Origin: Pseudoclavibacter sp. RFBB5
GTDB lineage: Bacteria; Actinomycetota; Actinomycetes; Actinomycetales; Microbacteriaceae
NCBI RefSeq assembly: GCF_002931555.1
Contig: NZ_PSTZ01000006.1
Coordinates: 124,001 to 188,000 of the forward strand
Reading direction: 5' to 3'
DNA: 64,000 bases
The notes beneath the pieces are model-generated. The model was not told the DNA's origin, did not search any database, and saw only the letters and a program-made list of their open reading frames with translations. Each line of letters starts with the position of its first letter. Positions within the stretch are counted from its first letter, which is position 1. Made by a program: the position numbers and the translations under genes. Shown piece by piece: positions 1 through 64,000 of this stretch.

Positions 1-239
1 GCGAGGTCATCCCAGGTCGCGGTGACGATTCGCTCGATCTCGTCGGCGCGGACGGGCAGCGCTTCATCCTCAGCGAATGAGCCTGCCGTCTCGAGGGCCT
101 CGTCGAGAGACACGAAGCCAGGACGGATGAGCTCGACGGTCTTGGCGCGGAGGGTTTCCCGCGGGTTGTGAACGCCGTGCGGCTGGTGCTCGGCCTGGGG
201 TGTGGTCGAGGCTGGGCGGAGGTACTTGAACAGATCCAC
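1..239 (-). CDS. hypothetical protein, N-terminal fragment (runs off left edge)
   Basis: The reverse strand is open from a GTG at 237-239 to the window edge, giving 79 residues that begin VDLFKYLRP and end near TATWDDLA. The composition is acidic, with no signal peptide or membrane segment. The stretch resembles the start of small uncharacterised actinobacterial DUF proteins (DUF6891-like is a guess only). It is divergent from the acetyltransferase gene at 350. A 7-bp inverted repeat (242-248 and 254-260) sits directly upstream of the start codon and could mask its ribosome binding site. The codon-position bias of the frame supports real coding. The function is unknown. Confidence 0.5.
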   Translation of the reverse strand, partial: MDLFKYLRPASTTPQAEHQPHGVHNPRETLRAKTVELIRPGFVSLDEALETAGSFAEDEALPVRADEIERIVTATWDDL

Positions 240-349
240 GGCGGAGACTCTACGTCTCCGGGGCGGGTACGTCCAACCGTGAGCTGTTCAGGGTCCCCTT
301 CACGCCTCTTCGACTTTCGCATGCGGCCGTGGAGGCGGAGACTTGCGGC

Positions 350-799
350 ATGACTGACTGGAATGTGCGCCCTGTGACGTCCGCTGACGAGCCCCAGTGG
401 CGCGAGCTCTATCGGGGCTACCGTGAGTTCTACGGGGTGCCGGCCGACGAGTCGAAGTTGGATGTGGTCTGGTCCTGGCTCGGTGACGAGGCGCACGAGA
501 CGCACGGTTTCGTCGCGGTCGACGAGCAGGGACGCCTGGGCGGGCTTGCACACGTGCGCCGCTTCGCTCGCCCGTTGTCTGCGACGACGGGGCTGTACCT
601 TGATGACCTCTTCACCTCGACGGCGGTTCGCGGAGGCGGCGCCGGGAGGGCGCTGCTGCTGCACCTCGGCGACTATGCGCGGGAATCCGGCTTGAGCGTC
701 GTGCGCTGGATCACCGCGGAGGACAACACGACGGCGCGCCGCCTGTACGACGCGGTTGCTGCAGAGACGTCGTGGGTCACCTACGACATCGTGTCGTGA
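350..799 (+). CDS. GNAT family N-acetyltransferase
   Basis: This 149-residue protein has the GNAT fold, predicted to move an acetyl group from acetyl-CoA to an amine whose identity cannot be read from the sequence. It opens with the family-typical pattern NVRPVTSADEPQW. The conserved beta4 strand LYLDDLFTSTAVRG leads into the acetyl-CoA loop RGGGAGRALLLHL (about residues 92-104), and RWITAEDNTTARRLYD near 125-140 is the usual motif-B region. The length is normal for a single-domain GNAT. The ATG at 350 was chosen because GNAT homology begins within a few residues of it, and an upstream in-frame ATG at 329 adds only seven unrelated residues. The gene is monocistronic. Confidence 0.85.
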   Translation: MTDWNVRPVTSADEPQWRELYRGYREFYGVPADESKLDVVWSWLGDEAHETHGFVAVDEQGRLGGLAHVRRFARPLSATTGLYLDDLFTSTAVRGGGAGRALLLHLGDYARESGLSVVRWITAEDNTTARRLYDAVAAETSWVTYDIVS

Positions 800-902
800 T
801 GGCTCTCGGGGTGGAGCCTGCGTCTTTCGGCGTTCACTGAATCGCGAGACACTGTGCCAGACCGGGCTCCAGCTCGACGCTTCGACGAGGAAGGCCACCC
901 CG

Positions 903-2327
903 ATGCCGACACACCTCAGCCGCCTGCAGCGTGACCGCGCGCCGCGCCCGAGCCGTGACGAGCTCTACGCGGCGGGCAAGGCGCTCCGCAAGACGCAACC
1001 GCACGTCGAGCATGCCATCTTCGTCGCAGGAGAGCGCGACCCGAAGGCAATCCTCGCCGAGCAGAACGCGGCGAGACTGCCCGATCTCGTGCCGCTGCGC
1101 ATGGGTCGGATGCTCGAGCGCCCCTTCACGTTCTACCGGGGCACTGCTGCGATCATGGCGCACGACCTCGCGCAGGGCGTGAGCACGGGCATCCAGGTCG
1201 TGGCGTGCGGCGATGCCCACCTCAGCAACTTCGGACTCTTCGCCTCGCCCCAGCGCACGCTCGTGTTCGACCTCAACGACTTCGACGAAGCAGCGTCAGC
1301 ACCGTGGGAGTGGGATCTCAAGCGGCTCGTCGCGAGCGTCGTCGTGGGTGCCCGCGACCTCGGGCTGACCGAGGAGAAGACGAGGAAGGCGGCGAGGAAG
1401 ACGGCGGCCGCCTACCGGGAGGGGATGCGTGAGATGGTCGGCCACTCGGCGCTCGACCGGTACTACCTTCGGCTCGACACGGACGTGGCGCACCCGTCGT
1501 TCCGCACGGAGGCGCAGGATGTTCTCGCGAAGGCGACGAAGAGCGCGAGGAAGCGCACGTCCCAGAAGTTCGTGGACAAGCTCACCGAGCGGGCGGCCGA
1601 CGGGACGCGGCTCATCGTGGAGAACCCGCCCGTGATGACGCACGTCCCCCCGGAGTCGGAGGCGCGCGTCGAGGAGCTCTTCGAGCAGTACCGCGCCACG
1701 GTGGGCACCGACGTGGCGTTCCTGCTCGGCAACTTCACGCTCACGGACGTCGCGCGGAGGGCCGTCGGCGTCGGCAGCGTCGGCACGCGGTGCTTCATCC
1801 TGATCCTGACGGGGCCCGCGGGTGAGGCGCTGGTGCTGCAGGTGAAGGAGGCGCCGGCGTCGGTGCTCGAGACCTACGGCGACGTCGACCCGCGGCGGCT
1901 CCTGCAGGCGCGGACGCGCGCCGAGTACGACGAGCTCGGCGAGGGGTACCGGGTCGTGAGCTGCCAGCGCATCCTGCAGGCCGTCTCCGACCCCTTCCTC
2001 GGCTACCTTCGCTTCGCGGGCGAAGATGGGATCGAGCGCGACTTCTACGTGCGGCAGTTCAGGGACATGAAGGGCTCGGTCGAGCTCGAGCAGCTGACTC
2101 CTTCGGAGTTCTCGAAGTACGGCGAGGCATGCGGGACGATCTTGGCCCGTGCGCACGCGCAGAGCCCGATCGCCCCCATGATCGCCGGCTACCTCGGCAA
2201 GAGCGGGTCGTTCGACGGGGCGATGGCGGAGTGGGCCATCGGCTACGCCGAGCAGTCCGCCCTCGACTACGCGGAGCTCCTCGCGGCCCGAGACCGTGGC
2301 GACTTCGAGGCTGTCTCCGACCGCTAG
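903..2327 (+). CDS. DUF2252 domain-containing protein
   Basis: This 474-residue soluble protein matches the DUF2252 family, which is common in actinobacteria and has no firmly assigned reaction. The core motifs GDAHLSNFG and FDLNDFDEA, followed by PWEWDLKRL, resemble the catalytic and metal-binding loops of the aminoglycoside-phosphotransferase/kinase fold, so a small-molecule kinase role is possible but not shown. Near the C-terminus, RQFRDMKGS and CGTILARAHAQS are also family-typical. The ATG at 903 is preferred over the upstream in-frame start at 756, because the extra 49 residues are low-complexity and lack homology-like sequence. It stands alone and converges on the murE-like gene. Confidence 0.85.
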   Translation: MPTHLSRLQRDRAPRPSRDELYAAGKALRKTQPHVEHAIFVAGERDPKAILAEQNAARLPDLVPLRMGRMLERPFTFYRGTAAIMAHDLAQGVSTGIQVVACGDAHLSNFGLFASPQRTLVFDLNDFDEAASAPWEWDLKRLVASVVVGARDLGLTEEKTRKAARKTAAAYREGMREMVGHSALDRYYLRLDTDVAHPSFRTEAQDVLAKATKSARKRTSQKFVDKLTERAADGTRLIVENPPVMTHVPPESEARVEELFEQYRATVGTDVAFLLGNFTLTDVARRAVGVGSVGTRCFILILTGPAGEALVLQVKEAPASVLETYGDVDPRRLLQARTRAEYDELGEGYRVVSCQRILQAVSDPFLGYLRFAGEDGIERDFYVRQFRDMKGSVELEQLTPSEFSKYGEACGTILARAHAQSPIAPMIAGYLGKSGSFDGAMAEWAIGYAEQSALDYAELLAARDRGDFEAVSDR

Positions 2328-2367
2328 GGTGCCCCGGGTGCCCCGGGCGGGCTGGCCTCGCGGGGGT

Positions 2368-2427
2368 GCAGACCTGGGCTTCCCGCATCCACGAGCTGCG
2401 ATTCGGATGCAGGAGGCCCAGGTCTGC
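2368..2427. terminator. 23-bp inverted repeat between convergent genes
   Basis: Arms 2368-2390 and 2405-2427 pair with two mismatches around a 14-base loop. The repeat lies in the 112-bp gap between two convergent stop codons and probably serves as a bidirectional terminator. No strong T tract is seen, and a tandem GGTGCCCCG repeat precedes it. Confidence 0.5.
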
Positions 2428-2439
2428 GACGGAACGAGG

Positions 2440-4071
2440 CTAGGAAGCGCGCTGCGTGCGTGAGGCGCTGTCCGCATCCACAGCCGTGAAGGCGGCGGGT
2501 GCGCCCTGCTGCTGCAGCCAGCCGTGCTCGCGCAGTGCGCTCGCCGCCGCCTCCCTGGCGGAGTAGGGGACGATGCGGCCGTCGACCTCGACATCAGCCC
2601 GATGGCCGTGGCCGCCGATGAAGATCAGGTCGCCGACCTCCGCCATCGCGATGGCGTGGTTGATGCCGGTTGCCGAGTCGGCGATCTCGTACAGTTCCCG
2701 CTCGGGGAACTCCGCGCGGATCGTCTCGACGAGCGTGCGGCGGATGTCGTCCGGGTCTTCCGTGCGCGGGTTGTAGTCGGTGACGATGACGACGTCCGAC
2801 TCCTCGCTTGCGGCGCGAGCCATCTCGGGCCGCTTGCCCTTGTCGCGGTCCCCGTCTGCGCCGAAGATCATGAAGAGCCGGCCTGGCGTGAAGGGGCGGA
2901 GCGCGTGCAGCACGGCGCGGAACGAGGCCGCCGTGTGGCCGTAGTCGACGTAGACGCGCAGCTCGGAGTCGCCCGACACGAGGTCGAGGCGGCCGGGGAC
3001 AACCGGGTGGAGGCCGTCGGTGGCGGCAAGCGCTTCGCGGATCTCGTCGAGGGAGGCGAGTCCGGCGCCGATGGCGGCCACGATCGCCAGCGACAGATCG
3101 AGGGCCGTGAAGGCCCCCGGCAGGCCGATGCTGGAGGTGAGCTCCTCACCGTTCGGTCCGCGAAGGGTGAAGTCGGTGCGCTCGAGGCCCTCGGCGTCGA
3201 TGTGGAGCAGCCAGTCAGCGATGTCCGCGCCCTCTGCCGTGTCCCGAGCGACCGTGACGACGGGGATCTGCGCCTCGCGGGCCGCGCGACGACCCCACTC
3301 GTCCTCGACCGCGATGACGCCGCGCTTGGCGTGCCTGGGGGTGAAGAGCGTGAGCTTCGAGGCGAAGTAGTTCTCGAGCGTGCCATAGACGTCGAGGTGG
3401 TCCTGCGAGAGGTTCGTGAAGATCGCGCTCTCGAAGGGCAGACCGTCGACGCGGGCACCGTCGAGCCCGTGCGAGGAGACCTCGATTGCCGCCGCCTGCA
3501 CGTCGTCCTCGGTCATGCGGGCGACGAGCCCGTGCAGGTAGTCCGACTCTGGGGTCGTGAGGCGGCCGGAGAGGCGGGTCTCGAGTCGCGCGTCGCCGAC
3601 GATGCGTTCGACGGTTCCGGAGAGGCCCGCCTTGAGGCCGAGCGAGAGGAAGAGCGCGTGCAGCAGGTAGCTGGTCGTCGTCTTGCCGTTGGTGCCGGTC
3701 ACGGCGAAGAGCGGGGGAGCTGTGGTATCGGTTCCGAAGACCGTCCCGGCGGCGATGCTCATCACCGCGCGCGGGTTCTCGACGACGATGGCAGGAAGCC
3801 CGTGCTCGGCCGCCAGGGCGGCCCCTGCCGAGTCGGACAGGACGGCGACGGCTCCGGCGCGCACGACGGCGGGCAGAAACTCGGCGCCGTGCCGCTGTGC
3901 GCCGGGAATGGCGACGTAGAGATCGCCGGGTCGGATGCGACGGGAGTCGCTGGACACACCGGTGACCTCGACGTGCGCGCTCGCCGCGGAGACCGACCCA
4001 CCGGTCGCGTCAGCGACCGCCGTGAGCGGAACGGAGTGCGGGCTGTTGGGGCGGGCCAGGTCTGACTGCAA
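2440..4071 (-). CDS. murE: MurE-type Mur ligase (UDP-MurNAc-tripeptide synthetase-like)
   Basis: Mur ligases add an amino acid to the UDP-MurNAc peptide in the cytoplasm using ATP. The order is that of MurE: N-terminal uridine-binding domain (VTGVSSDSRRIRPGDLYVA), ATP-binding central domain with TGTNGKTTT near residue 122, LTTPESDYLHG and SSHGLDGARVDG, and a C-terminal domain. At 543 residues it is somewhat longer than usual. Two normally conserved C-terminal signatures differ: DYAHTPD is DYGHTAAS, and the DNPR amino-acid-recognition motif is YNPR (residues 433-436, Asp replaced by Tyr). It may therefore be a paralogue or add a residue other than meso-diaminopimelate. The start is TTG with AGAGGA upstream. 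It is isolated from other cell-wall genes. Confidence 0.8.
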   Translation of the reverse strand: MQSDLARPNSPHSVPLTAVADATGGSVSAASAHVEVTGVSSDSRRIRPGDLYVAIPGAQRHGAEFLPAVVRAGAVAVLSDSAGAALAAEHGLPAIVVENPRAVMSIAAGTVFGTDTTAPPLFAVTGTNGKTTTSYLLHALFLSLGLKAGLSGTVERIVGDARLETRLSGRLTTPESDYLHGLVARMTEDDVQAAAIEVSSHGLDGARVDGLPFESAIFTNLSQDHLDVYGTLENYFASKLTLFTPRHAKRGVIAVEDEWGRRAAREAQIPVVTVARDTAEGADIADWLLHIDAEGLERTDFTLRGPNGEELTSSIGLPGAFTALDLSLAIVAAIGAGLASLDEIREALAATDGLHPVVPGRLDLVSGDSELRVYVDYGHTAASFRAVLHALRPFTPGRLFMIFGADGDRDKGKRPEMARAASEESDVVIVTDYNPRTEDPDDIRRTLVETIRAEFPERELYEIADSATGINHAIAMAEVGDLIFIGGHGHRADVEVDGRIVPYSAREAAASALREHGWLQQQGAPAAFTAVDADSASRTQRAS

Positions 4072-4256
4072 TGGTGTTCCTCTCGGAGTGCGCTGGGGCG
4101 CCGCGGATGGCCTTCACTGCAACGCCTCGGCCGCCGACGGTGCGACGAAGCCTCATCACGCCGACGTGCAGATAACAGGAAGATAACGACGATCCATATG
4201 TGGACCACCCGGCATGCATGTGAGGCGTCTATGAACGGCACATGAGGGGAACGCGA

Positions 4257-4280
4257 AAGGCCCCCTCGAGAGGGGGCCTT
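4257..4280 (-). terminator. terminator of the tRNA-Pro gene
   Basis: This is a perfect 10-bp stem (AAGGCCCCCT) with a CGAG loop, nine bases downstream of the tRNA-Pro 3' end on the minus strand. It is followed there by a short TTT tail, as expected of an intrinsic terminator in high-GC DNA. Confidence 0.8.
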
Positions 4281-4288
4281 GGCGGGTC

Positions 4289-4365
4289 TGGTCGGGGTGA
4301 CAGGATTCGAACCTGCGACTTCCCGCTCCCAAAGCGGGCGCTCTACCAAGCTGAGCTACACCCCG
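4289..4365 (-). tRNA. tRNA-Pro (anticodon TGG)
   Basis: The 77-nt cloverleaf folds by hand: acceptor CGGGGTG/CACCCCG, D arm GCTC/GAGC, anticodon stem CCCGC/GCGGG with loop TTTGGGA (anticodon TGG), T arm GCAGG/CCTGT with TTCGAAT, discriminator A, and an encoded 3' CCA. The gene reads proline codons of the CCN family. It is transcribed away from the neighbouring tRNA-Gly and ends at a perfect hairpin. Confidence 0.97.
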
Positions 4366-4460
4366 GTGCCGATCGCTCGGCGAACCGCAGGTAATGCTAC
4401 CGGACGCGCGGGGTGTCGCAGACCACACAGCCCGCTGCGACGCGCGGGGCGGGGTGCGAG

Positions 4461-4490
4461 TTCACGGACAACTCCAACATGCGGTAGCAT
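4461..4490 (+). promoter_or_regulatory. candidate promoter for tRNA-Gly
   Basis: A TTCACG hexamer, an 18-bp spacer and TAGCAT (4485-4490) lie 17 bp before the tRNA-Gly 5' end. The same GGTAGCAT core occurs upstream of tRNA-Pro on the other strand, which supports it as a -10 element. The -35 match is weak. Confidence 0.45.
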
Positions 4491-4507
4491 TCTCTTCGTC
4501 CCGATTC

Positions 4508-4581
4508 GGGGCTGTAGCTTAGTGGTAAAGCCTCTGTCTTCCAAACAGATGATGCGAGTTCGATTCTCGTCAGCCCCTCCA
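4508..4581 (+). tRNA. tRNA-Gly (anticodon TCC)
   Basis: The 74-nt cloverleaf has acceptor GGGGCTG/CAGCCCC, D arm GCTT/AAGC, anticodon stem TCTGT/ACAGA with loop CTTCCAA (anticodon TCC), a T arm with TTCGATT, discriminator T and an encoded CCA. It decodes GGA/GGG glycine codons. It is divergent from tRNA-Pro, with about 140 bp of promoter DNA between them. Confidence 0.97.
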
Positions 4582-4584
4582 GCG

Positions 4585-4622
4585 AAATCCCGGTCAGCCC
4601 ACGCAGGGCTGCCGGGATTTTC
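4585..4622 (+). terminator. terminator of the tRNA-Gly gene
   Basis: AAATCCCGG-T-CAGCCC pairs with GGGCTG-CCGGGATTT around the loop ACGCA, followed by a short T run. It begins four bases after the tRNA-Gly CCA end. Confidence 0.85.
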
Positions 4623-4650
4623 TCGTCGGTGCTCGCTTCTTTCCGGTGGC

Positions 4651-7600
4651 CTACACCAGCAGGTCTCGGATGTCATCGGCGGAGAGCTCGGTGCTGAAGA
4701 GCTCGTCGTCGTCGATCACCGCATCGAAGAGCCTCGCCTTGCGCTCCTTGAGCGCCATGACCTTCTCCTCGATCGTGCCCTCGGCGATCATCCGGTAGAC
4801 CATGACGCGTCGCTGCTGCCCGATGCGGTGCGTGCGGTCGATGGCCTGCTCCTCGCTCGCGGGGTTCCACCAGGGGTCGAGCAGGAAGACGTAGTCGGCC
4901 TCCGTCAGGTTCAGCCCGAAGCCGCCCGCCTTCAGGCTGATGAGGAACACGGGGGCCGTGCCCTCCTTGAACGAGGCGATCACGTCGGCCCGCTTCGTGG
5001 TCGTGCCGTCGAGGTAGACGTACGGGATGCCCTGCGTCTCGAGGCGTGCGGCGACGAGCTTCAAGTAGGAGGTGAACTGGCTGAACACCAGCGCACGGTG
5101 CCCCTCGGCGGCGACATCGGTGAGGTGCTCGAGGAGGGCATCGAGCTTGCTCGACGGGACGTCTCCCGGTGCCATGCCGTCGAGCCCGGCGTGGATGAGC
5201 GCGGGGTCGAGGGCGAGCAGTCTGAGGAGCGTGAGCGAGCGGAACACCGTGAAGCGGTTCTTGTCGAGGTCCTCGAGCAGGCCGAAGAGCTTCTGGCGCT
5301 CCCGCTGCAGGTAGAGGTCGTAGAGCTCGCGATGCTCGTCGCTCAGCTCGATGAACAGCGTCTGCTCCTGCTTCTCCGGCAGTTCGGGCGCGACGCGTTC
5401 CTTGGTGCGGCGGAGCAGGAAGGGGCGGATGCGCGCGCGGAGTCGTGCGAGCCGCTTGGCCCGCACCTCGGCGCTCGCCGGCTCGCTGAGGCCCGCGCCG
5501 ACGCCCTCGCTCACCCCCTGCCGCTTGCCCTCGATCGTGCGCACGTACTCCTCGCCGAATCGTCGCGCTGAGGGGAACAGGCCGGGGGCGGTGATGGCGA
5601 GCAGCGCGTGGAGCTCGGTGAGGGAGTTCTCGAGCGGGGTGCCCGTGATCGCGAGCTTGAACGGCACCTCCAGCTCGCGCGCGCACTCGCTGACGAGGGA
5701 GTTCGCGTTCTTGACGAACTGTGCTTCGTCGAGCACCAGGCCTGACCATCCCGTCTCCTCGGCGACGGCGCGGTAGGCCTCGAAGTCGAGGCGGAAGAGC
5801 GCGTAGCTCGTGACGACGATGCTCGCCCCGGCTGCGACATCGGCGATCCGTCGGCCCGAGGAGGCCTGCGTCGCATCGACGATGCGCGTCACCAGCTCTG
5901 GGGTGAACCTCGCCGCCTCCGAGGCCCAGTTCGCGACGACGGACGTGGGTGCGACGACCAGGAGCGGCGCGGGCTCGTGGCCCTCCGGCGCCTCTTCGCG
6001 TGCGTGCTGTGCAAGTGCGAGCGTCTGCAGCGTCTTGCCGAGCCCCATGTCGTCGGCGAGGATGCCGCCGAGCCTGTTCCGCCAGAGGAACGCGAGCCAG
6101 TCGAGGCCCTCCTGCTGGTAGGGGCGCAGCTCTGCCTGGAGTCCGCGGGGAGGGACGATGCGTGACGGGGCGTCCTCCTGCAGCTCGCGGAGCAGCTCCC
6201 GCCACTCCACCGCCGGCTTGGACTCGTCGGCAAGGTCTTCGAAGTCCGACCAGAGGCTCGCGTGCCGCCGGCTGATCTGCAGTCGGTTCGGCTCCCACTC
6301 GTTGAGCCCCTGCGCCTCGCTGATGAGCTCGCGCAAGGGTTCGAACGCCGGATGCTTGAGGGAGAGGTAGCTGCCGTCGATGAGCAGCAGCCTGGGCCTG
6401 CCGAGGGCGAGCGCCTTGAAGAGCTTCGTGAACGGGATCACCTTGCCGTCGACCGTGACGGTCACGCCGAGGTCGAACCAGTCGTGCCGTTCGGTGGGCA
6501 CGGTCGTGACGGTCAGGTTGGGTGCACCGTGGAGCTCGCGGTACTGGGGCGGAGTGCCGACGGTCTCGACGCGGATGCCGGGCAGAGCCTCGAGGCGAGG
6601 CAGTGTTTCGGCGGCGAAGCGAGCCGCGTCGATCTGCGTGAGCGTCACCCGCGCGGGCAGGGAGCCCGGCTCGTCGACGTCTTCCGGCATCCAGTCGCGC
6701 GGCAGCAGGCCCTCGTCGATCACGGAAGAGAGTGCTGGCGGCGTTGCTCGCGATCGGGGGTTCGTCCACTTCCAGCGCAGCTCCAGGCTGTGCCTCGGGC
6801 CGAACGTGGTCGTGAGGACGAGCTCGGGTGGCGCCGGTTCGGGGATGCGGACCGACGCGTCGGTGCTCCCCAGCCGCACGTGCGCCGCGAGCTCAGGCAG
6901 GTGGGCCGCTTCGAACTCTGCGGCATCGGCGCTCGGCACCGTGAACCGCGCTCGGTGCGCCCTGCCCGGCTCCAGCAGAGCGAGTTGCGCTTGTGTGAGA
7001 CGCGTGTCGCTCGGCGCGAGGCGGATGCGGTCGGGGTTGTCAGCATCGAAGGCGTAGACGCCGTGGTCGCCGACCGGTCGTGCCGTGTCGAAGTCGGCGG
7101 GCGCATCCCCGATGAGGAGGAGCGGGGCGACGTCGAGGCCGTCCTCGGTCCTGCGGGCGTCCAGCGTGAGGTTGGATGAGCGCTCGAGGGTGATGCTGCC
7201 GCGCTTGCCGGTGCCCACGAAGGCGACGTCGAGGCCGACGGCTTCCCCCAGCATGGTCCACATGACGGGACTCGTCGCCTCGTCGAGGAACACCCACTCG
7301 CTGTCCTGGCCTGGCTCCGCGGGTCGCGCCGCGCGGTGCAGGGCGAAGAACTGCGCGAACCAGGCCTGGTGCCGCGGGTCGAGGTCGCGGCGACCGCGGA
7401 GGTGCTGCAGCCTCGCCCACGTGAGGTCGCCCTTGACCCACTTGCCGCGAACGCCCTGCATGACGGGCCGAACGCCGAGGCGCAGCTCGTCGAGCCCGAC
7501 GCCGGCGCCACGTTCGCCCGTGAATGCTCGGCGCGACGTCGGCCCGTTCCAGCGGTACATGGTGCGGGGGATGAGCTCCCGCACCTCGAACTGCAGCGCA

Positions 7601-7725
7601 AGGGGCACCACCCGCTCGTGCGGCGCCGCCTGTGCGGCCGCTTCCGCGGCACCCGGCTGCTCGAGGAGCCGCCCGAGCGCGGTCCGCCACGACGCTGGCG
7701 CTTTGGGCTCACTCGGATGGGTCAC
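4651..7725 (-). CDS. SNF2-family DEAD/DEAH-box helicase
   Basis: This 1024-residue SWI2/SNF2-type ATPase is predicted to translocate on double-stranded DNA and remodel protein-DNA or polymerase complexes (RapA/HepA-like). The N-terminal ~530 residues form the bacterial SNF2-associated region. The motor follows: DDMGLGKTLQTLALA (Walker A, near residue 555), VLDEAQFVKN (DEAQ box, near 663), ITGTPLENSL (motif III), then the second RecA lobe with VFSQFTSYLK, DPWWNPASEEQAIDRTHRIGQ (motifs V and VI) and the C-terminal brace IEEKVMALKERKARLFD. All ATPase motifs are intact. The start is GTG at 7725 without a clear Shine-Dalgarno. The gene ends 70 bp from the tRNA-Gly CCA end. It is a stand-alone gene with no restriction or defence partners next to it. 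Confidence 0.93.
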   Translation of the reverse strand: MTHPSEPKAPASWRTALGRLLEQPGAAEAAAQAAPHERVVPLALQFEVRELIPRTMYRWNGPTSRRAFTGERGAGVGLDELRLGVRPVMQGVRGKWVKGDLTWARLQHLRGRRDLDPRHQAWFAQFFALHRAARPAEPGQDSEWVFLDEATSPVMWTMLGEAVGLDVAFVGTGKRGSITLERSSNLTLDARRTEDGLDVAPLLLIGDAPADFDTARPVGDHGVYAFDADNPDRIRLAPSDTRLTQAQLALLEPGRAHRARFTVPSADAAEFEAAHLPELAAHVRLGSTDASVRIPEPAPPELVLTTTFGPRHSLELRWKWTNPRSRATPPALSSVIDEGLLPRDWMPEDVDEPGSLPARVTLTQIDAARFAAETLPRLEALPGIRVETVGTPPQYRELHGAPNLTVTTVPTERHDWFDLGVTVTVDGKVIPFTKLFKALALGRPRLLLIDGSYLSLKHPAFEPLRELISEAQGLNEWEPNRLQISRRHASLWSDFEDLADESKPAVEWRELLRELQEDAPSRIVPPRGLQAELRPYQQEGLDWLAFLWRNRLGGILADDMGLGKTLQTLALAQHAREEAPEGHEPAPLLVVAPTSVVANWASEAARFTPELVTRIVDATQASSGRRIADVAAGASIVVTSYALFRLDFEAYRAVAEETGWSGLVLDEAQFVKNANSLVSECARELEVPFKLAITGTPLENSLTELHALLAITAPGLFPSARRFGEEYVRTIEGKRQGVSEGVGAGLSEPASAEVRAKRLARLRARIRPFLLRRTKERVAPELPEKQEQTLFIELSDEHRELYDLYLQRERQKLFGLLEDLDKNRFTVFRSLTLLRLLALDPALIHAGLDGMAPGDVPSSKLDALLEHLTDVAAEGHRALVFSQFTSYLKLVAARLETQGIPYVYLDGTTTKRADVIASFKEGTAPVFLISLKAGGFGLNLTEADYVFLLDPWWNPASEEQAIDRTHRIGQQRRVMVYRMIAEGTIEEKVMALKERKARLFDAVIDDDELFSTELSADDIRDLLV

Positions 7726-7783
7726 CGGTGCAGTCTACGAACCACCACCCCCATCGGTGTCGTCGGGGGACGTCCTGGGGCTC

Positions 7784-8893
7784 TTACGGGGTCGCCTCGA
7801 AGGTGCCCTCCACGCCGAGGAAGGCTGCGTAGCGGTCCACCTGCGCTGTGATCTCACGCACCGCGGTCGCCGAGAAGCCGTCCGCGAGCGGCGTCGCGAC
7901 CACGTTCGTCTTCGTTGCCGTGGTCTTCCTGGACCACAGACCGACGCACGTGCCGGAGCGCACGACTGTCGATCGGAACATCCCGTTGCCGCCCGGCACG
8001 ATGAGGTCGGCGTGATCGGGATGCACGCTCGCCGAGCGGTCCTGGTAGCCGAGGATCCATTCGTCGAAGCCCGGAAGCAGCAGTGTCGGGGCGCTTTTCG
8101 GTCGCTCCCGCGCATCCAGCACCGCCGCGTCGGCGAGGTGGTGCGTTCCGTCGAACTGCACCCCGGCCAGCGAGTCACCCAGCTCATCGATCGCCGACCT
8201 GAGCGTGGTGAGCGGCAGCTTGCACCAGTACTGCAGGTCGGCGAGCGTCGCTGGGCCGTGACCGCGCAGGTAGCGCTGGACGAGTTCGCGCACCGCGGCG
8301 TCGTGGTCCAGGGTCACTGGGTTCGCGATCCATTCGGCGCCGAGGACCAGCTGCTGCTCGGTGCCCGTGAACGGACCGTAGACGAGGGTCGTGTCGAGCG
8401 AAAGCAGCCACAGGAGGTGCGCGCCGCGCTGGCCGCCGGTCGAGATGCCGTCACGTTCCCAGGCGGCGAAGAGCTCGGCGCGCGTGAGGCGTCGGGTCTC
8501 GCCGCGTGCATCCATCTCGGTGTGCAGCGAGTTCCGGGCGGCGTTCTCGGATGCCGCGTCGATTCCCAGGTCCTGGTGGCGCTTGCGCATGGATGCGCGT
8601 GCGCGGTCGGCCGTCAGCGGCTGCAACCAGGGCAGGTCGCGTGCGGGCACGACGTGCAGCGTCCCCCGCAACGGCCAGCAGCGCACGAGCTCTCCGCGGT
8701 CGAAGCTCGCCCGGACCTCGCCGATCGTCGATCCGGAGCGGAGTCCGAGCGACCAGAGCGCGCCTGGCAGGTCCTGTCCCTGCATGGCGAGCAAGCGCTC
8801 CGCAGTACCCGCGACCGTGAGGCGATCGCCCGTGAGTGCCTGCGCGCGCTGGCGCAGGCCGAGCAGCTGCGCGCGCGTGAGTTCCTTGGTCAT
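7784..8893 (-). CDS. winged-helix DNA-binding protein (HTH_42/YcaQ-like)
   Basis: This 369-residue protein resembles the winged-helix family PF06224, whose members include YcaQ/AlkX-type proteins that act on or bind damaged DNA. Seen in the sequence: LLAMQGQDLPGALWSLGLR near residue 55, RCWPLRGTLHVVPARDLPWL near 90, and late motifs LLPGFDEWILGYQDRSA and GNGMFRSTVV, all hallmarks of this family. No transmembrane segment is present. Several actinobacterial members are annotated only as DNA-binding. The gene follows the SNF2 helicase start by 58 bp on the same strand, so the two could be co-transcribed. It is divergent from the ArsR gene. Confidence 0.8.
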   Translation of the reverse strand: MTKELTRAQLLGLRQRAQALTGDRLTVAGTAERLLAMQGQDLPGALWSLGLRSGSTIGEVRASFDRGELVRCWPLRGTLHVVPARDLPWLQPLTADRARASMRKRHQDLGIDAASENAARNSLHTEMDARGETRRLTRAELFAAWERDGISTGGQRGAHLLWLLSLDTTLVYGPFTGTEQQLVLGAEWIANPVTLDHDAAVRELVQRYLRGHGPATLADLQYWCKLPLTTLRSAIDELGDSLAGVQFDGTHHLADAAVLDARERPKSAPTLLLPGFDEWILGYQDRSASVHPDHADLIVPGGNGMFRSTVVRSGTCVGLWSRKTTATKTNVVATPLADGFSATAVREITAQVDRYAAFLGVEGTFEATP

Positions 8894-8986
8894 GACGTCA
8901 GTCTGGCGGATGCGCCCGGCGGACGAGGGAGCTGCACAGCCGGTTTGCCTTGCAAGAGTTGCGAGTCAGGCGTAACGTGCAACCAA

Positions 8987-9364
8987 ATGGTTACACGACA
9001 GCTCAGCGAGGACGACGTCAGCCGCATCTTCCAGGCCCTGGCCGATGCGACGAGGCGCGACATCCTCACGCGCGTGCTCCGCGAAGAGCAGTCGGTGACG
9101 AGCCTCGCGGAGGCCTACGCCATGAGCTTCGCGGCCGTGCAGAAGCACGTCGCCGTGCTCACGAGGGCGGGCCTCACACAGAAGCGCAAGCAGGGGAGGG
9201 AGCAGCTCGTGCAGGCCGACAGCGCCACGATCGCCAGGGCGACGCGGCTCCTCGAGTCCTACGAGCAGCTCTGGCGCGACCGCAGCTCCCGCATCGACGA
9301 CCTGCTCGCCGACGACGACCAGACCGGAACACCCACCGCGCGCGCCGATGCCGGCGAGCAGTGA
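8987..9364 (+). CDS. ArsR-family winged-helix transcriptional regulator
   Basis: This 125-residue repressor-type protein has the classic ArsR start DVSRIFQALADATRRDILTRVL, then a helix-turn-helix at SVTSLAEAYAMSFAAVQKHVAVLTRAG (split about residues 34-60) and the beta-wing TQKRKQGREQLVQ. No metal-binding cysteine pair is present, so it is not a metal sensor of the classic type. The ATG at 8987 lies directly before the conserved region. It is followed after 16 bp by a gene for an SRPBCC (AHSA1) protein, a pairing seen throughout actinobacteria in which the regulator controls its SRPBCC partner and sometimes glyoxalase-like genes. Confidence 0.9.
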   Translation: MVTRQLSEDDVSRIFQALADATRRDILTRVLREEQSVTSLAEAYAMSFAAVQKHVAVLTRAGLTQKRKQGREQLVQADSATIARATRLLESYEQLWRDRSSRIDDLLADDDQTGTPTARADAGEQ

Positions 9365-9380
9365 TCGAGAGGAAGAGACC

Positions 9381-9866
9381 ATGCCCGTCATCTCCACGCA
9401 GAAGGACGCGGATCAGCTCACGCTGACCGTGGTCACCGAGCACGCCGCGACGCCGGAGCGGGTCTGGCAGCTCTGGGAGGACCCGCGCCAGCTCGAGCGC
9501 TGGTGGGGCCCACCGACCTGGCCTTCGACGGTGGACGAGTTCGAGTTCGAGCCGGGCGGCCGGGTGTCCTCGCATATGACCGGCCCCGACGGCAGCACTG
9601 CTGGCGAATGGTGGGAGTTCGTCAGCATCCAGCCTCACCGCACGCTGTCGTTCGACAACGGGTTCGCGCACGATGACGGCTCCCGGAACCTCGAGCTGCC
9701 GGTCATGCGCTGCACCGTCACGATCGAAGGTCACGGGAACGTCACCCGCATGACCACCGTCTCCGTGTTCTCATCGCCCGCTGACTTCGACAGCATCCTC
9801 GAGATGGGGATGGCCGAGGGCATGACGGAGGCGATGGGCCAGATCGACGGGGTCCTCGCGAGCTGA
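9381..9866 (+). CDS. SRPBCC family protein (AHSA1-like)
   Basis: This 161-residue START/Bet v1-fold protein has the signatures TPERVWQLWEDPRQLERWWGP, FEFEPGGRV and GEWWEFVSIQPHRTLSF, placing it in the AHSA1-like branch that binds hydrophobic ligands in a deep cavity. The actual ligand is not known. The ATG at 9381 has a good Shine-Dalgarno (GAGAGGAAGA) immediately upstream. Co-transcription with the preceding ArsR gene is very likely, and a strong hairpin 20 bp after the stop ends the operon. All residues expected of the fold are present, with nothing truncated. Confidence 0.9.
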   Translation: MPVISTQKDADQLTLTVVTEHAATPERVWQLWEDPRQLERWWGPPTWPSTVDEFEFEPGGRVSSHMTGPDGSTAGEWWEFVSIQPHRTLSFDNGFAHDDGSRNLELPVMRCTVTIEGHGNVTRMTTVSVFSSPADFDSILEMGMAEGMTEAMGQIDGVLAS

Positions 9867-9885
9867 CGCATCCGCCGTGCGACAA

Positions 9886-9926
9886 AGCGGCGCGCGTAGG
9901 GGCATCGAGCCTCCACGCGCGCCGCT
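9886..9926. terminator. bidirectional terminator between convergent genes
   Basis: A perfect 12-bp inverted repeat (9886-9897 and 9915-9926) lies between the stop codons of the SRPBCC gene and the MHS transporter gene, and can terminate both. Confidence 0.75.
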
Positions 9927-9944
9927 CGGACGTGCTGCTCTCGC

Positions 9945-11384
9945 CTACTTGTTGATCTTGCCGACGAGGTGCTCGCCCGCGGCGACGCGTTCGGAGTCGT
10001 CGCTGCCGGGGATGACGTTGCCGCGCAGTGAGCGCCCGGCGGTCTCCTTGAAGGTCAGCACCGAGATGAGGCCGATGAGACCCGCGCCGGCGAGGTAGAA
10101 GCCGGGGATGAGCACGTTGCCGGTCTGGTCGATGAGCCACGTGTTGGCCGAGGCCGCCGTGCCGCCGAAGATCGCCGTCGAGATGTTGTATCCGATCGCG
10201 AACCCCGAGTACCGCACCGCGGTCGGGAACAGCGCTGGCAGCGTGGAGGAGATCGTCGAGATGATCATCACCAGGAACAGGCCCAGGATGCCGAGTCCCG
10301 CGATCTGCGCGATGAGCGATCCGGTCTGGATGAGCATCACCGCTGGCACCGAGAACACCGTGAAGCCGATGCTCGCGGCGATGAGCTGCGGTTTCCGTCC
10401 GATGCGGTCGGAGAGCGCGCCGAACGGCACGATGACGGCCATCATGAGCAGCTGGATGACCACCAGGGAGAAGGTCGACTCGGCGGTGCTCTGGTCGAGC
10501 GTCGTCGACAGGTACGTCGGCATGTACGTCAGCACGAGGTAGAAGGCGACGTTGATGAGGATCACGAAGCCGAACAGCTTGAGCACCTGCATCGGGTAGT
10601 TCTTGAGGAGCGACACGAGTGCACCGATCGCGGACTGCTTCTCGCCCGGCTGCTGCGCGTCGTCGACGAACGTCTCGGACTCGCTCAGGTGGCGGCGCAT
10701 CCACAGGGCGACGAGGCCGAGGGGGAGCGTCAGCAGGAACGGCAGTCGCCACCAGCCTTCGAGCATCCCGTCGTCGCCGACGATGAAGGCGAGCGTCGTG
10801 CACAGGATGGCGGCGGCGCTGGCGCCCGCGAGCGTGCCGAACTCGAGGAACGAGCCGAAGAAGCCGCGCTTGTCGTCAGGAGCGTGCTCCGACATGAAGA
10901 TGGCCGCTCCCGCGTACTCGCCGCCGGCGGAGAAGCCCTGCAGCATGCGGAGCAGGATGAGGAGGATCGGCGCCGCGAAGCCGATCGAGTCGAAGGACGG
11001 CAGGAGCCCGATCGCAGCCGTCGAGAGGCTGATCATGATGATCGTGAAGACGAGCACCTTCTGGCGCCCGATGCGGTCGCCGAGCGGCCCGAGGACGATA
11101 CCGCCGAGCGGACGCACGAGGAACGACACGGCGAAGGTCGCGAACGTCAGGATGAGGGCGAGCGCGCCGCCCTGATCGTCGCTGAACGTGAAGAACAGCT
11201 GCGAGACGTAGATGGCGAGGTAGCCGTAGATGCCGTAGTCGAACCACTCGATGGCGTTGCCGATCGCGGAACCGGCGACTGACTTTCGTGCGGTCTTGCG
11301 CTGGATGGGGGTGAGGTCGATCTCGCGCGTCAGGGGCGCAAGGGTGGCGCTGTGGCCCCCTTGGTTGGACTGATCAGAGGACAT
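9945..11384 (-). CDS. MHS-family MFS transporter (ProP-like symporter)
   Basis: This 479-residue inner-membrane protein has the twelve-helix major facilitator layout of the metabolite:H+ symporter family, which includes ProP for proline, betaine and ectoine. Signatures seen: AIEWFDYGIYGYLA in helix 1, RPLGGIVLGPLGDRIGRQKVL between helices 2 and 3, RMLQGFSAGGEYAGAAIF, and a second-half RIGRKP loop. The ATG at 11384 has AAGGAG seven bases upstream. An upstream open frame overlaps the next gene and is not used. It lies 62 bp after an M20 peptidase gene and an M24 hydrolase gene on the same strand, so it probably imports their substrate. The M24 gene suggests ectoine or a related compound. Confidence 0.9.
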   Translation of the reverse strand: MSSDQSNQGGHSATLAPLTREIDLTPIQRKTARKSVAGSAIGNAIEWFDYGIYGYLAIYVSQLFFTFSDDQGGALALILTFATFAVSFLVRPLGGIVLGPLGDRIGRQKVLVFTIIMISLSTAAIGLLPSFDSIGFAAPILLILLRMLQGFSAGGEYAGAAIFMSEHAPDDKRGFFGSFLEFGTLAGASAAAILCTTLAFIVGDDGMLEGWWRLPFLLTLPLGLVALWMRRHLSESETFVDDAQQPGEKQSAIGALVSLLKNYPMQVLKLFGFVILINVAFYLVLTYMPTYLSTTLDQSTAESTFSLVVIQLLMMAVIVPFGALSDRIGRKPQLIAASIGFTVFSVPAVMLIQTGSLIAQIAGLGILGLFLVMIISTISSTLPALFPTAVRYSGFAIGYNISTAIFGGTAASANTWLIDQTGNVLIPGFYLAGAGLIGLISVLTFKETAGRSLRGNVIPGSDDSERVAAGEHLVGKINK

Positions 11385-11412
11385 GGGGGCTCCTTGCTGA
11401 AAGTTCCACACG

Positions 11413-11451
11413 GGTAATGCCCAAGTCCAGCGCGCCCACCTGGGTGTTACC
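11413..11451 (-). repeat. imperfect inverted repeat at M20 gene 3' end
   Basis: GGTAATGCCCA (11413-11423) and TGGGTGTTACC (11441-11451) pair with two mismatches. The repeat includes the M20 stop codon and lies in the 62-bp gap before the transporter. It could be an attenuator, an mRNA-stability hairpin or a regulator site. Confidence 0.35.
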
Positions 11452-12691
11452 GGGACGACTCGCCGAGACGGAGCGCTATAAGCGCGTAGGCGCGCGCGGC
11501 GACGAGGAGGTCGCTGACCTGCACGCGCTCCTCCGGCTGGTGCGCCTGCGTCTTGACGTCGCCGGGTCCGAGGATGACGACGGGGATCTCGTGATGCCGG
11601 GCGATGAACCCACCCTCGCAGGCCGCGCTCCATCCGCCGATGCTCGAGGTGCCGCCTGCATCGGCGACGGCCCGCACCGCCGTGCCGGGCACGGGTGAGT
11701 CGGGCGGGGTGAGGAACCCGGGCATCGCCATGTCGAGCTGGCCGGTGACCGTGATGCGTTCGGCGTTCAGCATCCCGCTCGTCTCGATCGCCGACCGGAT
11801 GCGCGCGAGCACGTCCTCGAGGATCTCCTCCGGCTCCTCGTGCGGGAGCACCCGTCGGTCGACGTAGAGCGTGCACTCTTCCGCGACGATCGAGGTGCCG
11901 TGACCGCCGGCGATCATGCCGACGTTCCAGCTCCCGGTGCTGATCAGGCCGGGTACTGCTGGCGCCTGCTGCGCGATGTGTCTCGCGTCGTCCTCGATGG
12001 TCTGCACGGCGATGGCCGCCGCTGCGATGGCGCTCGCTCCGTCAGCCGGATTGCCGGCGTGGGCTGCGGCCCCGCGCAGCGTGATGATGAAGTTCGTGGC
12101 GCCTCGGCACGCGACCACGGTGTCGAGGCCGGTCGGCTCGGCGACGACGCACGCCGTGTACGGCAGCGGCTCGCCCGCACTCCGCACCTCACGCGCTGTG
12201 GGCGCGTCCGCGATGTAGCGGAGCGCACCCGTCGCGGTGTCCTCCTCGTCGACGGTGCAGAGCAGTGAGAGGCGAACATCCGGGTGCTCCGAGCGCACGG
12301 CAGACATCGCCGCGATCACGGCGGCGAGTCCGCCCTTCATGTCGACGGCGCCTCGGCCGATGAGCTGGCCGTCGATGAGGCGCGGCTCGAACGGGTCGCC
12401 GAGCCAGCCGGCCCCCGCGGGCACGACATCGCTGTGTCCGAGGAAGAGCAGGGCGGGGCCATTGCCGTCGCCGATCTCGGCGAGCAGGTTGTGCCGACCG
12501 GGCGCGACCTCGGTGAGCGTGACCTGGGCCCCAGCCCGCTCGCAGAGCGATGCGAGGACCTCGACGGTCGCGGCTTCCGTCTCACCGGGGTTCTCGCCCC
12601 TCGCGCGGATGAGCTCGGCAGCGTCAGCGACGATGCTCTCGAGGTCGAGCCGTGCGAGCACCGCGTTCTCGGCTGCGCTCGGCCCGGTCAC
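11447..12691 (-). CDS. M20-family metallopeptidase/deacetylase (ArgE/DapE-like)
   Basis: This 414-residue di-zinc hydrolase has the M20 layout. Metal ligands lie in FLGHSDVVPAG, in GRGAVDMKGGLAAVIAA and in the catalytic pair LLCTVDEEDTATG. A dimerisation domain follows (RGAAAHAGNPADGASAIAAA), and a final histidine lies in ARHHEIPVVILGPGD. M20 enzymes such as ArgE remove N-acetyl groups from amino acids. Next to an ectoine-hydrolase-like gene, a role in deacetylating N-acetyl-diaminobutyrate is a reasonable inference. The usual DoeB belongs to another family, so this is not certain. The GTG start at 12691 overlaps the stop of the preceding M24 gene by four bases, implying translational coupling. 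Confidence 0.87.
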   Translation of the reverse strand: MTGPSAAENAVLARLDLESIVADAAELIRARGENPGETEAATVEVLASLCERAGAQVTLTEVAPGRHNLLAEIGDGNGPALLFLGHSDVVPAGAGWLGDPFEPRLIDGQLIGRGAVDMKGGLAAVIAAMSAVRSEHPDVRLSLLCTVDEEDTATGALRYIADAPTAREVRSAGEPLPYTACVVAEPTGLDTVVACRGATNFIITLRGAAAHAGNPADGASAIAAAAIAVQTIEDDARHIAQQAPAVPGLISTGSWNVGMIAGGHGTSIVAEECTLYVDRRVLPHEEPEEILEDVLARIRSAIETSGMLNAERITVTGQLDMAMPGFLTPPDSPVPGTAVRAVADAGGTSSIGGWSAACEGGFIARHHEIPVVILGPGDVKTQAHQPEERVQVSDLLVAARAYALIALRLGESSR

Positions 12692-13878
12692 GCGTCACCC
12701 TTCACGATGAGCTCGCGCGGCGCGCTGGTCAGCACCTCGACGCCCGTCTCGGTGATGCGGATCGACTCGGACACCTCGAAGCCGAAGCCCGTCATCCACA
12801 TGCCCGCGATGAGGTGGAAGGTCATGTTGGGGGCCAGCACCGTCTCTTCGCCCGAGCGGATGCTCACGGTGTGCTCGCCCCAGTCGGGCGGGTAGCCGAT
12901 GCCGATCGAGTAGCCGAGGCGCGACGCCTTCGTGAGCCCCTGCTTCGCGAGCACCGCATCCCAGGCCGCGACTGCCGCCTCAGGGGTCTGGCCTGGACGC
13001 AGCAGCTCGAGCGCGGCCTCGAAGCCGTCGAGGGTCGTCGCGGCGACCCGCTGCAGCTCGGCGCTCGGCTGCCCGAGGCTCACGGTGCGAGCGAGCGGGG
13101 CGTGGTAGCGGCGGTGGGCGCCCGCGAGCTCGAGGGAGACGGCCTCCCCGGCCACGATCTCGGCGCCCGACCACGTCAGGTGAGGCGTGTCTGCGCCCTC
13201 GCCCGCCAGCATCATGGGAACGATCGACGGGTAGTCGCCCTCGGCGTCGCCGATCCCCGCGGCCTGCGCGGCCTGGATCTCCGCGACGATGTCGCTCTGC
13301 CTCCTGCCGCCGCGCAGCGCCTCGATACCGGCCGCCATCGCGTTCGAGCTCACGGCGGCTGCGCTCCGCATGAGCGCGAGCTCCGCATTCGACTTCACGA
13401 GGCGCACCCAGTTGACGAGCTCCCGACTGTCGACGAGCTCCCACTCGGGGAGCCTGCGCTGCAGGGTCAGGAAGGATCGAACCGAGAAGAAGTGCGCCTC
13501 CGACTCGTAGCCGACGCGCATCCTCCTGGCCGCGTGCCCGCGCTCGCGGAGCTCGGTGGCCGCCCAGTCCATGGGGTGCACCTCGGCGCGATGCACGAGG
13601 CTCTCCGGGTAGCCGGCGACCTGCTCGCGCGGCAGCCACGTCGTGTGGTGCGCGCCGTGCGCATCCATGGCCCGCATGACGAGCAGCAGATCACCGTCGG
13701 CCGGCACGAAGAGGAACTGCGGCATGTAGAACGACCAGGCGTTGTACCCCGTCAGGTAGTGGAGGTTGGCCGGGTCGGTCACGAGCAGGGCGTCGAGGCC
13801 GGCGTCCTGCATCCGGACTCGCGTGTTCGCGAGCCTGACCTCGAACTCCTCACGGCTGAAGTCTGCGAGCTGCGACAT
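12688..13878 (-). CDS. doeA: M24 creatinase-fold hydrolase, probable ectoine hydrolase
   Basis: This 396-residue protein has the creatinase/aminopeptidase-P pita-bread fold. The N-terminal domain has LLVTDPANLHYLTGYNAWSF. The C-terminal domain has DYPSIVPMMLAGEGADTPHL, ELAGAHRRYHAPLARTVSLG, YSIGIGYPPDWGEHTVSIR and MTFHLIAGMW. These pieces match the pattern I recall for DoeA/EutD ectoine hydrolases, which open the ectoine ring to N-acetyl-diaminobutyrate. The usual M24 metal ligands are replaced (for example Asp by Ala in YHAPLART), as in creatinase-like non-metal members, arguing against a true Xaa-Pro peptidase. It is the first gene of an operon with the M20 enzyme and the MHS transporter, preceded by GAAGGAGGGCCC-type purine-rich sequence. 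Confidence 0.75.
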   Translation of the reverse strand: MSQLADFSREEFEVRLANTRVRMQDAGLDALLVTDPANLHYLTGYNAWSFYMPQFLFVPADGDLLLVMRAMDAHGAHHTTWLPREQVAGYPESLVHRAEVHPMDWAATELRERGHAARRMRVGYESEAHFFSVRSFLTLQRRLPEWELVDSRELVNWVRLVKSNAELALMRSAAAVSSNAMAAGIEALRGGRRQSDIVAEIQAAQAAGIGDAEGDYPSIVPMMLAGEGADTPHLTWSGAEIVAGEAVSLELAGAHRRYHAPLARTVSLGQPSAELQRVAATTLDGFEAALELLRPGQTPEAAVAAWDAVLAKQGLTKASRLGYSIGIGYPPDWGEHTVSIRSGEETVLAPNMTFHLIAGMWMTGFGFEVSESIRITETGVEVLTSAPRELIVKGDA

Positions 13879-13996
13879 TCGGGCCCTCCTTCTCTGACGG
13901 CGGTCTCGAGAATCTACTCGCTCGCAGGCCCGGCTGAGTGCATGTAGTTCAATGGATGCGCGATCACTGCCCCGTTCATCGCCCCGAGGAGCTCAC

Positions 13997-15421
13997 GTGC
14001 CAGACAACTCGACGCCAGACGACTCCGAGAAGGACGACGGCGCCGTCGACTATTCGCAACGCGACTACCAGGCGCCGACGGGGTACCGTGCCCCGGACTT
14101 CGTGTCGAAATGGGCGGCGCAGGACAGCAGGGGCGACGCGCAGCGGCTCGAGGACGAGCAGCGCGAAGCTGTTCGGGATGCGCAGGACGCCGACCGGGAT
14201 CCGTACGGCACTCCGCCGTCGACGACAACAGGGGATGACACCCCGGCTGGCCTGCCTGACCCGCCGCGCACGCTGGAGGAGCTCGACGCGATCATCCGCC
14301 GCGAGCAGGAAACGCAGTCGGCGGGGCACGTGCTTCCCGGCGCGGGGGACGGCGAACAGCTCACGCAGCCGGCTGACGTCACACTCGACCGCGAGGAACT
14401 GCTCACGCGGGTCGCGACCGACAGCAGCGCCCTCCTCGGGAAACGTGCCAGGGAGGTCCAGAGCGCCCTGGTCGGCGGCCGGCCGGGGACCGGCGCGGGG
14501 CAGCGGGGAGAGGCCTCCTGGACTCCGTCGAAGCAGCGTCCCGTACCGCCGGCAGCACCCTCGCCTGCGTCGAAGGGAGCCGCTGCGACGGCGAAGAAGG
14601 GCGGTGGCGGCTGGTTCGGCGTCATCGCCGCCATCCTCGCCCTCACCTTCGCGATCTCGGGGATCTCGTTCATCGGCTGGGTGCTCGTCGTCGTCTCGCT
14701 CATCGCGAGCATCGGCCTGCTGCGTGCCGGTGGCGGGCGCCGCGTCGTCGGCGTCATCACGCTCGTCCTGACGGTCGTGGCGCTCGTGATCCAGCTGATC
14801 GGCTCGACGGGTGGCTCGATCCGGGGAGCGGTCACGGAGCTCTCCGGCGGCACCGGCACGCTCGATCTCAACGGGACGACCACTGTCTCGGGAACCGGCA
14901 ACGCGCGGTTCGACGTCACCCTGCCGGGCGGATCTGCGGACATCGGCCTGCTGCAGGTCGAGTTCGAGGGCGAACGGCTGCGCATCTACGACGTCGACGC
15001 CGACGGCGAGCAGATGGGCGGCTCCTCTCTCTCCGCCTACGACGAGTACTCGGGCCTCGCCGTCATCAACGAGTGGACGGACGACGAGTTCCGTGCCATC
15101 GACATCGAGGCCGAGGGGGACTGGACGGTGACGCTCGTCTCCACGGACACGCTGCCCTCCTTCGACGACCAGTACTCGGGGTCCGGGCCGGAGGTCGTGC
15201 TCTACACGGGCGCCGGTGGGGACGCGACCTTCACCTTCGAACCGGAGCAGAGCATCTCGATCGACACGTTCGGCGCTGACAGCTGGTACGAGAGCATCAG
15301 CGAGGTCACGTCGCTCACCAGGCCCTTCCCGGCCGGCCCCACGATCATCCGCGTCGAGCCGTACGAGGACACGGCCTGGAGCATCAGCTTCGAGGGCGCG
15401 GCACCCACCCCGACGAGCTAG
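13997..15421 (+). CDS. uncharacterised multi-domain membrane protein
   Basis: I do not recognise a family for this 474-residue protein. Residues 1-200 are hydrophilic, acidic and probably disordered, with a Pro/Ala-rich stretch at 180-200. Three hydrophobic helices follow (about 207-222, 225-243 and 250-269), separated by short glycine- and arginine-rich loops. Residues 275-474 are a beta-rich, acidic outer domain (ARFDVTLPGGSADIGLLQVE, then DWTVTLVSTDTLPSF) reminiscent of Ig- or jelly-roll-like ligand-binding domains. The GTG at 13997 has GAGGAG six bases upstream and is preferred over ATG 13952. Its stop abuts the stop of the response regulator on the other strand, with no intergenic space. 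Probably an envelope protein. Confidence 0.75.
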   Translation: MPDNSTPDDSEKDDGAVDYSQRDYQAPTGYRAPDFVSKWAAQDSRGDAQRLEDEQREAVRDAQDADRDPYGTPPSTTTGDDTPAGLPDPPRTLEELDAIIRREQETQSAGHVLPGAGDGEQLTQPADVTLDREELLTRVATDSSALLGKRAREVQSALVGGRPGTGAGQRGEASWTPSKQRPVPPAAPSPASKGAAATAKKGGGGWFGVIAAILALTFAISGISFIGWVLVVVSLIASIGLLRAGGGRRVVGVITLVLTVVALVIQLIGSTGGSIRGAVTELSGGTGTLDLNGTTTVSGTGNARFDVTLPGGSADIGLLQVEFEGERLRIYDVDADGEQMGGSSLSAYDEYSGLAVINEWTDDEFRAIDIEAEGDWTVTLVSTDTLPSFDDQYSGSGPEVVLYTGAGGDATFTFEPEQSISIDTFGADSWYESISEVTSLTRPFPAGPTIIRVEPYEDTAWSISFEGAAPTPTS

Positions 15422-16171
15422 TCAGGACGCGCGGCGGTAGCGGAGCTCGGGGCGGCCGCGCTTGCCGTAGACGGGTTCGAGGACCGCCAGACCGCGCGCG
15501 CAGAGGTGGTCGAGGTACCGACGCGCGGTGACGCGGGAGAGGCCGCACCCCTCCGCGACGTCGAGCGCGGACTGCCACTCCGATCCGAGGTGGGCGAGGA
15601 CGAGCTTGATCGTCGGCTCCGAGAGTCCCTTCGGCAGGGGCCTGCCCCGCGTCGTCGGCGACGGAGGCCCCAGAGCGCCTGCCCGGTCGGCCGAAAGGGC
15701 AGGACCGCCGCCGCGCCGCGCGAGCAGCCCGTCGATGTCCTGCTGTCGGAGTGGGGCCGTCTGCGGCGCGGCGGCATCCGGCTTCGGCGCGGCCACGCGA
15801 GTGTCCCGGTAGTTGACGAGCCTGGCCTCGAAGTTGGCCTTCGAGAACGGCTTCACGAGGTAGTCCGCGATGCTTGCCGTCGCGAGCTGCGCGACGGACA
15901 GGCGGTCGTTGGCCGACGAGATGATGACGGCATCGAAGGAGTCGCCGAGCAGCTGACGCAGGCGGCGCAGCACCTCGACGCCGCTGAAGTCCGGGAGGTG
16001 CACGTCGAGCAGCACGAGGTCGATCTCCGTGCTGGCGGCCACCTCCAGGGCCTCCTGGCCGCTGCCTGCGGTGGCGACGACCTCGAAGCCGTCGACGCCC
16101 GCGAGCATTCGCTCGTGCAGGCGTCTGACGGCGGTCTCGTCATCGACGATGAGCGTGCGGATGGCGGTCAC
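15422..16171 (-). CDS. CitB/DcuR-type response regulator
   Basis: This 249-residue response regulator pairs with the kinase encoded just upstream. The receiver domain has acidic pocket residues Asp10 and Asp11, phospho-acceptor Asp56 in DLVLLDVHLPD, and conserved Lys in YLVKPF. A disordered Pro/Ala-rich linker (about 130-175) leads to a C-terminal helix-turn-helix (SALDVAEGCGLSRVTARRYL). That winged helix is typical of the CitB/DpiA/DcuR branch, which controls uptake of di- and tricarboxylates. Its start overlaps the kinase stop by four bases. The divergent tctCBA operon is the likely target. Confidence 0.9.
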   Translation of the reverse strand: MTAIRTLIVDDETAVRRLHERMLAGVDGFEVVATAGSGQEALEVAASTEIDLVLLDVHLPDFSGVEVLRRLRQLLGDSFDAVIISSANDRLSVAQLATASIADYLVKPFSKANFEARLVNYRDTRVAAPKPDAAAPQTAPLRQQDIDGLLARRGGGPALSADRAGALGPPSPTTRGRPLPKGLSEPTIKLVLAHLGSEWQSALDVAEGCGLSRVTARRYLDHLCARGLAVLEPVYGKRGRPELRYRRAS

Positions 16172-17520
16172 GGTGCGATCCTCCCAGCAGTCGGAGCTTC
16201 AGAGGACCCGCCCGCGCCGCTGGCACCAGCGGAGGACAGGGTCGCCACGAAGCGCGCGCCGCCCAGCTCGCTGTCCGAGATGACGAGGTCTCCGCCGTGT
16301 TCCCGTGCGAGGCGGCGCACGAGGCCGAGGCCGACGCCGCGCGGAATCGCAAGACCGCCCATCGTCTGCGTCTCCTTGGTCGAGAAGCCGACCTCGGTGA
16401 TCTGGCTCCTGAGCTCCTCCGGAACCCCCGGACCGCTGTCGTCGACCTGCATCCGCAAGCCGGAGGGTGCCGCCTCGACGGCGACGCGCACGATTCCGCG
16501 GGCACCCTGGGCTTCGACGGCCTCGGTCGCATTGCCGACGAGGTTGCTGAGCACGGTGGCCGCATCGTCGTCGAAGATGAGCTCGAGGACAGCCCGGTCG
16601 TCGCTCTCGACATCGGCGTGGAGCTGCCCGCCGTGCTCGCAGAGGCGCGCGCTCGCAGCTGCCAGGATCGCTCGGATGCGGACGGGCGCATCCGAGAGGG
16701 CCTGTTCGAGCTCTGGATCTGCGGCGAGCGAATCCACCGGCGTCAGCGTGCGGATGTACTCGAGGGCCTCACCCCGCTCGTCGACCTCGATGAGCCCGAA
16801 GAGGACGTGCAGGCGGTTCGAGAACTCGTGGGTCTGCTCGCGCAGTGCCGCCGATAAGCGGCGCTGCGTCTCGAGCTCCTGGGCTGCAACCGCGAGATGG
16901 TCGAAGCGTCGGCCGAGGACCAGGGAGACCCCGGCGGCGCACGCGAGCCCGAAGAGCCCCGCGCCGATGACCCACGGGACCACCTGCCAGATGCGATCCT
17001 CCAGCTGCGCGGAGATCGAGGACTCGAGGATGCCGACCGATGCGGTGCCGACCACGACCCCGTCACGCCAGACCGGCACCTTCGCGCGGAGCGTCGGACC
17101 CACCGTGCCGACCTCGGAGCCGACGAACGTCTCGCCTCCGAGCGCGACGCTCGGGTCGGTCGAGACCATCTCGCCTCGCCGCTCGGGCACCGGGTGGGTG
17201 ATGCGGATGCCCTCGTCGTCGGTGATGACGACGTAGTCGACGCCCGCGGACTCCGCGACGAGATCGGCGATCGGCTGCAGCGTGTCACCGGCATCCGGTT
17301 CGCCGACGGCGTCGACCACAGCAGGCAGCTCGGCGAGGCTCATAGCCACGGCGAGCGTGCGCTCGCCGGTCTCCTCGCGGATGGAGGTGTGCTGCACCTG
17401 GAGTGCCACAAGCAGCGTCGCGAGCATGCAGATCACGACGATCGAGAACTGCACGGCGACGAGCGTGAGCACGCGTGGGCCGCGCAGGGCGCGGAGCTGC
17501 GCGCGCGGTTCATTGGCCAT
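16168..17520 (-). CDS. CitA/DcuS-type sensor histidine kinase
   Basis: This 450-residue membrane kinase has an N-terminal helix (TLVAVQFSIVVICMLATLLV) and an extracytoplasmic PAS-like sensor domain (YVVITDDEGIRITHP, GSEVGTVGPTLRAKVPV) as in citrate and fumarate sensors. A second membrane helix (WVIGAGLFGLACAAGVSLVL) follows, then the dimerisation histidine in REQTHEFSNRLHVLFGLIE and an ATPase domain with LVGNATEAV (N box), DDSGPGVPEE (G1) and GVGLGLVRRLAREHGG. All catalytic boxes are intact. The ATG at 17520 is preferred: the 32-residue extension from 17616 is not membrane-like. It forms an overlapping pair with the response regulator and faces tctCBA, so it probably senses the transported carboxylate outside the cell. 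Confidence 0.92.
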   Translation of the reverse strand: MANEPRAQLRALRGPRVLTLVAVQFSIVVICMLATLLVALQVQHTSIREETGERTLAVAMSLAELPAVVDAVGEPDAGDTLQPIADLVAESAGVDYVVITDDEGIRITHPVPERRGEMVSTDPSVALGGETFVGSEVGTVGPTLRAKVPVWRDGVVVGTASVGILESSISAQLEDRIWQVVPWVIGAGLFGLACAAGVSLVLGRRFDHLAVAAQELETQRRLSAALREQTHEFSNRLHVLFGLIEVDERGEALEYIRTLTPVDSLAADPELEQALSDAPVRIRAILAAASARLCEHGGQLHADVESDDRAVLELIFDDDAATVLSNLVGNATEAVEAQGARGIVRVAVEAAPSGLRMQVDDSGPGVPEELRSQITEVGFSTKETQTMGGLAIPRGVGLGLVRRLAREHGGDLVISDSELGGARFVATLSSAGASGAGGSSEAPTAGRIAP

Positions 17521-17698
17521 GCCGTTCCAACACCTCCCCGTGCACCGATCGTCGAGGAGCACCGGCTGCTCCGGCGGACCTCCGTGTCCACAAAGACCAT
17601 AAAGGCCAGAAGGCATCGACGCTCAATCCCGGTGCAATCGTAGAGAGCGCGCAGACCAGCGCGGCGACAGAGTCGTTGCCAACGGAAGGAATACTCCA
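17521..17698. promoter_or_regulatory. divergent control region of the two-component and tctCBA operons
   Basis: This 178-bp region separates the kinase start from the tctC start and must carry promoters for both directions. It is slightly AT-richer around 17585-17605 (ACAAAGACCATAAAGGCC), a likely place for promoter elements or a CitB-type binding site. No clear inverted repeat was found. Confidence 0.45.
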
Positions 17699-18694
17699 TT
17701 GAGTAGAACAAGACTCCCGAACAAGCTGCTCACCTCGCTCTTCGCCATCGTCACGGTCGCTGTCCTCGGCTTCGCGGTCGTGGACGCGAGCAGTGCGGGT
17801 GCCGGAGCATCGGCGAGGAGCAAGCTCACGATCATGGCGCCGGCGGCGCCCGGCGGTGGATGGGATGCCTTCGCCCGCGAAGCGCAGCAGGCGCTGCGAG
17901 CCAACGGCATCGTCAACAACGCCCAGGTCGTGAACGTGCCCGGCGCGGGTGGGACGATCGGGCTCAGCCAGCTGCTGCAGATGCAGGGGCGCGACGACAT
18001 GCTCATGGTCACCGGCGGTGTCATGGTCGGGGCGACCGTGCTCTCCAACACGGGCGAGTCGCTCGCCGACACGGTGCCCATCGCCCGCCTTGCCGACGAC
18101 TACAACGCGCTTGTCGTGCCGGCCTCATCGCCGTACAACACCCTCGACGAGTTCGTCGAGGGCATGAAGAAGGACCCGGGCGGCCACTCGATCGCGGGCG
18201 GCTCGCTCGGCGGCATCGACCACCTCCTCAGCGGCATGCTCGGAAAGGCCGTCGGCGTCGACCCGAAGGACGTGAACTACGTCGCCTACTCGGGTGGCGG
18301 TGAGGTGCTCTCGTCGCTGCTCTCGAGCACCACCGCGGCAGGGCTCTCCGGCTACAACGAGTTCAGGGACCAGATCGAGGCCGGCACCCTCAAGGCGCTC
18401 GCGATCTCCGCCCCCGACCCTGTCGATGGCATCGACATCCCGACCTTCAAGCAGGAGGGCGTCGACGTCGCGATGGTCAACTGGCGGGGCGTGGTCGCCC
18501 CACCCGGCATCGACGATGCGACGCGCGACGAGCTCGTCGCCATCGTCACCGAGCTCGAGAACAGCCCCGAATGGGCTGACGCGCTCGACCGGAACAACTG
18601 GACGGACAGCTTCCAGCCCGGTACCGATTTCGAAGATTTCCTCGTCGGCGAGACCGACCAGGTCACCGCACTCGTGAAGGAGCTCGGACTATGA
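17699..18694 (+). CDS. tctC: TctC-type substrate-binding protein
   Basis: This 331-residue periplasmic-type (exported) binding protein of the tripartite tricarboxylate transporter captures a carboxylate outside the membrane and delivers it to TctAB. A signal or anchor helix spans about residues 9-30, and no lipobox cysteine is visible. The mature domain begins KLTIMAPAAPGGGWDAFARE, the conserved TctC ligand loop, followed by VNVPGAGGTIGLSQLL and YSGGGEVLSSLL. The start is TTG at 17699 with GGAAGGA six bases upstream. The stop overlaps the tctB start (ATGA). The exact substrate (citrate, tricarballylate, an aromatic acid or other) cannot be told from the sequence. Confidence 0.93.
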   Translation: MSRTRLPNKLLTSLFAIVTVAVLGFAVVDASSAGAGASARSKLTIMAPAAPGGGWDAFAREAQQALRANGIVNNAQVVNVPGAGGTIGLSQLLQMQGRDDMLMVTGGVMVGATVLSNTGESLADTVPIARLADDYNALVVPASSPYNTLDEFVEGMKKDPGGHSIAGGSLGGIDHLLSGMLGKAVGVDPKDVNYVAYSGGGEVLSSLLSSTTAAGLSGYNEFRDQIEAGTLKALAISAPDPVDGIDIPTFKQEGVDVAMVNWRGVVAPPGIDDATRDELVAIVTELENSPEWADALDRNNWTDSFQPGTDFEDFLVGETDQVTALVKELGL

Positions 18695-19371
18695 GTCAGG
18701 TGCAGAACCAGCGTGAGGCGCAGCGCTCTCGAGATTCGAGAGGGCCAGCGACCAGCAGCATCCAGACGGGGCCACGCTCCTGGTGGCACGGAAGGAGCGA
18801 ACTCGGGGTCGCCGCGTTCGTCTTCCTCCTCGCCGCGGTCTTCGCGATCGGCACAGCCACCATGGACGTCCCGGCAACCGCGGGAGTCCCCGGGCCGCAA
18901 TTCTTCCCGACCATCGTCGTCATCCTCCTCTTCATCGTCTCCATCGCTCTCGCGATCACCGTCATCCGCAGGCCAGCACGCGATGACGAAGACGAAGCGG
19001 ACCAGATGCTCGAGATCTCACCGGAGCTGCTCGAGGACATCGGCCAGATCGACACGACCTCCGAGATCCGCGTCGTCACGGCCGCCGCGGGGGAGGAGCG
19101 CAAGAAGCGCGACGGCACCGACTGGAAGACCCTCGGCATCGTCTTCGCCGCGCTCGCGGGCACTGCGCTGCTGCTCGAGCCGCTCGGTTGGATCATCACG
19201 GCCGCCGCGCTGTTCTGGGTCGTCGCCTACGCCCTCGGCAGCAAGCGCCACCTCTTCGACATCGGGGTCGCGTTCCTCTTCTCGTCACTCGTGCAGCTGT
19301 CGTTCTCGGCGGGCCTCGGCCTGACGCTGCCGTCCGGAATCCTGAGCGGAGTCCTCCCATGGATCAGCTGA
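18691..19371 (+). CDS. tctB: TctB-type small membrane subunit
   Basis: This 226-residue four-helix membrane subunit of the tripartite tricarboxylate transporter has helices near residues 37-55, 68-88, 145-180 and 190-220. VPGPQFFPTIVVILLF is the typical TctB pattern (GxGxFP). A charged cytoplasmic insert between helices 2 and 3 (about 90-143) is longer than in many homologues. The gene overlaps tctC by four bases and tctA by 13 bases, so translation of the three is coupled. Confidence 0.92.
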   Translation: MSQVQNQREAQRSRDSRGPATSSIQTGPRSWWHGRSELGVAAFVFLLAAVFAIGTATMDVPATAGVPGPQFFPTIVVILLFIVSIALAITVIRRPARDDEDEADQMLEISPELLEDIGQIDTTSEIRVVTAAAGEERKKRDGTDWKTLGIVFAALAGTALLLEPLGWIITAAALFWVVAYALGSKRHLFDIGVAFLFSSLVQLSFSAGLGLTLPSGILSGVLPWIS

Positions 19372-20927
19372 CCCACCTCCTCGAGGGCTTCACCGTCGCC
19401 CTCACCCCGATCAACCTCCTCTGGCTGCTCATCGGCGCCGTCCTCGGGACCGCGGTGGGCGTGCTGCCCGGCCTCGGCTCCGCCATGGCCGTCGCGCTGC
19501 TGCTCCCCGTCACCTTCAGCCTCGACCCGACCGGCGCGTTCATCATGTTCGCGAGCATCTACTTCGGCGGACTCTTCGGCGACTCGACCTCTGGCATCCT
19601 GCTCAACACTCCGGGAAACTCCTCGGCGATCGCGACGACGTTCGAAGGTCACCGGATGGCGAAGGACGGCCGAGCCGCGAAGGCGCTCGGAACCTCCGCC
19701 ATCGGCGCGTTCATCGGCGGCACGATCGCGACGGCGCTCGTCGTGTTCTTCTCGCCGTTCCTCGTGCAGCTGGCGACGCAGTTCGGGCCTGCCGAGTACT
19801 TCGCGCTGGCCGCGTTCGCGTTCGTCGCGATCTCCTCGGTGGTCGCCGACTCCGTCATCCGCGGCCTCATCGCGCTCGGCATCGGCCTCGCGATCGCCCT
19901 TGTGGGCGTCGACGGCCCCTCCGGCGCCTCGCGCTTCACGATGGACCTGCCGCAGTTCTTCGACGGCATCTCGATCATCGTGGTGACGGTCGGCCTCCTC
20001 GCGATCGGCGAGGTCCTGCACGTCGCCAGCCGCATCCACCGCGAGGGCGGGCTCACGAAGATCCCCGCGTCCGGATCGCCGTACCTGAACCTTCGCGAGC
20101 TCCGACAGGCCCTCCCGGCGTGGCTTCGCGGCACCGCCTACGGCGTGCCCTTCGGCGCGATCCCCGTCGGCGGCTCCGAAGTGCCCACCTTCCTCGCGTA
20201 CGGCACGGAGAAGCGCCTCGCGAAGCGCCGCGGCGACCGCGACTTCGGCACGCGCGGCGCCATCCAGGGTGTCGCCGCGCCCGAGGCTGCCGGCAACGCC
20301 ACCGCCGGAACGGCGATGGGCGCGCTGCTCGCGCTCGGCCTCCCCACGTCGGCGACGGCCGCGATGATGCTCGCCGCGTTCCAGCAGTACGGGATGCAGC
20401 CGGGGCCGCTCCTCTTCGAGCGCAGCGCAGACCTCGTCTGGCCGCTCCTCGCGAGCCTCTTCGTCGGGCTCCTCATCCTCCTCATCATCAACCTGCCGTT
20501 CGCCGCCGTCTGGGCGAAGCTGCTGCTGATCCCGCGCCACTACCTGTACGCGGGCATCACGGGCTTCGCGATGCTCGGGGTCTACGCCATCGCGTCGTCG
20601 CCCGTCGACCTCTGGCTGGCGCTCGCGATCGGCGCGTTCGGCTTCGTGATGCGGCGCTACGCCATCCCGCTCGCTCCCGTGCTCATCGCCGCGATCCTCG
20701 GACCACTCGCCGAGACCGAGCTGCGCCGCGCGCTGGCGGTCAGCGAAGGTGACCTGGGCATCCTCGTCGACTCGCCCATCACCATCGCGCTGTACGTGCT
20801 CATGGCCGGCGCCATCGTCATCAGCGCCATCCAGCACCTGCGGACCCGCACCCGCGAGAAGCAGATCCAGAAGGCCAAGACGGAGGCCGTCGCCGTCCAG
20901 GCCGCCGAGCGAGAGGACGCCAGGTAG
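19359..20927 (+). CDS. tctA: TctA-type large membrane subunit
   Basis: This 522-residue channel subunit of the tripartite tricarboxylate transporter couples carboxylate uptake to the cation gradient. Family motifs are clear: GVLPGLGSAMAVALLLPVTF, YFGGLFGDSTSGILLNTPG (a TctA hallmark), EGHRMAKDGRAAKALG and PEAAGNATAGTAMGALLALGLP. About 10-12 hydrophobic helices are visible, with a charged cytoplasmic tail after residue 490. The ATG at 19359 starts inside the end of tctB. The gene is the last of tctCBA and is followed by a strong hairpin. Confidence 0.95.
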   Translation: MDQLTHLLEGFTVALTPINLLWLLIGAVLGTAVGVLPGLGSAMAVALLLPVTFSLDPTGAFIMFASIYFGGLFGDSTSGILLNTPGNSSAIATTFEGHRMAKDGRAAKALGTSAIGAFIGGTIATALVVFFSPFLVQLATQFGPAEYFALAAFAFVAISSVVADSVIRGLIALGIGLAIALVGVDGPSGASRFTMDLPQFFDGISIIVVTVGLLAIGEVLHVASRIHREGGLTKIPASGSPYLNLRELRQALPAWLRGTAYGVPFGAIPVGGSEVPTFLAYGTEKRLAKRRGDRDFGTRGAIQGVAAPEAAGNATAGTAMGALLALGLPTSATAAMMLAAFQQYGMQPGPLLFERSADLVWPLLASLFVGLLILLIINLPFAAVWAKLLLIPRHYLYAGITGFAMLGVYAIASSPVDLWLALAIGAFGFVMRRYAIPLAPVLIAAILGPLAETELRRALAVSEGDLGILVDSPITIALYVLMAGAIVISAIQHLRTRTREKQIQKAKTEAVAVQAAEREDAR

Positions 20928-20944
20928 CGCCGACCAGCGGATGC

Positions 20945-20989
20945 CGCGAGGGCAGGTGGATGCGCACAGCGCGCCCGCCTGCCCTCGCG
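20945..20989 (+). terminator. terminator of tctCBA
   Basis: A perfect 12-bp inverted repeat (20945-20956 and 20978-20989) starts 17 bp after the tctA stop. The loop is 21 bases and no long T run follows, which is usual for this GC content. Confidence 0.7.
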
Positions 20990-21193
20990 CGTTCCCCGGA
21001 TCCGCCCTCGCGCCTCCGCGCCCACACGAATCCTGATTGCCGGTAGAGTGCTGTCGTTTGTGGGTGCCGTAGGCTGTTCGCAGCCGCATCAGTGCGGCGA
21101 TACGCCCATCTGGGTGGTGCGCGGCGTGCAGTCGCACCCCGCTCCACGCGCGAATCCGCGCAGTCACCCCACGTATCTCAGGAGATGCCCCAC

Positions 21194-22576
21194 GTGAAGA
21201 CCTCGGTCGAACAGATCAACCCGACCCGCGTCAAGCTGACGATCAACGTAGAACCGGCTGAACTCAAGCCATACGTCGACTCGGCCTACCGCACCATCGC
21301 AGAGCAGATCCAGGTGCCCGGCTTCCGCCGCGGCAAGGTTCCGACGCCGATCATCGACCAGCGCGTCGGTCGCGCCGCCGTCCTCGACCAGGCGATCTCC
21401 GATGGCCTCGACGTGTTCTTCAACCAGGCCGTCGCAGAGTCCGACGTGCAGCCGCTCGGTCGCCCGAAGGCCGACATCATCGAGACGCCGAACGTCGCCG
21501 ACTTCGCAGGCGACCTCGTCGTCGAGGTCGAGGTCGACTCGCGTCCCTCGATCGAGCTCCCCTCCTACGACGGCATCAAGGTCGAGGTCGAGGCTGCGGC
21601 CGTCGACGCGGCTGACGTCGACGCCGAGCTCGAAGAGCTCCGCAAGCGCTTCGGCACGCTCGTCACCGCAGACCGCCCGATCGAGGACGGCGACTTCGTG
21701 ACGCTCGACCTCATCGCGACGGTCGACGGCGAGAAGGTCGACGAGGCCGAGGGCATCTCGTACGAGCTCGGCTCCGGCCAGCTCCTCGAGGGCACCGACG
21801 AGGCGCTCCTCACGCTCACCGCAGGCGAGGAGACCACCTTCCGCTCCACGCTGCTCGGCGGCGAGCACGAAGGCAAGGAAGCAGAGATCACGGTCACCGT
21901 GCAGTCGGTCAAGGACCGCGAGCTGCCCGAGGTCGACGACGAGTTCGCGCAGATCGCGAGCGAGTTCGACACGATCGAGGAGCTCCGCGCCGACCTCGAG
22001 ACGCAGGCCAAGAGCAAGAAGACGTTCGAGCAGGTCGACGCCGCACGCGAGAAGATCGTCGAGCAGCTCCTCGAGCTCGTCGAGATCCCGCTGCCGGAGA
22101 CGCTCATCAACGACGAGGTCACGCGCCACCTCGAGCAGGAGGGCCTCCAGCCCGACGACGAGCACGGTGTCGAGGTTCGCGCGAACGCCGAGAAGTCCTT
22201 CCGCCAGCAGGTGCTCCTCGACGAGGTCATCAAGGCCGAGGGCGTCGAGGTCGAGCAGGACGAGCTCACGCAGTTCCTCATCCAGTCGGCAGCCCAGTAC
22301 GGCATGGCTCCGCAGGAGTTCATCGGCGTCCTGCAGGAGAACAACCAGCTCCCCGGCATGATCGGCGAGGTCGCACGCTCCAAGGCCATCCTGTTCGTTC
22401 TGGACAAGGCCGAGGTCGTCGACACCAACGGCGACGCCGTCGACATCTCCGAGTTCACGGTCGCTGTCCAGCGCGCCAAGGACAAGGCAGCCGCAGCTGA
22501 GGCCGAGGCGTCCGCCGACGCCGTCGAGTCAGCAGAGGTCGCCTCCGACGAGGTCAAGGACGACGAGGCCAAGTAG
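21194..22576 (+). CDS. tig: trigger factor, ribosome-associated chaperone/prolyl isomerase
   Basis: Trigger factor binds the ribosome exit tunnel and helps nascent chains fold. The 460-residue product begins MKTSVEQINPTRVKLTI and has the ribosome-docking signature GFRRGKVP near residue 45. The FKBP-type domain spans about residues 150-240 (EDGDFVTLDLIATVDGE, SYELGSGQLLEGTDEAL), and a helical C-terminal chaperone domain ends in an Ala/Glu-rich tail. The GTG at 21194 is chosen because AGGAG lies eight bases upstream, whereas the ATG at 21185 abuts that Shine-Dalgarno. It precedes clpP1 by 160 bp and has its own terminator, the standard actinobacterial order. Confidence 0.97.
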   Translation: MKTSVEQINPTRVKLTINVEPAELKPYVDSAYRTIAEQIQVPGFRRGKVPTPIIDQRVGRAAVLDQAISDGLDVFFNQAVAESDVQPLGRPKADIIETPNVADFAGDLVVEVEVDSRPSIELPSYDGIKVEVEAAAVDAADVDAELEELRKRFGTLVTADRPIEDGDFVTLDLIATVDGEKVDEAEGISYELGSGQLLEGTDEALLTLTAGEETTFRSTLLGGEHEGKEAEITVTVQSVKDRELPEVDDEFAQIASEFDTIEELRADLETQAKSKKTFEQVDAAREKIVEQLLELVEIPLPETLINDEVTRHLEQEGLQPDDEHGVEVRANAEKSFRQQVLLDEVIKAEGVEVEQDELTQFLIQSAAQYGMAPQEFIGVLQENNQLPGMIGEVARSKAILFVLDKAEVVDTNGDAVDISEFTVAVQRAKDKAAAAEAEASADAVESAEVASDEVKDDEAK

Positions 22577-22593
22577 TCTCCAGTTCCAGTTCG

Positions 22594-22628
22594 CGAAGCG
22601 CCGCCGGCATCACGCCGGCGGCGCTTCG
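22594..22628 (+). terminator. terminator after tig, followed by a second hairpin
   Basis: A perfect 15-bp stem (22594-22608 with 22614-22628) and a five-base ATCAC loop lie 17 bp after the tig stop. A second, smaller hairpin (22633-22640 with 22646-22653, TGCCTGGC arms) follows immediately. Confidence 0.85.
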
Positions 22629-22736
22629 TGCATGCCTGGCCCTTTGCCAGGCACCGTGTGCCGTGGGCGAACAGGCCAGCGCTGGCCTCGCGGCTCTACT
22701 AGATTCGGTGACGACCGTTAGGGAAATGGAGCGACC

Positions 22737-23351
22737 GTGGCTGATATTCAACTGCCGAACAGCGTCTTCGACAGGCTCTTGAAAGACCGCATCATCTGGC
22801 TCGGGTCCGAGGTGCGCGATGAGAACGCGAACGAGATCTGCGCGAAGATCCTGCTGCTTGCTGCAGAGGACCCTGAGCGAGACATCTACCTCTACATCAA
22901 CTCGCCGGGTGGATCGATCACCGCAGGTATGGCGATCTTCGACACGATGGAGTTCGTGCCGAACGACATCGTCACCGTGGGCATCGGCATGGCGGCCTCC
23001 ATGGGCCAGCTCCTGCTGACCGCAGGTGCGCCGGGCAAGCGCTACATCACGCCGAACGCGCGCGTCCTGCTGCACCAGCCGCACGGCGGCTTCGGCGGCA
23101 CGGCGAGCGACATCCAGACCCAGGCGCAGCTGATCCTCGACATGAAGGCGCGCCTCGCGTCGATCACGGCACAGCGCACGGGCAAGAGCCTCGAGCAGAT
23201 CAACGAGGACGGCGACCGCGACCGCTGGTTCAACGCCGATGAGGCGCTCGCGTACGGCTTCGTCGACCACATCCGTTCGTCGGCGACCGAGGTCACGGGC
23301 GGCGGCGGCACCAAGCGCGACGCCGAGTCCACGTCCGAGTCGGCAGAGTAA
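22737..23351 (+). CDS. clpP1: ATP-dependent Clp protease proteolytic subunit ClpP1
   Basis: ClpP1 is one of two serine-protease subunits that actinobacteria combine into a hetero-tetradecamer fed by ClpX or ClpC. The 204-residue protein carries the catalytic triad Ser88 (GMAASMGQ), His113 (LLHQPHGG) and Asp162 (DRDRWF), the oligomerisation strand [17 protein letters not shown], and the handle helix around 120-145. The N-terminus lacks a long propeptide. The start is GTG at 22737 with GGAG six bases upstream. It is 14 bp from clpP2, in the conserved tig-clpP1-clpP2-clpX order. Confidence 0.97.
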
Positions 23352-23365
23352 GGAAGCCAGAGCAT

Positions 23366-24037
23366 ATGAACACCCCATTTCTGACCGGCGGCTCGCCGGC
23401 AGGCGTCCAGAGCCCCTCCTCGCGGTACATCCTGCCGTCGTTCGAGGAGCGCACGGCGTACGGCTACAAGCGCCAGGACCCGTACGCGAAGCTCTTCGAG
23501 GACCGCATCATCTTCCTCGGAGTGCAGGTCGACGACGCCTCGGCTGACGACATCATGGCCCAGCTCCTCGTGCTCGAGAGCCAGGACCCTGACCGCGACA
23601 TCACGCTGTACATCAACTCGCCCGGTGGATCGTTCACGGCCATGACGGCGATCTACGACACGATGCAGTACATCCGTCCAGAGGTCTCCACCGTGTGCCT
23701 CGGGCAGGCAGCCTCCGCGGCCGCCGTGCTGCTCGCCGCGGGACAGCCCGGCAAGCGCCTCGCTCTCCCGAACGCTCGTGTCCTCATCCACCAGCCCTCG
23801 ACCGGCGGCGCCGGCCAGGGGCAGGCGTCGGACATCGAGATCCAGGCGCAGGAAGTGCTGCGGATGCGCACCTGGCTCGAGGAGGCGCTCTCGCGTCACT
23901 CGGGCAAGCCCGTCGACAAGGTGAACCGCGACATCGAGCGCGACAAGATCCTGTCGGCCGCCGAGGCCCTCGAGTACGGCCTCATCGACCAGGTGCTCAC
24001 GAGCCGCAAGGGCGCCGAGCCGGTCATCATCGACTAG
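23366..24037 (+). CDS. clpP2: ATP-dependent Clp protease proteolytic subunit ClpP2
   Basis: This second ClpP subunit (223 residues) forms the partner ring with ClpP1. The triad is Ser117 ([10 protein letters not shown]), His142 (LIHQPSTGG) and the Asp of IERDKILSA near residue 191. The N-terminal ~35 residues, containing [12 protein letters not shown], resemble the processed propeptide of actinobacterial ClpP2. The [10 protein letters not shown] handle loop is typical of this paralogue rather than ClpP1. The ATG start has AAGGAAG upstream at a rather long distance. It is co-transcribed with clpP1 and separated from clpX by a hairpin. Confidence 0.97.
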
Positions 24038-24065
24038 TTCGAGTAGACCGAACAGCGACATGCAG

Positions 24066-24115
24066 TGCCCGGATGGCCGTGTCGGGGGAGTCCCCCTGGC
24101 GCGGCCATCCGGGCA
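24066..24115 (+). terminator. hairpin between clpP2 and clpX
   Basis: A perfect 14-bp inverted repeat (24066-24079 and 24102-24115) encloses a second GGGGGA/TCCCCC stem. It probably terminates clpP1P2 transcripts and lets clpX be expressed from its own promoter in 24116-24150. Confidence 0.7.
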
Positions 24116-24162
24116 ATGTCGGTGGTTCGGGTTAGTCTTGGCAGACCGCGAAGGAGGTCCTC

Positions 24163-25440
<1,278 letters not shown>

Positions 25441-25471
25441 CTCACCGTCGCGTGAGCGCCTCGATGACGTC

Positions 25472-25509
25472 CAGAAGCCCCGCCTGCCTCACCGCACGCG
25501 GGGCTTCTG
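25472..25509 (+). terminator. terminator of clpX
   Basis: A perfect 12-bp stem (CAGAAGCCCCGC arm) with a 14-base loop starts 31 bp after the clpX stop. The rest of 25510-25663, up to the next gene, shows no clear element. Confidence 0.75.
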
Positions 25510-25663
25510 CACTGCGTCAGCCAGCGGCCGGTCGCCGCGGGGGAGCGGCCGGTCGCGAGGCGCAGCCGGTGGGTTCGATGCGCTCGACTCGTTCGGGGGC
25601 CTCACCGACGCGCTCTGCCGCCGCACCGAGGCGAGTCTCTTCCAAAGACGTGGGGCAGACCGC

Positions 25664-26482
25664 GTGAAGGTGATCGAACTGCTGCTCGGCAGGGTCCTCA
25701 TCGTTAGCGCCGACGCCCGTGCACTCGGCGGACGAGACCGCCGGCGGTCTCTCGAGGTGCTGTCCGCGGGTGACCGCGAGCGGCTGGGCACCATGTCCGA
25801 CGCGCGGGCAGACGGCCGCGCGGACGCGTTCCTCACCGGTCGCCTGCTTGTGCAGCTCGGCCTCGACCACCTCGCGGGAGACCATCTCGAAGGCGGGGAG
25901 CACGGGCTCGCGCCGGTCGCGGCGCTCGAGGCAGTGTGCTCACACTGCGGTTCGACGAGTCACGGGAAGCCGAGCATCCCGGGCCTGCCGGTGCTCGTGA
26001 GCATCGCCTACGCGGGGTCCGCGGTCTTCGTCGCGCTGGCCAGCGCCGACGATGTCGGCGCACTCGGGATCGACGCCGAGGCGCTGCGGTCCCACGGAGA
26101 CTCCGCCCCTGCGCTGCCCGCCCCTGCGATGCCCGACCGTGAACTCTCAGAGCCAGACCAGGACCCGTCGCCCCCTGCGCCTTCGAGGGATGCGTTCGAC
26201 CCGGCTCTCGACCTCGAGCGGTGGACCGCCGTCGAGGCGGTCCTCAAAGCTGACGGCCGCGGGCTGCGCGTCGACCCGAGCTTCGTGCGCCTCGCGTCCG
26301 GCGAGGGGCGTGCCGACGGGGAGGAGCATGCTCGCATCTCGGGGGACGAGGCGAGCTACCGCATCCACCGGTCCGTCGTCGACCGTCGCTTCCTCGTGGC
26401 CGTGGCCACACGGAAGCCGGACCGGGGAACGAGCCTGGCCAGTGCACCCGCTAACGAAGGAGCCGGGTCACCTTCGCCCTGA
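25664..26482 (+). CDS. 4'-phosphopantetheinyl transferase superfamily protein
   Basis: This 272-residue protein shows the Sfp-type phosphopantetheinyl transferase order. RADAFLTGRLLVQ lies near residue 55, HGKPSIPG at 100-107, VSIAYAGSAVFVALA at 112-126, the magnesium-binding Asp137 and Glu139 in GIDAEA, and WTAVEAVLKADGRGL at 187-201 with Glu191 and Lys195. Such enzymes move the coenzyme A arm onto carrier proteins. A Cys-x-x-Cys (92-95) precedes the GKP motif. A Pro-rich insert (143-175) separates the two halves and is longer than usual. The closest carrier-protein gene is the Pls-like synthetase 1.3 kb away, the likely client (inference). The GTG start lacks a strong Shine-Dalgarno, and the 3' end overlaps the convergent M1 gene by 32 bp. 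Confidence 0.8.
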   Translation: MKVIELLLGRVLIVSADARALGGRDRRRSLEVLSAGDRERLGTMSDARADGRADAFLTGRLLVQLGLDHLAGDHLEGGEHGLAPVAALEAVCSHCGSTSHGKPSIPGLPVLVSIAYAGSAVFVALASADDVGALGIDAEALRSHGDSAPALPAPAMPDRELSEPDQDPSPPAPSRDAFDPALDLERWTAVEAVLKADGRGLRVDPSFVRLASGEGRADGEEHARISGDEASYRIHRSVVDRRFLVAVATRKPDRGTSLASAPANEGAGSPSP

Positions 26483-27809
26483 GCGCGCTGGGCAGCTCGG
26501 GAAGGGCGAGCTGGTAGAGCCAGGCGTCGAAGAGCTCCTGGAGCGGGGCGTCCGGCACGACTTTCGCGGTGTGCTCGATGAACTCGGCGGTCGAGGCCAC
26601 GGAGAAGCGCTTCACCGAGGTCCAGCTCGTGAGGATCTCGAAGAACGCCGAGTCGCCGACGGTCAGGCGCAGGGCGTGGAGGGTGAGCGCGCCGCGCTTG
26701 TAGACGCGGTCGTCGAACATGTCGGCGGCACCCGGGTCGCCGAGCAGCAGGTCCTGCGGCAGCTCGGAGAGCGTGCGCCAGTAGTACCTGGCGAGCTGGT
26801 CGGCGCTCTCGGCGCCGCTCGCCTCTGCCCAGATCCACTCGGCGTAGCAGGCGAATCCCTCGTTCAGCCAGATGTGCTGCCAGCCACCCACTCCGATGCT
26901 GTTGCCGAACCACTGATGCGCGAGCTCGTGGGCGACGAGGCGCTCCTGGCCTCTGGCACCGTCGATCTGGTTCGCGCCGAAGATCGCCATGCCCTGGGCC
27001 TCAAGGGGGATCTCGAGGTCGTCGGCCGTCACGATGACGGCGTAGGAGTCGAAGGGGTACGGGCCGAAGGTCAGCTCGAAGGTCTCCATCATGCGGGAGA
27101 GGTCGGCGAGGTCTGTGCCCACGCGACGGGCGAGGGCGGGCGGGTAGTGCAGGCGTCCGGCGACTCCCGCGAGCTGCACGTCTTCGCGCCGGTAGCGGCC
27201 GATCTGCAGGGTGACGAGGTAGCTGGCGGTCGGTGCGCCCTCCTCGTACACCCACGTCGTCAGGCCTCCGGATGAGCGCCTCGAGTGCAGCGCTCCGGTC
27301 GCGACCACGTCGTAGCTGCTGTCGACGGAGACCTGGATGCGGTAGCTGGCCTTGTCGGCGGGGTGGTCGTTGCAGGGGAACCAGGTCGGGGCGCCCGTGG
27401 GCTGCGAGGCGACGATGATGCCGTCCTCGAGCTCTTCCCAGCCGATGGTTCCCCATCGGGAGCGGCGGGGACGAGGGGCGCCCTCGTAGACGACCTCGAG
27501 CGTGATGGCGGCTCCGGCCTCGACTGGCTTCGACAGCGTGACCTTCAGCTTGCGGTCGCTCTGCTTGAAGCGCGCCTGCTTGTCACCGCGAGCGGCGACC
27601 TTGCTGACGCGAAGGCCGACGAGGTCGAGGGAGAACGCGGTGAGGGGAACGGTGGCGCGGATGCTCAGCGTCGCCGTGCCGGAGAGTCGGTTGTTCTGCA
27701 TCCGGTACTTGAGGGTGAGGTCGTAGTGCTCGACACGGATGCTCACGTCGCCGCTCTGCGGCGTGTAGGGGTTGCCGGGCAGGGGCTCAAGCGCGGCGGC
27801 GCGGTTCAT
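26451..27809 (-). CDS. M1-family zinc aminopeptidase
   Basis: This 452-residue M1 metallopeptidase removes N-terminal residues from peptides. The zinc site is HELAHQWFGN (His294, Glu295, His298) with the third ligand Glu317 in NEGFACYAEW. The beta-rich N-terminal domain (residues 20-205) is complete. The GAMEN exopeptidase loop appears as LEAQGMAIFG near 269-278. It lacks the large C-terminal helical domain of PepN, being the short form. No signal peptide is seen. Its start overlaps the stop of the Pls-like synthetase by four bases, so the two are translationally coupled. Some poly-epsilon-lysine producers use aminopeptidases to degrade their polymer, suggesting a related role (inference). 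Confidence 0.92.
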   Translation of the reverse strand: MNRAAALEPLPGNPYTPQSGDVSIRVEHYDLTLKYRMQNNRLSGTATLSIRATVPLTAFSLDLVGLRVSKVAARGDKQARFKQSDRKLKVTLSKPVEAGAAITLEVVYEGAPRPRRSRWGTIGWEELEDGIIVASQPTGAPTWFPCNDHPADKASYRIQVSVDSSYDVVATGALHSRRSSGGLTTWVYEEGAPTASYLVTLQIGRYRREDVQLAGVAGRLHYPPALARRVGTDLADLSRMMETFELTFGPYPFDSYAVIVTADDLEIPLEAQGMAIFGANQIDGARGQERLVAHELAHQWFGNSIGVGGWQHIWLNEGFACYAEWIWAEASGAESADQLARYYWRTLSELPQDLLLGDPGAADMFDDRVYKRGALTLHALRLTVGDSAFFEILTSWTSVKRFSVASTAEFIEHTAKVVPDAPLQELFDAWLYQLALPELPSALRAKVTRLLR

Positions 27810-30800
27810 GACACCTTCGACTGGTAGGCGCGGAGCTTGAGCGCGCGCCAGGGGCCGATGGGGTTGCCGCTCCAGCGGCTGCCGACGGGCACCGACTCGC
27901 CTCGCATGACAAGGGAGGCTGGTCCCACGGTGGCGTGGGCGCCGATCGTGGCGGCGGGCAGGATCACGCTGTGCGGTCCGAGTGTTGCGCCTGCTTCGAG
28001 GGTGACGGTGTCCATGCTCATTATTCGATCATGGAACAGGTGAGTCTGGACGACGCATCCCCGGTTGACGGTGGCTCCGTCGCCGAGAGTGACCAGATCT
28101 GCCTCCGGGAGCCAGTAGGAGTCGCACCAGACGCCCTTGCCGATCTTCGCGCCCAGCGAGCGCAGCCAGAGCGCGAGGGCGGGCGTTCCGGCGGCCCCGC
28201 GCGCGAACCAGGGGGCTGCGACCATCTCGACGAAGGTGTCTGCGACCTCGGTGCGCCACACGAAGCTCGACCAGAGGGGCTGCTCGGAGACGCGGATGCG
28301 CCCGACGATGACCCACTTGGCGACCGTCGAGATGAGGGCGGATGCGGCTGCCGCGGCGAGCAGGACGAAGCCGGACAGGACGATGGTCCAGGCGACGCCG
28401 ACCGCGGTCTCGATGGCGGCGAGGGCGAGGAGCACGCCGAGGCCGAGTCCGCAGGTGACGATGACGGGAACGATGCGGCACAGCTCCCAGAGCGCGCGGG
28501 CGATGCGCAGCGCCCGCGGCGGGTTGTAGGTGCGGGACTCGTCGCCGTCGACCGTCACTCGGCGGAGGCGTACGGGGGGCGAGCCGAGCCAGGATGAGCC
28601 GGGCTTCGCCTTCGCGGGCGCGGCGGAGAGCACGGCGACGAGGCCGTCGCGGGGCACGGAGTGCCCTGCCGCTGCCATGCCGGAGTTGCCAAGGAAGGCT
28701 CGTGCGCCGATGCGGGCTCGCTCGATGCGCATCCACCCGTTGTGCAGCTCGTAGGAGGCGACCATGGTGTCGTCGGCGAGGAACGCGCCGTCATCGATCT
28801 GCGTCATCGAGGGGAGGAGCAGCACGGTCGAGGCCTCGACGTCGCGGCCGACCTTGGCGCCGAGCATCCGCAGCCAGAGCGGGGTGAAGAGGCTCGCGTA
28901 GAACGGGAAGAGCATGGTGCGGGCGGCGTCGAGTAGGCGCTCGATGCACCAGGCCTGCCAGGCGACGCGTGAGCGCACGGGGTGCGTGCCCTGTGCGAGG
29001 CCGATCGAGAGGAGACGCACGAGGGTCACGACGAGCCCCGCGAAGGTGACCCCCGCAGCGATGACTGCGGGTGCGAGCCACGCGAACGCGGCGAGGGTGG
29101 CGTCGCCCAGTGACGCTGCACCGCGCATCCCGACCGCGACGACAACCCCGCCGACCGCGAACGAGAACAGCGGCAGCAGCGCGAGTGCCGCTGACGCGAC
29201 GGCGTAGACGAAGGCCCACCCGAACGGCTGCGGTGGGCGTTCGGCGGGCCAGTCGTTCGCGCGCACCTTGCCGACCCGGACGGCGGGGGATCCGGCCCAG
29301 CTCTTGCCGGAGCGAACCCGGCCGAAGACCGCGGAACCGGGCGCGACCTCGGCCCCCTGGCCGATCTTGGTGCCGGGGGCGAGGGTGCTTCGGGCGCCGA
29401 CCGTCGCGCCGGCGCCGATGCGGATGCCGCCGATGCGCACGAGCTCGCCGTCGATCCAGTAGCCGGTCAGGTCGACCTCCGGCTCGATGGCCGCGCCGTC
29501 GCCCAGCTGCAGCATGCCCGTGACCGGCGGCAGCGAGTGCAGGTCGACGTTGTTGCCGACCTTCGCGCCGAGTGCCCGTGCGTAGTAGACGACCCAGGGC
29601 GCACCGGCGAGCCCGACGGCGTCGATCTGCGTGGCGACCTGCTCGGCGAGCCAGAGGCGCATGTGGGTCGCCCCGCCGCGTCGGTAGTCGCCCGGCTTCA
29701 GGCGGAACAGCAGGATGCGCGCGGCTGCAACCGAGATCGCCATCTTCCCGAACGGGGTCACGAACACCACGAGCATGACGAGGATGAGCCAGAGCGGCGC
29801 ATCCGGCAGCACCTCGAACCCGGGCAGGAGCTGCAGCAGGGCGCTCGCGGTGAGCAGGTAGGTGATCCAGCGGGCCCCGGCGAGGATGTGCAGGGGGAGA
29901 CCTGCGACGATCTGCAGGATGCGCGCCGACAGCGGAGTCGGCCCTGGTGTGCTGAAGGTCGTGGGCAGCTCGTCCTCATCGTCGAGCGCTTCGCGGATCG
30001 ACTCGGTCATGGCCCCGAGGCGGGGATGGTCGTACACATCGGCGACCGTGAACTCGGGGACGCGGGCGCGCACGCGCGTCACGAGCTGGGCGGCAGAGAG
30101 CGAGCCGCCGCCGAGGTCGAAGAAGTCGGCGTCCTCGCTGCCGACGGGCAGTCCGAGCACGGCCTGCCACTGCTCGGCGAGCCAGGCGGTGTGGGCGTCG
30201 AGGTCGCCGGAGACCTCGTCTGCACCGGGGAGCGGCCAGGGCAGTGCGTTCTTGTCGACCTTGCCGGACGTGCGGGTCGGCAGGGAGTCGACCTCGGCGA
30301 TCAGCGGCACGAGGGCCTTCGGCAGCTGCTCGCCGAGTTCGGCGCGCGCGAGCTGCCGCTCGTAGCCGGGTCCCGTCACGACGTAGCCGACGAGGATGGA
30401 GGCGCCTGCCGAGGTCTTTCGGACGGCGACGGCCGACCCGGTGACGCCGGTGACGGCCTGCAGCGCCGCCTCGACTTCGCCGAGCTCGATCCGACGGCCG
30501 CCGATCTTGACCTGGTCGTCGGCCCGCCCGAGGAACACGAGACCTTCTGCTTCGTACTTGACGAGGTCGCCTGAGCGGTAGGCGCGCTCCCAGCCGAGGC
30601 TATCCATGGGCGCGTACTTCTCGGCGTCCTTGGCCGGGTCGAGGTAGCGGGCGAGGCCGACGCCGCCGATGATGAGCTCGCCGGATTCGCCTTCTGCGAC
30701 GCGCTTGCCCTCGGCGTCGACGACGGCGAGCTCCCACCCGTCGAGCGGGAGGCCGATGCGGATGGGCGCGTTGCCGTCGAGGAGCGCTGCGCATGCGACG

Positions 30801-31744
30801 ACGGTGGCCTCGGTCGGGCCGTACGTGTTCCAGACCTCGCGGCCGTCGCCGAAGAGGCGCTGCGTGAGCTCGAGCGGGCAGGCCTCGCCGCCGAAGATGA
30901 GGAGCCTGACCTGCTCGATGGTCTCGCTCGGCCAGAGTGCGGCCAGTGTCGGGACGGTCGAGACGACTGAGATCTGGTGCCGCAGGAGCCATGGCCCGAG
31001 GTCTTCGCCGGAGCGAACCAGCGACCGAGGGGCTGGCACGAGGCACGCGCCGTAGCGCCAGGCGAGCCACATCTCCTCGCAGGAGGCGTCGAAGGCGACC
31101 GACAGGCCGGCGAGGACGCGGTCGCCTGGGCCGATTGGCTCGGCCTGCAGGAAGAGCTTCGCCTCGGCGTCGACGAAGGCGGCCGCGGAGCGGTGGGAGA
31201 CGGCGACGCCCTTCGGCACCCCCGTCGAGCCGGAGGTGAAGATGACCCAGGTGTCGTCGTCCAGGTGCGGGCCGTCGAGCTCGTCGAGGCTGCTGCTCTC
31301 GGGGTGCGGTGCTTCGGCTTCGAAGAGATCGACCGGTTCCCCTGCTGGCTGCTCGCCGTCGGCCGCGAGCACGAACTCGCCGTCGCCCTCGATGGTGCCT
31401 CGCACCTTGGCCTCGCCGAACACGAGCAGCGCTCGCTCGTCCGGGTCGTCGACGTCGACGGGCACGTAGGCGGCCCCGGCGGCGATGATGGAGAGGATCG
31501 CCACGTACAGCTCACGGGTGCCGGACACGAGTCGCACGCCAACCTTGTCGCCGCGACGGACTCCCGCATCCTGCAGCACCTTGGCCGTCTGGGCGACGTA
31601 GGCCGACAGATCCGAGTAGCTCAGGGGAGCGACGCCGTCATCGATCGCGATGGCGTCGGGATGCGCGGTCGCTGTCGCCGAGAGCACGTCGATGAGGGTG
31701 CGGGGCGCGGGGGCGGCCGAGGATCGGTCCAGAGGGGAGTGCAC
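27806..31744 (-). CDS. Pls/PosA-family membrane NRPS (homopoly-amino-acid synthetase-like)
   Basis: This 1312-residue single-module synthetase has the architecture of epsilon-poly-lysine synthetase (Pls). The adenylation domain spans residues 15-505, with TSGSTGVPKG at 170-179, NTYGPTE at 306-312, DDQVKIGGRRIELGEVE at 409-425 and catalytic Lys495. The carrier domain has FFDLGGGSLS with attachment Ser548. The C-terminal ~700 residues contain about six membrane helices alternating with hexapeptide-repeat (left-handed beta-helix) segments such as IGAGATVGARSTLAPGTKIG. In Pls this part joins amino acids through side-chain amines. A canonical condensation domain and thioesterase are absent. Selectivity residues read DAESIGTVV-K, suggesting a basic substrate. 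The start is at 31744. It forms an operon with the M1 peptidase. Confidence 0.9.
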   Translation of the reverse strand: MHSPLDRSSAAPAPRTLIDVLSATATAHPDAIAIDDGVAPLSYSDLSAYVAQTAKVLQDAGVRRGDKVGVRLVSGTRELYVAILSIIAAGAAYVPVDVDDPDERALLVFGEAKVRGTIEGDGEFVLAADGEQPAGEPVDLFEAEAPHPESSSLDELDGPHLDDDTWVIFTSGSTGVPKGVAVSHRSAAAFVDAEAKLFLQAEPIGPGDRVLAGLSVAFDASCEEMWLAWRYGACLVPAPRSLVRSGEDLGPWLLRHQISVVSTVPTLAALWPSETIEQVRLLIFGGEACPLELTQRLFGDGREVWNTYGPTEATVVACAALLDGNAPIRIGLPLDGWELAVVDAEGKRVAEGESGELIIGGVGLARYLDPAKDAEKYAPMDSLGWERAYRSGDLVKYEAEGLVFLGRADDQVKIGGRRIELGEVEAALQAVTGVTGSAVAVRKTSAGASILVGYVVTGPGYERQLARAELGEQLPKALVPLIAEVDSLPTRTSGKVDKNALPWPLPGADEVSGDLDAHTAWLAEQWQAVLGLPVGSEDADFFDLGGGSLSAAQLVTRVRARVPEFTVADVYDHPRLGAMTESIREALDDEDELPTTFSTPGPTPLSARILQIVAGLPLHILAGARWITYLLTASALLQLLPGFEVLPDAPLWLILVMLVVFVTPFGKMAISVAAARILLFRLKPGDYRRGGATHMRLWLAEQVATQIDAVGLAGAPWVVYYARALGAKVGNNVDLHSLPPVTGMLQLGDGAAIEPEVDLTGYWIDGELVRIGGIRIGAGATVGARSTLAPGTKIGQGAEVAPGSAVFGRVRSGKSWAGSPAVRVGKVRANDWPAERPPQPFGWAFVYAVASAALALLPLFSFAVGGVVVAVGMRGAASLGDATLAAFAWLAPAVIAAGVTFAGLVVTLVRLLSIGLAQGTHPVRSRVAWQAWCIERLLDAARTMLFPFYASLFTPLWLRMLGAKVGRDVEASTVLLLPSMTQIDDGAFLADDTMVASYELHNGWMRIERARIGARAFLGNSGMAAAGHSVPRDGLVAVLSAAPAKAKPGSSWLGSPPVRLRRVTVDGDESRTYNPPRALRIARALWELCRIVPVIVTCGLGLGVLLALAAIETAVGVAWTIVLSGFVLLAAAAASALISTVAKWVIVGRIRVSEQPLWSSFVWRTEVADTFVEMVAAPWFARGAAGTPALALWLRSLGAKIGKGVWCDSYWLPEADLVTLGDGATVNRGCVVQTHLFHDRIMSMDTVTLEAGATLGPHSVILPAATIGAHATVGPASLVMRGESVPVGSRWSGNPIGPWRALKLRAYQSKVS

Positions 31745-31815
31745 GGAGCCACGCTACCGGTGAAAGGTAACGCAGCGGTTGCCGAGCCTCTGCGGCTGAC
31801 TTCGGAGCGGATGGC

Positions 31816-32691
31816 CTAAGTCGGGTACTCAACGAAGGACAGCTCAATGCGGTGCATGAGTTCCCCGTCGAGTCTCAGCTCGATTCCTACCGGCCCCGGT
31901 TCGAAGACGAGGAGCGGCACCGGCCAGATCATCGCGGCGGGCCTAACTCCGCTGGGGATGTAGGCAGATGGCATGGTTTTTGCGAACATGAGCTCGGCGC
32001 TGAATTCTGGAGAAGCTAGAGCTTCGAGCTTTCCCTCTTTATAGGCCGTCCGTGCGAGGGTTTCGCTCTCAGAGTCTGCGATGAGCGCGACCCGAGCTCG
32101 CGATGCATGTTCGATGTCCATCGTGATCACGGCCTGTCGACCGCCATCGGCTCCGAGCCCGAACAATCGAGTCAGGATCGTGGGCGCAAAGAAATGAGGG
32201 CGAGTCTCCATCTCCATGCTCGATCCCATGACCTTCGTGGCCGTGTAGGTCCCGGTCTCGTTCACAAGCACTGACTCTGCTACCAGCGAGTAGTCGTGAC
32301 GATCGCTCGCTCGAAGGCGATGCTCGTAGAGCCACTCTGTTGCCTTGTCTTCCCTGAAATCGAGGGACTCGACAACGGCGTTGACGATGGCCTCACCTGC
32401 GATGGCTGGTATGGAACGTAGATGTTGTCCGTTTGCGCGGAGAAATGTGTCGGTCGCGATCCACGCGGTGCGCTTGTTCCCGTTTGAGAAGCCCTGTGTG
32501 GTAGCCAACGCGTGCAATAGTGCCCCCGCCTTGGCCCAGATCGTAGGATAAAGATCCTTGCCCTCAAATGAAGCGCGGGGTCTGCCAGCGGCGCTGGCGA
32601 TGTCGTCGCGGTTACGAACACCAGATTGCTCCGCGGCCACAATCTCGTTGATTCTGATCAGCGCATCAACGGAGAGGTAAGTGATCGTCAT
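31816..32691 (-). CDS. Doc/Fic-like toxin with a C-terminal extension
   Basis: Residues 1-130 of this 291-residue protein match the Doc (death-on-curing) branch of the Fic fold. They open TITYLSVDALIRINEIV and have RPRASFEGKDLYPTIWAKAGALL (split) and the Fic loop QGFSNGNKRT at 66-75. Canonical Doc has His at the first position of that loop, here Gln66, while the phosphate-binding GNKR is intact. Residues 150-291 form a beta-rich domain of unknown role (DGGRQAVITMDIEHASRAR, FEPGPVGIELRLDGE), loosely similar to DUF6941-type proteins. The start overlaps the stop of a 55-residue partner gene (ATGA). GC content is visibly lower than the neighbours (about 52% at 31981-32040), suggesting transfer. 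Confidence 0.8.
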   Translation of the reverse strand: MTITYLSVDALIRINEIVAAEQSGVRNRDDIASAAGRPRASFEGKDLYPTIWAKAGALLHALATTQGFSNGNKRTAWIATDTFLRANGQHLRSIPAIAGEAIVNAVVESLDFREDKATEWLYEHRLRASDRHDYSLVAESVLVNETGTYTATKVMGSSMEMETRPHFFAPTILTRLFGLGADGGRQAVITMDIEHASRARVALIADSESETLARTAYKEGKLEALASPEFSAELMFAKTMPSAYIPSGVRPAAMIWPVPLLVFEPGPVGIELRLDGELMHRIELSFVEYPT

Positions 32692-32855
32692 CGCTCGGCG
32701 AGGCGACGGAGCAGTTCGCAGTGGTCATCCATCACACCGCGAACGAGATCCTCGATAGCAGTTTCGTCGAGAAAGATCGTGCCATCGTGCTCGTATCGCG
32801 GCGCCGTCGCGAACGTCATGGGCTCGCGAGCTCTTGAGTCGATCGGGCTTGACAT
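32688..32855 (-). CDS. small putative antitoxin
   Basis: This 55-residue acidic protein (starts MSSPIDSRARE, ends LLRRLAER) lies immediately upstream of the Doc-like gene and overlaps it by four bases, the arrangement of antitoxin-toxin pairs. The middle, RYEHDGTIFLDETAIEDLVRG, followed by a charged helix, resembles short antitoxins that cap a Doc toxin, but I recognise no named family. A second ATG at 32819 would give a 43-residue form. Sequence composition is like the toxin gene and unlike the flanking DNA. Confidence 0.6.
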   Translation of the reverse strand: MSSPIDSRAREPMTFATAPRYEHDGTIFLDETAIEDLVRGVMDDHCELLRRLAER

Positions 32856-33033
32856 GGCGTCACTCTACTCGACGGCTCTCATCGACTCATGGGGCTGTGG
32901 AAGACCCGGGCAGTGGGATCAACGGTCGTCGCGCGAGATTGGTGAGACAAGGTTGGCCCCGGGTTGCGCGCCAGCGCGGACTACTGAGCTCATCGGATCC
33001 GGCCGCGCCGTTGTCGAACCTGAAAATCTCCCG

Positions 33034-33072
33034 TAAGGTAACCCTTGTCTTACTTAGCGTCACCTAACCTGC
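33034..33072 (+). promoter_or_regulatory. two tandem DtxR/IdeR-like iron boxes in a 316-bp gene-free stretch
   Basis: The stretch 32856-33171 has no gene. Within it, 33034-33052 matches the 19-bp iron box TTAGGTTAGGCTAACCTAA at 11 positions and 33054-33072 at 12 positions, including an intact CTAACCT half. They lie 100-138 bp upstream of the htaA-like start, where an iron-dependent repressor would block transcription of the haem locus when iron is plentiful. Counted by eye. Confidence 0.55.
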
Positions 33073-33171
33073 TCCACCGGGTGGCGTCCCCACCGTGAGG
33101 CTTTCGGACACGGCACTCGCCGCGCATCTGCGCGCGTGTCGGGGAGCCGTGGCTTCTACTCAGGAGAACTC

Positions 33172-34566
33172 ATGACAGCAGTGCAAGATCGGACGGCTCG
33201 TCGGTCGTCTGTGCTGGCCCGCAGCGGCGCAACACTCGCCGCCGCCGGCCTCATCGCGGCGGGCCTCGGCCTCGGCGCGGCACCGGCCTCGGCAGCCGAA
33301 TCAACCGTCGAGAACGTCTCGTTCTCATGGCAGGTCAACACGGAGTCCGGCGCAGGCGCGTACTTCGGAGGCTGCAACTACCTCGTCGCGGGGCAGGTCG
33401 GCAACGCCGGTTCCTCTCACGTCTGGGCGGAGTCGGAAGGGTTCTACAAGACCGCCGATGGCAACGTCACCGTCACCAGGCCCAACGCGGCTGGCGAGCA
33501 GACTCAGCCGACCTGGGCCACGAAGTGCCAGACCCCGGCAGGCGGCAACGTGTCGGCTCCGGCGGGCACGTCCTCCGCGAACCAGGTCAACTTCGCCGGC
33601 GGAACGGGCACGGTCGACCCGGACACGGAGACCGGCACCATCGGCTGGGACGGGTCGTTCACGTTCGTCTTCTACGGCGGCATGACGTACTGGTCCGTCT
33701 CCGACATCCAGCTCGAGGTCGTCAACGGCGAGGGCACGCTGACCGGCACAGCTTCCGGCTACGGCGCGTCCATGGATGACGCCACGATCTGGGAGCCGCT
33801 GCCCTCGCGCACCATCGACCTCGCGACGTTCAGCGGCGTCGACCTGACGGCCACCGGTGCCGTCGTCGACGTCGACTACGCCGGCGTCGAGGTCGACACG
33901 ACCGGGACGCCCCAGTCGCGTACCGGAGCCAACTGGGGTTCGTTCCCGCAGTCGTTCGTCGAGTACAACGAGCTGACCGGCCAGTCCTCCTACTGGTACT
34001 CGTCCGGCGGCGCGGCTGACGCGCGCAAGACGGCGAAGCCCTTCTCGGTGGCCTACACGCTGCCCGAGGTCGAGGTTCCCGGCCCGCCAGAGGGCAACGT
34101 CGACGTCGTCATCCCCGAAGCGGAGATCGTGCCCCCTGTCGACCCAGAGACCGGGTCCTTCTCGTGGGCGTGGGCCGACGCCAACGGCGCCGACCTCGGC
34201 ACCGCCGTCCAGACGGGTGACAACTTCGTCGCCACGGGTTCGATCAGCAACGTCGCCGTCACCGACACCCGCGCGGGCGGCACCGCCGCGTACGGCTGGA
34301 CGGTCTCCGGACAGTCCACCGACTTCAGCAACGGCACGGACTCGTTCGGCGCCGAGGCCCTCGGCTGGTCGCCGAAGGTCCTCACGGGCAACCCGGACAA
34401 CGTCACCGCCGGCACGGCCGCGACGGGTCTCGGCTCGGCGCAGAAGCTCGCCCAGTCGAACGCTGCCGCAAGCGCAACGCTGGGTGCTGACCTCACCCTG
34501 TCGGTTCCCACCACCACGAAGCAGGGCGCGTACTCCGCGACCCTCACCATCTCGGCGATCTCCTAG
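33172..34566 (+). CDS. secreted HtaA-like haem-binding protein with C-terminal WxL-like domain
   Basis: This 464-residue exported protein has a signal peptide at residues 1-42 (cleavage near ASAAE). Residues 45-310 form one HtaA-like haem-binding domain: FSWQVNTESGAGAYFGGCNY, FVFYGGMTYWSVSDIQLEV, and FVEYNELTGQSSYWYSSGG at its end. Cys68 and Cys119 are positioned for a disulfide. A Pro-rich linker (315-340) leads to a beta-sandwich domain (340-464; VTDTRAGG, GWTVSG, ending YSATLTISAIS) that recalls WxL-type cell-wall-associated domains, though the WxL tryptophans are not clearly conserved. There is no membrane anchor, so it is released or bound non-covalently. The ATG has CAGGAG upstream, and a hairpin after the stop may raise its level over downstream genes. 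Confidence 0.82.
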   Translation: MTAVQDRTARRSSVLARSGATLAAAGLIAAGLGLGAAPASAAESTVENVSFSWQVNTESGAGAYFGGCNYLVAGQVGNAGSSHVWAESEGFYKTADGNVTVTRPNAAGEQTQPTWATKCQTPAGGNVSAPAGTSSANQVNFAGGTGTVDPDTETGTIGWDGSFTFVFYGGMTYWSVSDIQLEVVNGEGTLTGTASGYGASMDDATIWEPLPSRTIDLATFSGVDLTATGAVVDVDYAGVEVDTTGTPQSRTGANWGSFPQSFVEYNELTGQSSYWYSSGGAADARKTAKPFSVAYTLPEVEVPGPPEGNVDVVIPEAEIVPPVDPETGSFSWAWADANGADLGTAVQTGDNFVATGSISNVAVTDTRAGGTAAYGWTVSGQSTDFSNGTDSFGAEALGWSPKVLTGNPDNVTAGTAATGLGSAQKLAQSNAAASATLGADLTLSVPTTTKQGAYSATLTISAIS

Positions 34567-34574
34567 GCGCTGAG

Positions 34575-34609
34575 GAGTGCGCGGGAGCCCACCGGGCTTC
34601 CGCGCACTC
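34575..34609 (+). terminator. hairpin after the first htaA-like gene
   Basis: GAGTGCGCGG (34575-34584) pairs perfectly with CCGCGCACTC (34600-34609), extended by AGCCC/GGGCT inside. It begins eight bases after the stop codon and probably acts as a partial terminator between a highly expressed secreted protein and the rest of the locus. Confidence 0.75.
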
Positions 34610-34706
34610 GCACCTCGCTGCCCGCGCATCCGCTCGGGCAGCACCTCGCCCCTCCACCTCTCGCTCCGACGCGGCCCCACCGCGAGGGCCCCACGTTAGG
34701 GACCAC

Positions 34707-36137
34707 ATGGCTCTCCCCATCCGTCTCCGCATCCGCGCCACAGCCTCCGTCGTGCTCGCGGCCTCGCTGCTGGCGCTGCTGTCGTCGCTCGCCCCGACGG
34801 CCGCGCACGCCGACACGACGCAGCCGCCCGCCTGGAGCATCGACACGGTCGACGGCGATCGCGGATCGGGCCGCGCGAACTTCTCCTACGAGGTCGACCC
34901 CGGCGACGTCATCACCGACTCCATCAGCGTCACCAACACCGGTCCGGGTGCGCTGAACCTGACGATCTACGCCGCGGACGCGTTCACGACGGCGACCGGT
35001 GCGGTGGACATCCTCGAGAGCGGCGAAGCCTCGGTGGATGCGGGACTCTGGGTCGCGCCGGGCGCCGGCTCGATCTCGCTCGAGCCGGGCGCGAGCACTG
35101 ATGTCCCCTTCACGCTCACCGTGCCGGCCGACGCGACCCCCGGTGATCACTCCGCGGCGATCGTCGCGTCGCTGCTCCCCGCCGACTCGGACGACCAGGT
35201 GAAGGTCGAGCGTCGACTCGGACTCCGCATCGACATGCGGGTCAGCGGTGCGCTCGCGCCCACCGCCGAGATTCGGAGCCTCGACACGGACTGGTCGGCG
35301 GCGGGCATCAACCCCTTCGGCGGAGGCACCACCACCGTCAGCTATGAGCTCGTGAACACCGGCAACGTGCGGCTCGCTTCGATGGAAGACCTGCGCCTCA
35401 GCGGCATCGGCGGCTCATCGCCGGTTGTGCTCACCGGTGCGGACGTGCCAGAACTGCTGCCGGGATCGTCGGTCACCGTCACGCGCGCACTGAGCACCGG
35501 GGCCGTGGGCCCGCTCAGTGGAACGCTCACGCTCTACCTGCAGCCGATGGATGCGTTCACCGACGTGCCGGTGGCCGTCACCGCCGAGCTGTCGGCCTTC
35601 GCGCTGCCCTGGTCGCTCGTCGTGCTCGTCGTCATCCTGCTCCTCGCCGTCGCGGCCGTCATGTTCTGGATCTGGCGGCGCCGACGCCTCGACCTCCTGA
35701 TGGTGGGCTACGGCGACGACGCAGGACTCGGGGCCGAGAAGCTCGCGCCCCCGCGCGTGGCAGGCGCCGCAGGCGCTGCACTCGCGCTGCTCGCCGGCGT
35801 CGTGCTTGCGCTCGGCGTCGGCCTCTCGGGGCCGACGCCCGCGGTTGCCGAGCCCGCTCCGACCTCGCCGTCCGGAGTCGTCGAGGTGACCATTCCAGCG
35901 CCGACTGCCGTGGCGACGTCCACGGCTGCCCCGGGCACGTCGCAGACCGCGGCCCCGGCTCCGAGCACCGGATCCGGCGGCGGCTCCAACGCGGGCAACG
36001 GCTCCGGCACCGCTGGCGGCGGAACCGGGCTCATCTCCACCGGCAACGAGCCGCTCGCCCTCGCGCTCGGGGTCGGCGCGCTGGCACTCATCGGCGGCAT
36101 CGTGCTGCTGCTTCGCCGCCGGGGACGCACCGGCTGA
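34707..36137 (+). CDS. DUF916/WxL-like membrane surface protein with sortase-like tail
   Basis: This 476-residue exported protein has a signal peptide at 1-35 (AHA cleavage). Residues 42-180 and 185-298 are two Ig-like domains of the DUF916 type (FSYEVDPGDVITDSISVTNT, PADATPGDHSAAIVASLL), as in proteins that accompany WxL cell-wall proteins in Firmicutes. A membrane helix (303-323) is followed by a basic patch. Residues 350-476 then look like a separate small exported protein fused on: hydrophobic helix 354-374 ending AVAE, a Pro/Thr/Ser/Gly linker, LISTG at 442-446, a hydrophobic helix at 450-469 and a RRRGR tail. LISTG resembles an LPXTG sortase site with Ile for Pro. It probably presents or tethers the HtaA-like protein encoded upstream. 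Confidence 0.72.
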   Translation: MALPIRLRIRATASVVLAASLLALLSSLAPTAAHADTTQPPAWSIDTVDGDRGSGRANFSYEVDPGDVITDSISVTNTGPGALNLTIYAADAFTTATGAVDILESGEASVDAGLWVAPGAGSISLEPGASTDVPFTLTVPADATPGDHSAAIVASLLPADSDDQVKVERRLGLRIDMRVSGALAPTAEIRSLDTDWSAAGINPFGGGTTTVSYELVNTGNVRLASMEDLRLSGIGGSSPVVLTGADVPELLPGSSVTVTRALSTGAVGPLSGTLTLYLQPMDAFTDVPVAVTAELSAFALPWSLVVLVVILLLAVAAVMFWIWRRRRLDLLMVGYGDDAGLGAEKLAPPRVAGAAGAALALLAGVVLALGVGLSGPTPAVAEPAPTSPSGVVEVTIPAPTAVATSTAAPGTSQTAAPAPSTGSGGGSNAGNGSGTAGGGTGLISTGNEPLALALGVGALALIGGIVLLLRRRGRTG

Positions 36138-36197
36138 TCCGACCCCCCGCGACCCCCCCCCGCATCCGCGAGCAGACCAGACACAAACGAGGAACCC

Positions 36198-37442
36198 ATG
36201 CCCCTGCCACGCACGCTCCGCCGCTTCCGTCGCTCGACGATCCGTCGTGCCGGCTGTGCGGCGCTCGCGGTGGTGGTCGTGTCGGTGCTGTGGGCCAACG
36301 GGTTCCACAACATCGGCACGGCCAACGGCGCGGGCAACGAGCAGTGCGTCTCGCAGCCCGTGCAGGCCGACCCGGTCGCCCCGGTTCTGCCGTCGGTCAC
36401 GGCGGCTGAGCTCCCCGACCCGCGCAGCATCACGGGGCCGACCACCGCCTACACGCAGACGGCGGCGATCAACCCCATCACCGACGCGGCGACCGCCGTG
36501 CAGCAGCTCCCGACGACGTTCACGAGCTCCGACGGCGCGGAGACAACCGTGACCGACACGACGCGCATCCTTGCCATCAACCAGAACGGCGGGCTCGCCG
36601 CCGCCGTTATCGGGCTGGGCTTCGGGTGCAACCTCATCGGGCGCGACACCGCGACCGATATCACGAAGGTCATGCCGGGCAACGAGCAGCTGCCGCTGGT
36701 CACGCAGAACGGGCACGAGCTCAACGCCGAGTCGATCCTCCAGCTCGCGCCGACGGTCGTCGTGACCGACGCCTCCATCGGCCCCTACGACGTGCAGCTG
36801 CAGCTGCGCCAGGCCGGCATCCCCGTGGTCATGGTGCCCATCGCGTACGAGGACGGCGTCGAGGGCGTCTCCCCGCAGATCCAGTTCGTGGCGGATGCGC
36901 TCGGCGTGCCGTCCCTGGGGGAGAGCCTCGCGCAGCGAACACAGGCCGAGATCGGCACGACCATCCAGCAGCTCGGCACGATGGCACCCACCGACCCGGA
37001 GAAGAAGCCGCGCGTCGTGTTCCTGTACCTGCGCGGCAGCGTCTACTACTGGTTCGGCGCCGGCTCAGGCGCCGACTCCATCATCCAGAGCATCGGCGCT
37101 CGCGACGTCGCCACCGAGGTCGGGTTCGCGGGCATGTCGCCGACCAACGCAGAGGCCCTCGTCCGCGCCGCCCCGGACGTGATCATCGTCATGACGATGG
37201 GCCTCGCCTCGGTCGGCGGCATCGACGAAGCCGTGCAGCTGCCCGGCATCGGGCAGACCCCGGCGGGCGCGAACAAGCGCATCGTCGACATGAGCGACTA
37301 CGAGGTCATGAGTTTCGGCCCCCGGTCGGCGTCGGTGCTCGCGGCCCTCGGCACCGCGATCTACGCGCCGGAGCTGGCCTACGTGCCGGCGGCCGACCCC
37401 GCGGCGGACCCCGCCGATGGCGCCGAACAGAGCGGCGAATGA
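36198..37442 (+). CDS. hmuT: haem ABC transporter substrate-binding protein HmuT
   Basis: This 414-residue class-III (Fe3+/haem type) binding protein has two lobes joined by a long helix. ILAINQNGGLAAAVIGLGFG opens the first lobe, QNGHELNAESILQLAPTVVV carries a candidate haem-ligand His, and RVVFLYLRGSVYYWFGAGSG carries candidate Tyr ligands, followed by MSPTNAEALVRAAPDVIIVM. Residues 21-33 are a hydrophobic segment, but Cys20 comes before it, so no normal lipobox exists. The protein may be membrane-anchored by an uncleaved helix instead of lipid. The ATG is preceded by GAGGAA, and the stop overlaps hmuU. It hands haem from the HtaA proteins to HmuUV. Confidence 0.88.
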   Translation: MPLPRTLRRFRRSTIRRAGCAALAVVVVSVLWANGFHNIGTANGAGNEQCVSQPVQADPVAPVLPSVTAAELPDPRSITGPTTAYTQTAAINPITDAATAVQQLPTTFTSSDGAETTVTDTTRILAINQNGGLAAAVIGLGFGCNLIGRDTATDITKVMPGNEQLPLVTQNGHELNAESILQLAPTVVVTDASIGPYDVQLQLRQAGIPVVMVPIAYEDGVEGVSPQIQFVADALGVPSLGESLAQRTQAEIGTTIQQLGTMAPTDPEKKPRVVFLYLRGSVYYWFGAGSGADSIIQSIGARDVATEVGFAGMSPTNAEALVRAAPDVIIVMTMGLASVGGIDEAVQLPGIGQTPAGANKRIVDMSDYEVMSFGPRSASVLAALGTAIYAPELAYVPAADPAADPADGAEQSGE

Positions 37443-38632
37443 TGAGAGATGCGAACGTGACCACGACTCCGCCAAGCACCCACCCGCGGCCAGAAACAGG
37501 GCAGCCGAAGCGACGGAGCCTCGTCGACCGCGTCGAGGAGCGCACCAGCCGCCGCCCAGAGCCGGTCGCCCAGCCGACGGATGCGCCACCCCGCTCCAAG
37601 AAGGCGCGCGCCTCGCTGCTCGCGGCGATCCTCACGATCCTCCTCATCGCGGGCTGCCTCGTCTCCGCGATGATCGGCCAGCTGTACATCCCGCCGCTTG
37701 AGGTGCTCGGCTTCCTGCTGAACCAGGTGGGCATCAACTGGCTTCCCGGCCCCAGCCACGAGTTCGGGGCGGCCGCGCTCGCGGAGGTCCGCTTCCCGCG
37801 TCTGGTGCTCACGGTCCTCGTCGGCGCGGCGCTGGCCGTCGCTGGCGCGCTCATGCAGGGCATCTTCGGCAACCCGCTCGCCGAACCCGGCTCCGTCGGC
37901 GTCTCCGCAGGCGCGGCAGTCGGCGCGAGCTTCTCGATCCTCTTCAGCCTCACGTTCCTCGGCCCGTTCACGACCCCCACGTTCGCATTCGTCGCCGGCC
38001 TCATCACGACGTTCGTCGTCTACTCGCTGTCCCGTTCCGGCCGGCGCACCGACGTCATCACACTCATCCTGACCGGTGTCGCCGTCAACGCCGTCTGCGG
38101 TGCGCTCATCGCCTTCATCACCTTCAGCGCACCGACGCAGGCGCGCGAGCAGATCGTGTTCTGGCAGATGGGCAGCATGAACGGATCCCGCTGGGAGCAG
38201 GTCTGGCTCGTCGCCCCGCTCATCATCGTGGGGTGCATCCTCGCCATCGGGATCGGAAGGCAGCTCGACCTGCTGTCGCTCGGCGAGAAGGCGGCCCGCC
38301 ACGTCGGTGTGAACGTGGAGCGCGTGCGCCTGATCGTCATGATCTATGTGGCCCTCCTCGTCTCCGCGGCGGTCGCCTTCGCCGGCATCATCGCGTTCGT
38401 CGGGTTGGTCGTGCCGCACATCATCCGCATGATCATCGGCCCGACGCACCGTCCGCTCCTGCTCTGCTCGGTGCTCGGCGGGGCCCTGCTGCTCACGATC
38501 GCCGACCTCGGCGCCCGCACCCTCGTCGAGTACGCAGACCTGCCCATCGGCATGCTGACCTCCCTCATCGGCGGGCCGTTCTTCTTCTACCTGATCCGGC
38601 GCAGCCGGGCGAAGGGCGGCGCGTGGTCATGA
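37439..38632 (+). CDS. hmuU: haem ABC transporter permease HmuU (FecCD family)
   Basis: This 397-residue FecCD/BtuC-type permease forms the membrane channel for haem. A 50-residue hydrophilic, proline- and arginine-rich N-terminus precedes about ten helices. Family signatures are LAEVRFPRLVLTVLVGAALAVAGALMQG, FGNPLAEPGSVGVSAGAAVGA (both read in parts), VFWQMGSM, LGEKAARHVGVNVERVR and AGIIAFVGLVVPHIIRMIIG. The ATG at 37439 overlaps the hmuT stop (ATGATGA), and a second ATG at 37442 is equally possible. The stop overlaps hmuV. Confidence 0.93.
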   Translation: MMRDANVTTTPPSTHPRPETGQPKRRSLVDRVEERTSRRPEPVAQPTDAPPRSKKARASLLAAILTILLIAGCLVSAMIGQLYIPPLEVLGFLLNQVGINWLPGPSHEFGAAALAEVRFPRLVLTVLVGAALAVAGALMQGIFGNPLAEPGSVGVSAGAAVGASFSILFSLTFLGPFTTPTFAFVAGLITTFVVYSLSRSGRRTDVITLILTGVAVNAVCGALIAFITFSAPTQAREQIVFWQMGSMNGSRWEQVWLVAPLIIVGCILAIGIGRQLDLLSLGEKAARHVGVNVERVRLIVMIYVALLVSAAVAFAGIIAFVGLVVPHIIRMIIGPTHRPLLLCSVLGGALLLTIADLGARTLVEYADLPIGMLTSLIGGPFFFYLIRRSRAKGGAWS

Positions 38633-39498
38633 TCGGCTCCATCCTCAGGAACCCCATCCGCAAACCGCGCGCGACCACGCCGGGCGAGGTGGTCCTGTCC
38701 GTGCGCGACGTGAGCGTCGACTTCGGCGAGCGGACCGTGCTCGAGGGCCTCGACCTCGACATCCGGGCCGGCGAGGTGCTCGCCCTGGTCGGTCCCAACG
38801 GCGCGGGCAAGTCCACACTCATCAACGTCATCACCGCCGACGTGGACGCGCGCAGCGGCACCGTCGAGATCGACGGCCTCCAGAGCTACGCCTGGACGAA
38901 CACCGAGCTCGCGATGCGCCGAGCCGTGCTCCTGCAGCAGGTCGATATCGCGTTCCCGTTCTCGGTCGAGGAGGTCGTCGACATGGGCCGCGCGCCCTGG
39001 CAGCAGGTGAGTGAGCGCGAGCGCGACGACCTCATCACCGCGGGCGCGATGCGGCGCACCGACATCGACCGCTTCGCCGACCGCCACTACCCGTCGCTGT
39101 CCGGAGGCGAGCGCGCTCGGGCCGCGCTCGCCCGCGTGCTCGCGCAGACCGCCTCGGTCATGCTCCTCGATGAGCCGACCGCGGCCATGGACATCAAGCA
39201 CCAGGAGATGGTGCTCGACCTCGTGCGCAGCTACGCGAGCACCGGATGCGCCGTCGTCATCATCGTGCACAACCTCGACCTCGCGGCCGCCTACGCCGAC
39301 CGCATCGCGCTCCTGAGCCGGGGCCGCATCGTCGCCGACGGGCCGCCAGCACAGGTGCTCACGGCCGAGCTCATCACGCAGGTCTACGAGCATCCCGTGC
39401 ACATTCTCGAGGACCCGTTCACGGGAGCCCCGATCGTCGTGCCCAAGCGCGCATCCACCGGTTCCTCGACCCCCGCCGAAGAAGGGCACCACGCATGA
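38629..39498 (+). CDS. hmuV: haem ABC transporter ATP-binding protein HmuV
   Basis: This 289-residue ABC ATPase energises haem import by HmuU. It has Walker A GPNGAGKST, the Q loop at VLLQQVDIAFPF, signature LSGGERARAALARVLAQ, Walker B VMLLDEPTAAMD and the switch histidine in VVIIVHNLDLAAAYA. The short RAPWQQVSERERDD insert and C-terminal VYEHPVHILEDPFTGAP are typical of haem/iron-siderophore ATPases. The ATG overlaps the hmuU stop and the TGA overlaps the next gene's ATG, so hmuTUV and the surface protein are coupled. Confidence 0.95.
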   Translation: MIGSILRNPIRKPRATTPGEVVLSVRDVSVDFGERTVLEGLDLDIRAGEVLALVGPNGAGKSTLINVITADVDARSGTVEIDGLQSYAWTNTELAMRRAVLLQQVDIAFPFSVEEVVDMGRAPWQQVSERERDDLITAGAMRRTDIDRFADRHYPSLSGGERARAALARVLAQTASVMLLDEPTAAMDIKHQEMVLDLVRSYASTGCAVVIIVHNLDLAAAYADRIALLSRGRIVADGPPAQVLTAELITQVYEHPVHILEDPFTGAPIVVPKRASTGSSTPAEEGHHA

Positions 39499-40745
39499 CC
39501 GCCACCACGCCTCCGCTCACCGCAGCTCGCTGGGTCGCCGCCATCCTGACGGCGCTCGGGCTCGCGATCGGCGTCACCGCGATCGGCGTCTCCGCTGCAC
39601 CCGCGCACGCGGCCGGACAGGTGACCATCTCCGGACAGCCGACGGCGGACGGGCAGAGCGAGATCCAGGTGTCCGGCTCCGGATTCCAGTCGGTGCAGGG
39701 CGGATTCGGGGGCATCTACGTGCTGTTCGGCTGGGTCGACGACCCGAGCGGCGGCTCGTGGAAGCCGAGCGCGGGAGGCGTGACGGGGGAGGACTACCGC
39801 TACGTGTACGACGACGAGACGAACCCCGTCGGCTACCAGCTGTTCGCGGCCTTCCCGGGCGGATCCACCTCCTACGCCGCGAACGGCGGCGAGGTCGCGG
39901 CCGACGGCACCTGGTCGGGCACGCTGCGCATCCCCGGCGCGGTGTTCCAGACCTACGACCGCGATCAGAACGCGACCTCCGTCGACTGCAACGCCGTGCA
40001 GTGCGGGATCATCACCATCGGCGCGCACGGCGTGAAGAACACGAACAACGAATCGTTCACGCCGCTCACCTTCGCGGGAGGGGCTGCGGCCGGTGCCGTC
40101 GCCCCGCAGGCGGGCGCGAGCCCTGCGCAGCCCGAGGCGGCCGCCCCGGTGGCGACCGACGAGCAAACGGCAGGTGGCGAGGCCGCCCCGGTCGCGACCT
40201 CGGCTCCTGTCGGGACCACGACCCAGAGCACGGCGTCCTCACAGGGCCTCGGCTCGGTCAGCGACGCGCTCGCCTGGCTCGTCGTGCTCGCGCCGGTCCT
40301 GCTGCTCGTCGGACTCACCGTCGTCGGCCTCGCCGTCGGCATCGGCGCCTACCTTGCCGCCAAGAGCCTCCTGCTCGGCGTCAACCCGGCGGCCCTCGAG
40401 AAGGTGCGCGGGCAACGCGAACGCAAGGCGCTGCAGGAGCGCGAGAAGCAGCGCAGGAAGACGGCGGCGGTCAGGCTCGCGCAGGAGCAGCGCGAAGCTC
40501 GTGCCCGGCGCAGGCTCGGCGCGGCCGCCGCGCAGCAGAGCCTCGTGAACCTCCCCGCGTCTCCCGCGCCCCTCGAGAACGACAGACTCGTCGACTTCTT
40601 CGCCATGGATGCTCCGACCCCTCGCCACCCGAGCCCGCTCCGGGATACGAGCCCGCTCCGCGATACGGATACGGCGCCGGGTGATCGAGACGCGCCGACG
40701 CTCATCCTCTCGAGCGCGACCGGTCGCCGGGAGGACGCACGGTGA
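39495..40745 (+). CDS. membrane-anchored surface protein of the haem locus
   Basis: This 416-residue protein has a signal peptide (residues 1-39), an extracellular Ig-like domain at 41-195 (VTISGQPTADGQSEIQVSGS, SYAANGGEVAADGTWSGTLR) with Cys165 and Cys170, an Ala/Pro linker at 200-250, a single strong membrane helix at 258-288, and a long cytoplasmic tail with a charged helix rich in Arg, Glu and Gln (300-350). It resembles the HtaC/HtaB-like accessory surface proteins of actinobacterial haem loci in position and layout, but I cannot assign a family firmly. The long cytoplasmic tail is unusual for a simple anchor and might contact the ABC ATPase. The ATG overlaps the hmuV stop. Confidence 0.72.
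   Translation: MTATTPPLTAARWVAAILTALGLAIGVTAIGVSAAPAHAAGQVTISGQPTADGQSEIQVSGSGFQSVQGGFGGIYVLFGWVDDPSGGSWKPSAGGVTGEDYRYVYDDETNPVGYQLFAAFPGGSTSYAANGGEVAADGTWSGTLRIPGAVFQTYDRDQNATSVDCNAVQCGIITIGAHGVKNTNNESFTPLTFAGGAAAGAVAPQAGASPAQPEAAAPVATDEQTAGGEAAPVATSAPVGTTTQSTASSQGLGSVSDALAWLVVLAPVLLLVGLTVVGLAVGIGAYLAAKSLLLGVNPAALEKVRGQRERKALQEREKQRRKTAAVRLAQEQREARARRRLGAAAAQQSLVNLPASPAPLENDRLVDFFAMDAPTPRHPSPLRDTSPLRDTDTAPGDRDAPTLILSSATGRREDAR
40631..40666 (+). repeat. 18-bp tandem duplication within the surface-protein gene
   Basis: GAGCCCGCTCCGGGATAC (40631-40648) is followed directly by a copy with one mismatch (40649-40666). It encodes a duplicated SPLRDT unit in the cytoplasmic tail and is probably a recent in-frame duplication. 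Confidence 0.8.
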
Positions 40746-43501
40746 CCCTCGACGCGCACGAGACGGGCGCGCGGTCACGGCGCCTGCCAGCCCCGGGCAT
40801 CGGCACGCGCATCCTCGCCGCAATCGGCATCGCTGGCCTGCTTGCGGGTTTCGGCCTCTTGGCCGCCGACCCGGCGGAGGCCGCCTCGACGCCCATCTCG
40901 GGCGTCGACCTGTCCTGGGCACTGAACGACGAGGTCGGCGGGGGCGCCTACTTCGGCGGCTGCAACTTCCTCTCGGCTGGCGCATCCGGTGACAACGGCA
41001 GGTCGGCGGTCTGGACCGACGACGGCCTGTACTCGGCGAGCGAGGGCAACGTCTCCATCACGAAGCCCGACGCTGCCGGCAACCAGGTACCCGCCACGTG
41101 GGATTCCAGGTGCCTCGACGCGGGCGGGAGCCAGGTCGGGACCGGTGTCGGGTCGACAAGCGCCAACCGGGTGAACCTGGCAGACGGCAGCGGCTCCGTC
41201 GACCTCGAGACCGGCACAGCCAGCATCTCCTGGGACGGTGCCTTCACCGTCGTCTTCTACGGCGGCATGACGTACTGGTCGGTTGATGACCTCACGCTCG
41301 AGCTCAGCAACGGCAGGGGAACGCTCACGGGCACGGCCGGCGGATTCGGCGCCGACATGGACGACCCCTCGAAGTGGCAGCCCCTGAGCGAACGCACCGT
41401 CACGCTCGCGACGATCGACGCGACTCCGGCCGAGCTCACCGCATCCGGCGCGACCCTCACTCCCGAGTACCGGGGCGTGGATGCAGGTGCCGTCGGCACC
41501 CCGCAGACGCGCGAAGGCGACGGGTGGGGCTCGTGGCCCCAGGACTTCGTGGCATTCCACGAGGCGACCGGCCAGTCGAGCTACTGGTACTCATCCGGTG
41601 GACTGGCTGACCCGAAGAAGGTCGCGGCACCGCTCACCCTGAGCTTCGACACGTCCGCGAGCGCGACCCCGGTCTACGAGCGGTTGCCGCGCGACTACCC
41701 GGAGGGGGTCGAGGTGCGGTTCGTCAACCTCGGAGCCGAGGTCTCCGGGGAGCCCGTGCTGCGGGCAGCCGATGGGCGTGAGCTGCCGGTACTGGCGGGG
41801 ACTACCGCTCAGATGACGGCGGGCGCTGGCGTGGGCACATGGGACGTCAGCGGCCTCGCCGTTGGAGCGCACGAGTTCACGCTCGCCGTCCGCAACGGCA
41901 CCGCCGAGACGCCCATCAACCTCTCACCAGGCGACGCGATTCGCCTCACCATCGTCGAGCCGCTCGGCGCGACCGCCTCACCCGGGATCACGGTGAGCGA
42001 CGTCGGGGCCAGCTCCTTCACGACCACCCTGACGTGGCCCGCCACGGGTGGCGGCCCGCCGACCGGCTACCAGGTGCAGCTCACTCAAGGGGGCGTCGCC
42101 GTCGGTGCCGCCCTCCAGGTGCCGGCGGATGCGACGGGGCAGGGCTCGACCATCGTGTCCGGACTCGCCGCCAGCACCGAGTACGCCATCACAGTTACCC
42201 CGTACCTCGCAACCCAAGCGGGCACGCCAGCGACGCAGCAGGTCAGCACCGGTGCCCCGCCGCAGCCGACCACGACGCCGGACCCAGAACCGCCAGCGCC
42301 GACGACGCCCCCGACCGCCGAGCCGACCACGCCCACTGACGGGGGTGCATCCGCCGCAGGAGCAACCTTCTACTGGGGACTGAACACGGAAGCGACCAGC
42401 GGTGCCTTCTTCGGGGGATGCAACTTCCTCGCGGCCGGCAAAGCGGGGGACACCGGCTCGTCACGGGTCTGGAAGGCCGACGAATATCGTTCTGCCGACG
42501 GCAACGTCACGATCATCAAGCCCAACGGCAGCGACTTCCAGCAGGCGAGCTGGGGCACGAAGTGCGTCGACCGCACGGGCGCCAACGTCTCGACGAGCCG
42601 CCTCGGCTCCCATACGGAGTCGCAGGTGCGCATGACCGGTGGTGAGGCGACGCGCTCCGGTTCGGAGCTCACCGTGCAGTGGCGCGGCAGCTTCACGGTC
42701 GCCTTCTACGGCGGGCTCACGTACTGGACGGCGACCGACCCGATCCTCAAGGTGGGCGGGGACGGCAGGGGCACCATCACCGCGACGGCCTCCGGCTACG
42801 GCGCATCCATGACCGACGCGTCCAAATGGGTGGAGCTCAGCGATCGCACCATCACGCTCGCGAACCTCACGGGTGTCGATACCGGCGCCGACGTCATCAC
42901 GACGACCCCCGATTACCTGGGGGTCTCCTACAGCGGCAGCGGCCAGTCGCAGGGAGTGGTCGGCGGCGACGAGGGCACGGCGAGCGGGCAGGCGCCTCAG
43001 ACCGCGCTGAACTCGAGCTACTGGGGCTCGTTCCCGTCGGACTTCGTGGACTTCCAGAAGGAGACCGGCCAGTTCTCGTACTGGTTCACGTCCAACGGCG
43101 CCCGTGACACCTTTAAGCCGACGATCCCGCTCACCGTGAGCCTGGCGGGTGACTACACGCCGACGGCGGGCGCGTACAACGCTCCGGCCGCGCCGACGCT
43201 CACGCAGAGCAACCCGGCGCGCGGCACGCGTGCCCCGAACGCGGTGGCGCCCGCGCCAGCACCAGCGCCAGCCACCACGGCACCGGCCGCGGGCAGCACG
43301 ACGAGCAGCGGGGAAGCGGCGCCGTCGGGGGCCGGGTCCGTCGCCGTCTCGAACGAAGCCTCTGGGCTGCAGATCGGCGAGATCAGCGCGCCGATGGTGC
43401 TCGGCGGGGGAGCCGGCATGCTCGCGGTTGCCGGCCTCAACTGGTCGATCTCCCTGCTCGTGCGCCGAAGGCTTGGCCTCGACCCGCACCTCTTCGGCTA
43501 G
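40742..43501 (+). CDS. HtaA-like haem-binding surface protein with two haem-binding domains
   Basis: This 919-residue membrane-anchored protein has a signal peptide (about 1-47) and a first HtaA-like domain at 52-305 (GGGAYFGGCNFLSAG, FYGGMTYWSVDDL, QSSYWYSSGGLADPKK). A beta domain (310-405), a fibronectin-III-like domain (412-502), a Pro/Thr linker (505-535) and a second HtaA-like domain at 540-795 (SGAFFGGCNFLAAG, FYGGLTYWTATD) follow. After a Pro/Ala stalk comes a membrane helix near 885-903 and a short basic tail. Each haem domain has two cysteines (74/124 and 560/608) about 50 residues apart. Such proteins take haem from haemoproteins and pass it to HmuT. The GTG start overlaps the previous stop (GTGA), with GGGAGG upstream. 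Confidence 0.85.
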   Translation: MTLDAHETGARSRRLPAPGIGTRILAAIGIAGLLAGFGLLAADPAEAASTPISGVDLSWALNDEVGGGAYFGGCNFLSAGASGDNGRSAVWTDDGLYSASEGNVSITKPDAAGNQVPATWDSRCLDAGGSQVGTGVGSTSANRVNLADGSGSVDLETGTASISWDGAFTVVFYGGMTYWSVDDLTLELSNGRGTLTGTAGGFGADMDDPSKWQPLSERTVTLATIDATPAELTASGATLTPEYRGVDAGAVGTPQTREGDGWGSWPQDFVAFHEATGQSSYWYSSGGLADPKKVAAPLTLSFDTSASATPVYERLPRDYPEGVEVRFVNLGAEVSGEPVLRAADGRELPVLAGTTAQMTAGAGVGTWDVSGLAVGAHEFTLAVRNGTAETPINLSPGDAIRLTIVEPLGATASPGITVSDVGASSFTTTLTWPATGGGPPTGYQVQLTQGGVAVGAALQVPADATGQGSTIVSGLAASTEYAITVTPYLATQAGTPATQQVSTGAPPQPTTTPDPEPPAPTTPPTAEPTTPTDGGASAAGATFYWGLNTEATSGAFFGGCNFLAAGKAGDTGSSRVWKADEYRSADGNVTIIKPNGSDFQQASWGTKCVDRTGANVSTSRLGSHTESQVRMTGGEATRSGSELTVQWRGSFTVAFYGGLTYWTATDPILKVGGDGRGTITATASGYGASMTDASKWVELSDRTITLANLTGVDTGADVITTTPDYLGVSYSGSGQSQGVVGGDEGTASGQAPQTALNSSYWGSFPSDFVDFQKETGQFSYWFTSNGARDTFKPTIPLTVSLAGDYTPTAGAYNAPAAPTLTQSNPARGTRAPNAVAPAPAPAPATTAPAAGSTTSSGEAAPSGAGSVAVSNEASGLQIGEISAPMVLGGGAGMLAVAGLNWSISLLVRRRLGLDPHLFG

Positions 43502-43536
43502 CCGCGAGGCGCGCCCGGAGCGGTCTGCGCGCCCGG

Positions 43537-43585
43537 AGCGGTGTTGTGGTCGTCAAGACGCTGTTGAAGCGACCACAACACCGCT
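43537..43585. repeat. 16-bp perfect inverted repeat after the haem operon
   Basis: AGCGGTGTTGTGGTCG (43537-43552) is repeated inverted at 43570-43585 around a 17-base loop. It lies 35 bp after the stop and is preceded by two direct copies of GCGCGCCCGGAGCGGT. It could be a first terminator stem or a protein-binding site. Confidence 0.65.
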
Positions 43586-43614
43586 CTCGGCTCAGGCGGC
43601 GGGGTGGGTGCAGA

Positions 43615-43656
43615 ACGCGAACGGCCCGCATCCGAGTGGATGCGGGCCGTTCGCGT
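43615..43656. terminator. bidirectional terminator between the haem operon and hmuO
   Basis: A perfect 19-bp stem (43615-43633 and 43638-43656) with a GAGT tetraloop lies 21 bp from the convergent haem-oxygenase stop. It is very stable and serves both convergent transcripts. Confidence 0.85.
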
Positions 43657-43676
43657 CGCGCGGTGCGGGGCGGATC

Positions 43677-44324
43677 CTAGAAGCGTGCGTCCAGCTCTTC
43701 GAAGATGCGCTCATTGCAGGTGAAGCTCGCGTTCGCCTCATCGAGGAGACGCGCGATGGCGTCCTCGTCGAAGGCGAGCTCGTCGAGCTGGGTACGGTAG
43801 GCCCGCTTGAACGGCACGATCGCCGGGATCTCGGTGAAGTCGAAGAACGTCGCCTCCTCCGCGGGGAGGGTGTACGTGCGGTCGAGCATCACGCGCATGG
43901 CCTGGCCACCCGAGAGGTCGCCGAGGTAGCGCGTGTAGTGGTGCGCGAGGTAGCGCGCCGGGTCGGCGGCGGATGCGGTGATGCGGTCCGCGTACTCGCG
44001 CGTCGCCGGGAGCTCGCCGGGGAGCGGCTGCGTGAGGCGGGGCGCGAGCACCGCGAGGTCCGCCACGATCGACGACGCACGGTCGAGCTCGGCCGCAGGG
44101 ATCGCGCCGAGCTGGCCCTGCTCGCGCACGGGCACTGCCGCGCTCTCGAGCGCCTCGTACATGAAGCCGTACTGCTGCAGCAGCGCAGCCCAGGCGTCGA
44201 TGCCGAGCTCACCGCCGAGGAGCCGCTCGAGGAAGCGCGAACGCTCTGCGCTCTGGTGGGCCTGCGACGTGCGCTCGCGGAGGCGGGCGCTGATGGTCGT
44301 CGCGGTGTCGGTGACGATGGTCAT
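43677..44324 (-). CDS. hmuO: biliverdin-producing haem oxygenase (HmuO-like)
   Basis: This 215-residue cytoplasmic haem oxygenase opens the imported haem ring to release iron, carbon monoxide and biliverdin. The proximal haem ligand His23 lies in SQAHQSAERSRFL and the distal-helix signature LGDLSGGQAM at 134-143 is intact, as in Corynebacterium HmuO. The length is standard. The ATG at 44324 has AAGGGA five bases upstream and is chosen over an upstream frame start at 44363. An iron-box-like sequence lies about 60 bp upstream, matching control by iron together with the convergent haem-uptake operon. Confidence 0.95.
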   Translation of the reverse strand: MTIVTDTATTISARLRERTSQAHQSAERSRFLERLLGGELGIDAWAALLQQYGFMYEALESAAVPVREQGQLGAIPAAELDRASSIVADLAVLAPRLTQPLPGELPATREYADRITASAADPARYLAHHYTRYLGDLSGGQAMRVMLDRTYTLPAEEATFFDFTEIPAIVPFKRAYRTQLDELAFDEDAIARLLDEANASFTCNERIFEELDARF

Positions 44325-44384
44325 GGGGATCCCTTCGGGCGGGATCGGTGCGAGGGGGCACACCGAAGACTGGATGACTTCAGC

Positions 44385-44403
44385 TTAGGTCACCCTTACT
44401 TCC
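44385..44403 (-). promoter_or_regulatory. DtxR/IdeR-like iron box upstream of hmuO
   Basis: TTAGGTCACCCTTACTTCC matches 12 of 19 positions of the DtxR/IdeR consensus, with an intact TTAGGT half, about 60 bp before the hmuO start. The rest of the 325-bp gap 44325-44649 shows no gene or repeat that I can support. Confidence 0.55.
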
Positions 44404-44649
44404 GTTGGGAATCCCCGCTGTGCAGAGTTCGCTCCTTCGTTACATCCAGAACCTGGGTCGGTGCGGCCGGCGCTGGTTCACCCGTGCCGAATCGGAAATC
44501 CCGGTCTGGGCTCGACTCTGCGTGCACCTGGTCCTCGTCGCTGAGCATGCGGCCGACGATACTGGGCGTGGCGAGTCCGGACCGCCTCCCGTTCACTGTT
44601 CTTGCGGGTCTGCGGACGCGCCGCCGAGGAGCGACGTACTCTCGGTCAG

Positions 44650-45165
44650 ATGGACGCCATGCGTGAACCTCTTGAAGCTGCCCTCGACGAGCTCGCCCCC
44701 AGTGACGGCGATGCGCTCGCGCGCGTCACGGCGACGCGCGACGCAGCCAGATGGCTGGAGGAGGTTGGACTTGTGGAGGCGGTCGAGCGGGCACGCGCCG
44801 GTGGTTCGACGTGGGTGCAGATCGGTGCGGCGCTGGGGGTTACGGGAACTACGGCGACCACCCGGTTCGGGGGCACGCCTGAGGAACGCGAGGCCCGTGC
44901 GCAGCAGTCCCGGGACCGAGCCGCGCAGCGCAACCGCGCGGCTTCGGAGGCTATCGGTGCGACGCCGCGCGATGACCTGCCTGGCATCTCGGTTGCCGAG
45001 GCCGCCGAGAAGCTCGACGTTCAGCTGGGCACGTTCCGCCGGCGCATCCAGGTCGCCCGTGAGCGGAACAGCGACGCGTTCCGTGTCGCGATCAAGCTGG
45101 TCCAGCTCTCACCCAAGCGCGAGGTCATGCGAGTCGTCGACCTCGAAGCGGCGGCGCGGATCTAG
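44650..45165 (+). CDS. helix-turn-helix protein, function unknown
   Basis: This 171-residue soluble protein has two candidate DNA-binding segments: GGSTWVQIGAALGVTGTTATTRFG (split, about residues 51-74), which looks like a sigma-region-4-like or resolvase-like helix-turn-helix, and GISVAEAAEKLDVQLGTFRRRIQVAR near 117-142, a MerR- or excisionase-like turn. A charged, Arg/Glu/Gln-rich helix links them. I do not recognise a named family. The ATG at 44650 begins at the first well-behaved segment. It stands alone, with its stop 33 bp from the convergent membrane-protein cluster. Probably a small regulator. Confidence 0.65.
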   Translation: MDAMREPLEAALDELAPSDGDALARVTATRDAARWLEEVGLVEAVERARAGGSTWVQIGAALGVTGTTATTRFGGTPEEREARAQQSRDRAAQRNRAASEAIGATPRDDLPGISVAEAAEKLDVQLGTFRRRIQVARERNSDAFRVAIKLVQLSPKREVMRVVDLEAAARI

Positions 45166-45198
45166 ACGCATCGGCGCCCTGGGTGATGGTCGACAGGG

Positions 45199-45630
45199 TC
45201 ACCCCATGTAGGCGCCGGCCTCGAACCGAGTGTGTTGGATGACGATGATGGCGCCGATCTCGAGCGCGACGATGCCCGTGATGATGGCGAGTGACCACCA
45301 CACGGACCTGTGTGTGCAGGCCGCTGTGATTGCTGCGGCAGCAAGGCTCACGATCCAGACCAGGAAGTGCGCGACGGCCGCGATGCCGGTCGTGGTGACG
45401 GCCTCCTCGTAGTGCCCCTTGGGGACGGTCCAGGTGTCGCTCGAGTTGGCGTAGCCGTAGTGGAGCATCTCGCCGACGCTCAGCCCGAGGAAGACGCCGA
45501 TCACGAGCGTCACGGCCGCGGTGACGAAGGCTATTCCGGTTGCAATGCTCCAGCCGAGGACGGGGCGCCAGACTGTGCCGCGAGGTGGGCCGGAGGTGGC
45601 CCGTTGCGGGGCGGATGCAAGAGAGCTCAT
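45199..45630 (-). CDS. hypothetical membrane protein (4 helices)
   Basis: This 143-residue membrane protein has no family I recognise. Hydrophobic helices lie at about residues 25-50 (GIAFVTAAVTLVIGVFLGLSV), 80-105 (AAVAHFLVWIVSLAAAAITA) and 112-133 (SLAIITGIVALEIGAIIVIQ), with a possible fourth in between. The ATG at 45630 overlaps the stop of the upstream membrane-protein gene by four bases and is preferred to a GTG two codons earlier. It is the last of a row of three small membrane-protein genes, probably one operon. Confidence 0.7.
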   Translation of the reverse strand: MSSLASAPQRATSGPPRGTVWRPVLGWSIATGIAFVTAAVTLVIGVFLGLSVGEMLHYGYANSSDTWTVPKGHYEEAVTTTGIAAVAHFLVWIVSLAAAAITAACTHRSVWWSLAIITGIVALEIGAIIVIQHTRFEAGAYMG

Positions 45631-45869
45631 CGCCACGAATGCTCGAGGAAGGGCCAGGCGACCGGAACGGCGATGACAACCACCGAGAGGAGGCAGAGCA
45701 TCCCGAACGTGCGGCCGAACGGACGTGGGTCGCTGCTGGCGACGCTGATGGCGGTTCCGATGTACGCGAGCCAGGTCGCGCCGAGGGCGAGGATCGTGAG
45801 GTCAGCGACTGACTTCGCTTCGCCGTAGTGCAGGGCGGTGGTCGAATGCGGGTCACTGTCGGCTTCCAT
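45627..45869 (-). CDS. hypothetical small membrane protein (2 helices)
   Basis: This 80-residue protein has two hydrophobic helices (ILALGATWLAYIGTAISVA and FGMLCLLSVVVIAVPVAWPF) and a short acidic N-terminus. There is no recognised family. The ATG is preceded by a purine-rich AGGTAGGGGG. It overlaps the next gene by four bases and follows a 51-residue membrane protein by nine bases. Confidence 0.68.
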   Translation of the reverse strand: MEADSDPHSTTALHYGEAKSVADLTILALGATWLAYIGTAISVASSDPRPFGRTFGMLCLLSVVVIAVPVAWPFLEHSWR

Positions 45870-45878
45870 GCCGGCCCC

Positions 45879-46034
45879 CTACCTCAGCATCTCGTCGATC
45901 CCTTGGCCGAGACCGAGCGCGAGGAACCCGAGGACGAACACTCCCAGAATCGCGAGCAGACCGACTTTGCCCTCACCGCTTGCCGGTTGCGCCCCCGCAT
46001 CTGCGCTTGCACGGACCTCGTTCACCACTGACAT
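45879..46034 (-). CDS. hypothetical 51-residue single-helix membrane protein
   Basis: The frame starts with ATG at 46034 (MSVVNEVRAS) and encodes a polar N-terminus, one glycine- and leucine-rich helix (VGLLAILGVFVLGFLALGLG) and the tail IDEMLR. The stop lies nine bases before the next membrane-protein gene on the same strand, which supports its being real. It is too short for family assignment. Confidence 0.55.
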   Translation of the reverse strand: MSVVNEVRASADAGAQPASGEGKVGLLAILGVFVLGFLALGLGQGIDEMLR

Positions 46035-46102
46035 GGCACGAGCCTAGGTGCGGCCGGCGGGTCAGGTCTGGATGCGCGAAACCGTTACTCGACGCCATTC
46101 GA

Positions 46103-46441
46103 TCACGGGATCTGTCTGCCCAGGGCGGGTGAAGTCGCGACAGCTTTCACGCGTCGATTGTGTGCTATCAGCACCCACAGCGTAGGTACGCAGATGACAA
46201 CCGCTGCGATGACCCCGGCTAACCACGGACTGATATCGGTGCCCCGCCACAGCAGGTGAATGCCCGCCATGACGGTGAAAATCATGACGAGGCGAGGGAG
46301 GATCCACCACTTCGGCAAGCGGGGCGGGTTACCGAGCCACGGGATCTTCTCCTCGGGGTTGGCTCTCGAGTGGCGGACGACGTCAACGAGAGATGCCGCT
46401 CCGGCGATCGCCAGCAGAACGAGTGCCCAGAAGAGTTCCAT
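46103..46441 (-). CDS. hypothetical membrane protein (about 3 helices)
   Basis: This 112-residue protein has hydrophobic helices at about residues 3-21 (FWALVLLAIAGAASLVDVV), 43-60 (LPRLVMIFTVMAGIHLL) and 68-90 (WLAGVIAAVVICVPTLWVLI), with the basic-aromatic loop IPWLGNPPRLPKWWILPR between the first two. The ATG at 46441 puts the first helix at the N-terminus and is preferred over an Arg-rich upstream extension. No family is recognised. The flanking gap 46442-46641 contains no clear feature. Confidence 0.6.
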   Translation of the reverse strand: MELFWALVLLAIAGAASLVDVVRHSRANPEEKIPWLGNPPRLPKWWILPRLVMIFTVMAGIHLLWRGTDISPWLAGVIAAVVICVPTLWVLIAHNRRVKAVATSPALGRQIP

Positions 46442-46641
46442 GGGCCCCACACGAACATGTCGCTCTGGGCGCCGCCTCAGAGACTCCACTTCCTGTCTGC
46501 CGAGTCCTATCGCCGCGCGTCGCGGACAGGGCACGCCTTGATCTGCCTCGCGTCCTTGCGCTTCGTAGCCGCTGAATCCTGTGAGCGGTCCCTGCGGACG
46601 GGCCGGGAGCTCGTGTCCCGTGCTCGTGCAGGATGGGACAT

Positions 46642-47337
46642 ATGGAACCCGGCCACTACGACACGTTCGCTTCCGACTATGCGACCGACAACGAGCGCAA
46701 CCTCGTGAACAGCTACTACGAGCGGCCGGCGATGCTCACACTCCTCGGCGACGTACGCGGCGCACGCGTGCTCGATGCCGGATGCGGAGCGGGCCCGCTT
46801 GCGGCCGAGCTGGCGGCCCGCGGCGCGACCCTCGCGGGCTTCGACGCGAGCTCGGAGATGATCACGATCGCTCAGCGGCGGCTCGGCGACACCGTCGACC
46901 TGCAGGTGGCTGACCTTGGGAGACCGCTTCCGTATTCGGACGGGTGCTTCGACCTCGTCGCCGCGTCCCTGGTGCTCCATTACCTCGAAGACTGGGGTCC
47001 GGCTCTGACCGAGCTCCACCGCGTCCTGGAGCCCGGCGGTCGGTTGACCATCTCCGTGCATCATCCGTTCGTCTACCGCCTGATGTTCCCGGAGCGGGAC
47101 TACTTCCGGACCGAAGCCTGGACGTCGACCTCGACCTTCAACGGCACCGAGGTCGAGCTGACGTACTGGCACCGGCCCCTCCACGCGATGACAGATGCCT
47201 TCGTCGAGGCCGGCTTCAGCATCGTGACGGTCGCCGAGCCGCCGTTCGCTGCGGATACGCCGGCGGAGCTCATCCCATCGCATCTTGGCGACCGGACAGC
47301 GTTCCTGAGCTTCATATTCTTCGCCTTGGAGCGGTAG
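46642..47337 (+). CDS. class I SAM-dependent methyltransferase
   Basis: This 231-residue Rossmann-fold methyltransferase uses S-adenosylmethionine. VLDAGCGAGPLAAELAARGA is motif I, the acidic ribose ligand follows in LAGFDASSEMI, and DGCFDLVAASLVLHYLEDW is motif IV/post-II, with RVLEPGGRLTISVHHP as the motif following it. This resembles the UbiE/Methyltransf_11 group acting on small molecules, with the substrate unknown. The ATG at 46642 has AGGA eight bases upstream. An ATG three codons earlier (46633) lacks a spaced Shine-Dalgarno. It is monocistronic and convergent with the APH-fold kinase gene. Confidence 0.9.
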   Translation: MEPGHYDTFASDYATDNERNLVNSYYERPAMLTLLGDVRGARVLDAGCGAGPLAAELAARGATLAGFDASSEMITIAQRRLGDTVDLQVADLGRPLPYSDGCFDLVAASLVLHYLEDWGPALTELHRVLEPGGRLTISVHHPFVYRLMFPERDYFRTEAWTSTSTFNGTEVELTYWHRPLHAMTDAFVEAGFSIVTVAEPPFAADTPAELIPSHLGDRTAFLSFIFFALER

Positions 47338-47360
47338 GCCAACCGCGATTCAGCGTTCGG

Positions 47361-48227
47361 TCAGCGTGTGATCGCTCGTGTACTCAACCGAGCATTCGCG
47401 CGTTGGACCCCTCGGCTGACTTCCTCCGCCGGGCGTCCTTCGATGAGCGAGAATGCGATGGGTTGCAGGATGTGAGTCACGGCGATGACTCGGGCGCGAC
47501 GCAGATCGTCGGCGTTTGCGGACGCGGCGACGCTCTCCCAGCCGTGCCAGCTCGCGAGCGAGGCGATGTCGTCCGCCGTGTCGTGGGCGGTGGCGAGGTC
47601 CCAGTCGAGGACGCCGGCAACGCGGCCGTCATGCCAGAGCACGTTGGCCCCAGCGAGATCACCGTGGGTCAGTGCGGGCGGTACAACTTCGAGTTGCGCG
47701 AGCGCGTCGACGCGACGGCGAGCCTCGTCTCGGACGCTGCGGAGCAGGAGCGGGATGACGTCTCGGTGCATTCGCTCGTGCCACGACTCGCCACCCATGA
47801 ACGCTCGGGGAGCGGCGAGATACGGTGCGATGCCTGCTATCGGCACGGTCCTGATCGCCTCGAGAAGCCCTGCGACTGCAGCCGGGTCGCCGCTCCCCGG
47901 TTCGTGCGGGGAGCCATGGATGCGTGCCTGCACGATCGCCGTCACACCGTTCACCTCAACCGCAGGGCTCAGGGATCGAGGGACAGCGAAAGGGAGGTCG
48001 GGCAGTGCGTCGATGAGGCGCTGAGCGCGTCGACTCTCGGTTGCCGCCCGACTGGAACGTGCGACGCGAACGGCCGAGTCACCCGTGAGGACGACGACGT
48101 TCGAGGAGCCGTGTTCGACCAGGGTCCAGGATGACGGATCGGACCCTCGACCCGCTGCATCGAGAGCTGCACGCGCGGCAGCCCGGATGGCATCCGGCGT
48201 CTGAGCGGAGTAGGCGGTGTCGAACAT
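47361..48227 (-). CDS. aminoglycoside phosphotransferase (APH)-fold kinase
   Basis: This 288-residue protein has the APH/choline-kinase fold: LVEHGSSNVVVLTGDSAVRVAR at the ATP pocket, catalytic loop LTHGDLAGANVLWHDG and metal-binding VLDWDLATAHDTADDIA. The catalytic Asp and Asn are intact. Family members phosphorylate aminoglycosides, macrolides, choline, homoserine or sugars, and the substrate here cannot be read. A resistance role should not be assumed. It is located between a methyltransferase (convergent) and the M3 oligopeptidase (same strand, 39 bp from its 3' end). Confidence 0.87.
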   Translation of the reverse strand: MFDTAYSAQTPDAIRAAARAALDAAGRGSDPSSWTLVEHGSSNVVVLTGDSAVRVARSSRAATESRRAQRLIDALPDLPFAVPRSLSPAVEVNGVTAIVQARIHGSPHEPGSGDPAAVAGLLEAIRTVPIAGIAPYLAAPRAFMGGESWHERMHRDVIPLLLRSVRDEARRRVDALAQLEVVPPALTHGDLAGANVLWHDGRVAGVLDWDLATAHDTADDIASLASWHGWESVAASANADDLRRARVIAVTHILQPIAFSLIEGRPAEEVSRGVQRANARLSTRAITR

Positions 48228-48266
48228 GCCCTCATGCCCTCACTCTGCTGTTCTGAGCACCGCCAG

Positions 48267-50357
48267 CTACTGCAGCCCGCGCCGCTTGAGCAGCGGCTCG
48301 ATGGGGGCGGGGCCGCCGAGCAGATCGTCGACCAGCGACATCGCATCCCGGGAGCCGCCCGGCTCGAGGATGCTGCGGCGGAACCGCTCGCCGGCAGCGC
48401 GGAGGCCGCCGTCGACCTCCGCCTGCTCCGCGAACCAGTCGACCGTCGCCGCATCGAGCACCTCGCTCCAGATGTAGCCGTAGTAGCCGGCGCTGTACCC
48501 GCCCGCAAAGATGTGCTGGAAGTAGGGGAGCGTGTAGCGCGGCGGCACTGCGGGCAGGTCGAGGCCGTAGCGCTGAAGCACCTGCTGCTCGAACGCCTCA
48601 ACGTCGCTGATCTCGGCGGCCTCCTCCGGCGATAGCGAGTGCCACTCGAGGTCGATGACCGATGCTGCGAGGTACTCGCTCGTGCCGAAGCCCTCGTTGA
48701 ACGACGCCGAGTCGAGCAGACGCTCGACGAGCTCCTCCGACAACGGCTCACCCGTCACGTGGTGCTTCGCGTAGTTGCGCAGCACCTCCGGCCACAGCAT
48801 CCACATCTCGTTGACCTGGCTGGGGTACTCGACGAAGTCGCGCGGCACGTTCGTGCCGCCGAGGCTCGGGTAGCCGACCAGCGCGAACAGGCCGTGCAGC
48901 GCGTGCCCGAACTCGTGGAACAGCGTCTCGACCTCGTCGAACGTGAGCAGCGTCGGCGAACCCTCGGCGGGCTTCGGCACGTTGAGCGTGTTGAGCACAA
49001 CCGTCGGCTCGCCGAGCAGACGGTTCTGCTGGATCACCGAGTTCATCCACGCGCCGCCGCGCTTGGAGTCGCGCGTGTACAGGTCGAGCGAGAACAGCCC
49101 GACCTCGGTTCCGTCCTCGTTGCTCACCTCATACACCACGGCGTCGGCGTGGTGGCCGCGAAGCTCGGGCCGCTGCGTGAAGGTGATACCGAAGAGGCGA
49201 TTGGCGGCGAAGAAGACGCCGTTCTCGAGCACTGCCGTGGCCTCGAAGAAGGGCCGCATCTGCGAGGTGTCGACCGCGTAGTCGCGGGCGCGCACCTTCT
49301 CGGTGTAGAACGCCCAGTCCCACGGCTCGAGCGCGAAGCTCGGCTCGCCGATTGCCGCCTGCTCGGCGTCGATCGTGGCCTGCAGCACCTCCTGCTCGCG
49401 GCGCGCGTTCGCGGCGGCCGGAGTGGAGAGCTGTTCGAGGCGCGCGCGAATCGCGGATGCGCTGCCCGCGGTCGACTTCGCGGCCGCGGCCTCAGCATGG
49501 TTCTCGAAGCCGAGGAGTCGGGCTCGTTCGGCGCGCACGCGCACCATCTCGAGCGCCGTCGCCCGGGTGTCGTGGTCGCCTCCGCGGCTGCCCCGCGCGG
49601 ACGAAGCCTCGAAGAGCTTGCGACGGGTCTCGCGGTTCGTGAGCGTCGAAAGCAAAGGGTGCCCTGTGAAGAGCACGAGCGAGATCAGGTACTTGCCGGA
49701 CAGTCCGCGGGCCTCGGCCGCGGCGGATGCGGCCGAGATGGCGCTCTCGTCGAGTCCGGCGAGCTCCTCGGGGGAGTCGACGACCAGGGCCAGTGCGTTG
49801 CTGTCGGCCTGCAGCTTCTGGTCGAACTGCACCTCGAGTTCCGCCAGGCGACCGTTGAGCTCACGCAGGCGAGCCGAAGACGGGTCGTCGAGGCCGGCAC
49901 CCGCGAGACTCGCGTTGCGGTGCAGCTTCTCGACGAGGAATCGCTGCTCATCGGTGAGCCCGGCTTCCTGACGGCTGTCGTGCACCGACTGGATGCGCGC
50001 GAACAGCGCGCGGTTGAGCGTGATCGAGTCCTCGTGGGCCGTCAGGCGTGGCCCGATCTCCGCCTCGATCGCGTCGATGCCGGGGGTCGCGTCGCCAGAG
50101 CTGAGCGTGAAGAAGACGGCGGCGGTGCGCTCGAGGAGCTGGCCGGAGCGCTCGAGCGCTTCGACCGTGTTCGCGAAGGTCGGCGCCTCGGTGTTCGCCG
50201 TGATCGCCTGGACCTCCGCGAGCTGCTCAGCCATGCCAGCTTCGAACGCGGGCAGGAAGTGCTCCTCGCGCACGTCTCCGAACGGCGGCAACTGGAAGGG
50301 GAGCGCGCTGGGGGTGGCGAACGGGTTCTCGGCGTCGAGCTGCACGGTCTGGGTCAT
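48267..50357 (-). CDS. M3-family oligopeptidase (Dcp/PrlC-like)
   Basis: This 696-residue cytoplasmic zinc oligopeptidase degrades short peptides. The zinc motif HEFGHALHG lies near residue 480, with the downstream third ligand in ASFNEGFGTSEYLA. The N-terminal PFATPSALPFQLPPFGDVRE and PAFEAGM are typical of peptidyl-dipeptidase Dcp and oligopeptidase A, and the C-terminal YYGYIWSEVLDAATVDWF is the substrate-binding signature of the family. The length fits Dcp. The ATG at 50357 is preferred, with an upstream in-frame start at 50387 only adding ten residues. No signal peptide is present. Confidence 0.94.
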   Translation of the reverse strand: MTQTVQLDAENPFATPSALPFQLPPFGDVREEHFLPAFEAGMAEQLAEVQAITANTEAPTFANTVEALERSGQLLERTAAVFFTLSSGDATPGIDAIEAEIGPRLTAHEDSITLNRALFARIQSVHDSRQEAGLTDEQRFLVEKLHRNASLAGAGLDDPSSARLRELNGRLAELEVQFDQKLQADSNALALVVDSPEELAGLDESAISAASAAAEARGLSGKYLISLVLFTGHPLLSTLTNRETRRKLFEASSARGSRGGDHDTRATALEMVRVRAERARLLGFENHAEAAAAKSTAGSASAIRARLEQLSTPAAANARREQEVLQATIDAEQAAIGEPSFALEPWDWAFYTEKVRARDYAVDTSQMRPFFEATAVLENGVFFAANRLFGITFTQRPELRGHHADAVVYEVSNEDGTEVGLFSLDLYTRDSKRGGAWMNSVIQQNRLLGEPTVVLNTLNVPKPAEGSPTLLTFDEVETLFHEFGHALHGLFALVGYPSLGGTNVPRDFVEYPSQVNEMWMLWPEVLRNYAKHHVTGEPLSEELVERLLDSASFNEGFGTSEYLAASVIDLEWHSLSPEEAAEISDVEAFEQQVLQRYGLDLPAVPPRYTLPYFQHIFAGGYSAGYYGYIWSEVLDAATVDWFAEQAEVDGGLRAAGERFRRSILEPGGSRDAMSLVDDLLGGPAPIEPLLKRRGLQ

Positions 50358-50424
50358 GCTCTCAACCCTAGGCGGGACCACCGACACGGCACGCGCATCG
50401 GCTGTCCGCGCTCAGCGGACGCCG

Positions 50425-50766
50425 CTACGCGCGGGGCGCTGGCTCCGGGAAGAGGTCGTCGTCTTCGTCGAAGACGTCGTGCTCGTGCGAGTCTCCATCG
50501 GCGATGCCCATGCCAGCGCCGGCCGGCTCTTCGGCGCCGCTTACCTGCACTGAGCCGTCCGCGCGGAGCGCGACCCGCGGGCCGTGGTCGAGCTCGGCGA
50601 CGGGCCGGCCCTCGAGCCAGGTCAGGGTCCACCAGAGCTTCGACACGTCGTCGACGCTCGACGCGAGCACCTGCTCCTGAGCTGAGCATGCCTCCAGGAA
50701 CTCCGGGTACTTCTCCAGCGAGCGCGGCGGGACGGAGCCCGCCCGCCACCGCTCACCGATGAGCAT
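50425..50766 (-). CDS. hypothetical acidic protein
   Basis: This 113-residue protein has a folded-looking N-terminal half (MLIGERWRAGSVPPRSLEKY, then WWTLTWLEGRPVAELDHGPR) and a very acidic, probably disordered tail (DGDSHEHDVFDEDDDLF). No family is recognised. It starts two bases after the stop of the GNAT-like gene, so the two share an operon, and the pair lies between valS and the M3 peptidase. Confidence 0.7.
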   Translation of the reverse strand: MLIGERWRAGSVPPRSLEKYPEFLEACSAQEQVLASSVDDVSKLWWTLTWLEGRPVAELDHGPRVALRADGSVQVSGAEEPAGAGMGIADGDSHEHDVFDEDDDLFPEPAPRA

Positions 50767-50768
50767 GC

Positions 50769-51296
50769 CTAGCCCTCGTTCTGCTGACGCGAGTCGACGG
50801 AGATCTCGAAGCGGACCTCGTCGCTGCGGCTGCCCATGCGGGCGGACTGCTGCAGGCCGACCTCGTCTTCAGCATCGACGAGCCACGAGATCGCGTCGAA
50901 GCCACGCTTCGCGGCCGCCGCGAACACCGCACCGAGCAGCTCCTCGTTGACCGCCGCGCGGTTCGAGTCGGCACCCGAGTACTTGGCCTCGATGTTCAGC
51001 ACCGTGCGAGCGCCGCGGATGTCGAGTCGTTCGCGGAACAGCACGTACCCGCGCGGATCGCCCTCGACGAACGCGATCATGCCCTCGAGGTTGCCCGTCT
51101 TGCTCGCGACGTGACGCCAGACGCCGAGCGCGCGGCCGTCGTTCGAGCTCTCGCCGAGCGCATCCACGTGCTGTGCGAACAGCGGCTGCCAGACGAAGTA
51201 GTCGGTTGGGCCCATGGCCCGCACCTCGATGCTGGGGCGCGCCGCGGCACGGTCCCGCGTGCGCTTGCGGGGCTTGGCCTTTTCAGGAACTGTCAT
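50769..51296 (-). CDS. GNAT-fold-like hypothetical protein
   Basis: This 175-residue protein starts with a basic tail (residues 1-20, KAKPRKRTRDRAAARP), then IEVRAMGPTDYFVWQPLFAQ, the usual opening of a GNAT acyltransferase. FVEGDPRGYVLFRERL is a beta4-like strand, and AVFAAAAKRGFDAISWLVDAE resembles the later helix. The Arg-x-x-Gly-x-Gly/Ala acetyl-CoA loop is not recognisable, so enzyme activity is doubtful. It lies 66 bp downstream of valS on the same strand and is followed by the acidic hypothetical protein, suggesting read-through from valS. Confidence 0.68.
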   Translation of the reverse strand: MTVPEKAKPRKRTRDRAAARPSIEVRAMGPTDYFVWQPLFAQHVDALGESSNDGRALGVWRHVASKTGNLEGMIAFVEGDPRGYVLFRERLDIRGARTVLNIEAKYSGADSNRAAVNEELLGAVFAAAAKRGFDAISWLVDAEDEVGLQQSARMGSRSDEVRFEISVDSRQQNEG

Positions 51297-51362
51297 GCCG
51301 GCCCTGACTCCTCTTCTGTCACTGATGTCGCTGCTGCACTCAGACTTGGGGGAACCCCCAGC

Positions 51363-53990
51363 CTACGACGACGCCTCGGTCTGCGGGGCGACGAGCAGTT
51401 CGATATCCCGCACCTCGAGTGTCTCGGCAACCGCGAAATCGAGCTGCTCGATGCGGCCGACGTGGCGGAGATCCGCGGAAGCGAGGCGAAGCAGGGCCAC
51501 CGACTCCTCGGGAGCCGCGATGACCGCGCTGGCGACCGGCGTCTTCTGAGAGGCCTTCGCAGCGGTCTTCGCGCCGCGGATGCTCGTGAGGGCGGTACTC
51601 GTCAGCGCGAGCAGCGAACCGTCCTGGTCACCGGCCGCCGTGAGGTCGGCGGCGGTGGGCCAGGCTGCGGTGTGCAGCTCGGAGTCGTGCCACCACGACC
51701 ACGACTCGGCGGTCGCGAACGGGATGAACGGGGCGAAGAGTCGCAGCAGCACGTCGATCGCGGAGCGCATGGCGGTGACGGCGGAGGCCTGGGCCGCCGC
51801 GTCGTCGCCTGCACCGTACGCGCGCTCCTTGACGAGCTCGAGGTAGTCGTCGCAGAACGTCCAGAAGAACGTCTCCGTGACCTCGAGCGCGCGGGCGTGG
51901 TTGTACTCGGAGAACGCCTTGGTCGCCTCGGTGACGACACGGTTCAGCTCGGCGAGCATCGAGCGGTCGAGCGGCTCGGTGACCTCGCCCACGTGATCGC
52001 CATAACCGAGCACGAGCTTTGACGCGTTGAGCACCTTGATCGCAAGTCGGCGGCCGATCTTGATCTGCGTCGGGTTCTTCGGGTCGAACGCCGCGTCGGT
52101 GCCGAGGCGGCTGGAGGCCGCCCAGTAGCGGACCGCGTCGGAGCCGTGGGCCTCGAGCATGTCGGCGGGCGTGACGACGTTGCCCTTCGACTTCGACATC
52201 TTCTTGCGGTCGGGGTCGACGATGAAGCCGGAGATCGTGGCATTCGACCAGGGCGCGACGCCGTGCTCGAGCTGCGCGCGGAGCACCGTCGAGAAGAGCC
52301 ACGTGCGGATGATGTCCTGGCCCTGCGGGCGCAGGTCGTAGGGGAAGACGAGCCCGAAGAGCTCCTCGTCCGACTCCCAGCCACCGGCGAGCTGCGGTGT
52401 GAGGGAGGAGGTCATCCACGTGTCCATGACGTCGACCTCGCCGAGGAACCCGCCGGCCACTCCGCGCTGCTCCTCGGTGTAGCCGTTCGGCACGTCGGAC
52501 GACGGGTCGACGGGCAGCTGCGCCGCATCCGGAGTGATGGGCGACTCGAACTGCACTTCGCCGTCCGCATCGATGGGGTACCAGACGGGGATCGGCACGC
52601 CGAAGAAGCGCTGGCGCGAGATGAGCCAGTCGCCAGAGAGGCCCTCGACCCAGTTCTCGTAGCGCACGCGCATGAAGTCGGGCCAGAACGCGATCTCGCG
52701 GCCGAGCTCGATGAGGCGGGCCTTGAGGGCTGGGTCGGTCGCGCCGTTCTTCACGTACCACTGGCGCGTCGAGACGATCTCGAGGGGGCGGTCGCCCTTC
52801 TCGAAGAACTTGACGGGGTGCTGGATGGGCTTCGGGTCGCCGACCAGGTCACCGGAGGCCTGCAGCAGCTCGACGACCGCCTTCTTGGCGCTGAACACGG
52901 TCTTGCCGGCGAGCTCGGCGTAGGCGGCCTTGCCAGCTTCGCTCGTGATGGCCTCGGGGGCGTCGGCGATGAGGCGGCCGTCCTTGCCGAGCACGGTGCG
53001 GTTGGGGAGCTTCAGCTCGCGCCACCAGATCACGTCGGTGACGTCGCCGAAGGTGCAGATCATCGCGATGCCGCTTCCCTTGTCCTTCTGCGCGAGGGGA
53101 TGCGCGAGCACGGGCACCTCGACGCCGAAGAGGGGCGTCGTGACGGTCGTGCCGAAGAGCGGCTGGTAGCGCTCGTCGTCGGGATGCGCGACGAGGGCCA
53201 CGCAGGCGGGGAGGAGCTCTGGGCGGGTGGTCTCGATGAAGATGGGCTCGCCGCCCTCGCGCGCGAAGCCGATGCGGTGGTAGGCGCCCGGCTGGTCGCG
53301 GTCCTCGAGTTCGGCCTGTGCGACGGCGGTGCGGAACGTGATGTCCCACAGCGTGGGTGCCTGGTCCTGGTAGGCCTCGCCGCGTTCGAGGTTGCGGAGG
53401 AAGCCGAGCTGGCTCTTGCGGCGCGAGGAGTCGTCGATCGTGCGGTAGCTCTGGGTCCAGTCGACGGAGAGGCCGAGCTGGCGCCACAGCTCTTCGAAGG
53501 CCTTCTCGTCTTCGATGGTGAGCTGCTCGCAGAGCTGGATGAAGTTGCGGCGCGAGATCGGCTGCTGGTCGGCGGCCTTGATGCTCTTGCCGTCGCCACC
53601 CTCGTGCGGGGGCGTGAAGTCGGCGACGTACGGCAACGACGGGTCGCACCGAACGCCGTAGTAGTTCTGCACGCGGCGCTCGGTGGGGAGGCCGTTGTCG
53701 TCCCAGCCCATCGGGTAGAAGACGCGCTTGCCGCTCATGCGCTGGAAGCGCGCGACGACGTCGGTGTGCGTGTAGGAGAAGACGTGTCCGACGTGGAGCG
53801 AGCCCGATGCGGTCGGCGGAGGCGTGTCGATCGAGTAGATGTCGTCGCGCGTCGCGCCGTCGCGGTCGAAGCGGTAGGTGCCGGAGTTCTCCCAGCGCTC
53901 ACCCCACTTGACTTCGAGGCCCTCGAGGACGGGCTTGTCTGGAATGCCCTGAGTCGAGGAAGAAGGAGGAACTGAGGGCGAGCTGGACAT
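51363..53990 (-). CDS. valS: valyl-tRNA synthetase
   Basis: Class I synthetase (875 residues) that charges tRNA-Val. The HIGH box is HVGH at about residues 66-69 in PPPTASGSLHVGHVFS, the KMSKS box is KKMSKSKGNV near residue 595, and an editing (CP1) domain lies between them (ETTRPELLPACVALVAHPDD). The C-terminal anticodon-binding domain is present and the tail is short. The ATG at 53990 has GGAG seven bases upstream. An in-frame extension to 54047 is ignored because it has no Shine-Dalgarno and is Arg/Gln-rich. No T-box leader was recognised in the 60 bp upstream. Confidence 0.97.
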   Translation of the reverse strand: MSSSPSVPPSSSTQGIPDKPVLEGLEVKWGERWENSGTYRFDRDGATRDDIYSIDTPPPTASGSLHVGHVFSYTHTDVVARFQRMSGKRVFYPMGWDDNGLPTERRVQNYYGVRCDPSLPYVADFTPPHEGGDGKSIKAADQQPISRRNFIQLCEQLTIEDEKAFEELWRQLGLSVDWTQSYRTIDDSSRRKSQLGFLRNLERGEAYQDQAPTLWDITFRTAVAQAELEDRDQPGAYHRIGFAREGGEPIFIETTRPELLPACVALVAHPDDERYQPLFGTTVTTPLFGVEVPVLAHPLAQKDKGSGIAMICTFGDVTDVIWWRELKLPNRTVLGKDGRLIADAPEAITSEAGKAAYAELAGKTVFSAKKAVVELLQASGDLVGDPKPIQHPVKFFEKGDRPLEIVSTRQWYVKNGATDPALKARLIELGREIAFWPDFMRVRYENWVEGLSGDWLISRQRFFGVPIPVWYPIDADGEVQFESPITPDAAQLPVDPSSDVPNGYTEEQRGVAGGFLGEVDVMDTWMTSSLTPQLAGGWESDEELFGLVFPYDLRPQGQDIIRTWLFSTVLRAQLEHGVAPWSNATISGFIVDPDRKKMSKSKGNVVTPADMLEAHGSDAVRYWAASSRLGTDAAFDPKNPTQIKIGRRLAIKVLNASKLVLGYGDHVGEVTEPLDRSMLAELNRVVTEATKAFSEYNHARALEVTETFFWTFCDDYLELVKERAYGAGDDAAAQASAVTAMRSAIDVLLRLFAPFIPFATAESWSWWHDSELHTAAWPTAADLTAAGDQDGSLLALTSTALTSIRGAKTAAKASQKTPVASAVIAAPEESVALLRLASADLRHVGRIEQLDFAVAETLEVRDIELLVAPQTEASS

Positions 53991-54084
53991 GCACACTCCG
54001 TGTCGATGTGGGCGGCACCGAGTCTGGGGTGCCTGTTGTGAACCCATCTAGGGTAGCGGCTCTCGGCGGCCTGCGCCGGGCGCG

Positions 54085-55026
54085 TCACTCGGAGCGGCCG
54101 AGCGATTCCTTGGCTCGTCTGAAGGCGCGGACCGAGGAGAACCCGCACGCCAGCACGATCGCCGTCAGCTGGCTCATCTCGTCGAGGTGAGCCGACTCGA
54201 GGGTCCGTTCGACGAGGAGAAGCCGTTCTCGCCGGATCTCCTGGCTCGGGTTGAGCCCTGCCCGGTTGAACTCCTCCTGCAGCCAGCGCGCGGACACGTT
54301 GACCGCGGATGCGAGCTTGGCGACGGTGAGTGACTGCTCGCGCGCGTGCTGTGCGATGTGGAGACGAGCTCGCTCGACGAGGTCGGAGGTGGGTGCCGGA
54401 GCGGGGATGCTGACGGCGATGAGCGCTTCCGTGAGGGCGTCGACGGCGCGGGAGGCGCCGGCGAACCCTGGCTGTCCCGCGGAGATCGACGAGTTCAGGA
54501 GCGAGTTCACGAGGTCCAGCACGAGCCGAGTCGTGACGGAGCGCGCATCGCTGTCGTCGTCGCGCACGATGCCCTCGGTCCGGGCCTGGCCTGCCATCGC
54601 GTGGTCGATGGATGCCGAGCGGACGGTCACGAAAGCGCTCGGCGAGTCGGCGAGGTAGACGAGCGGGTCCTGCGCGCGCCGGATGACGAGGCTCCCGGGG
54701 GCGTACCGGTGCTCTACGTCGGCCATCCGGATCCGGCCTGCTCCCTCGACGAACAGGGTGAGCGAGCTGCGGGTGGTGGCTGGTGAAGTTTCGCCGAATT
54801 CGCCCGGTGTGTGCCAGTGTCGCGCGAGGTGCAGCGACCCGCCCTGGAAGGTGTCGCCTGCGATGGCGATCTCACCTCGGGTTCGGCAGGACCACCCCGC
54901 CGCGGCGAGGGCCGAGAGGGCGGTCTGGCCTCGCATTTCCAGGCTTGTCGGGGTGCCTCGAAGCTCCCGGCGGGAGCCGTCCGGGCGGAGAGCGTCGACG
55001 GCGCTGGGGGTGCAGAGCGCGAACAA
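54085..55026 (-). CDS. AraC-family transcriptional regulator
   Basis: This 313-residue protein has an N-terminal cupin-like sensing domain (GDTFQGGSLHLARHWHTPGE, APGSLVIRRAQDPLVYLADS) and a C-terminal double helix-turn-helix (LTVAKLASAVNVSARWLQEE and LTAIVLACGFSSVRAFRRAK), the AraC/AtoR-like layout seen in actinobacterial regulators. The start is uncertain: TTG at 55026 has GAGGT seven bases upstream, while ATG at 54936 would remove 30 residues. It is divergent from the Tat-exported protein gene, its likely target (inference). Confidence 0.87.
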   Translation of the reverse strand: MFALCTPSAVDALRPDGSRRELRGTPTSLEMRGQTALSALAAAGWSCRTRGEIAIAGDTFQGGSLHLARHWHTPGEFGETSPATTRSSLTLFVEGAGRIRMADVEHRYAPGSLVIRRAQDPLVYLADSPSAFVTVRSASIDHAMAGQARTEGIVRDDDSDARSVTTRLVLDLVNSLLNSSISAGQPGFAGASRAVDALTEALIAVSIPAPAPTSDLVERARLHIAQHAREQSLTVAKLASAVNVSARWLQEEFNRAGLNPSQEIRRERLLLVERTLESAHLDEMSQLTAIVLACGFSSVRAFRRAKESLGRSE

Positions 55027-55221
55027 AGGGCTACCTCGGAATGGACTACTGCGGTGGACTACGGCGTGTTCTCACGCGTTATGTGATTGCCGGAATGCGC
55101 GGAATGGCATGTCGAAAGCCGAACTCTACCCCGGAATCCGCGAGTGCGGGCATTCGTCGGGGAGAGGCTTCCGCGTGGCTCATCCAGGGGGATGCGGCAG
55201 GACGAGAGCAGGGGCAGGAAC

Positions 55222-56007
55222 TTGGCAGCAGAGAACACGCAGAATGCACGGACAGGGGAGAACCCGGGGGTGACTCCCCGGCGCGTCGTCCTCCAGGGGG
55301 CGGCATGGACGATCCCCGTGCTGGCGACGGCCGTCGGGGCGCCGCTGGTCGCCGCTTCGACGAAGGTTCCGCCCGGCATCACGGTCACGGCGACGCACAC
55401 CGAGTGGAACAGCGAATGGAACCACTACCGGACCCCGGACAATACCTTCCGCGGGTCGAGCTCGGGAAGCTCGGTGGCAGCGCCGACGTGCTCATACAGC
55501 GGCGATCAGAAGCAGTACAACGGGTGGATCGCAGACGGCATCTCCATGACACTCGGCGACGCCAATGGCAAGGCGCTCGCCAACACCAGCGTGACGTTCA
55601 CGATCAGCGGCAAGGAGAAGCAGTTCTGGTTCGTGAAGAACCCGTGCGTCTCGGAATCGACCGCCTGGAACGACGGAAGTCCGAACAACCTCCGCTCCAT
55701 CACGCTCAAGACGGACTCGAAGGGCTTCATCGCCCTCGACGGTGGCACGGGAACGGCGTACCGATGCGCGACGAGCGGATCGAACTCGCAGCTCATCGGC
55801 TACAACGGGTTCTGGGGGTACCTGCGAAAGGGACAGGACGACAGCACCCGGACCACGCTGACGGTCTCCGCGGCGGGCCAGGCGTCGAGGAGCATCAGCA
55901 TCTGGAACTACACGCCCACGAGCAACCCCTACGAGCTGACGCTCTGGTGGCCCGGCCTGCGCATGGCGACGGCCACGTCGCCGTGTCCCATGCCGACTGC
56001 GCCGTAG
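55222..56007 (+). CDS. Tat-exported hypothetical protein
   Basis: This 261-residue protein starts with a twin-arginine signal (Arg20-Arg21 in TPRRVVLQGAAW, then a hydrophobic core ending PLVAAS), so it is folded before export. The mature part is beta-rich with four cysteines (CSYSG, NPCVSE, YRCATSG, SPCPMP), suggesting two disulfides, and repeated Ser/Thr/Asn/Trp; VSAAGQASRSISIWN recalls an Ig-like (Big) domain end. No catalytic motif or anchor is seen. The TTG at 55222 has GGGGCAGGAAC upstream and gives a normal Tat signal length. ATG 55192 is an alternative. The family is unknown. Confidence 0.65.
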   Translation: MAAENTQNARTGENPGVTPRRVVLQGAAWTIPVLATAVGAPLVAASTKVPPGITVTATHTEWNSEWNHYRTPDNTFRGSSSGSSVAAPTCSYSGDQKQYNGWIADGISMTLGDANGKALANTSVTFTISGKEKQFWFVKNPCVSESTAWNDGSPNNLRSITLKTDSKGFIALDGGTGTAYRCATSGSNSQLIGYNGFWGYLRKGQDDSTRTTLTVSAAGQASRSISIWNYTPTSNPYELTLWWPGLRMATATSPCPMPTAP

Positions 56008-56027
56008 CGGTTCTCTGGGAGTTGTGC

Positions 56028-56058
56028 GCCCCTCCGCGCCACGCGCGCGCGGAGGGGC
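56028..56058. terminator. bidirectional terminator between convergent genes
   Basis: GCCCCTCCGCG (56028-56038) pairs perfectly with CGCGGAGGGGC (56048-56058), between the stops of the Tat-exported protein and pckG. Confidence 0.75.
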
Positions 56059-56101
56059 ACATCTTGCGGCGAGTGGTCGGAGTCCCGCTCGCCGCCGTCG
56101 G

Positions 56102-58009
56102 TCAGGCCCCGATGGGGGCCTTGGTCTGGGTGGTGGTGGAGGTGGCGGCCGCGTCCAGTGCGGCGTGCACGGCGTCGAGCTCCGTGTACAGCTCGTCGGG
56201 AACCTTCTCGCCGATGCTGTCGAAGTACTCGCGCGTCACGCCGACCTCGACGAGCCACGACGCGGGATCGACCGTGAAGATCTCCTCGAGGGCGGCCGGG
56301 TCGAAGCTCTCGAGGCCCGAGATGTCGATGTCGCCCGTCACCGGCAGCTGGCCGATGGGGCTCTCGATCGAGTCGGCACGGTTCTCGAGCCGGTCGATGA
56401 TCCACTTGACGGCGCGCACGTTCTCGCCGAATCCTGGCCACAGGAACTTGCCGTCCTGGTCCTTGCGGAACCAGTTGACCTGGAAGATGCGCGGGGCCTT
56501 GTCGCCGAGGTCAGCCCCGGTGTCGAGCCAGTGGCCCCAGTAATCGGCCATGTGGTAGCCCGCGAAGGGCTGCATGGCGAACGGGTCGCGGCGCAGGATG
56601 CCGACAGGCCCTTCCGCGGCAGCGGTCTGCTCGCTCGCGAGCGTCGCGCCGAGGAAGCAGCCGTGCTTCCAGTCCTTCGACTCGAAGACGAGCGGCACGT
56701 TGCTCGCGCGGCGGCCGCCGAAGAGGATCGCGTCGACGGGCACGCCGTCCGGGGCCTCCCAGGCGGGGGAGAGGGTCGGGCACTGCGAGGCGCGCACCGT
56801 GAAGCGGGCGTTCGGATGCGCGGCCTTGGTCCCGGACTCCGGGGTCCAGTCGTTGCCCTGCCAGTCGATGAGGTGCGCGGGAGCCTCCTCGGTCATGCCC
56901 TCCCACCACACGTCACCGTCGTCGGTGAGCGCGACGTTCGTGAAGATGGTGTTCGTCGTGATGGTCTCCATCGCGACGGGGTTGGTGTCGTAGCCGGTGC
57001 CGGGTGCGACGCCGAAGAAGCCGAACTCCGGGTTGATGGCGTTGAGGCGACCGTCGGCCGCCTTGCGCATCCACACGATGTCGTCACCGAGCGTCTCGAC
57101 CTTCCAGCCGTCGAGCTTGGGCTTCATCATCGCGAAGTTCGTCTTGCCGGTCGCCGACGGGAAGGCGCCCGTGAGCGTGTACGTCTTTCCTTCGGGGCTC
57201 GTGACCTGGATGAGGAGCATGTGCTCGGCCATCCAGCCTTCGTCGTGGCCCATGGCCGAGGCGATGCGCAGCGCGAAGCACTTCTTGCCGAGCAGCGCGT
57301 TGCCGCCGTATCCGGAGCCGTACGAGATGATCTCGCGCGTCTCGGGGAAGTGGGTGATGTACTTCGACTCGTTGTGCGGCCAGGCCACGTCCGGGCGGCT
57401 CGTGCCGTCCTCGAACTCCAGCGGGAAGCCCACCGAGTGCAGGGCCTTGACCCAGTCGCGGCCGGGGGTGAGGTGCTCGAGGGCGCCGTCGCCGGAGCGC
57501 GTCATGAGCGCCATCGACAGCACGACGTACGGGGAGTCGGTGATCTCGACGCCGTACTGCGTGATGGCGCCGCCGAGGGGGCCCATCGCGAACGGCACGA
57601 CGTACATGGGGCGGCCGCGCATGGAGCCGTCGAAGAGACCGCTGAGCTCGGCCTTCATCTCGCCAGGCGCGCGCCAGTTGTTCGTGGGCCCGGCGTCTTC
57701 TTCCTTCTCCGAGCAGATGTAGGTGCGGCTCTCGACGCGGGCGACATCGCCGGCGTCCGAGCGGGCGAGGTACGAGCCGGGGCGGAGCTCTTCGTTGAGC
57801 TTGATGAGCGTGCCTGCTTCGACCATCTCAGCGGTGAGGGCGTCGATCTCGGCCTGCGATCCATCGCACCAGACGATGCGGCTGGGCTTCGTCAGTGCCG
57901 CGATCTCGCGCACCCAGTCGTTGACTTCCGGGTTCGCGGCCCGCTGCGGGACGTCGAGGTGGTCGTGTGCGTGTTCAGTCATTTCGAAGCTGCTTTCACT
58001 GTTCTGCAT
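56102..58009 (-). CDS. pckG: phosphoenolpyruvate carboxykinase (GTP)
   Basis: PEPCK converts oxaloacetate and GTP to phosphoenolpyruvate and CO2, the first committed step of gluconeogenesis. The 635-residue protein matches the GTP-dependent family throughout: [52 protein letters not shown] (catalytic-site loops), P-loop [11 protein letters not shown] at 281-291, and [20 protein letters not shown]. The kinase-1 loop normally reads PSACGKTN with a hyper-reactive cysteine, while here that residue is Thr287 (ACC codon). The ATG at 58009 has GGAGAA eight bases upstream. It is divergent from a RamB-like regulator gene, so expression is likely tied to acetate or gluconeogenic growth. Confidence 0.96.
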
Positions 58010-58097
58010 GCTGGCGTTCTCCGGTCAGCATGCGTACATGGCGTCGTACCCCCAGTGTTGACCTGCTGGGTACGCCCGGGGATGGAGATTGGCCGGG

Positions 58098-58114
58098 AAA
58101 AATGGCAAAATTTC
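58098..58114. promoter_or_regulatory. candidate RamB-type operator in the pckG/ramB-like divergent region
   Basis: In the 138-bp gap between pckG and the divergent regulator gene, GAAAAATGGCAAAATTT is a conspicuous AT-rich stretch in GC-rich DNA. Its GCAAA core is similar to the TTTGCAAA-containing RamB sites described in Corynebacterium. By-eye match only. Confidence 0.35.
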
Positions 58115-58147
58115 ACACATCAGCAATTCAGATGCCCGGAGGCACCC

Positions 58148-59665
58148 ATGAGCGGACTCGGTCCTTTCCCCGCTGCGCAAAAATCGTCAGCAACCAAAGG
58201 GAAAGGTGGCGCCGTGGACTCCCTCCTGCTCGGGCGGCGCATCCGCTACTACCGCAAGGAGCGCTCGCTGACGCTCGAGGCCCTCGGCGAGAAGACCGGC
58301 CTGCTCGCGAGCCAGCTGTCGCTCATCGAGAACGGCAAGCGCGAGCCGAAGCTCTCCGTGCTGCAGCAGCTCGCCGACGCCTTCGACGTCGAGCTCAGCG
58401 AGATGCTCGCGAACACGCCACCCGACGATCGCTCGCGCCTCGAGATCGAGGTCGAGCGGGCTCAGAGCTCGTCCGTCTACCGGGAGCTCGGGCTGCCGCG
58501 CATCCCCTCCACGAAGGCGCTCTCCGACGAGGTGCTCCGTGCGCTCGCGGGCATGCACAGCGAGATCGTTCGCCGTCAGACCGAGGCGAGCGCGACCCCG
58601 GAGGAAGCGCGCCGGGCCAACACTGAGCTGCGCCTCGCGATGCGCGCCCACGACAACTACATGCCCGACCTCGACAAGCTCGCCGACGAGCTGCTGAGTC
58701 GGGTCGACCACACCCGCGGGGCCCTCATGCACCATTCGGTCGGCAAGATGGCCGACCATCTGGGCTTCCAGCTCATCTACGTCAACGACCTGCCCCGGTC
58801 GACGCGCTCCATCACCGACCTCGAGAACGGGCGCATCTACCTGCCGCCCGCCTCCATCCCCGGTGGCCACGGGCTGCGTGCCATGGCGCTGCAGGCCATG
58901 GCGCACCGCGTGCTCGGGCACCGGCGTCCCGAGGACTACGCCGACTTCCTGCGCCAGCGCCTGGAGATCAACTACTTCGCGGCGGCCTGCCTGATGCCGG
59001 AGGCGCGCTCAGTCGCGTTCCTCCGCGACGCGAAGGAGCGCCGCGACATGGCCGTCGAGGACTTCCGGGATGCGTTCGGCGTGACCCACGAGGCCGCAGC
59101 GCTGCGCATGACGAACCTGCTCACCTCGCACCTCGACGTGAAGCTGCACTTCCTGCGCGTCGACGACAAGGGGTCCATCTCGAAGGCGTACGAGAACGAC
59201 GGGCTGCCGCTGCCGCAGGACGTGACGGGCTCCGTCGAGGGCCAGTTCGTGTGCCGCAAGTTCTCGGCGGTCAGCTCGCTCGCGCGGACGAACCGCACCA
59301 CGGAGACCTACCAGTACACGGACACCCCGGCTGGCACGTTCTGGTGCTCGACGCAGACCGGGCACGCCGACGCTGGGGAGTTCTCGATCACAATCGGGGT
59401 GCCCTTCGATGAGGCGCGGTGGTTCCGCGGACGCGACACCAAGCAGCGCGCATCCTCGACCTGCCCGGACGGCGCGTGCTGCCGTACGCCGAGCAGCGAC
59501 CTGAGCGAGCGGTGGGCGGCCAAGGCCTGGCCGAGCGCGCGCGTGCACGCGCACGTCTTCTCGCCGCTCCCGACGGGTGACTTCCCGGGTGTCGACCAGC
59601 GCGAGGTGTTCGAGTTTCTCGAGCGCCACGACATCGACGCGGACCGCGCGACCGCCGACGCCTAG
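58148..59665 (+). CDS. RamB/ScfR-like transcriptional regulator (XRE HTH plus ImmA/IrrE-like domain)
   Basis: This 505-residue regulator has an N-terminal XRE helix-turn-helix (GRRIRYYRKERSLTLEALGE, LLASQLSLIENGKREPKLSV), a middle helical region with an IrrE-like domain (GRIYLPPASIPGGHGLRAMA, EINYFAAACLMPEA) and a C-terminal domain with cysteines (STCPDGACC near 438-446). The zinc-peptidase HExxH of active IrrE proteins is replaced by AMAHRVLGH, so it is probably a ligand sensor, not a protease. Actinobacterial RamB of this family controls acetate and short-chain acyl-CoA metabolism. Divergence from pckG fits that role. The ATG at 58148 has GGAGG five bases upstream. Its stop overlaps the convergent phosphoesterase stop. 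Confidence 0.87.
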   Translation: MSGLGPFPAAQKSSATKGKGGAVDSLLLGRRIRYYRKERSLTLEALGEKTGLLASQLSLIENGKREPKLSVLQQLADAFDVELSEMLANTPPDDRSRLEIEVERAQSSSVYRELGLPRIPSTKALSDEVLRALAGMHSEIVRRQTEASATPEEARRANTELRLAMRAHDNYMPDLDKLADELLSRVDHTRGALMHHSVGKMADHLGFQLIYVNDLPRSTRSITDLENGRIYLPPASIPGGHGLRAMALQAMAHRVLGHRRPEDYADFLRQRLEINYFAAACLMPEARSVAFLRDAKERRDMAVEDFRDAFGVTHEAAALRMTNLLTSHLDVKLHFLRVDDKGSISKAYENDGLPLPQDVTGSVEGQFVCRKFSAVSSLARTNRTTETYQYTDTPAGTFWCSTQTGHADAGEFSITIGVPFDEARWFRGRDTKQRASSTCPDGACCRTPSSDLSERWAAKAWPSARVHAHVFSPLPTGDFPGVDQREVFEFLERHDIDADRATADA

Positions 59666-60183
59666 ACGGGAACAGCCTCGCCGGTGCGCGCATCCCGCAG
59701 CATCACCTGCGTGAGCCTGCCCCTCTCCACCCTCGCGGTCAGGTAGGTCACCCGCGGCTGGCGTCGCCGGTCCGTGGGGGAGCCGGGGTTGAGCAGGCGA
59801 AGGCCGTTCGGGGTGACCGTGTCCCACGGGATGTGGCTGTGCCCGAAGACCAGCACGTCGGCGTCGGGGAATGCGGCGTCCATGCGGCGCTCCCGGCCCG
59901 TCTTCTGCCCGGTCTCGTGGGTCATCGCGAAACGGACGCCATCGAGCTCGACCCGCGCGACGTCAGGGAGGCGGTCCCGCAGCTCCGGCCCGTCGTTGTT
60001 GCCCCAGACGCCGATGACGCGGCGTGCCCGGGCCTCGAGCTCGTCGAGCGTCGCGAGGTCGACCCAGTCGCCCGCGTGGAACACGACATCCGCCCCCTCG
60101 ATCGCCGTCCACAGCGCGTCGGGGAGGGCCTTGGCGCGCTTCGGCAGGTGAGTGTCGGCGATGAGCACGAGGTCGAGGGGCAT
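59662..60183 (-). CDS. metallophosphoesterase (YfcE/MJ0936-type)
   Basis: This 173-residue calcineurin-like phosphoesterase has the complete five-block metal site: LIADTHLPK (DxH), FHAGDWVDL (GDxx), WGNNDGPE (GNHD variant GNND), AMTHETG and FGHSHIPWD (GHTH variant), ending with LNPGSPTDRR. These are the hallmarks of the small YfcE family of phosphodiesterases, whose natural substrate is often unknown. The ATG at 60183 is directly before the first metal motif and has GGGAG upstream. The long upstream frame is non-coding. Convergent stop codons overlap with the RamB-like gene. Confidence 0.93.
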   Translation of the reverse strand: MPLDLVLIADTHLPKRAKALPDALWTAIEGADVVFHAGDWVDLATLDELEARARRVIGVWGNNDGPELRDRLPDVARVELDGVRFAMTHETGQKTGRERRMDAAFPDADVLVFGHSHIPWDTVTPNGLRLLNPGSPTDRRRQPRVTYLTARVERGRLTQVMLRDARTGEAVPV

Positions 60184-60295
60184 GCACTCATGCTCCCAGG
60201 TGAAGCAAGACGCGCGCGTTCTGGGGGAAAACCCCCGCTGAGGTGTGAGGGATGCTCCGTGTTGCCGCGTGACGCGCGACCATAGCGTTGTGGAC

Positions 60296-61525
60296 ATGAA
60301 GAACAACGTCAAGCAGCTGAGTCTCACCTCGCTGCACCTCGCCGCCGGCGGCGTCATCGCGCCGCTCCTGCTGTCACTCCTGTTCGGCCTCCTCGGCCTC
60401 GGCGTCGGACTCCTCTTCGTGCTGGGCGTCGGCGTCATCGTTCTCGCGGGCCTCGCCTTCGCGTTCCGTGGCGTCTCGGCCTTCGAGCGTCGCCGCGTCG
60501 CCGCCCTCTACGACCGTCCGCTCGACGACTCCGGGATGCGCCGCTCGCGTCGCCGCGACGGCTGGCGGTTCGTGCTCACCCCGCTCGTCCAGTTCGCGGA
60601 CGGGGCCAACTGGAAGGCCATGCTGCACCTCGTGATCGTCGCCGTCCTCGGCACGCTGACCCTCGGTTCGCTGCAGCTCGGCGTCTCGGGCGTCTTCGCG
60701 CTCTTCTCTCCGCTGCAGAATCGAGAGACGCTGAGCGTGTGGGGCATGGACTTCGCCGTCACCCCGTTCGTCGGGGTCCTCATCGGCATCGGGATGCTGC
60801 TCGTCGCCGTCGCGCTCATCGTCGCGTTCGCCTACGTGCAGCGCGCCGCATCCATCAGCCTCCTCTCCCGCGACCGGGAGCAGCAGCTGGAGGAGGAGGT
60901 GCGCGACGCGGGTCGTCGCCGCACCGTGGCCGTTCGCGGTGCCGCCACGGAGCGCGACCGCATCGAGCGCGACCTGCACGACAGCGTGCAGCCTCGCCTC
61001 GTCTCGATCGGTATGACCCTCGGCATGGCCAAGACGAAGCTCGACTCCGACCCGTCCCGTGCGGCGGAGCTCATCGACGAGGCGCACGCCTCCACGAAGG
61101 AGGCCGTGACGGAGCTGCGCCAGCTGGCCCGCGGCTTCCAGCCGGCCGTGCTCACCGACCGTGGCCTCGATGCCGCGCTCTCCGGCCTCGCGGCGCGCTC
61201 CCACATCCCGGTTGTGCTGGACGCGCAGCTGCCGGGCCGCTGCTCGCAGGACGCGGAGGCCGCCGTGTACTTCGCGGTCGCCGAATCGCTGGGCAACGCG
61301 GCGAAGCACTCCGGCGCTTCGGAGATCTCGGTGCAGGTTCGCATGCGCGGCTCGATGCTGTGGGCTCGCATCCAGGACGACGGACGGGGCGGGGCGCGCC
61401 TCATCCCCGGCGGCGGGCTCGACGGCGTCACCGACCGCATCGAGGCGGCGGGCGGCGGGATCACGATTTCCAGCCCACCGGAAGGACCGACGACGATCGA
61501 GGTGAGCGTGCCATGCGCATCCTGA
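60296..61525 (+). CDS. sensor histidine kinase (NarL/LiaS-type, HisKA_3)
   Basis: This 409-residue membrane kinase has four hydrophobic helices: two at about 16-60, one near 110-140 and one at 155-183. The dimerisation helix follows, with His228 in ERDRIERDLHDSVQPRLVSI, then an HATPase domain with SLGNAAKHSGASEI (N box) and QDDGRGGARLIPGGGLDGV (G box). There is no large outer domain, as in intramembrane-sensing LiaS/DesK-type kinases that monitor the envelope. The ATG at 60296 is used. It overlaps the response regulator gene by 13 bases, and the third operon gene encodes a DUF4097-like membrane protein. Confidence 0.92.
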   Translation: MKNNVKQLSLTSLHLAAGGVIAPLLLSLLFGLLGLGVGLLFVLGVGVIVLAGLAFAFRGVSAFERRRVAALYDRPLDDSGMRRSRRRDGWRFVLTPLVQFADGANWKAMLHLVIVAVLGTLTLGSLQLGVSGVFALFSPLQNRETLSVWGMDFAVTPFVGVLIGIGMLLVAVALIVAFAYVQRAASISLLSRDREQQLEEEVRDAGRRRTVAVRGAATERDRIERDLHDSVQPRLVSIGMTLGMAKTKLDSDPSRAAELIDEAHASTKEAVTELRQLARGFQPAVLTDRGLDAALSGLAARSHIPVVLDAQLPGRCSQDAEAAVYFAVAESLGNAAKHSGASEISVQVRMRGSMLWARIQDDGRGGARLIPGGGLDGVTDRIEAAGGGITISSPPEGPTTIEVSVPCAS

Positions 61526-62241
61526 TCTGCGAAGATTCCGCGCTCCTGCGGGAGGGCATCGCCCGCCTGCTCGAGGACGCCGGACACACGATGGTCGGCA
61601 TCCTCGCCGACGACGGTCGCCTTGATCGGCTCGTCGCCGAAACGGACCCCGACCTTGTGATCCTCGATGTCCGCCTCCCGCCCGGCTTCACCGACGAGGG
61701 CATTCGTGCGGCGCTTCGGCTCCGCGCCACTGACCCCGGCTTGGCAGTGCTGGTGCTCTCGCAGTACGTCGAGGAGCGCTACGCCTCCGAGCTCATCTCG
61801 AGCTCGCGCGGCGGCCTCGGCTACCTCCTGAAGGACCGGGTCGCCGACGTCGAGCAGTTCCTCGCCGGCGTCGACAACGTCGCGGCTGGCGGCACGGTGC
61901 TCGACTCGGAGGTCGTCGCGCAGCTGCTCGCCAGGAAGACGAGGGATGCGCGCTTCGAGCGGCTCACGCCGCGCGAGTCCGAAGTGCTCGGGCTCATGGC
62001 AGAGGGACGTTCCAATCACGCGATCGCCGAGGCGCTCCACGTGAGCGCCGGGAGCGTCGAGAAGCACATCTCGGCGGTCTTCCAGAAGCTCGAGCTCGAC
62101 CAGGGCGACGGCGGCAACCGGCGCGTGCTGGCCGTCCTCGCGCACCTTGACGGGCAGGGGCACTCGCCCCGCTCGAACCCACAGACACCCCTCGATGGAC
62201 AGGGCCACGCGGCCCGATTCCCGAACGGAGAACTCCGATGA
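61513..62241 (+). CDS. NarL/LuxR-family response regulator
   Basis: This 242-residue regulator has its receiver domain at 1-120 with Asp8, phospho-acceptor Asp52 in LVILDVRLPP and the lysine of YLLKDRV. The LuxR-type DNA-binding domain follows (LTPRESEVLGLMAEGRSNHA, IAEALHVSAGSVEKHISAVF). A 30-residue Pro/Gln-rich tail after the helix-turn-helix contains two copies of LDGQGH. The start overlaps the kinase gene by 13 bases and the stop overlaps the next gene by four, so all three are coupled. Confidence 0.94.
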   Translation: MRILICEDSALLREGIARLLEDAGHTMVGILADDGRLDRLVAETDPDLVILDVRLPPGFTDEGIRAALRLRATDPGLAVLVLSQYVEERYASELISSSRGGLGYLLKDRVADVEQFLAGVDNVAAGGTVLDSEVVAQLLARKTRDARFERLTPRESEVLGLMAEGRSNHAIAEALHVSAGSVEKHISAVFQKLELDQGDGGNRRVLAVLAHLDGQGHSPRSNPQTPLDGQGHAARFPNGELR

Positions 62242-63071
62242 CCACGCCAACGCTCGAACCGGACACGCGCCCTGAGGCCCAGGGTGACAGCACGAAGCGC
62301 TTCGGCTGGATCACGATCACCGTCGCCATCGTGGGCGGGATGGTGGTCGCCGGCACGCTGACGAGCGCCGTCTTCAACAGCCTCCGCGACGTCATGCGCG
62401 ACGAGACGACCATCACGGAGTCGGTTGCGGGAGTGTCCTCGCTGCGCGTCGACGTCGACTCTGTAGGCATCGAGATCGAGTTCGGCGACGTCTCCGAAGC
62501 GCAGCTCGCGGTGGAGACGAAGGGCTTCAAGCAGGCCGGCGACTGGCAGCTCACGACCGAGGGAGGCGAGCTCGCCGTCGAGCGGGCGGGTGGCCGCAGC
62601 GGCGGCCCCTTCGGCGACGAAGAGCTCTCCTTGACGCTGCCGAGGACGTTGTCGGGGGAGGACCTGGATGCTCACATCACCGTCAGCTCCGGGGCCGCGA
62701 GCCTCGAGGGTGACTTCGGCGACCTCGTCATCGAGACGAACTCGGGCGCGAGCAACTTCGAGGGCTCCGCCGCGAACCTCACGGTGAGCACCGGGTCCGG
62801 CGCCACGAACATCGAGGCGGAGGTGTCGGGGGATGTGGTGCTGGCGGCCAACTCGGGTGCTGTCAATGCCGTCTTCACCGGATCCGCGCCCAAGGGCACT
62901 GACATCTCGCTCGAATCGGGCTTCGGCAGCGTCGCGCTCCCTGACGGCGCGTACAAGGTCGAGTCGAACCTCAGCGAGTCCGGAATGGCGAACGTCAACG
63001 TCCGGCAGTCAGACGACGCAGAGAGCACGCTCTCCGTCTCGGTCGGTTCCGGCTTCCTGACGGTCGAGTAG
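62238..63071 (+). CDS. DUF4097-like single-helix membrane protein
   Basis: This 277-residue protein has a cytoplasmic N-terminus (1-24), one membrane helix (25-48, TITVAIVGGMVVAGTLTSAVF) and an extracellular right-handed beta-helix-like domain of short repeats (VSSGAASLEGDFGDLVIETN, SGASNFEGSAANLTVSTGSG), typical of the DUF4097/LiaG-like family. Together with the upstream kinase and regulator it forms a three-gene envelope-response operon, in which such proteins may modulate the kinase or be its output. The ATG overlaps the regulator stop. No terminator was found in the 40 bp before the convergent ABC gene. Confidence 0.85.
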   Translation: MTTPTLEPDTRPEAQGDSTKRFGWITITVAIVGGMVVAGTLTSAVFNSLRDVMRDETTITESVAGVSSLRVDVDSVGIEIEFGDVSEAQLAVETKGFKQAGDWQLTTEGGELAVERAGGRSGGPFGDEELSLTLPRTLSGEDLDAHITVSSGAASLEGDFGDLVIETNSGASNFEGSAANLTVSTGSGATNIEAEVSGDVVLAANSGAVNAVFTGSAPKGTDISLESGFGSVALPDGAYKVESNLSESGMANVNVRQSDDAESTLSVSVGSGFLTVE

Positions 63072-63111
63072 GTCGACGCAGCACCTCACCACTCCCCGGC
63101 ACCCGGCGAGC

Positions 63112-64000
63112 TCAGCGCACCTCGAGGCTCTTGTGGGCCTCGAGGAGGGCGCGGCTGGCCGGGTGCTTCGGCGCGGCGAAGAGCTCGGCGACGGGCGCGG
63201 TCTCGACCACTTCGCCCCGGCTCATGACGGCGACGCGATCGGAGAGCTGGGCCACGACCGCGAGGTCGTGCGAGATGAAGAGGCAGGCGAGGCCGAGGTC
63301 GTTGACGAGCCGCTGGATGAGCGCGAGCACCTGCGCCTGCACCGTCACATCGAGTGACGACACCGGTTCGTCGCACAGCAGCACGTCCGGCTCGGGGGCG
63401 AGGGCCCGCGCGATGGCCACTCGCTGCCGCTGCCCGCCGCTGAGGTGGAGCGGGCGGAGCCCCGCGACCGAGGCGTCGAGCCCGACCTGCTCTAGCGCCG
63501 CCTCGATGGCCGCCCGGTTCGTGCGCACCGAGCTCGACCTGCCAGCGGTGATCGCATCCGCGAGGATCTCGCCCACGGTGCGCCGCGGGTCGAAGCTCGA
63601 CAGTGCATCCTGGGGCACGTAGCCGAGTCTCGGCCGACGCGACCTGCGGCTGCGCTCGGGTGCCGGGTTCCAGGCCTCGCCGAGGAAGGTGACCGACCCC
63701 GCGTCCGGCTGCTCGAGGCCGAGCGCGATGCGGGCGAGCGTCGACTTGCCTGAGCCAGAGCTGCCGACGATGCCGAGCGTCTCCCCGTGGCCGAGGAAGA
63801 ACGAGGCGCCGCGCACGGCATGCACCGGCGCGGCCCCGAGGGTGCGGAAGGTCCGAGACACGGCGCGCACGTCGAGCAGCCGAGGAGCGGTCGCGGCGGC
63901 GGAGGCCGCGGACGCGCTGCCGGACGAGTCGCCGGTTGGCTTCGGCTGCGCTGCCAGGAGCGTTCTGGTGATGTCGTGCTGGGGTGCGCGGAAGAGCTGC
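63112..64000 (-). CDS. fused dipeptide/oligopeptide ABC transporter ATPase, C-terminal part (runs off right edge)
   Basis: The visible part is the C-terminal end of a longer protein. Residues coded at 63890-63999 (QLFRAPQHDITRTLLAAQP) are the typical end of a first DppD-type ATPase domain. An Ala/Ser-rich linker follows, then a complete second, DppF-type domain: GSSGSGKST (Walker A), PQDALSSFDPRRTVGE, LSGGQRQRVAIARAL (signature), VLLCDEPVSSLD (Walker B) and ACLFISHDLAVV (H loop). The GTG at 63870 is an internal codon, not the start, because the frame is open to the edge. Fused DppDF ATPases power peptide, nickel or oligosaccharide uptake in actinobacteria. The stop is at 63112, convergent with the DUF4097-like gene. 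Confidence 0.92.
   Translation of the reverse strand, partial: QLFRAPQHDITRTLLAAQPKPTGDSSGSASAASAAATAPRLLDVRAVSRTFRTLGAAPVHAVRGASFFLGHGETLGIVGSSGSGKSTLARIALGLEQPDAGSVTFLGEAWNPAPERSRRSRRPRLGYVPQDALSSFDPRRTVGEILADAITAGRSSSVRTNRAAIEAALEQVGLDASVAGLRPLHLSGGQRQRVAIARALAPEPDVLLCDEPVSSLDVTVQAQVLALIQRLVNDLGLACLFISHDLAVVAQLSDRVAVMSRGEVVETAPVAELFAAPKHPASRALLEAHKSLEVR

Follow-up and report, generated by a model that had tools for sequence, protein, structure and literature searches.

A predicted epsilon-poly-L-lysine locus in Pseudoclavibacter with a coupled M1 peptidase and a convergent phosphopantetheinyl transferase

In Pseudoclavibacter sp. RFBB5, genes for a Pls/PosA-family synthetase, an M1 metallopeptidase and an Sfp-like phosphopantetheinyl transferase (PPTase) lie side by side at positions 25664-31744 of a 64,000-nucleotide stretch, here called the window. 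Their arrangement raises the question of whether the three belong to one pathway and what that pathway would make. We consider it very likely that the locus encodes an epsilon-poly-L-lysine pathway with a PPTase-loaded Pls, an exported polymer and a PldII-type M1 peptidase that most likely works inside the cell. In the proposed mechanism, the PPTase would attach the phosphopantetheine arm to the Pls carrier domain and the A domain would activate L-lysine. The membrane-embedded C-terminal part would then link the lysines via their epsilon-amino groups, the chain would exit the cell, and the translationally coupled M1 peptidase would degrade polymer, most likely the fraction retained in the cytosol. 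Joint action of the three gene products is what we infer from the evidence presented below.

Anatomy of the locus and its synthetase

The synthetase gene pls (27806-31744, minus strand) encodes 1312 residues from a GTG start. It is followed on the same strand by a pldII-like M1 metallopeptidase gene (26451-27809, 452 aa) whose ATG start has a 4-bp overlap with the pls TGA (27806-27809). The PPTase gene (25664-26482, plus strand, 272 aa) is convergent with the M1 gene, their 3' ends overlapping by 32 bp (26451-26482), and sits between clpX and the pls-M1 operon. An A-T synthetase with a membrane and hexapeptide part, a coupled M1 peptidase and a convergent, overlapping PPTase had been described in the initial annotation, and all of these elements were found exactly where it placed them. 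Upstream of pls by 71 bp and on the same strand lies a Fic/Doc-type gene (31816-32691, minus strand; PF02661, 42.4 bits), for which no counterpart was seen across the 46 family loci searched. Further on, at 33136-38632 on the plus strand, are genes for an HtaA-domain protein, a periplasmic binding protein and, between them, a protein with weak similarity to WxL-interacting proteins (26.8 bits, under the 27.3-bit gathering threshold), ending with a permease-like frame as judged by eye; together they possibly serve the uptake of haem or iron.

Pfam searches of Pls at E up to 0.001 returned only AMP-binding (23-366), PP-binding (521-581) and a single Hexapep match (773-806), with neither a condensation nor a thioesterase domain among them. 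The carrier domain bears a GGGSL serine motif, read by eye. The C-terminal part (610-1296) matches TIGR02353, the Pls/PosA terminal-domain model against which the initial annotation had asked for it to be checked, at 716.8 bits (cut-off 423.1) and over positions 2-695 of the model's 695. Kyte-Doolittle segments were found at 642-675, 841-919 and 1084-1148, which probably represent helix pairs, and another lies at 78-99 within the A domain.

The best PDB sequence match of Pls is 7wew, the A domain of an epsilon-poly-L-lysine synthase, at 638 bits, with the runner-up at 380. The binding pocket, at code positions assigned by way of the GrsA motifs, reads DAESIGTVVK and is of the lysine type; the residues are identical in 7wew in the printed alignment, compared by eye. 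Using one best frame per locus and excluding frames of 600 aa or less, we found DAESIGTVVK in 79 aligned Pls proteins, the window's counted, and DAESVGTVVK in one more. These 80 lysine-type synthetases are the same 80 loci that carry a strong same-strand M1 gene. Among the best 80 of 594 relatives, Pseudoclavibacter sp. AY1H1 has the nearest Pls (93% identity). At the chain-length position matching PosA Met218 the window's Pls has alanine, the residue reported at this site in lysine-activating A domains (PMC10522769). The initial annotation had proposed an isopeptide-linked homopolymer such as epsilon-poly-lysine; the Pls family assignment stood, and the pocket residues together with the relatives narrow the predicted product to epsilon-poly-L-lysine.

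Linkage in Microbacteriaceae and the phosphopantetheinyl transferase

A survey of gene neighbourhoods across Microbacteriaceae identified Pls in 99 of 249 genomes. The 103 rows obtained gave 102 Pls places, the two Pls pieces of genome G084 being counted as one. For M1, the 98 strongest places (at least 572 bits) were used; G056, G071 and G149 (3 of 101 genomes) have only weaker M1 matches. At 98 of the 102 Pls places a same-strand M1 gene is found no more than 1 kb away. Of the four exceptions, three (G080, G142, G194) are second copies of Pls, all from a single genus, and one belongs to an incomplete genome (G225, 82% complete). A convergent PPTase gene is present within 2 kb of 80 of these 98 M1 genes and, in another arrangement, within 8 kb of six more. 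No PPTase occurs within 8 kb of the remaining 12, of which G061 and G160 lie at contig ends. When one locus per other genus was taken together with those of Pseudoclavibacter, the window included, 41 of 46 M1-bearing loci had the convergent PPTase (two of them spaced 1.1-1.3 kb); among the 39 other genera, each sampled by one locus, 34 had it. The co-occurrence that the initial annotation had put up for checking is therefore a regular feature of the family, and such recurrence rules out a chance meeting of the three genes. Within Pseudoclavibacter itself, Pls exceeds the cut-off in 8 of 10 genomes, with that of G007 split across two contigs.

The PPTase was assigned by PF01648 (30.6 bits against a cut-off of 25) and retains G139, D141, E143, W191, E195 and K199 (numbered from base 25652), all invariant in 35 aligned sequences with the window's included. 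Profiles built from the linked PPTases were used for the surveys because an NCBIfam search at E 0.001 gave no match and the Pfam ACPS model missed linked PPTases that the profile found (e.g. G002 versus L061). These profiles matched in 97 of 99 pls-bearing but only 11 of 150 pls-lacking family genomes, a contrast to be read with the profile's leaning towards pls-bearing genomes and the non-independence of genomes within one family in mind, both of which keep its Fisher value from being a fair probability. Within the pls-bearing genomes, 89 of 111 matches fall within 8 kb of a Pls.

For the wider distribution, a phylum survey (Pls in 24 of 396 genomes) and an order survey (90 of 297) were carried out, and 20 stretches were retrieved from each. 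In other families of the order (L111, L113, L114, L133-L147, L152), a PPTase faces the M1 gene within 2 kb in 10 of 19 M1-bearing loci, and in L137 it does so at 2.5 kb. Outside the order, it adjoins pls in none of 15 M1-bearing loci (L115, L116, L118, L120-L127, L129-L132). Among the best 80 of 594 relatives, a same-strand M1 gene, counted anywhere within the retrieved locus, is present in all 80 and a convergent PPTase in 37; these top-ranking records are not randomly drawn, and some of the loci end early. These 37 include Microbacterium, Agreia, Plantibacter, Curtobacterium, Cryobacterium, Arthrobacter-type and Humibacillus records and one of Propionibacteriaceae. Going by record titles, Nocardia, Rhodococcus, Tsukamurella and Williamsia are not represented among them, and the two Leifsonia records in the same best 80 lack the PPTase.

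A competing reading is that the PPTase is a general-purpose enzyme which merely adjoins pls, without any particular connection to it. Its absence beside pls outside the order and its patchiness in the order's other families speak for this, as do the 12 family M1 genes without a PPTase within 8 kb. So does a second PPTase-type match in the same genome, found near an NRPS-like frame (L107:6303-13000) about 60 kb from pls and beyond the window. Against it stands the convergence of the PPTase with the M1 gene across the family and its genera, while clpX, the gene on its other side, adjoins only 5 of 47 loci, every one in Pseudoclavibacter. Further, G003 and G009, the two Pseudoclavibacter genomes with no Pls above the cut-off, also give no PPTase-profile match around their sole PF01648 matches (L109, L110). 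We thus regard a general-purpose enzyme as unlikely and favour a PPTase that would serve Pls.

Coupling and probable site of action of the peptidase

In the M1 protein, Peptidase_M1_N and Peptidase_M1 both score above their gathering thresholds and the zinc motif HELAHQWFG...NEGFA is intact. It shares 42-57% identity with 14 other pls-linked M1 proteins, Streptomyces among them, and 42% with the M1 protein beside an annotated Streptomyces pls; the likeness to S. albulus PldII is drawn from the published description of that enzyme. A start codon giving the 4-bp overlap is available in the M1 frame in 48 of the 80 same-strand pls-M1 pairs, and in the remaining 32 the start was guessed. With the overlapping start, fewer than 25 residues precede the conserved core in 43 of the 48 proteins. 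The other five are L136 and L137, which had no motif match, L138, where a late motif was matched, and L131 and L132 with longer N termini; in L132 the depositors' M1 start lies 129 bp beyond the pls end.

Hydropathy revealed neither a signal peptide nor a hydrophobic N terminus in the window's M1 protein, and the same holds for nearly all relatives. Among the 80 pairs, with N termini shorter than 15 residues or lacking the motif skipped, the highest 15-residue value was 1.59 in Streptomyces L131, the only clearly hydrophobic case, followed by 0.96 in L142, where the start was guessed. The lack of a signal peptide makes clearance of internal polymer likelier than trimming of exported polymer. 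On the basis of its sequence, the peptidase would most likely work inside the cell, protecting against retained polymer and recycling it.

The opposite arrangement, in which the M1 peptidase trims the exported polymer outside the cell and thereby sets its length, draws on S. albulus, where repression of pldII is reported to yield polymers longer than 40 units and the enzyme is placed outside the membrane (PMC9223678). That location conflicts with the M1 N termini seen here. Given these N termini, extracellular trimming appears rather improbable for the window's enzyme. The polymer-trimming peptidase of the initial annotation thus stands as an M1 family member coupled to pls, with trimming itself the weaker of its likely roles and intracellular degradation preferred.

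Considering both partners together, we lean somewhat towards a three-gene variant of the epsilon-poly-lysine system in Microbacteriaceae and, with gaps, in the order's other families, in which the PPTase would be reserved for Pls and the polymer would be degraded by an M1 peptidase that is cytosolic and not secreted.

Other Pls types and comparison with known systems

A Pls-type synthetase making poly-ornithine, poly-diaminobutyrate, poly-diaminopropionate or poly-beta-lysine instead would be in keeping with the several such products known across the Pls/PosA family (PMC8117764, PMC10522769) but is highly unlikely here, since the window's Pls shares its pocket with 7wew and the M1-linked set, has alanine at the chain-length position, and differs from the nine Pls-type loci with a different or unaligned code (L097, L112, L117, L119, L128, L148-L151), which lack a close same-strand M1 gene. 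PosA, the delta-poly-L-ornithine synthetase of Acinetobacter baumannii, belongs to the same Pls/PosA family but has the pocket DMEHNGTVSK (PMC10522769).

Several individual loci show arrangements of their own. Distant Pls types near divergent M1 genes, with a lipoprotein-like N terminus as judged by eye, occur in L148:4248-13765, L128:4318-12770 and L150:2518-8107; the pocket is DFEYNGTVTK in L148 and L150 and unaligned in L128. In L148 and L128 a same-strand PPTase gene separates Pls from M1, and L150 has no PPTase match. Genome G080 carries two copies: the second (L097:3306-10918) has the pocket DFECLSVVTK, no adjoining M1 gene and an upstream PPTase, and the lysine-type copy (L096) has an M1 gene and no PPTase match.

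The synthetase-peptidase pair itself is already known from the pls-pldII operons published for S. albulus and coryneforms. The initial annotation was right on anatomy and, in the main, on function; at the heart of what it described is an established operon, now adding a Pseudoclavibacter-type genome to the pls carriers. Beyond this described core, the modest new elements are a PPTase that recurs as a neighbour and a peptidase that looks cytosolic. In a limited literature search of titles and abstract beginnings, no report of a PPTase beside pls was found. With most subscription papers, the original PldII paper included, outside that search, this is weak evidence that the link is unreported. 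The term phosphopantethein- is absent from the main text of PMC8117764, PMC10522769 and PMC11078813, and only unrelated mentions occur in that of PMC4361855, PMC4668381 and PMC13291983.

More and more countries have approved epsilon-poly-lysine as a food preservative (PMC8117764), and the PPTase would be a likely matched activator for heterologous expression of such synthetases. The Corynebacterium variabile gene yields epsilon-poly-lysine in S. coelicolor; in C. glutamicum it was expressed and gave no product, for which missing activation is only a possible cause, and C. variabile itself is reported to make no detectable epsilon-poly-lysine (PMC8117764). By analogy with these two cases, the window's locus may be silent.

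In antiSMASH terms the locus would fall, by description, into the class of non-alpha poly-amino acids (NAPAA), which is a detection class and not a tested pathway; every strain of one Antarctic set is reported to carry NAPAA clusters, which its Micrococcaceae share (PMC11078813). Closer parallels exist among characterized pls systems. In Corynebacterium, including C. variabile, a pls-peptidase operon has likewise been reported, and Microbacterium, also of the Microbacteriaceae, is listed among further pls carriers with Arthrobacter, Rhodococcus and others (PMC8117764). In S. albulus, pldII encodes the main degrading enzyme and adjoins pls in one operon with a 4-bp overlap (PMC4361855), and the present locus resembles this system in its synthetase, its coupled peptidase gene with the same overlap and its lysine-type pocket. 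Streptomyces sp. NBC_01454 (L131, plasmid) similarly has an annotated pls and an M1 metallopeptidase gene overlapping by 4 bp, and no PPTase profile match was found across 17 kb. The window's locus differs from this record and that of Kitasatospora (L132) in that a PPTase gene faces its operon and not theirs, and from L131 additionally in that its peptidase has no signal-like N terminus, which suggests that the partner peptidase would act inside the cell.
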